From positions 1 through 20,882 of IMG/VR virus record IMGVR_UViG_3300009163_000215: a DNA stretch of 20,882 bases. One strand, 5' to 3'. This stretch comes from a virus. Under the pieces are notes generated by a model. The model made no database searches, was not told the origin of the DNA, and was given only the letters and a program-made list of their open reading frames with translations. Below are positions 1-20,882 of the stretch, piece by piece; positions within the stretch are counted from its first letter, which is position 1; each line of letters opens with the position of its first letter. The translations under genes were made by a program, and so were the position numbers.

Positions 1-606
1 ACTGGTTGGGGCATTGATCGCTTTTTGGAAGTCCGCGCTGAGCACACACGCGCACGTCGTCAGGCTGGTGCCACAAAGCGCCGTGAGTCACGTCAGGCAC
101 GCATTGAGGCAGAACGCGCTCAGAGAGCCGCCGAGCGCCTTGAGGCTACCCAAGCATGGCGCGACGCTAACAGCGCCTTGGTAGCCCGTTTAGATGCCTA
201 CACGGGTGCCAATGAGTTCCTGCACAGTGCCAAACAAAACATTGCCCAGTGGGGCAACCTGTCCGCTCGTCAAGTGGAAGCCGTAGAGTCCTGCTTCGCG
301 GTGATCGACCGCCAAGAGTTTGCTCGTGCTAACAGCCAGCACATCGGTGCTGTGGGTGACAAGGTCACTCTGATAATCACTGTGGAGCACATCATTGTTT
401 TGCACTCTGAGTTCTATGGCAACAACTACATCACCATCGCTCGTGACGAGCAGGGTAACGCCATCACCTACAAGGGTAAGACCAGCATCGGTGTTAAGGG
501 TGAGACCAACACAATCAAAGCCAGCGTGAAAGAGCACACCGTCTACAACGGCGTAAAACAAACCGTTATCCAGCGCCCAAAAGTGCTGGAAGCGGCATTA
601 GGGTAA
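1..606 (+). CDS. Phage protein with OB-fold-like C-terminus, 5'-partial
   Basis: The reading frame is open from base 1, so the true start lies upstream. A TTG at 25 has no good ribosome site and is unlikely to be the start. The N-terminal part is a long basic, Ala/Arg/Glu-rich stretch, probably helical or coiled coil. A segment 'WGNLSARQVEAV' follows, of the 'G-x-LS-x-Q' type I recall in phage proteins of this architecture. The last ~75 residues (from about base 355) are beta-rich, with 'GDKVTLIITVEHI', 'NNYITIARDEQGNAITY' and 'IKASVKEHTVYNGVKQTVI'. This pattern resembles a small OB-fold-like domain often found at the C-terminus of phage replication-associated proteins. A role in nucleic-acid binding is inferred from that resemblance; no catalytic motif is seen. 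It stands alone upstream of promoter P1 and probably ends the preceding transcription unit. Confidence 0.7.
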   Translation, partial: TGWGIDRFLEVRAEHTRARRQAGATKRRESRQARIEAERAQRAAERLEATQAWRDANSALVARLDAYTGANEFLHSAKQNIAQWGNLSARQVEAVESCFAVIDRQEFARANSQHIGAVGDKVTLIITVEHIIVLHSEFYGNNYITIARDEQGNAITYKGKTSIGVKGETNTIKASVKEHTVYNGVKQTVIQRPKVLEAALG

Positions 607-627
607 GTCCTAATAAAATAATTTAAT

Positions 628-650
628 CGAAGGGGTTGACAGCCCTTTCG
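628..650. promoter_or_regulatory. Imperfect dyad enclosing the P1 -35 box
   Basis: Bases 628-635 (CGAAGGGG) pair with 643-650 (CCCTTTCG) through 8 bp with one G-T wobble. The 7-base loop contains the whole TTGACA -35 hexamer. It could be an operator that blocks RNA polymerase, or a weak terminator for the upstream gene. There is only a short T run after it, so the operator reading is slightly preferred. Function is inferred. Confidence 0.4.
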
Positions 651-663
651 TTTAACATACAAT
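636..663 (+). promoter_or_regulatory. Sigma70-type promoter P1
   Basis: A perfect -35 TTGACA at 636-641 is followed, after a 16-base spacer, by TACAAT at 658-663 (one mismatch to TATAAT). It lies about 50 bases upstream of the ATG at 715 and in the only long noncoding gap nearby. The same arrangement recurs at 984-1014, which supports a real promoter. The host polymerase would read it without a phage sigma factor, as expected for an early promoter. Confidence 0.75.
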
Positions 664-693
664 TACACCTAAGCACCGAATATCTCGATGCTA

Positions 694-718
694 CAACAGC
701 GAAGGAACAGTGAAATGA
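694..718 (+). repeat. Leader/RBS repeat, copy 1
   Basis: This stretch begins CAACAGCGAAGGAACAG and runs into the ATG at 715. It is nearly the same as 1023-1049, which begins CAACAGCGAAAAGGAAAAG. Both end in 'GAAATGA' over the start codon. The copy carries the Shine-Dalgarno core (AAGGAA) and defines 715 rather than 688 as the start. With promoter P1 it forms a promoter-leader cassette that appears to be duplicated. Confidence 0.7.
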
Positions 719-987
719 CAAACGCAACACAATACTCTTGGAAATACTTGGTCTGCTCAATTGCAGTAACAGACCTTGCAGACCTTGAAAGCAATGGCGC
801 TATCCCTAGCGATTGGAAGTTTGCAATTAAAAACGGCAACACCTTGTACGACGAGGTTGGATCGTCATGGCGCGAGAGGTCAGACAATACGGTTTATGTG
901 TGCCACAAAGATGCACCAGAGTCTAAATATCGTTGGTTGCACCCCGACACAATTGTGCAAATTTATAAAGTTTCAACACACGGTTGA
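715..987 (+). CDS. Small phage protein of unknown function, 90 aa
   Basis: The start at 715 is chosen over an in-frame ATG at 688. It has the ribosome site GAAGGAA (701-707) and matches the repeated leader seen before the next gene. The product (MTNATQYSWKYLVCS...) is soluble, with 'DWKFAIKNGNTLYDEVGSSW' and a C-terminal 'HPDTIVQIYKVSTHG'. No motif I recognise is present. It is the first gene after P1, and its stop codon (985-987) lies inside the -35 box of P2. Early, promoter-proximal phage genes of this size are often host-takeover proteins; that is only a positional inference. Confidence 0.7.
   Translation: MTNATQYSWKYLVCSIAVTDLADLESNGAIPSDWKFAIKNGNTLYDEVGSSWRERSDNTVYVCHKDAPESKYRWLHPDTIVQIYKVSTHG
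948..957. promoter_or_regulatory. Perfect palindrome CACAATTGTG near P2
   Basis: A 10-bp perfect palindrome lies 26 bases upstream of the P2 -35 box, inside the end of the preceding gene. The half-site ACAATT recurs around the P2 -10: AATTGT at 997-1002 and ACAATT at 1010-1015, again inverted. The cluster could be operator sites, but the motif is short and AT-rich and could be chance. Confidence 0.3.
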
Positions 988-1014
988 CACCTCTCCAATT
1001 GTTTATGCTACAAT
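984..1014 (+). promoter_or_regulatory. Sigma70-type promoter P2 with extended -10
   Basis: TTGACA at 984-989 overlaps the stop codon of the upstream gene. TACAAT at 1009-1014 is preceded by TGC (1006-1008), which makes an extended -10. The 19-base spacer is longer than ideal, and the extended -10 may compensate. It lies just upstream of the second leader repeat and of the gene starting at 1046. Confidence 0.7.
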
Positions 1015-1022
1015 TAAACCAT

Positions 1023-1049
1023 CAACAGCGAAAAGGAAAAGCGAAATGA
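1023..1049 (+). repeat. Leader/RBS repeat, copy 2
   Basis: This is the second copy of the leader found at 694-718. It differs by a two-base insertion and a few substitutions and carries the ribosome site AAAAGGAA before the ATG at 1046. It starts only about 8 bases after the P2 -10 hexamer, against about 30 bases in copy 1, so the mRNA leader should be very short here. Confidence 0.7.
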
Positions 1050-1309
1050 AAACTACAGACTTCCAACACAACTTCGACAACGTCGTATCTTTTGACGACG
1101 GCGATACCGTAGAGACCGTAACAGTGGCTTACGACTACCTCCCAGAGGTGGACGGTTATGCCGAGGTCTTTGACCTGTTTGTCTTTGATGCCACTGGTGC
1201 CGACATCACCTATGACATCCCACAGGCAGAGTACCAGCGCCTGCTGGAAGAGACCAAGATTGACCACCAGCGCTTGGTGGCTGAGTCCAACGAATATGTG
1301 GGAGATTGA
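1046..1309 (+). CDS. Small acidic phage protein of unknown function, 87 aa
   Basis: The start at 1046 follows AAAAGGAA (1031-1038) and the leader repeat. Longer in-frame starts would run back through P2 and are rejected. The protein (MKTTDFQHNFDNVVSF...) is strongly acidic. It has a predicted beta-rich N-terminal half ('TVETVTVAYDYLPEVDGYAEVFDLFVFDATGADI') and a helical C-terminus ('QAEYQRLLEETKIDHQRLVAESN'). A small acidic product from a strong early promoter could be a DNA mimic or host inhibitor; this is speculation. It is followed after one base by the next gene, so the two should be co-transcribed. Confidence 0.65.
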   Translation: MKTTDFQHNFDNVVSFDDGDTVETVTVAYDYLPEVDGYAEVFDLFVFDATGADITYDIPQAEYQRLLEETKIDHQRLVAESNEYVGD

Positions 1310-1310
1310 T

Positions 1311-1517
1311 ATGAACAACGAAATTCAAGTTTCAAGCAACATCAACGTGTCTTGCTTTGGTCGTGGTCAGTGGATCATCTTTGCCAGCACCGAGCACGAG
1401 GACGGTCGCTACCTCGGTTTCACTCGTGGCTTTGGTTCCAAAGAGAACACTCTCAAAGTCGCTCGTGAGTGGGCTAAGTTATCCGTCGCTCAATTGCGCG
1501 ACATCTGTAACGCATAA
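1311..1517 (+). CDS. Small phage protein of unknown function, 68 aa
   Basis: The ATG at 1311 is preceded by GGAG at 1301-1304, inside the end of the upstream gene. The product (MNNEIQVSSNINVSCFGRGQW...) has an N-terminal beta region and the segment 'SKENTLKVAREWAKLSVAQL', which looks like a single amphipathic helix. No family is recognised. It sits in a run of tightly packed small genes read from P1/P2. Length, coding pattern and ribosome site make it a likely real gene. Confidence 0.65.
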   Translation: MNNEIQVSSNINVSCFGRGQWIIFASTEHEDGRYLGFTRGFGSKENTLKVAREWAKLSVAQLRDICNA

Positions 1518-1527
1518 GGGGATGGAC

Positions 1528-1743
1528 ATGAAAAATACAGCATGGAAAAAAGACTACCTGATCGTGATCCACAACGACTACGACAACACATGGCGCGGGG
1601 TGACTAAACCTTGCACCTTCTTGCAAGCGATACGGTTCGCGAGAGCCAAGGGCTGGAGGCTTGACGGCGATACTGTTCGCCTTGTGACCCTCTCAGAGTG
1701 GGCAACATTGCCAATATCAATTCAATTGGGAGCCGAAGTATGA
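1528..1743 (+). CDS. Small phage protein of unknown function, 71 aa
   Basis: Two in-frame ATGs (1522 and 1528) follow the upstream stop. The site AAGGGGA (1516-1522) is correctly spaced only for 1528, so that start is used. The product begins MKNTAWKKDYLIVIHNDYDN. It is mildly basic in the middle ('FARAKGWRLDGDTVRL') and has no recognised motif. Its stop overlaps the next start as ATGA (1740-1743), which indicates translational coupling. Confidence 0.65.
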   Translation: MKNTAWKKDYLIVIHNDYDNTWRGVTKPCTFLQAIRFARAKGWRLDGDTVRLVTLSEWATLPISIQLGAEV

Positions 1744-1907
1744 CTGAAGACAAGCCACACTTCATTGTCCACAAGGACACTGATCGAATCATTGGCACCT
1801 ATGCCACCTATGCACAAGCCTACGCCGCATACGAGAAACTTGGTACAGGCAACGACGGCATGACTGATCACGCCATTGGTTTAGTTCTTGAAAAGGGGAC
1901 AGCATGA
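1740..1907 (+). CDS. Small phage protein of unknown function, 55 aa
   Basis: This gene starts at 1740 inside an ATGA overlap with the upstream stop, with GGGAG at 1728-1732. The product (MTEDKPHFIVHKDTDRIIGT...) has the segment 'YATYAQAYAAYEKLG', an aromatic-rich probable helix. No family is recognised. It ends in a second ATGA overlap with the next gene at 1904. The double coupling argues that it is translated. Confidence 0.6.
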   Translation: MTEDKPHFIVHKDTDRIIGTYATYAQAYAAYEKLGTGNDGMTDHAIGLVLEKGTA

Positions 1908-2173
1908 CTACAGAAGAAAATTTGACAGAGAGCGATTGGGTGGAACTTACAAGGGGTGACATCCTATCGTGGGAGATGCCAGCCGTTTCATCTGTGGTTG
2001 AGTTTGTGTGGTTTGTCGAGCGCAAGATCAGGGAGAGAAACGAACCCCTGCTACAGCGCACATGGACTGGTCTAACCAATGACGAGTTGACAGACCTTTT
2101 CTACAACGAAAACCTTGGTCAAATGAGTGCTGTTGGTCAAGCGGTTGAACTACTGAAGGAGAGAAACACATGA
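1904..2173 (+). CDS. Small phage protein of unknown function, 89 aa
   Basis: The ATG at 1904 overlaps the upstream stop and has AAGGGG at 1893-1898. The product (MTTEENLTESDWVELTRGDI...) is acidic and mostly helical, with two Trp-containing segments ('WVELTRGDILSWEM' and 'VVEFVWFVERKIRERNE'). No motif is recognised. Its stop overlaps the next start as ATGA at 2170-2173. Its role is unknown; it belongs to the coupled early cluster. Confidence 0.65.
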   Translation: MTTEENLTESDWVELTRGDILSWEMPAVSSVVEFVWFVERKIRERNEPLLQRTWTGLTNDELTDLFYNENLGQMSAVGQAVELLKERNT

Positions 2174-2352
2174 ACAACATGGGAAGCCTAATGGATCAGG
2201 TGCAGGCAGAACTGCTAAAGCAGTGGGAAGCCACCACCGCAGACCAACGCGCAGAGGAGGAGCGCTTGCGCAAAATCCAGCGTGACTGGGAAGCCCAGCA
2301 CACAGCGTTTGAAACCGAGCAGGAGGATGACGATGAACAAACAGGAGATTGA
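2170..2352 (+). CDS. Small charged helical protein, 60 aa
   Basis: The gene starts at 2170 with AAGGAG at 2156-2161 and an ATGA overlap with the previous stop. The product is almost all charged helix ('LLKQWEATTADQRAEEERLR') and ends in a very acidic tail ('TEQEDDDEQTGD'), so it is probably a short coiled coil. The gene overlaps the next one by 20 bases. The next gene's AGGAGG ribosome site is read here as part of the acidic tail's codons, which partly explains the tail's composition. Function unknown. Confidence 0.6.
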   Translation: MNNMGSLMDQVQAELLKQWEATTADQRAEEERLRKIQRDWEAQHTAFETEQEDDDEQTGD

Positions 2353-2551
2353 CGACATGATGAAAGACCTACCTAGCCAACAGCTACCCGACGAGACCTT
2401 GATTCAAAAGATCACAATCGCTATAATGTTCATAGTGATTTTGTTCTTGATGGTGTGGGCGCCAGACTTCATTTTGACCGAGGAAGAGTGCCTACAACAA
2501 AGCCCTCGTGCTATCACCATTGGATTGTGTAGCGAACCGAAAGCGAAGTAG
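2333..2551 (+). CDS. Single-pass membrane protein, 72 aa
   Basis: The consensus ribosome site AGGAGG (2321-2326) directs the start at 2333 with a 6-base spacer. A closer in-frame ATG at 2327 is too near. The product has a short charged N-terminus (MNKQEIDDMMKDLPS...), one strong hydrophobic helix at about residues 28-49 ('IAIMFIVILFLMVWA'), and a tail of about 25 residues with two cysteines. No cleavable signal peptide pattern is evident, so it is probably an anchored inner-membrane protein. Superinfection exclusion or a lysis-related role would be possible for such a protein, but nothing in the sequence selects one. It is the last gene before the GGTACC repeat array. Confidence 0.65.
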   Translation: MNKQEIDDMMKDLPSQQLPDETLIQKITIAIMFIVILFLMVWAPDFILTEEECLQQSPRAITIGLCSEPKAK

Positions 2552-2555
2552 ACCG

Positions 2556-2607
2556 AACCCTCGAAGGGTACCTAACAGGGTACCTTGAGGGTACCTACTA
2601 GGTTACC
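2556..2607. repeat. Helically phased GGTACC repeat array
   Basis: Three perfect GGTACC palindromes (2567-2572, 2579-2584, 2590-2595) and one GGTTACC (2601-2607) are spaced 12, 11 and 11 bases start to start. That is close to one DNA helical turn. Each is part of a degenerate unit GGGTACCT plus 3-4 bases. The left part can also fold into a long imperfect hairpin: CCCTCGAAGGGTACC (2558-2572) against GGTACCTTGAGGG (2579-2591), around a 6-base loop. There is no T run, so an ordinary intrinsic terminator is unlikely. The array lies in the 71-base gap between the early cluster and the late packaging genes. A protein-binding array (operator or packaging recognition site) is inferred. Confidence 0.6.
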
Positions 2608-2622
2608 AACAAGGGTGGCGTT

Positions 2623-2811
2623 ATGAGAACTTGTAAATGCGGCGGGTTAGTCAGCGAGTACGAGGTAAAGGCTGGAACCAAGTGGAAATGCCATGCTTGT
2701 GGACGCATGGAAGTGTTCAGTAGCGAAAACCCAAAAGGTTTGCTAAACTCTGGGGAACCAAATCAACAGGGGAATACGGGTCATGCCAGAAACCGTCAAG
2801 AAGGGGTCTAA
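2623..2811 (+). CDS. Zinc-ribbon-like small protein, 62 aa
   Basis: The start at 2623 has AAGGG at 2611-2615. The product begins MRTCKCGGLVSEYEVKAG and has a C-x-C pair (residues 4 and 6) and a C-x2-C pair ('KCHACGR'). These four cysteines are spaced like a small zinc ribbon. The C-terminal third is Gly/Asn/Gln-rich and probably disordered. The gene overlaps the small terminase gene by 29 bases in another frame, so the two are co-expressed. Binding to DNA, to the adjacent repeat array or to a terminase is possible but unproven. No enzyme motif is present. Confidence 0.65.
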   Translation: MRTCKCGGLVSEYEVKAGTKWKCHACGRMEVFSSENPKGLLNSGEPNQQGNTGHARNRQEGV

Positions 2812-3367
2812 AAGCCCCGCCAAGCCTTCAAAAGCCAAGACTGAGGTGAAGGGTGCTATGACGCCTGCAAAGCCCGCTAAAGCCTCAAAACCAACACCAA
2901 GAAGAGTATTCGACCAAAAGGTAGCAGACCTCATATGCATGATGCTCAGTGAGGGGATGAGTCTACGCCAGATACTGAAGGCGGATACGACTGGAGCGTT
3001 ACCTGCGCAGTCGACGGTTTACGAGTGGTTGCTTCGCCACCCTGCCTTCGCGGAGCAATACGCACGCGCACGGGAGGAACAAGCCGATACCAATGCCGAT
3101 GAAATCCTAGAGATTGCCGACGAGATGCCCCCTGAGTACACCGATGAGAAGGGTCGCACCAGTTTGGACTTGACCTACATCCAGTGGCAGAAGAATCGCA
3201 TAGAGGCGCGTAAGTGGACAGCCGCCAAGCTGAGACCAAAGAAGTATGGCGACCGTATGGCTGTAGAGGGTGTAGAGGGTGGAGCACCTATTGCCACTGA
3301 GGACGCATCTGCTGACAAGTTCCTTGAGATCATTCGCAACATGGAAATGAGCAAGCGTGCTGGTTGA
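2783..3367 (+). CDS. terS: Terminase small subunit
   Basis: TerS recognises the phage genome end and delivers DNA to the large terminase. This 194-residue protein has a Lys/Pro/Ala-rich flexible N-terminus (residues 1-40). A helix-turn-helix region follows at about 42-90 ('DQKVADLICMMLSEGMSLRQ', then 'STVYEWLLRHPAFAEQYARA'), typical of phage small terminases. After it come a helical oligomerisation region ('YIQWQKNRIEARKWTAAKL') and the motif 'PKKYGDR', which I know from TerS proteins of this type. The ribosome site CAGGGGA (2767-2773) supports the ATG at 2783. Its 3' end overlaps terL by 11 bases, and that pairing makes the call firm. Confidence 0.88.
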   Translation: MPETVKKGSKSPAKPSKAKTEVKGAMTPAKPAKASKPTPRRVFDQKVADLICMMLSEGMSLRQILKADTTGALPAQSTVYEWLLRHPAFAEQYARAREEQADTNADEILEIADEMPPEYTDEKGRTSLDLTYIQWQKNRIEARKWTAAKLRPKKYGDRMAVEGVEGGAPIATEDASADKFLEIIRNMEMSKRAG

Positions 3368-4763
3368 AATACTAGAAGACCCAGAGGTTAAGGCGGAGTT
3401 CAACGCCTACCCTTTGCACGACCGTATTGCAAAGATTGCACACTCCGAATGGGTAAAGAGCGCACACAAGTACCAGATACCTCCGCCGCTTAAGATCGAC
3501 TACACCGTGTGGATGATGCTGGCAGGGCGTGGAGCAGGCAAGACGCGCTCCGCCGCTGAAGCGCTGTGGTGGTGGTGCTGGCTGGTACCTAACAGCCGTG
3601 GGCTGGTGTTGGCTCCTACGAGTTCTGACGTAAAATTCACCTGCTTTGAAGGGCAATCAGGCTTGCTCTCGGTGATCCCCAAAGAGTTGATCGTTGACTA
3701 CAACAAACAAGACCACCAAATCAAGTTGGTCAACGGTTCAAGCATTCGCGGTATCAGTGCAGACTCATACGAGCGCTTGCGCGGCCCTCAGTTCCACTTC
3801 GCATGGTGCGACGAGTTAGCCGCCTTCCAATACATTCAAGAGGCGTGGGACATGATGATGTTCGGTCTACGCCTTGGTGACCAACCACGGGTGATTGTGA
3901 CCACCACGCCTAAGCCTAAAGACCTGATACTCGATCTGATAGGCAGGGAGGGTGACGACGTGATCATCGACCGCGCCAGCACCTATGAGAACAAGGCTAA
4001 CCTCGCAGAGAGTTTCAGCAAGCAGTTAGAGACCTACCGTGGTTCAAAACTTTATGATCAGGAAGTGCTCGGATTAGTGGTCGACCTCGAAGACGGTAAG
4101 GTGGTCACAAGGGATATGTTCCAGATGTATCCCGCTGGGAAACCATTCCCTAAGTTTGAGTACATCCTACAGTCCTATGATTGTGCGTACACGGACAAGT
4201 CCTACAACGACCCAACAGCGTTCACGACATGGGGTGTGTTCAAGCCGATGGACGGGCCAATGTCCGTGATGTTGATCGACTGCTGGGCAGAGCACCTCAC
4301 CTTTCCTAAGCTGAAGGATCGCGCTATGGATGAGTGGCGAGTCTCTTACGGTGAGGGTAAGGATGCCAAGCGCCCCGACCTAATCCTAGTCGAAGAGAAG
4401 GCGGCGGGTCTGTCTCTCATTCAGGAACTACAGAAAGCGCATTTGATTGTCAGGGGGTATAACCCCGGTCGTGCCGACAAGATGCAACGCCTCCAAATCA
4501 CCGCCGCTATCTTTGCCACCAAGAGGGTATGGCTCCCTGAGTCTGAGGTGCATAAGGGTTACGTCAAAGACTGGGTGGAGGGGTTCCTGTCTCAGATATG
4601 CGCATTCCCTGACAGCACGCACGACGACTACGTCGACTCAGCAACTCAGGCTATGAGGTGGCTGAAGGATGGTGGTTGGCTCGACATCGATCCTGAGCCA
4701 CTGTATGATGACGACGACTACTTTGATGCCCAACCTGCGCGGGTCAACCCATATGCTGTCTAA
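3357..4763 (+). CDS. terL: Terminase large subunit (ATPase/nuclease)
   Basis: This is the motor that pumps DNA into the prohead and cuts it. The 468-residue protein has the Walker A motif AGRGAGKT (residues 56-63) and a Walker B-type strand 'FHFAWCDE' with D152 and catalytic E153. The coupling motif TTTP is at 182-185. The C-terminal RNase H-like nuclease has candidate metal ligands D275 ('LQSYDCAYTD'), E346 ('LILVEEKAAG') and D423/D424/D427 ('HDDYVDSATQA'). Length is normal for the family. The start is a GTG at 3357 that overlaps terS, the usual coupled arrangement; it has only a weak Shine-Dalgarno. All key residues are present, so it should be active. Confidence 0.96.
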   Translation: MLVEILEDPEVKAEFNAYPLHDRIAKIAHSEWVKSAHKYQIPPPLKIDYTVWMMLAGRGAGKTRSAAEALWWWCWLVPNSRGLVLAPTSSDVKFTCFEGQSGLLSVIPKELIVDYNKQDHQIKLVNGSSIRGISADSYERLRGPQFHFAWCDELAAFQYIQEAWDMMMFGLRLGDQPRVIVTTTPKPKDLILDLIGREGDDVIIDRASTYENKANLAESFSKQLETYRGSKLYDQEVLGLVVDLEDGKVVTRDMFQMYPAGKPFPKFEYILQSYDCAYTDKSYNDPTAFTTWGVFKPMDGPMSVMLIDCWAEHLTFPKLKDRAMDEWRVSYGEGKDAKRPDLILVEEKAAGLSLIQELQKAHLIVRGYNPGRADKMQRLQITAAIFATKRVWLPESEVHKGYVKDWVEGFLSQICAFPDSTHDDYVDSATQAMRWLKDGGWLDIDPEPLYDDDDYFDAQPARVNPYAV

Positions 4764-4765
4764 CC

Positions 4766-7700
4766 ATGCCTGACATTTCTAAACTTGCTAAAGGTCTGAC
4801 TGCCATCGCAAAAGGCGCGAAGGAGGAAATCCCATTTTCTCGTGGTGTAAAGACGCTATCAAGGGCTGAGAGCGACGAGAACCTTCGCAAGATGCTGGAG
4901 TCAAGCAAGATCAAGGAAAGACTGTTTCACGCAACGCCAGAGGACATCAAGTTCTTTAAGCCCGGCGGACTTAATCCCAAAATGAGTGGTGAAGCAATTT
5001 GGTTATCACCTGATCCAGCCAAAACACCAGCCGCACATAACATCGGTTACTACGACAATCCTCGGCAAGGTGTGAACATCATGCCTGTTCATGTGCAAGC
5101 AAAGAATCCCATGATTTTGGATGACGTGGATATGCTCAAGTGGGCGCAACAGGTATATGGCGAAGGTAGCAGAGAGTTTCCACAGTTAATGCCAAAGAAA
5201 TGGCGTGAAGAAGTTATGAAAGATTACGACAGCATTGTGTTGGCTGATCCGTATAAACGCGGTGATCCGCACGAGGTCATCATGTTTGAACCTGAAAAGA
5301 TTAAGTCAGCCACTGGCAACCGTGGAACGTACAACACCGACACGGCAGACATTACAAAGCGCAAAGGCGGTGCTATCCGTAAGGCTCGTGGCGGTCTTGC
5401 TCGAATGGCTGGCGGTGGTCAACCATCCAAAGTATTGAGTGGCAACATCATGGCTGGTGCTAGTTGGAACAGTATCAATCCAACACTGGCGGACAGGCTA
5501 ACTGAAGCTACTGGGATGCCAACGTATAACGCCGCTGTTGGCGCTACGACAAGCGCAGATACCTACAAGCAGTTGATAGATTTCATTGAGGCTGGTGGTT
5601 CATTTGAAGAGGGCGCTAACGTATTTTTGCAGGCAGGTGGCGCTGACTTTTTAAAAGGTGTGTCGAGAAAAGATACTGAAGAAAACCTAGACATAATTCT
5701 TACTGAACTTGAAAAGAGAGGCGTCAATGTTGTCTTGACTGGATCACCAGATGCGTCGTCTTACGAACAGGTTATCTCAAACAACTTTAATCCTGCATCA
5801 GACCAAATTTATAACAATGTTGTTGCCAAGCATTCCAATGTGGTGTTGGTTGATTCAATGGGTGAAATACTGCAAGACAAATCGTTATTGTCAGATTCAA
5901 TACACCCCAACGAGCAGGGCTGGGAGGTCTATAACGACTCTGTGCTTGGTGCTCTCAGTCAGCTAAAAAAGCGTGAAGAGCAAGAAGTCCAAAAAGAAGA
6001 GCCTGTAGACATTCCTCAAGAGATTGAGAAGATTACGCAGACAAGCACCCCAGAAGAGCGTTACACAAAAAACACTGAGGCTGAGCAACCTGTAGACATC
6101 CCTGAAGAGATTGAGCGCATCACCAACAATTCTCAAGAGCAGTACACACCAGATTTTCAGTCTGAATACGCATTAGAAAATATTCCTCAGATCAATACAG
6201 AGATGCCTGTGCAAACGCCCCAGACAGGCTACCAAGCGCCGCAAACCTATATGCCTATACAAGAGGTGCAGGAAGCCGAATCAGTGCCGTATGAGCCTCA
6301 AGAGATTGCGTCAAATCCAGAGCAACAGCCAAGAGCCGTTGAAACAAGGAGCGGCCCAGACTACAGCCGCGCATATGGTGCGTTAGGTGGTGAAGAAGTT
6401 GTAAACAACCTGTACAAACAATTCTTAGGGATGGGGTTGGATGAAGACACCATTGGCTCAGTCTTTTCCAAATACTATTCACCCGATGCACAAGAGGCTA
6501 AGAAGGGTGGCGCTATCCGTATGCAAGTCGGTGGTCTGGGTACCGTTGCCAAACTTGCCGCCGCTGAAAAGGTAGCCCCAGCCGCTAAGGTTGCTAGAGG
6601 GTTCACCCCAAGGTTGCTTGAGTCGACTACCAGCAAGATGTTAGATGACATTTTGGCAAACAATCCTAAGTTGACACCAGAGGCGGCATTTAAAAAAGCA
6701 AAGGAACAAGCGGAGCGTAAGTTGACGTGGGAGAGGGAAACAAAGCCCGATCTAGTTAAGCAGTACGGCCCGTTAGCCCGAGCCTCTTACGAAAAGACAA
6801 AAGTCAACAAGATGCAGAACACCGACGAGGCTGTTCAAAAACGTATCCAAAAAGCTAACGAGTTCCTTGATCAACCAACCGAACCGTGGACACCACCTAA
6901 GCCAGAGTTGCAGGCATTTGATCGTTCATCGATCAAAGACGCAATCGAGGGGTTTCCAAGCATAGAGCAGACGGCATTTCCCCGTGACATCCCAACCCGC
7001 GCCAGCACTTCTCATGTTGAGGGTTTGTACACCGATCCAGTCAATCGTGAGTTAATTAAGAAACAAATTACTCGTGGTTTACCGTTGGGTGGTGAGACCT
7101 TTTACGGTTCGCTGTACCCCATTAAACAGGCGGTGCTTGAAGCTGGTATGCCAGCAGAGAAGTTTGACAAGTGGGTTCATTCATTAGCGCCAGCATCCGC
7201 AAGAAACTCTATCATCAACGAAACCGCTGTTGGTCAGTTTTTGCGAGACATGAACGCTCGTGGTATTCCATTGACTGAGGAAAATGTTGCCATTGAAATG
7301 GCTAAGTACAAGCAGAAGTTTGGCGTAGCGCTACCCCTTATGCCTGTGCATCGTGAAGGCGTGGCTAGTGTTTTAGAGGGCGGACAAGACTTGCGTGAGA
7401 TGAGCAAAGCAAACATTCCGACTAACTACAAGATTCCTACCTACGGCGCTCAAAAAACAGGCGACTTTGGCAAGTCCGTAGTGCTTGACGTGCATGAGGC
7501 GGCGGGGCAAACACAGGGTAGTCGCTACCATCCTTACTTCAAAGAGCAAGGTGGGTTTGGTAACACTGAGTACAACGCTGGTGAGCAGGGAATGATGGGG
7601 ATTGCTGAGGAGTTGGGGATACCCGGCGGCATGGCGCAGGCTGGTCGTTGGTTTGGTGGTGGCGAGTTGACTGGTCTCAAGTCACCGCGAGGCGACGCGC

Positions 7701-9388
7701 TTGACATCCTTGAGCGTCAGGTAGCTTACACCCTCAAGCAACAAGGCAAACAACCTAACCCTACAATGATTCGCAATGAGATTCTCAACCAGATTAAAAC
7801 AGGAGAAGGTCAACTTTTACCTTGGTACAAGAGTGAAGGTATTCCAGATGTGCGTCAAACTGGATTACAACGCAAAGACGGTGGATCGGTTGAGGCTCCT
7901 CCTTTTCACGACTTCGACCAGATTATGAAACGCAAAGACGGAGGCACCGTGAACACAACATTTGAGCAACGCCTGAAGAGCGCAATAGAGAAACACATGG
8001 CTGGTGGCGGTGAGGTGCATATGGAAGAGGGCGGATCATACCCACCCAAAAAAGATGTACCTGAGATGAGTCCTCAAAAGTATTTAGAACTGCTTGCACT
8101 GCAACCTAAGTTAGGTTTGCAATCAGAAAAACAAATCAAAGCATTTTTAGAAGAGCAGTACAAAAAAGAAAAAGAAGAAGGCTTTGGAACCCCTCAAGCA
8201 CGCATGGATAGGGCTATCAAAACAGTAACACCGTTTATTGGTGCTGGCGCTGACATCGGAAATTTTGCGGCTAACATTCCCCACTACTTGACTGAGGGTG
8301 TTTCCGCCGTTGGTAACTACGCCATGAGCAAAGTCCCATCAATGAGCAAGCCAGCATCAGTGCTTGACACCGAAGGTAAGGGTGATCGAGTGGCTAAGTA
8401 CCCACTTGAATCACTCCCAGAAGTTGAACCGTTCTATGGCAGTGCGGCAATGCAACGTGATGCAAAAAACGCTGGGTTAATGGGTGACTCTGAATCGCCA
8501 GTGTATGACACTGCTATGGCGTTTCTAGCCCCCTATGGTGCGGCTAAGGCACCCAAGGCAATTAAAGGCGGTTTAAATGCAACAAGAAGTGGTTTAGAAA
8601 ATACAGCCGCCGCAGTGCGCAATCCATTTCAATCAGCCACGCTTACGATGGAGCAAGTAGCCCCAGACTTAGGTCAATTAGGCGGTGATAAATTTAAAGA
8701 ATTGCTTACACGCAGATTAACTATGAACGAAGGTGCGCCTGTAAGCATGAGCATTATGGGTGGTCGCAAAACAGACAAGACACTTGGACAAGGTTTGTAT
8801 GAAAACAAGGCTGGCGACTTTGAAACAAACCCTATGGTAGGTGTCAATATTCCACGCGCTGGTAACTTATCAACTAACAAAAAATTGCTTGCAGACATTG
8901 GTACAGCGGGGCAAGAGTTAGGTCAGGAGATGGTTGCCGCGCATAAATTTACACCGTTGTTATTTGGCAACGCAAAAGATGCAACCGCTATGATGGTTCG
9001 CGGTGCTGACGGTGCGCCTTTAACTCAAAAGCAAATCATAGAATTAGCGGGTGAGTTGCCCAATATGATTGCCTCGCACAGCCCTAAAGCTGGCGGTATG
9101 TTTGTAGCCCCATTTAAAGGTGATGCTTTAGATTATGCAAAGGTGCAAGAAGCGGCATCAAAAATACTTGGTAAAAACGCTCAAATTAAATTTGGTAAAG
9201 CAGACCCCGATAAAGACATTATGTATCGTGGCGATTATAAAGATATGGGTGCAAGAGCGCCTTCAGCCGAGTCCATAGCAATGCGAGACCGCTTGAAGAA
9301 GGCGGAGGCGCGGATTGTTCGACCGCCTTCCAAATCACAGCCCGTGTCAAATACTCAGCCTCCTTCTCTAACCAGTACGCTTCGTTAA
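4766..9388 (+). CDS. Giant polyvalent protein with ART-like and SGNH-like domains, 1540 aa
   Basis: This multidomain protein lies between terL and the portal gene. Residues about 50-190 resemble a polyvalent-protein ADP-ribosyltransferase domain: H55 in 'LFHAT', W79 in 'AIWLSPDP', and a final strand 'HEVIMFEPEKIKS' with E170/E175. Residues about 222-400 resemble an SGNH/GDSL hydrolase: S233 in 'GASW', 'GGADF' at 291-295, and D377/H380 in 'DSIHP'. A Gln/Pro/Glu linker (400-525) carries two PVDIP repeats. Residues 592-1035 and 1092-1540 are unrecognised modules, the second possibly with a membrane-active stretch near 1155-1190. K/G-G motifs lie at 198-218, 579-592, 1036-1042, 1056-1062 and 1079-1091, between modules. 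There is no clear ribosome site, so translation probably depends on terL. Known polyvalent proteins are thought to be injected with phage DNA; that role is inferred here. Confidence 0.8.
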   Translation: MPDISKLAKGLTAIAKGAKEEIPFSRGVKTLSRAESDENLRKMLESSKIKERLFHATPEDIKFFKPGGLNPKMSGEAIWLSPDPAKTPAAHNIGYYDNPRQGVNIMPVHVQAKNPMILDDVDMLKWAQQVYGEGSREFPQLMPKKWREEVMKDYDSIVLADPYKRGDPHEVIMFEPEKIKSATGNRGTYNTDTADITKRKGGAIRKARGGLARMAGGGQPSKVLSGNIMAGASWNSINPTLADRLTEATGMPTYNAAVGATTSADTYKQLIDFIEAGGSFEEGANVFLQAGGADFLKGVSRKDTEENLDIILTELEKRGVNVVLTGSPDASSYEQVISNNFNPASDQIYNNVVAKHSNVVLVDSMGEILQDKSLLSDSIHPNEQGWEVYNDSVLGALSQLKKREEQEVQKEEPVDIPQEIEKITQTSTPEERYTKNTEAEQPVDIPEEIERITNNSQEQYTPDFQSEYALENIPQINTEMPVQTPQTGYQAPQTYMPIQEVQEAESVPYEPQEIASNPEQQPRAVETRSGPDYSRAYGALGGEEVVNNLYKQFLGMGLDEDTIGSVFSKYYSPDAQEAKKGGAIRMQVGGLGTVAKLAAAEKVAPAAKVARGFTPRLLESTTSKMLDDILANNPKLTPEAAFKKAKEQAERKLTWERETKPDLVKQYGPLARASYEKTKVNKMQNTDEAVQKRIQKANEFLDQPTEPWTPPKPELQAFDRSSIKDAIEGFPSIEQTAFPRDIPTRASTSHVEGLYTDPVNRELIKKQITRGLPLGGETFYGSLYPIKQAVLEAGMPAEKFDKWVHSLAPASARNSIINETAVGQFLRDMNARGIPLTEENVAIEMAKYKQKFGVALPLMPVHREGVASVLEGGQDLREMSKANIPTNYKIPTYGAQKTGDFGKSVVLDVHEAAGQTQGSRYHPYFKEQGGFGNTEYNAGEQGMMGIAEELGIPGGMAQAGRWFGGGELTGLKSPRGDALDILERQVAYTLKQQGKQPNPTMIRNEILNQIKTGEGQLLPWYKSEGIPDVRQTGLQRKDGGSVEAPPFHDFDQIMKRKDGGTVNTTFEQRLKSAIEKHMAGGGEVHMEEGGSYPPKKDVPEMSPQKYLELLALQPKLGLQSEKQIKAFLEEQYKKEKEEGFGTPQARMDRAIKTVTPFIGAGADIGNFAANIPHYLTEGVSAVGNYAMSKVPSMSKPASVLDTEGKGDRVAKYPLESLPEVEPFYGSAAMQRDAKNAGLMGDSESPVYDTAMAFLAPYGAAKAPKAIKGGLNATRSGLENTAAAVRNPFQSATLTMEQVAPDLGQLGGDKFKELLTRRLTMNEGAPVSMSIMGGRKTDKTLGQGLYENKAGDFETNPMVGVNIPRAGNLSTNKKLLADIGTAGQELGQEMVAAHKFTPLLFGNAKDATAMMVRGADGAPLTQKQIIELAGELPNMIASHSPKAGGMFVAPFKGDALDYAKVQEAASKILGKNAQIKFGKADPDKDIMYRGDYKDMGARAPSAESIAMRDRLKKAEARIVRPPSKSQPVSNTQPPSLTSTLR
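6002..6124 (+). repeat. Duplicated PVDIP linker repeat
   Basis: Within the 1540-residue protein, PVDIPQEIEKIT (residues 413-424, bases 6002-6037) and PVDIPEEIERIT (442-453, bases 6089-6124) are near-identical copies 87 bases apart. They lie in the acidic linker after the SGNH-like domain. The DNA is also similar, which points to a local duplication. Confidence 0.7.
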
Positions 9389-9542
9389 GTACCTTGATAT
9401 GACTCAAAGCATCTTCCCTGTCGTCGTATTCCTCGCTGAAAAAAGCACACCCTTTAGCTTTACGGTCGATGACGCGCCAGCCAGTGCCAGTAGGAAAAGC
9501 AGAGTACGGGTACTTTTGACGAAGATCGTGTGGTATGTGCAT
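9219..9542 (-). CDS. Probable antisense small protein, 107 aa
   Basis: This is the only minus-strand gene I support. The first ~75 residues read like a real folded protein: 'MHIPHDLRQKYPYSAFPTGT', 'GWRVIDRKAKGCAFFSEEY', 'DREDALSHIKVLNEAYWLEK'. The interval 9389-9571 has no plus-strand gene, which it would fill. The C-terminal part from residue ~52 overlaps the 3' end of the giant gene. Its last ~30 residues are low-complexity and may be non-native read-through. No good Shine-Dalgarno or promoter was seen upstream on the minus strand, which lowers confidence. Function is unknown. Its orientation means it could also produce antisense RNA against the giant gene's end. Confidence 0.6.
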   Translation of the reverse strand: MHIPHDLRQKYPYSAFPTGTGWRVIDRKAKGCAFFSEEYDDREDALSHIKVLNEAYWLEKEAEYLTRAVIWKAVEQSAPPPSSSGLALLWTRLKALLHPYLYNRHDT

Positions 9543-9571
9543 GAAACAAGTTTAACACAGGAATAAACAAA

Positions 9572-12049
9572 ATGGCAAAACAAATGCCCATCGACCAAGA
9601 ATTTGATCGTTTTATTGACGGACTCAAAAACAACAAAGACGGTAGTGCTGACGTAGAGGTAGAGGACGACATCAGCGACGTTGAAGAACTAGAGGACGGT
9701 TCCGCCATTGTGCGTATGGGTGAAGACAAAGAGTCACCAGAAGACCCTGAGTTCTACGAAAACCTTGCCGAAGAGGTTATGAATCTGTACGACCTTGATA
9801 AGGTTGGGATGCGTTACCTTGACCTGATTGAGAAGGACAAGGAAGCACGCGAACAGCGCGACAAGCAGTATGAAGAGGGACTCAAGCGGACGGGTTTAGG
9901 CAACGATTCGCCGGGCGGTGCTCAGTTCATGGGTGCCAGCAAGGTCGTGCACCCCGTGATGGCTGAGGCGTGCGTAGACTTTGCCGCTCGTGCTATCAAG
10001 GAGTTGTTCCCGCCAGACGGGCCTGTCCGCACAAAGATTATGGGCGAGGCTACTGAGGAAAAGACAGAACGCGCAGAACGCAAACGTGATTGGACTAATT
10101 GGCAGTTGACTGAGCAGATTCAAGAGTACCGCGACGAGCAGGAGCAGTTGCTGACCCAGCTACCGTTAGGTGGTTCCCAGTACATGAAGCTGTGGTACGA
10201 CGAGCAGAAGAAGCGCCCCTGCGCTGAGTTTGTTCCTATTGACAACGTAATGCTACCGTATGCCGCTGTGAACTTCTACACCGCCCAGCGCGTGACTGAG
10301 ATGCAAGACATCACAGGGATGGAGTTTAAAAGGCGTATTGATTCAGGACTGTACCGCGATATTGACTTTGTTCGCGCTACGTCAGAACCTGAGCAAACAG
10401 CTTCAGAGAAGGCTAACGACAAGATTGAGGGTAGGTCTTACGGTGACAACGAAGACGGTCTGCGCAAGGTTTACCACATCTACACATTCCTTGAGGTCGA
10501 GGACGACCCAATTACCAAGGGCGAGTTGGCTCCCTACATCCTAATGATTGATGAACTTGAGAGCAAAGTTTTAGGGTTGTACCGTAATTGGGAAGAGGGC
10601 GATGAAACAATGACCAAGTTGGATTGGCTCATTGAGTTTAAATTCATCCCTTGGCGCGGTGCATACGCTATTGGGCTACCCCAACTCATCGGAGGTCTCA
10701 CAGCCGCCTTGACGGGTTCTCTACGCGCCTTGTTGGACACTGCGCACATCAACAACTCGGCGACGATGCTGAAGTTAAAAGGTGCAAAGGTTTCTGGGCA
10801 ATCACAGAACATTGAAGTGACTCAGGTGACGGAAATTGAGGCAGGGCCGGGCGTCAACGACATCCGCCAAATCGCTATGCCCATGCCGTTCAATGCACCC
10901 TCTCCCGTTCTATTCCAATTGCTTGGTTGGTTAACAACAGCCGCCAAAGGCGTGGTCACCACCGCTGAGGAAAAGATTGGTGATGTAACAGCTAACACCC
11001 CAGTGGGAACTACGCAGGCTTTGATCGAGCAAGGTGCGGCGGTGTTTTCCGCTATTCACGCACGTTTGCATGAGAGCCAGCGCAGAGTGTTGGGTGTGCT
11101 TGGTCGCATCAACCGCTGGTACTTGGACGATATGCGCAGGGGTGACGACGTTGCTGAGTTACCTATCAGCCGTGAAGACTTTGCAAAGAACAGCGACATT
11201 GTTCCAGTATCTGATCCGCACATCTTTTCTGAGACACAGCGCATGGCACAGATGCAAGCGGTGCTTCAAATGTCGGCGGCAAACCCGGGGATGTTTGACC
11301 AAAAAGCCGTGTTGAGCCGAATGCTCAAGCAGTTGAAGGTGCCTGACATTCAAGAGTTGTTACCTAACGCTACCAAACCGATGGAGCACAACGCCGCTGA
11401 TGAGAACGCCGCAATGTCTTTAGGCAAGTCTTCGTTTGCATATCCTAGCCAAGATCACTTAGCGCACATTCAAGTCCACCTAACTTTTGGCCTTGATCCA
11501 ATGCTGGGTTCCAACAACTTGATTGCACCAAAGTTTATCCCGCAGGCGTTGGAGCACATCAAGCAACACATGATGCTGTGGTACACAAGCCAAATGAGTG
11601 CTTATGTGACTGCTGGTACTGACCTCAAGCTAGGCCCTTACGAGGACAGCAAACTTGCACCAGAGATTGACAAAGCTATGGCTATTGCGTCTGATCACGT
11701 CAAGTTGGATACCGCTGAGGTTTTCAAAGGCGTGCTACCAGCGCTTCAGCAGTTAGGTCAGGTCATGCAACAGTTCAAACCACCAGCACCTCCTATGGAA
11801 GGCGAAGCACAAGCTGTTTTGCAGGCTTCTATGGCAGAGACACAACGACGCGCCGCACGCGACCAAGCAGATATGGCGCAGAAGGCAAAAGAATTGCAAG
11901 CGAAGATCGCTATGAACGCCGAAGACAACCTAACGAAAGAACGGATGATGACGGCAGACCTCACGGTCGAGGAGATCAAACTGCAAAGGGAGCAGGAAGA
12001 GACAGCACTCAAACTGCAAAATGTTACACAACGCAACTTAGGAGATTGA
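9572..12049 (+). CDS. Portal protein
   Basis: The portal is the dodecameric ring at the capsid vertex through which DNA passes. This 825-residue protein has the usual position after the terminase and before the scaffold and capsid genes. It has an acidic N-terminus (1-60) with two DGSA motifs (residues 23-26 and 42-45). A portal-like core includes 'ASKVVHPVMAEACVDFAARA', 'LLTQLPLGGSQYMKLWYDE' and the clip/crown region 'TANTPVGTTQALIEQGAAV'. The C-terminal ~90 residues are a charged coiled coil ('ETQRRAARDQADMAQKAKEL'). The size and long C-terminal helix suggest a P22-like portal with a barrel, seen in podoviruses. The ribosome site CAGGAA (9558-9563) supports the ATG at 9572. Confidence 0.88.
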   Translation: MAKQMPIDQEFDRFIDGLKNNKDGSADVEVEDDISDVEELEDGSAIVRMGEDKESPEDPEFYENLAEEVMNLYDLDKVGMRYLDLIEKDKEAREQRDKQYEEGLKRTGLGNDSPGGAQFMGASKVVHPVMAEACVDFAARAIKELFPPDGPVRTKIMGEATEEKTERAERKRDWTNWQLTEQIQEYRDEQEQLLTQLPLGGSQYMKLWYDEQKKRPCAEFVPIDNVMLPYAAVNFYTAQRVTEMQDITGMEFKRRIDSGLYRDIDFVRATSEPEQTASEKANDKIEGRSYGDNEDGLRKVYHIYTFLEVEDDPITKGELAPYILMIDELESKVLGLYRNWEEGDETMTKLDWLIEFKFIPWRGAYAIGLPQLIGGLTAALTGSLRALLDTAHINNSATMLKLKGAKVSGQSQNIEVTQVTEIEAGPGVNDIRQIAMPMPFNAPSPVLFQLLGWLTTAAKGVVTTAEEKIGDVTANTPVGTTQALIEQGAAVFSAIHARLHESQRRVLGVLGRINRWYLDDMRRGDDVAELPISREDFAKNSDIVPVSDPHIFSETQRMAQMQAVLQMSAANPGMFDQKAVLSRMLKQLKVPDIQELLPNATKPMEHNAADENAAMSLGKSSFAYPSQDHLAHIQVHLTFGLDPMLGSNNLIAPKFIPQALEHIKQHMMLWYTSQMSAYVTAGTDLKLGPYEDSKLAPEIDKAMAIASDHVKLDTAEVFKGVLPALQQLGQVMQQFKPPAPPMEGEAQAVLQASMAETQRRAARDQADMAQKAKELQAKIAMNAEDNLTKERMMTADLTVEEIKLQREQEETALKLQNVTQRNLGD

Positions 12050-12050
12050 A

Positions 12051-12230
12051 ATGGCTACTACTGACAAAGAGCAACAAGACGAGACTGTCAAACAACACAC
12101 CCGCATGGCGGCTGGTGCTTGGGTTACAGGCGACACATTAAAAGAGAAGGGTACAGCGACACTACCAAAAGCTAACAGCGACCACGGGAATTTCTCCCAA
12201 AACAAGGGCGTGGACAAGAGCAACGCATGA
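12051..12230 (+). CDS. Small hydrophilic protein, 59 aa
   Basis: This short gene is easily missed because it is under 60 codons of protein. It has an excellent ribosome site, TTAGGAG (12038-12044), with a 6-base spacer, and starts one base after the portal stop. The product (MATTDKEQQDETVKQHTRMA...) is Lys/Thr/Asp-rich with 'AAGAWVTGDTLKEKGTATL'. It has no membrane segment and no known motif. Its stop overlaps the next start as ATGA (12227-12230). Position in the head operon suggests a minor assembly role, but this is unproven. Confidence 0.75.
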   Translation: MATTDKEQQDETVKQHTRMAAGAWVTGDTLKEKGTATLPKANSDHGNFSQNKGVDKSNA

Positions 12231-12415
12231 GGTACATATCCGACTTTATCGGTGCTGTAGAAGCGCGTAAAGCTGAGATTGCTAAGTCGGTTATTGCGGG
12301 AAACTGCATCAACTACGAGGCATATCAAAGGCTAGTCGGTACCAATGCGGGTCTTGAAGAAGCCCTTGACATCCTAAACAACCTTTTAAAGGAAGAAGAA
12401 GACGATGACAGATAG
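12227..12415 (+). CDS. Small helical protein, 62 aa
   Basis: It starts in an ATGA overlap with the preceding gene and ends with an 11-base overlap into the co-chaperonin gene. The product (MRYISDFIGAVEARKAEIAK...) is predicted all-helical: 'INYEAYQRLVGTNAGLEEAL' followed by 'DILNNLLKEEEDDDR'. Small helical proteins of this kind are common between phage portal and scaffold genes, but I cannot name the family. The double overlap makes translation very likely. Confidence 0.7.
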   Translation: MRYISDFIGAVEARKAEIAKSVIAGNCINYEAYQRLVGTNAGLEEALDILNNLLKEEEDDDR

Positions 12416-12827
12416 CACGGTAGCGGGTAATGCCGCTGATTTAGAGGACGCGTTTCCTCTTGTAGACCCCGGAGCACTGCCCCTTGGCGCACGAGTATTA
12501 GTTCAACTGCGAATCGCCAAGAAACGAATGACAGAATCGGGGATTATTTTGCCTGAAGAGACCCGCGACACCGAGAGGGCGCAAAACCCAGTCGGTAAAG
12601 TGGTGGCTATCGGCCCGTTAGCGTTCAAGAAGCGCGACACAATGGAGGCATGGCCTGAAGGCTCGTGGTGCGGTGTGGGTGATTACCTTCGCGTACCCAA
12701 ATGGACTGGCGACCGTTGGTTTGTTCCGCACAATAACGAGGAAAACGTCGAGTTTATGGTGCTGAATGACCACGAAGTGATCGCCAAAATCACTGGTAAC
12801 CCCCTTGAAGTGAAGGCATTCGTATGA
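12405..12827 (+). CDS. GroES-like co-chaperonin (Cpn10 fold)
   Basis: The product (140 aa) looks like a phage co-chaperonin that would cap GroEL, as T4 gp31 does, to help fold the capsid protein. It has the Cpn10 opening strand 'ARVLVQLRIAKK' at about 29-40. A mobile loop follows, with the GroEL-binding hydrophobic tripeptide I47-I48-L49 ('SGIILPEETRD'). Next come 'NPVGKVVAIGPLAF' (61-74), 'GDYLRVPKW' and the closing strand 'FMVLNDHEVIAKIT'. An N-terminal extension of ~28 residues and a longer central region ('KKRDTMEAWPEGSWCGV') distinguish it from bacterial GroES. No partner GroEL is present here, so the host GroEL would be used. The ribosome site AAAGGAAG (12388-12395) supports the start; the end overlaps the scaffold gene by ATGA. 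Confidence 0.85.
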   Translation: MTDSTVAGNAADLEDAFPLVDPGALPLGARVLVQLRIAKKRMTESGIILPEETRDTERAQNPVGKVVAIGPLAFKKRDTMEAWPEGSWCGVGDYLRVPKWTGDRWFVPHNNEENVEFMVLNDHEVIAKITGNPLEVKAFV

Positions 12828-13822
12828 GTACCGAACAACAAAACGCTGAAAAGCAAGAAGTCATCACAATTCAAGAGGAAGTTGATGGTTCAGCAACGAT
12901 TGAGTTGCCTGATAGCATCCCATCCCCTGATGAACAGGCAGATTCAAGTCAAGAAGACTCTGATGAAGCTGATGAACGAGCCAGACGCGCTGAATTAGCC
13001 GCTGGTGGTGAGGTAGACGCCGATGCGGAGGCTCTTAGAGAGCAGAAACGTCAAAAAAGACGCTCACGCAAGGAGTACCACCGCAACGTCGAGCAAGAGA
13101 AGAACGTCAAAATCCAACATTTGGAGCGCGTTAATCAAGAAATGCTCGAACGCATGGCGGTTTTGGAGAAGAAGTCGCATGGAAGTGAGTTAGCACGCCT
13201 TAATAAGGCGATTGAAGACCAACACAATCGCATTTTGTTTGCAAAACAGAAGATTTCAGAGGCAACAGCCACTGGAAACGGTGATTTGCTCACTAATGCG
13301 CAGGAAATGTGGTTTGAAGCACGACGCAATGCTGAGGCTCTTGAAAACATCAAGAAAAAAGCCACTGCACCACGTCGCCAACGCACTATTCAAGCACCTG
13401 ATCCAGCCGTGCAGAACTTTGCAAATCAATGGATGTCAAACAATGAATGGTATGACCCTAAAGGGCGAGACTCCGACTCAAAGATCGCTTTAACGATTGA
13501 TGCGGCGCTTGCTGAGGAAGGTTACACCCCCCAAACTTCAGAATTTTGGGAAGAACTTGACAACCGCTTGCAAAAGTACCTACCTCACCGTTATACTAAT
13601 AACACGAACGAGAAAACAACACAACGGAGACCCCGTAATGTAGTGACGAGTTCGGGACGCGAAGCGGCGTCGAGTAGTGGTGGTAGAAATACTTTTACTC
13701 TAAACCCAGATCAGGTCAGAGCCATGAAAGATGCAGGTATGTGGGACGATCCCGACAAGAGAGCGCGAATGGTCGCGAGGTATGCTAAAGAAGCACGTCA
13801 AAACAACGGATATAGGAGTTGA
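12824..13822 (+). CDS. Head scaffolding-like protein
   Basis: Scaffolding proteins guide capsid shell assembly and leave or are degraded. This 332-residue protein has the expected composition and place: upstream of the capsid gene, acidic N-terminus (1-60), and a long charged coiled coil at about 70-125 ('VKIQHLERVNQEMLERMAVL'). A second helical region follows ('NAQEMWFEARRNAEALENI'). The C-terminus is basic and Ser/Thr/Asn-rich and ends 'NQVR'-like as 'DPDKRARMVARYAKEARQNN'. The basic helical tail is where known scaffolds bind capsid protein. An N-terminal motif 'VDGSATIEL' resembles two in the portal. The start overlaps the co-chaperonin stop by ATGA. Confidence 0.75.
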   Translation: MSTEQQNAEKQEVITIQEEVDGSATIELPDSIPSPDEQADSSQEDSDEADERARRAELAAGGEVDADAEALREQKRQKRRSRKEYHRNVEQEKNVKIQHLERVNQEMLERMAVLEKKSHGSELARLNKAIEDQHNRILFAKQKISEATATGNGDLLTNAQEMWFEARRNAEALENIKKKATAPRRQRTIQAPDPAVQNFANQWMSNNEWYDPKGRDSDSKIALTIDAALAEEGYTPQTSEFWEELDNRLQKYLPHRYTNNTNEKTTQRRPRNVVTSSGREAASSSGGRNTFTLNPDQVRAMKDAGMWDDPDKRARMVARYAKEARQNNGYRS

Positions 13823-13824
13823 AA

Positions 13825-14364
13825 ATGGATTCTCGTTTAAAGAAAAATTTGTCTGCTGGTGGACGCGAAAGTCGCGCGAGTCTTGACCAAAGTCGAGAGG
13901 CACCCGAAGACCAGTTCGTATCATCTGATGAGCGTCGCAAGATGTGGAAAGATGAGTGGACACAAAGCGCGTTGCCCAATGTCCCTGAAGTTAAGGGATG
14001 GCATCATTGCTGGTTATCGTCAACCAATGCGTATGACAGCATTGACAAGAGGATCAGATTAGGTTATGTACCCGTGAAAGCGGACGAGATGACTGGGTTT
14101 GATAACTATCGAGTCAAGTCTGGAGAACAAACTGGTTATATCGCGTGTAATGAGATGATCTTGTACAAAATTCCAATGGACTTGTATCAAGATGTTATGG
14201 CTCATTTTCACCACGAAGCACCGCTTGAGGAAGCGAACAAGATTCGACTGCAAGCAGAGCAACAAGTGGGACGTGATAGTCGAGGTAGACCCTTGGGACA
14301 GATTGAAGGCGATGGTATGGACAACATTGATAAACCGATACCTGCTCCGCATTTCGCTGGGTAG
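13825..14364 (+). CDS. Conserved-looking virion-cluster protein, 179 aa
   Basis: The ATG at 13825 is chosen because TAGGAG (13813-13818) is spaced 6 bases before it. An in-frame TTG at 13819 overlaps the upstream stop and is less likely. The protein has a charged, disordered N-terminus (1-50). A conserved-looking core follows: 'EVKGWHHCWLSSTNAYDSID', 'RIRLGYVPVKADEM', 'ACNEMILYKIPMDLYQDVM', 'AHFHHEAPLEEANKI'. I have the impression of seeing this arrangement between scaffold and capsid genes of other podophages, without an assigned function. It may be a minor head protein. The His-rich 'HFHHEAP' could bind metal, but that is untested. Confidence 0.7.
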   Translation: MDSRLKKNLSAGGRESRASLDQSREAPEDQFVSSDERRKMWKDEWTQSALPNVPEVKGWHHCWLSSTNAYDSIDKRIRLGYVPVKADEMTGFDNYRVKSGEQTGYIACNEMILYKIPMDLYQDVMAHFHHEAPLEEANKIRLQAEQQVGRDSRGRPLGQIEGDGMDNIDKPIPAPHFAG

Positions 14365-14393
14365 GAATGTTTTAACAAACAAGGAGTAAGACT

Positions 14394-14966
14394 ATGTCTT
14401 CAACATCTGCTCCGTTCGGTATGCGCCCATCGTTCCATCCTTCTGGTTTGGATCGCGCTGTCGCATTACCCAACGGTATCGCCTCTGCCTACGGAACTGG
14501 CATTTTAAAAGGTCAACCCGTAGCACTTAACACCAGCGGTAACATCATTGCCGCTACTGCTGGTAGCGCCTACCAAGGTGCTTTTGCTGGTCACGAGTAC
14601 ACCGACCTAACTGGTCGTCGTCTTGTCAGCAACCAATGGATTGCAAGCACTGCATACCAAACTGGTTCTGAAGTAACCTACTACTACTCTGACCCGAACA
14701 TCGTTTACGACATTCAGGCTAATGGTAGTTTGGCTCAGACCTCCATTGGAGATCAAGCAGACTTTGCAAGCATTACCGCTGGTTCTACAACCACTGGTTT
14801 GTCGCAATGCATGATTTCCACCTCGTTGGCAGGTTCTAGTGCTGTTGGTGATATGCGTATCATCGGACTCACGCCTGCTGTTGACAACGCTTGGGGCGAT
14901 GCTTACACAGTAGTGCAAGTACAAGTCTCTCGTAGTCAATTTGTTGCAACCATTAACGCCATCTAA
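14394..14966 (+). CDS. Capsid cement/decoration-like protein, 190 aa
   Basis: It lies directly upstream of the major capsid gene with a strong ribosome site, AAGGAGT (14381-14387). The product is Ser/Thr/Ala/Gly-rich and beta-rich: 'FGMRPSFHPSGLDRAV', 'ILKGQPVALNTSGNIIAATA', 'YQGAFAGHEYTDLTGRRLVS' and 'VYDIQANGSLAQTSIGDQAD'. The 'KGQPVALN...GNIIAAT...FAG' pattern is of the kind seen in capsid decoration proteins that start with a small beta domain. Location and composition support a head-surface or cement role, without proof. It has one cysteine and no transmembrane segment. Confidence 0.65.
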   Translation: MSSTSAPFGMRPSFHPSGLDRAVALPNGIASAYGTGILKGQPVALNTSGNIIAATAGSAYQGAFAGHEYTDLTGRRLVSNQWIASTAYQTGSEVTYYYSDPNIVYDIQANGSLAQTSIGDQADFASITAGSTTTGLSQCMISTSLAGSSAVGDMRIIGLTPAVDNAWGDAYTVVQVQVSRSQFVATINAI

Positions 14967-14977
14967 GGAGTCCAATC

Positions 14978-15892
14978 ATGGCCGCACCAATGCGCAGTAC
15001 GGACTTTAGAAGTATTGTTGAACCTATCCTCAACGAATGCTTCGATGGAGTCTATGACCAACGTACCGATGAATGGTCACGGGTTTTCCGTGAGCAAGAA
15101 GGTATTCCTCGTAACTACCACGAAGAACCAGTCCTTTATGGATTTGGTGCCGCACCTCAACTTCCTGATGGAACACCTGTGTCCTATCAGCAAGGTGGTG
15201 TTCTCTTCTTGCAACGCTATGTCTACAACGTGTATGGCTTAGCCTTCGCGCTGACAAAAGTGTTGGTTGAAGATGGCGACCATATCCGCATCGGTCAGGT
15301 TTATGCACGTCACTTGGCACAGTCTTTGATTGAAACCAAAGAAACTTTGTCAGCAAACGTGTTGAACCGTGCGTTTAACTCAAGCTACCCCGGCGGTGAC
15401 GGCGTGTCTCTGAGCAATTCAGCGCACCCCATTGTGAATGGCACATTCAGCAACTTGCTGACTACTGCCGCTAACTTGTCGCAGACTTCTCTTGAGCAAA
15501 TGTTGATCCAAATCCGTCAAGCGGTGGACAACAATGGCAAGAAGATTCGTTTGGTTCCACGTCAACTGATTGTGGCCCCCGGCAACGTCTTCCAAGCTGA
15601 AGTTTTGTTGAAGTCTGTCCTGCGCTCAGGTACTGGCAACAACGACATCAACCCTGTTAAGTCTATCGGTCTTTTGGACGAAGGCGCGGCAGTGTTGTCA
15701 CGTTTGACCAGTGCTACAGCATTCTGGGTACAGACTGATGCTCCTGAAGGCATGAAGTTGCTGATGCGTCGCAAACTCGAAAAGACTATGGAAGGTGATT
15801 TCGAGACCGACTCTATGCGCTACAAAGCTACAGAGCGTTACCAAGTGGGCTTCACTGATCCACGCGCCGTGTACGGCACGCCCGGCGTCTAA
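14978..15892 (+). CDS. Major capsid protein (HK97 fold, Mu gpT-like)
   Basis: This 304-residue protein should form the icosahedral shell. Diagnostic segments are the N-terminal helix region 'FRSIVEPILNECFDGVYDQR', the long helix 'LAQSLIETKETLSANVLNRA', the phage MCP signature 'GGDGVSLSNSAHPI', and the C-terminal region 'DAPEGMKLLMRRKLEKTM' followed by 'FTDPRAVYGTPGV'. The signature resembles Mu gpT-type capsid proteins. The ribosome site TAAGGAG lies just before the ATG at 14978. It is followed within 15 bases by a strong intrinsic terminator, typical for the most abundant virion protein. No N-terminal delta domain or prohead protease gene was seen, consistent with use of a separate scaffold. 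Confidence 0.9.
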   Translation: MAAPMRSTDFRSIVEPILNECFDGVYDQRTDEWSRVFREQEGIPRNYHEEPVLYGFGAAPQLPDGTPVSYQQGGVLFLQRYVYNVYGLAFALTKVLVEDGDHIRIGQVYARHLAQSLIETKETLSANVLNRAFNSSYPGGDGVSLSNSAHPIVNGTFSNLLTTAANLSQTSLEQMLIQIRQAVDNNGKKIRLVPRQLIVAPGNVFQAEVLLKSVLRSGTGNNDINPVKSIGLLDEGAAVLSRLTSATAFWVQTDAPEGMKLLMRRKLEKTMEGDFETDSMRYKATERYQVGFTDPRAVYGTPGV

Positions 15893-15904
15893 CCCACGCC
15901 ACGA

Positions 15905-15937
15905 GGGGGTTGGGATAACACCTAACCCCTTTTTTTT
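15905..15937 (+). terminator. Intrinsic terminator after the major capsid gene
   Basis: A 10-bp stem pairs 15905-15914 with 15921-15930 (two G-T wobbles) around the loop ATAACA. It runs directly into eight T bases (15930-15937). The next gene starts 33 bases later, and no promoter is visible between them, so some read-through must occur. Confidence 0.9.
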
Positions 15938-15969
15938 AATGTTTGGTCAAACTTTTCAAGGAGCAGACC

Positions 15970-16947
15970 ATGCCCCAGTTTTCAGATGATCTTTTTCTAG
16001 GCTCCGCCATTACCTATCAAGGTTCGGATGCTTATCCTGCTGTTGCGACCTTTACTGGTTCAATTTCTACCACTACATTAACTGTTACCGCAATGCTTTC
16101 TGGTGACAATATTACTGTTGGTATGTTTATTGACAGTTCAACGTCACTCACCAATGGCACCTACATTACCGCTTTTGGTACAGGTACAGGCGGTACAGGT
16201 ACTTACACGGTCAGTGCTTCACAAACTGTAGCAAGCGCCACCATCATTGGTTCTGGTAATGCTTTGTTGCAAAACCCATCCCCAATGAGCGTAGGTGTTG
16301 GCCCCTTGGGTCGACTCTATATTTGGGACGCTGTACCACAAGCAAAACTAACAACCAACATTGTTGCCGCCGCCATCACAACTGCTACCACGCTCACGCT
16401 TGCCGCAGGTGCTGGTGTTACATCAACAACCATAACTGGTGGTGGTACAGGTCTGCAACTTGACTGCCCTCGTGCTGTGTCTACAACCACAGGTGCTGGT
16501 TCTCCAACTTCTGTCAACATTACGGTTTCTGGTTACGACTACTACGGTCAAGCCATGAGCGAGGTAATTGCAACAGGAACAGTGGCATCAACAACCGTCA
16601 ATGGTAAAAAAGCCTTCTACCAGATTGCCAGTGTTACCGCTTCAGGCGGTAGCGTGGTAACTGTTGCGGTAGGTACAACCGACATCTTAGGTGCGCCACT
16701 GCGCATCACTGATCGAGGTTACGTCACCCGCGCTGGCTGGGACAATACCTTGGCTGAAGATGCTGGCACCATGACTGTTGCCGCTACCGCTACAGCAACT
16801 ACCACAACTGGAGATGTGCGCGGAACGTACACCCCTTCCTCGGCGGCAGATGGTATCAAGCGCCTTGTGATGGGAATAGCCCTGCCAGCGATTGCGGCAG
16901 GCCCGAATGCAACTCGTGTTGGCGCGTTTGGCGTCACACAAGCATAA
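15970..16947 (+). CDS. Beta-rich virion protein with mobile-looking module, 325 aa
   Basis: The start at 15970 has AAGGAG (15958-15963) 6 bases upstream; an in-frame TTG at 15943 is rejected. The protein is almost entirely Thr/Gly/Ala/Val-rich beta structure. Residues about 25-94 form a self-contained module with '[17 protein letters not shown]' and '[18 protein letters not shown]'. I recognise the latter pattern as one that recurs in unrelated phage structural proteins. It seems inserted between '[13 protein letters not shown]' and '[19 protein letters not shown]', which read as continuous surrounding protein. The rest has repeated beta segments and ends '[20 protein letters not shown]'. The location after the capsid gene suggests a head-surface or head-fibre protein; the exact role is unknown. 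Confidence 0.7.
16042..16251 (+). repeat. Mobile-looking beta module inside a virion gene
   Basis: The encoded residues (about 25-94) contain the Gly-Thr run '[12 protein letters not shown]' next to '[11 protein letters not shown]'. At DNA level the run is built from repeated GGTACA units (around 16177-16206). Modules of this sort are shared among phage tail and head proteins, which suggests recombinational shuffling. The boundaries are approximate. Confidence 0.5.
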
Positions 16948-16957
16948 GGAGAGCAAC

Positions 16958-18052
16958 ATGGGACAATTTAAACCAATGGTCAAAATGATGACCACAGAAC
17001 CCTCAGTAGAGTTAAAACTCGCTAAGGGTGGCTCAGTCAAGATGAAAAAAGGCGGTAGCACTACCAAAGCCAAGAAGATGGCTATGGGTGGTGGCGCTAT
17101 GGACATGATGTCAGGAACACCCGCTTTGGTGGGTCGTCCTGCTGTGAATGCTCCAGTGCGCACGCCGGGCAAGCCCTCCATGATGGCTCGTCGCAAGGCA
17201 ATGATGGCAAAGCCTGCAATGCCTATGGGTAACCCCTCTATGCCTGCGCCAATGAAAAAAGGTGGCAAAGCTGAAGGCGGCGACACTGCTCAAGACAAAG
17301 CTATGATCAAGAAAGCCTTTAAACAGCACGATATGCAAGAGCATAAAGGCGGCAAAGGCACTAACTTGAAGCTGAAAAAGGGTGGCAAGATGGCTACTGG
17401 CGGTGTAACGGACGGTCAAGGTGGTTACAAAACTGGTGGTGTTGTCCTTGGTAATGGCGGCGGTTACAAAACTGGCGGAGTTGCTTTAGGTAACGCGGGT
17501 GGCTACAAAATGGGGGGCAAATCCTCAAAAAAAGCCTACGCGACGGGGGGAACTGTTGATTCAGGCAAACCCGTCGCAATGCCCCAAGGTAACAAGAAAC
17601 CAAGCGCACCTGTAAGCATTGATCGTTTTTCTGGCACCTTTAAAAAGGGCGGCAAAGTAATGATGAATGGTGGTGGTACAACTTCTGGTCAAGGTGCGAT
17701 TACTGATAGTGAGCGCAAGACTGTTCAGGACTTGTCCAAAGGTGCTTACGATAAAACTGGAAAGTACAACCGTGAACTTGAGGATGCAATGAATCCTTTT
17801 AGTATGGTGAAAGAACTTGCTGGCAAGGCGCGTGATGCGTTTCTTGATAGGAAGCCTGCCCAGATAATTGATATGACAGGAAAAAAACCTGAAGATTTTC
17901 TTGACAGGAAGCCTGATAGGTCAATAGACATGAAGGGTAAAAAACCTGAAGATTTTCTTCAAAAATTGCGTGGACAGGGCGCTGTTACAGAAACCGAAAG
18001 GTCTGTGACAGTGTCCCCAGTAGGAAAAAGACGCGGCGGACGCGCTTGTTGA
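16958..18052 (+). CDS. Basic Gly/Lys/Met-rich repeat protein, 364 aa
   Basis: TAAGGAG (16946-16952) sets the start at 16958 and overlaps the upstream stop; longer in-frame starts are rejected. The N-terminal two thirds are Lys/Met/Gly-rich, with many KGG or KKGG motifs (residues 23-25, 31-33, 101-103, 130-132, 141-143). Three tandem units of GGYKTGGVxLGN lie at 155-187. The C-terminus has 'ELEDAMNPFSMVKELAGKAR', then two near-identical 19-residue units (297-334) beginning DRKP, and ends in a basic 'GKRRGGRAC'. Very high positive charge suggests binding to DNA or to an acidic surface inside the head. No enzyme motif is seen. Its placement between two terminators, downstream of the capsid gene, suggests a virion component. 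Confidence 0.7.
   Translation: MGQFKPMVKMMTTEPSVELKLAKGGSVKMKKGGSTTKAKKMAMGGGAMDMMSGTPALVGRPAVNAPVRTPGKPSMMARRKAMMAKPAMPMGNPSMPAPMKKGGKAEGGDTAQDKAMIKKAFKQHDMQEHKGGKGTNLKLKKGGKMATGGVTDGQGGYKTGGVVLGNGGGYKTGGVALGNAGGYKMGGKSSKKAYATGGTVDSGKPVAMPQGNKKPSAPVSIDRFSGTFKKGGKVMMNGGGTTSGQGAITDSERKTVQDLSKGAYDKTGKYNRELEDAMNPFSMVKELAGKARDAFLDRKPAQIIDMTGKKPEDFLDRKPDRSIDMKGKKPEDFLQKLRGQGAVTETERSVTVSPVGKRRGGRAC
17420..17518 (+). repeat. 39-base tandem repeat (2.5 copies)
   Basis: Units at 17420-17458, 17459-17497 and a partial at 17498-17518 encode GGYKTGGVVLGNG, GGYKTGGVALGNA and GGYKMGG. The unit is 13 codons, so copy-number changes keep the frame. Copies differ mostly at third codon positions, meaning the peptide is kept while the DNA drifts. 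Confidence 0.85.
17846..17959 (+). repeat. 57-base tandem repeat (2 copies)
   Basis: The units 17846-17902 and 17903-17959 encode DRKPAQIIDMTGKKPEDFL and DRKPDRSIDMKGKKPEDFL. The final 'AAAAACCTGAAGATTTTCTT' is identical in both, which suggests recent duplication. The unit is 19 codons and in frame. Confidence 0.9.
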
Positions 18053-18057
18053 AAACG

Positions 18058-18083
18058 AGTGGGGGCTTCGGCCCCCGCTTTTA
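18058..18083 (+). terminator. Intrinsic terminator with TTCG loop
   Basis: The 9-bp GC-rich stem 18058-18066 / 18071-18079 (one T-G wobble) closes on a very stable TTCG tetraloop and is followed by TTTT (18080-18083). It lies right after the basic repeat protein gene. The ribosome site of the next gene starts two bases beyond the T run, again with no room for a promoter. Confidence 0.88.
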
Positions 18084-18096
18084 ATTGGAGAAATGA

Positions 18097-18516
18097 ATGA
18101 CTATTACGGCTACATCCCAAACATTATTTGATGGCGAAAGAATCGCCATTATGAAGTTTTACGCATCAATGAGTACGACTGAAAATGAGTCTGCTGTTGC
18201 AAAAGTAACTCCTTCGGCGCTTTTACCATCAAATGCAGGTGGTGCTTGTGATGCTGTGACCATTTTAAAATGCACAGCAATGACGCATGGTTTAGAAGTC
18301 CAAATGAATTGGAAAGCAAATACACCAGTTGTTATTGAAATTATTCCACCCAATACAAATTACACCCAAGATTATTCAAATTTTGGCGGTTTGTGGAACA
18401 ACGCAAGTACAGGTAAAGACGGCGTAATTACTTTTACAACTTTAGATGGTACTGCTGGAGATGCGTACACGGTCATTCTTGAAATGCAAAAACATTACGT
18501 TAATCCTTTGGGTTAA
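18097..18516 (+). CDS. Beta-rich virion protein, 139 aa
   Basis: TTGGAG (18085-18090) is spaced 6 bases before the ATG at 18097; the ATG at 18093 is too close. The product (MTITATSQTLFDGERIAIMK...) is mostly beta with 'GLEVQMNWKANTPVVIEIIP', 'GGLWNNASTGKDGVITFTTL' and 'GDAYTVILEMQKHYVNPLG'. It lacks membrane segments. The compact jelly-roll-like pattern and position among head/neck genes suggest a decoration or neck protein, but I recognise no family. Confidence 0.7.
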   Translation: MTITATSQTLFDGERIAIMKFYASMSTTENESAVAKVTPSALLPSNAGGACDAVTILKCTAMTHGLEVQMNWKANTPVVIEIIPPNTNYTQDYSNFGGLWNNASTGKDGVITFTTLDGTAGDAYTVILEMQKHYVNPLG

Positions 18517-18518
18517 TC

Positions 18519-19043
18519 ATGCCAAGCAAATCATCTTTCCAACACAATTTGATGGAAGCGGTCGCACATAACCCTGCGTTCGCCAAGAAGGTTGGTATTC
18601 CTCAAAAGGTCGGCAAAGATTTTGCTAAAGCTGATGAGGGAAAGAAACTTAAAGGAGGCGGCTTGTATGAAAATATCAATGCAAAACGTGAAAGAATCTC
18701 TGAAGGCTCTGGGGAGAAGATGCGTCGAGTGGGTAGCAAGGGTGCGCCAACGGCTAGTGACTTTAAAGAGTCAGCAAAAACCGCCAAATTAAAAGATGGT
18801 GGGGTTAGCCTTGCGGTAGGTCGTGGTGAAAAACTTTCGACAAAAGAAGGCGCAGGGCTTACGCAAAAAGGCAGAGACAAATACAATAGAGAGACAGGGT
18901 CAAACTTGAAGGCTCCACAGCCTCAAGGTGGCGCTCGTAAGGACTCATTTTGCGCTCGTATGAGCGGGGTGCAAGGGCCAATGAAAGACGAGAAGGGTAA
19001 TCCCACTCGTAAAGCGGCGGCACTTGCACGTTGGAAGTGTTGA
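18519..19043 (+). CDS. Two-domain basic phage protein (DUF6321-like C-terminus), 174 aa
   Basis: The product has an N-terminal helical unit (residues 5-42, 'FQHNLMEAVAHNPAFAKKVG'). A KLKGGG motif (43-48), a charged middle and a KLKDGG motif (90-95) follow. The C-terminal domain is 'LTQKGRDKYNRETGSNLKAP', then 'KDSFCARMSGVQGPMKDEKG' and a final 'RKAAALARWKC'. That C-terminal pattern matches what I remember as DUF6321, found in many phages and of unknown function. Its conserved Cys and basic residues could bind metal or nucleic acid, which is inference. The start at 18519 has only a weak ribosome site, so translation may be coupled to the gene two bases upstream. Confidence 0.72.
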   Translation: MPSKSSFQHNLMEAVAHNPAFAKKVGIPQKVGKDFAKADEGKKLKGGGLYENINAKRERISEGSGEKMRRVGSKGAPTASDFKESAKTAKLKDGGVSLAVGRGEKLSTKEGAGLTQKGRDKYNRETGSNLKAPQPQGGARKDSFCARMSGVQGPMKDEKGNPTRKAAALARWKC

Positions 19044-19044
19044 T

Positions 19045-20115
19045 ATGGCGTACTCTGAAACCTACGGACAAACGGTCAATGTGCAGACATTGATTGACCA
19101 CGGCGCTCGACGCTGTGGGAAGCTGGCTGAAGAGTTGACTTCTGAGCAAGTTCTCTCCGCTCGTCAATCGCTTGGGTTCTTGCTTTCTAACCTTATCAAT
19201 CGAGGCATCCAGTATTGGTGCATCAGCAAAGAGGTGATTGGACTTACCCCTAACAAGTATCAATACACCCTGCCTGACGGGGCTGTAGACACGCTTAATG
19301 TGCTATATCGCACTTTAAATCGTCCAGTAGGGGCGTATACCTCCTCTGCTGGCGGAACTGTTGCAAATCTTTACGATGGGGATGTTGACACTTACACCCA
19401 ACAGGCTTCGGCAAACGGGAGTTTTACGGTCAATTACGGCATAACAAACCCCATCTATGCAGGCTCTATTGGGTTCTTGCCCTACATCTCTGGTGGTGGG
19501 TCTGGAACGTGGAATATTACGCTCCAATACTCGACTGACGGGGTGACGTATTCCACCTTGCAAAACCTTGGGGCGGTTGCGGTTAAGGACAACACATGGG
19601 TGTGGACGGATATAGACCCCGGTCAGTCCGTCGCCTACTACCGCATTCTTGCCTCCTCTGGGACTACGCTTGCTCTTCGTGAGTGGTACATCGGTAACAA
19701 CAGCACCGAGGTGATGATGTCTCGCCTAAACCGTGACGACTACACTAACTTGCCTAACAAGAACTTTACTGCAAACCAGCCTTTTCAGTTTTGGTTTGAT
19801 CGCACTATTCCAAACCCAACGATTTATCTTTGGCCTACCCCTAGCAACGCCTTTGTGCAGATGACGGTGTGGTACTCCACCCAAGTCATGGATGTGGGCG
19901 CTTTGACTAACGAATTGCAGATTCCTCAGCGGTGGTACGAGGCGGTGGTGTTTATGCTGGCTCACCGTATGAGCCTTGAGTTGCCACAGGTTGCAATGGA
20001 TCGTGTTGGCTATCTTGAAAAGATGGCTGAAAAATATCTGTTTGAAGCGGAGCAGGAAGAGCGCGACAAGTCGCCAATCTACCTAGCCCCAAACATTAGC
20101 GTGTACACAGCATAA
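19045..20115 (+). CDS. Head-tail adaptor-like neck protein with discoidin-like insert
   Basis: This 356-residue protein looks like a podovirus adaptor (P22 gp4 / T7 gp11-like role) that bridges portal and tail. Helical N-terminal segments ('VNVQTLIDHGARRCGKLAEE', 'LSARQSLGFLLSNLINRGI') are followed by 'YQYTLPDGAVDTLNVLYRTL'. The flanking sequence resumes at 'MMSRLNRDDYTNLPNKN', 'YLWPTPSNAFVQMTVWY' and 'IPQRWYEAVVFMLAHRMS', ending in charged helices. Residues about 97-217 form an extra domain with 'NLYDGDVDTYTQQ', 'WNITLQYSTDGVTYSTL' and 'VAYYRILASSGTTLALREWY', which is a F5/8 type C (discoidin) pattern. GGAAG (19033-19037) supports the ATG at 19045, one base after the previous stop. Confidence 0.75.
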   Translation: MAYSETYGQTVNVQTLIDHGARRCGKLAEELTSEQVLSARQSLGFLLSNLINRGIQYWCISKEVIGLTPNKYQYTLPDGAVDTLNVLYRTLNRPVGAYTSSAGGTVANLYDGDVDTYTQQASANGSFTVNYGITNPIYAGSIGFLPYISGGGSGTWNITLQYSTDGVTYSTLQNLGAVAVKDNTWVWTDIDPGQSVAYYRILASSGTTLALREWYIGNNSTEVMMSRLNRDDYTNLPNKNFTANQPFQFWFDRTIPNPTIYLWPTPSNAFVQMTVWYSTQVMDVGALTNELQIPQRWYEAVVFMLAHRMSLELPQVAMDRVGYLEKMAEKYLFEAEQEERDKSPIYLAPNISVYTA

Positions 20116-20477
20116 TGCCAGTTTTTCTTGACACTCGTGGGTTGACATCGGTTGCCATCGCGGTTTGCGATAGGTGCAAGATGAAGGTGCCTTTTGTCAC
20201 ATTGGTGGCGGATGGGAACTCGCCGGGTCTCCGCGTCTGCGCTGAGCGTGGATGCAGGGATGTGCTTGATCCCTATCGACTTCCCGCTAGAAAGACTGAG
20301 CGTATTAACCTCAGATTTCCACGCCCTGATGTCAGCATTGCCGCAGGTGACAACTTCTTGATGACAGGTGGAACAAGTCAATTTCAAATTTCCACGGAGC
20401 AGAACACACAGACTCCCACAAGCACTGGAAATAAAGATACGATTGCTCCAAATCCTCCAGATAATACGAGTACATAA
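20115..20477 (+). CDS. Cys-rich small protein (zinc-ribbon-like), 120 aa
   Basis: It starts in a TAATG overlap with the adaptor gene. The N-terminal half has 'AVCDRCKMKVPFVTLVADGN' and 'GLRVCAERGCRDVLDPYRLP', giving two C-x-C-like pairs that fit a zinc ribbon. The next segment, 'ARKTERINLRFPRPDVSI', is of a kind I recall in a small protein placed after the adaptor in other phages. The C-terminal 40 residues are Asn/Thr/Gln-rich and disordered. It may stabilise the neck or tail. No catalytic motif is visible. Confidence 0.7.
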   Translation: MPVFLDTRGLTSVAIAVCDRCKMKVPFVTLVADGNSPGLRVCAERGCRDVLDPYRLPARKTERINLRFPRPDVSIAAGDNFLMTGGTSQFQISTEQNTQTPTSTGNKDTIAPNPPDNTST

Positions 20478-20882
20478 ATGTCTGCACAAGTCACCATACT
20501 CCAACTCCCAGCCGCTGGTGCCATTACAGGTACTGAGGCTGTTCCTATTGTCCAAAATGGCGTGACAGTCCAAACCACGACTGCGGCGCTTGCTGGCTCA
20601 CCTGTTCAAACCTATTCGTACCTAACGGTTACCCAAACTCCTCAGTTAGCCAACAGTCGATATGTTGGGGTGACCAATGGTTTGGTGATTACTGATGGCG
20701 GATCGCAAGGTCTCTTCAATATCAGCACTACAGGCGCTTTATTGTCTTTGGTGAACTCTGGTACTGGAATACAGGTAAAAACGTCTTCTACAGCCATTAC
20801 AGGGCGTTCTATAGCGGTTAGCGGCAATGGACTGTCAATTACCAATGGTTCTGGCGTATCTGGTGATCCAACCATTGCTTTG
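20478..20882 (+). CDS. Tail fibre or tail-spike-type protein, 3'-partial
   Basis: An ATG at 20478, just after the upstream stop, opens a frame that runs off the window (135 residues seen). The product begins MSAQVTILQLPAAGAITGTE and continues 'AVPIVQNGVTVQTTTAALAG', 'SRYVGVTNGLVITDGGSQG' and 'LSITNGSGVSGDPTIAL'. The 'TGTEAVPIVQNGVTVQTT' opening is typical of N-terminal attachment domains of phage tail fibres and appendages, and the following beta repeats fit a fibre shaft. Receptor binding would lie in the missing C-terminus. The ribosome site is weak, suggesting coupling. Confidence 0.7.
   Translation, partial: MSAQVTILQLPAAGAITGTEAVPIVQNGVTVQTTTAALAGSPVQTYSYLTVTQTPQLANSRYVGVTNGLVITDGGSQGLFNISTTGALLSLVNSGTGIQVKTSSTAITGRSIAVSGNGLSITNGSGVSGDPTIAL

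Follow-up and report, generated by a model that had tools for sequence, protein, structure and literature searches.

In a freshwater phage, a single gene between those for the large terminase subunit and the portal encodes a giant mosaic protein, and the slot that it fills is a hypervariable cassette site: from phage to phage its modules are swapped, while the flanking head genes can be up to 100% identical. Many of the joints between modules carry a ten-residue motif, here called the tag, which we find in only three genes of a longer contig, one of them for a probable DNA-ejection protein. We propose that the slot protein is an effector carried in the virion and ejected into the host, with its modules addressed by the tag, and we hold the chances that this reading is right and that it is wrong to be about equal. 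The window is the whole stretch of DNA analysed, 20,882 nucleotides, and its features are listed in Table 1.

Table 1. Features of the slot gene and related genes in the window (nucleotide positions in the window; residues of the 1540-aa protein in brackets).
Feature	Position	Strand	Basis
Terminase large subunit, upstream border of the slot	3357..4763	+	
Polyvalent mosaic protein, 1540 aa	4766..9388	+	ORF, identical homologue in L001, purifying selection
ART-PolyVal domain (52-188); H55, W79, D155	4919..5329	+	Pfam PF18760, alignment
KGG-type linker from ART to SGNH-like domain (199-218, RKGGAIRKARGGLARMAGGG); degenerate form of the tag	5360..5419	+	Sequence
SGNH/GDSL-hydrolase-like domain (229-385); S233, D377, H380 kept, A293 in place of block-III Asn	5450..5920	+	
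Pro/Gln/Glu-rich spacer, presumably disordered (406-580)	5981..6505	+	Sequence
Linker tag 1, GGAIRMQVGG (581-590)	6506..6535	+	Motif search
Module M3 (600-1035), all-helical; K889/D908 invariant	6563..7870	+	Alignment, AlphaFold
LNK block (1036-1095), two KDGG motifs	7871..8050	+	Kept even where flanking modules differ
Linker tag 2, GGEVHMEEGG (1081-1090)	8006..8035	+	Motif search
CTDn region (1094-1269), Gly/Ala-rich, poorly conserved, precedes the C-terminal domain	8045..8572	+	
C-terminal domain (1288-1491); G1343, Y1345, E1353, Q1387, E1388 conserved	8627..9238	+	Model, alignment
Portal protein, downstream border of the slot	9572..12049	+	
Tag copy GGSVKMKKGG in KGG-rich protein 16892-18052	17027..17056	+	Motif search
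Second tag copy GGKVMMNGGG in the same protein	17648..17677	+	Motif search

The reading frame is a single ORF of 1540 codons that opens with an ATG immediately 3' of the terminase stop. Its very unusual length and mosaic make-up could in principle come from an assembly or sequencing error fusing separate genes, as the first-pass annotation had itself considered, and one relative contig has the frame split in two. However, an independently binned contig of 53.9 kb (L001) encodes a protein that is 100% identical over residues 1-1540. Further, the dN/dS against relatives is about 0.05-0.08 for M3, the C-terminal domain (CTD) and the ADP-ribosyltransferase (ART) domain and about 0.18 for the SGNH-like domain, indicating that the four modules tested are all maintained as protein under purifying selection. 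Dozens of relatives also have unbroken frames of 900-2550 residues. The identical copy and the low dN/dS together show that the frame is real, and a fusion artefact is hardly credible.

The protein unites an ART-PolyVal, a GDSL/SGNH-like and a SAM-lyase-like domain with M3 in one polypeptide, in a phage with portal-terminase packaging whose terminase and portal genes flank the gene. This bears out the initial description of a polyvalent protein with ART and SGNH-like domains at this place: both domains have Pfam matches and the flanking genes are confirmed. Two modules of about 440 residues had been left unrecognised, and a Pfam search of the protein indeed returns nothing for either. Among cultured phages the whole protein has a sole match, in Pseudomonas phage F116 and within the ART region; a tblastn search of cultured phages found neither M3, the CTD nor the KGG-rich protein, and M3 was not found in the bacterial genomes searched.

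The ART domain matches PF18760, the profile of the ART-PolyVal / Tox-ART-HYD2 clade, with 46.3 bits, against a curated cut-off of 31.2. An alignment of 31 related ART modules shows H55 in 30 of them and an aromatic residue at position 79 in all (F in 16, Y in 9 and W in 6, including this protein). The first-pass annotation had listed E170/E175 next to H55 and W79. The fold family and the latter two residues stand, but the glutamates do not: E170 is kept in just 12 of the 31 modules and E175 in 5, while D155 is kept in 30. D155 is therefore taken as the third active-site residue, and the predicted triad is H55-W79-D155. Except for Trp instead of Tyr, this matches the H-Y-D active site of polyvalent ARTs (PMC5512222).

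The SGNH-like domain scores 37.6 bits with Lipase_GDSL_2 (PF13472), where the curated cut-off is 32.9, and in the PDB it matches a carboxylesterase (7c23, E 1.3e-6). The three residues originally proposed are all present, S233 as the block I serine (in GAS, not GDS) and D377 and H380 as the Asp-x-x-His of block V. In block III, GGAD is found for GxND, with A293 at the position of the oxyanion Asn; among relatives L012 and L064 have GAND and L044 has a Val. Because the block-III Asn is replaced, hydrolase activity of this protein is doubtful, and the domain may be inactive.

For M3 the AlphaFold model (pLDDT 82, pTM 0.81) is helical throughout. The only notable enzyme match in the fold search is weak (prob 0.82, E 0.24), to the DNA glycosylase 3n0u, and the invariant K889 and D908 are 19 residues apart, compared with 18 in the HhH-GPD proteins extracted here. 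An hhalign comparison with these proteins was negative, so that the family stays a weak lead, and a DNA-glycosylase-like function, suggested by the model, appears rather unlikely. Nine remote M3 members match DUF7178 (PF23802), while the M3 studied here does not.

The CTD model, built from 37 sequences, has a pLDDT of 88 and a pTM of 0.83. Its best PDB matches in Foldseek are the Svi3-3 SAM lyase (6znb/6zm9, prob 0.99, E 4e-3), and the T3 SAMase (7ock) is matched with prob 0.91 and 0.87; the TM-scores of the structural match are modest, 0.29/0.47 over about 115 of 224 residues, i.e. with half of the domain aligned. In BFVD the CTD matches large phage proteins, two of them annotated as "large polyvalent protein associated domain". 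Svi3-3 binds SAM through Gly56, Tyr58, Glu69, Gln104 and Glu105 (PMC7877911). By order, spacing and a compatible secondary-structure setting, these residues correspond in the CTD to G1343 (37 of 37 sequences), Y/F1345 (35), E1353 (37), Q1387 (37) and E1388 (36). In T3-type SAMases G55, E68, Q94 and D95 are invariant, and the G-Y-E-Q-E signature is absent from three control families. A relationship to T3 SAMase detectable by sequence was rejected, as the profile comparison was negative; the mutual similarity of accepted SAMase members is itself barely detectable (PMC7877911). A C5 DNA methyltransferase of the same phage counts against a SAM lyase, since both enzymes would draw on SAM. On balance we consider SAM-lyase activity a serious possibility, a little short of an even chance, and the modelled CTD a candidate anti-restriction enzyme.

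To describe the slot we gathered relatives from IMG/VR with the whole protein, the tag pattern and alignments of M3 and the CTD. They comprise 130 distinct ORFs from uncultured phages, and the module names used below were coined here from sequence words. Terminase and portal are both on the contig for 89 of the 130 ORFs and just one of them for 39, where the contig usually ends first; in close relatives the slot gene begins a few nucleotides 3' of the terminase stop. The content of this fixed slot varies even among phages with identical or similar head genes. In L024 TerS and TerL are 100% identical and the cassettes are different, and L018 and L022, with 98% identity in the portal and 95% in TerL, have another architecture. 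Two relatives, L002 and L020, share the cassettes HEGRH-FHEM-YHPD at 98% DNA identity and then, from the tag onward, continue with M3 and MRAR, respectively.

In general, the N-terminal cassettes number from zero to four (ART, SGNH-like, HEGRH, MNFK, FHEM, YHPD, RWFT, FTED, PcfJ-like and others), and behind them come M3 or MRAR, the LNK block and, in most cases, the CTD. The proteins of a second clade, more distantly related, are longer, up to 2551 residues, and contain GNAT and other modules. The first-pass annotation could not name the domain order; this was right and understated the case, since the slot holds an array of cassettes whose make-up differs between phages and no order is fixed across relatives. 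M3 is found in 80 loci and MRAR in 36, never together. The same holds for the loci with a CTD, which were mostly fetched independently of M3 and MRAR: 26 have M3, 27 have MRAR and none has both. The two look like interchangeable cores; they were rejected as homologues, as hhalign detects no homology between them. In Caulobacter phage RW, whose portal is 49% identical, the slot is empty, which shows that the gene is accessory and its product not an essential part of the head.

L031:327-4412 and L037:9580-13605 contain a large cassette of about 500 residues with "SLRDPKGMSHATIEV...QIKGKQNAAP", which recurs in many slot proteins; a Pfam search of this cassette was without match, and it is here called PCFJ-like. 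L017:4371-7935 holds the same gene as L014, divided into two frames. A different KGG-type protein of 890 residues with a GP88 domain is found in the slot of the uncultured Manatee Spring phage MW202545 (L048:8636-11308). In Pelagibacter phage HTVC027P (L051:7615-11743) two long proteins with GGR[I/V]GY joints, to which no function is assigned, lie between terminase and portal. From these proteins, the slot may be far older than the present phage group.

Other genes around the slot were also noted. A gene for a GroES-like co-chaperonin (12405-12827) lies between the portal and a scaffold-like gene, and its conservation spans the group as well as Caulobacter phage RW, Roseobacter phage CRP-902 and Pelagibacter phage HTVC027P. 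The small protein encoded at 18519-19043 has a C-terminal DUF6321 domain with an RWKC end, while its N-terminal part matches virion structural PHROGs; relatives of it are present in 226 phage records that range from cyanophages to Pseudomonas phages. In the 53.9-kb relative (L300:11023-13512) a C5 cytosine DNA methyltransferase, found in 4 of 30 relatives, is clustered with an asparagine-synthase/QueC-like PP-loop enzyme and a small methyltransferase, possibly a DNA-modification cassette. A stand-alone gene at L300:14027-14806, some 1 kb upstream of where the window begins, encodes ArdC-N and a zincin-like metallopeptidase, a classic pair of polyvalent domains that here has a gene of its own (5 of 30 relatives).

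The tag has the consensus GG-[A/E]-[I/V]-[H/R/K]-M-[Q/A]-x-GG and the general form GGx[I/V]xMxxGG. Across the 91 copies, which come from 60 ORFs, A or E predominates at position 3 and H, R or K at position 5, with V or I at position 4; Met occupies position 6 in all 91, though the search pattern permitted Y and F. The strict form is absent from the other 70 of the 130 ORFs, including distant relatives that retain the slot. A wider pattern finds 109 stretches in IMG/VR, and 54 of the 58 matches examined in newly fetched contigs adjoin a terminase or portal of the group. Bacterial and archaeal genomes totalling 257 billion bases yield only nine stretches with the same pattern, all unrelated, which by estimate is about what chance would give.

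DNA homology between relatives ends within 15 nt of a tag at 51 of 216 breakpoints (23.6%), compared with 2.6% at random positions, and 76% of the breakpoints are away from strict tags. The tag could thus serve mainly as a DNA-level anchor for recombination in cassette swaps, the peptide being without a role. The clustering shows that module borders coincide with tags and not by what route they are exchanged, because BLAST extends through a conserved tag. Against an anchor, the peptide is conserved under many synonymous spellings (ten different ones for GGAIRMQVGG) and is also present in two proteins for which no shuffling is known. Further, an imperfect identity of 30 nt is a weak substrate for recombination. 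We consider such an anchor very unlikely.

The Gly-Gly joints separate modules, and they might also be cleavage sites, at which a polyprotein is cut into its effectors before packaging or after ejection. Processing of polyvalent proteins has been inferred by Iyer et al. 2017 (PMC5512222), and cleavage of this kind has been proposed for those with zincin-like metallopeptidases. The genome studied here does encode a protein of the ArdC-N/zincin type, and other clades carry some of the modules as separate genes. However, proteases of the S78, S14 and S49 families were not found in 9-10 near-complete relatives, and ArdC-N is present in just 5 of 30, too rare to fit a dedicated processing enzyme; a dedicated head-maturation protease for the joints was rejected on these grounds. 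A PF18818 profile search is given no weight, as its controls were not matched. The invariant Met, and a tag at the C-terminal end of the ejection-like protein described below, do not specially suggest a cut site. Cleavage at the joints thus appears unlikely.

The tag is also present in other proteins. In the complete 53.9-kb contig it occurs in three ORFs only, all of them in the virion-assembly block: the slot gene, the KGG-rich gene that comes after the capsid gene, and a gene for a 336-residue protein at 19128-20135 of that contig, beyond the window. The last has the tag at its C-terminal end and lies directly 3' of the gene for a 1071-residue protein with weak tape-measure-like matches. 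It has a weak match to PHROG 4287, "DNA ejection protein" (E 1.5e-4), and from sequence it is a probable DNA-ejection protein. In seven contigs of about 50-54 kb the strict motif is found only in orthologues of these three genes and, in G022, in the orthologue of the 1071-residue protein. The association with the ejection protein is strong and not absolute, since its orthologue has lost the tag in G004, G016 and G022. In Caulobacter phage RW this orthologue is untagged, and no tag was found elsewhere in the genome. Pelagibacter phage HTVC027P, of which 43 kb were scanned, has a variant, GGR[I/V]xY/F, in both slot proteins and in a protein of its distal structural region, and the GGR[I/V]xY form may have the same role there.

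That the slot protein and the ejection-like protein have the tag in common suggests a signal for virion loading or ejection. As it is kept at the protein level and common to the ejection-like and KGG-rich proteins, the tag is most likely a mark for loading or docking. We tentatively propose GG-x-[I/V]-x-M-x-x-GG as an address, by which the slot modules it brackets would be carried and injected and the arsenal could be swapped in one step; we hold this to be rather less likely than not. Virion incorporation of the slot protein is something we infer, and Caulobacter phage RW does without the gene. The protein might then act late within the producing cell, in superinfection exclusion or host shut-off, and not be in the virion. 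This we find decidedly unlikely, for the gene is within the head operon beside terminase and portal, the KGG-rich protein and a probable ejection protein also bear the tag, and packaging has been predicted for the phage polyvalent proteins already known (PMC5512222).

If the slot protein is indeed carried and ejected, the slot gene would be the effector-cassette site of a podovirus-like phage group. The polyvalent protein would be produced late, loaded into the virion and ejected alongside the DNA, and its modules would act on the new host at once. The ART, of H-W-D type, would modify host proteins; M3 would be a helical, possibly DNA-acting module; and the SAM-lyase-like domain would drain S-adenosylmethionine and thereby blunt restriction and methylation defences that depend on it. 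Modules would be traded between phages, often at joints that bear the tag. The tag would mark or dock proteins for the virion interior or the ejection machinery, so that new cassettes with a tag come pre-addressed. How non-structural proteins are selected for virion loading and injection is poorly understood, and a motif of ten residues limited to three to four genes makes the question directly testable in a laboratory phage. The slot would also be a natural inventory of modules injected against the host and its defences, many without known function, and a candidate pre-made SAM lyase would act ahead of any phage gene expression.

That phages have mosaic polyvalent proteins with ARTs is already known (PMC5512222). 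In the literature searched, which covered few subscription papers, we found SGNH-like and SAM-lyase-like modules nowhere described in a polyvalent context, and likewise no account of a joint-specific peptide that an ejection protein also carries; the words "linker" and "SGNH" were not found in the text of PMC5512222. Like the phage polyvalent proteins with ART-PolyVal (PF18760) of Iyer et al. 2017, the slot proteins are multidomain, with diverse enzymes, an ART close to the H-Y-D type and strong mosaicism, and belong to phages with terminase and portal. In contrast to these, they occupy a single fixed slot, have zero to four exchangeable N-terminal cassettes, include SGNH-like and SAM-lyase-like modules, and are joined by decapeptides common to a probable ejection protein.

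With phage SAM lyases (T3 SAMase; Svi3-3, 6znb/6zm9) the CTD has in common the G-x-[Y/F]...E...Q-[E/D] signature and, to judge by Foldseek, possibly a ferredoxin-like fold. However, known SAMases are small, free proteins expressed early, whereas the CTD is a module of about 200 residues in a giant late-operon protein, has a second alpha/beta half and is without sequence-profile similarity to them. Delivery of an ART together with the DNA, as proposed here, follows the logic of T4 Alt and other head-packaged ARTs. These belong to a different ART clade (R-S-E, as opposed to H-Y/W-D here) and are not part of a cassette protein. In combining recurrent delivery features with exchangeable effector modules, the slot proteins further resemble polymorphic toxins (PMC3482391). 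They are not members of that class, being phage-borne and having neither a visible immunity gene nor a trafficking domain for a secretion system. Compared with all these systems, the tag and the cassette logic appear to be new.
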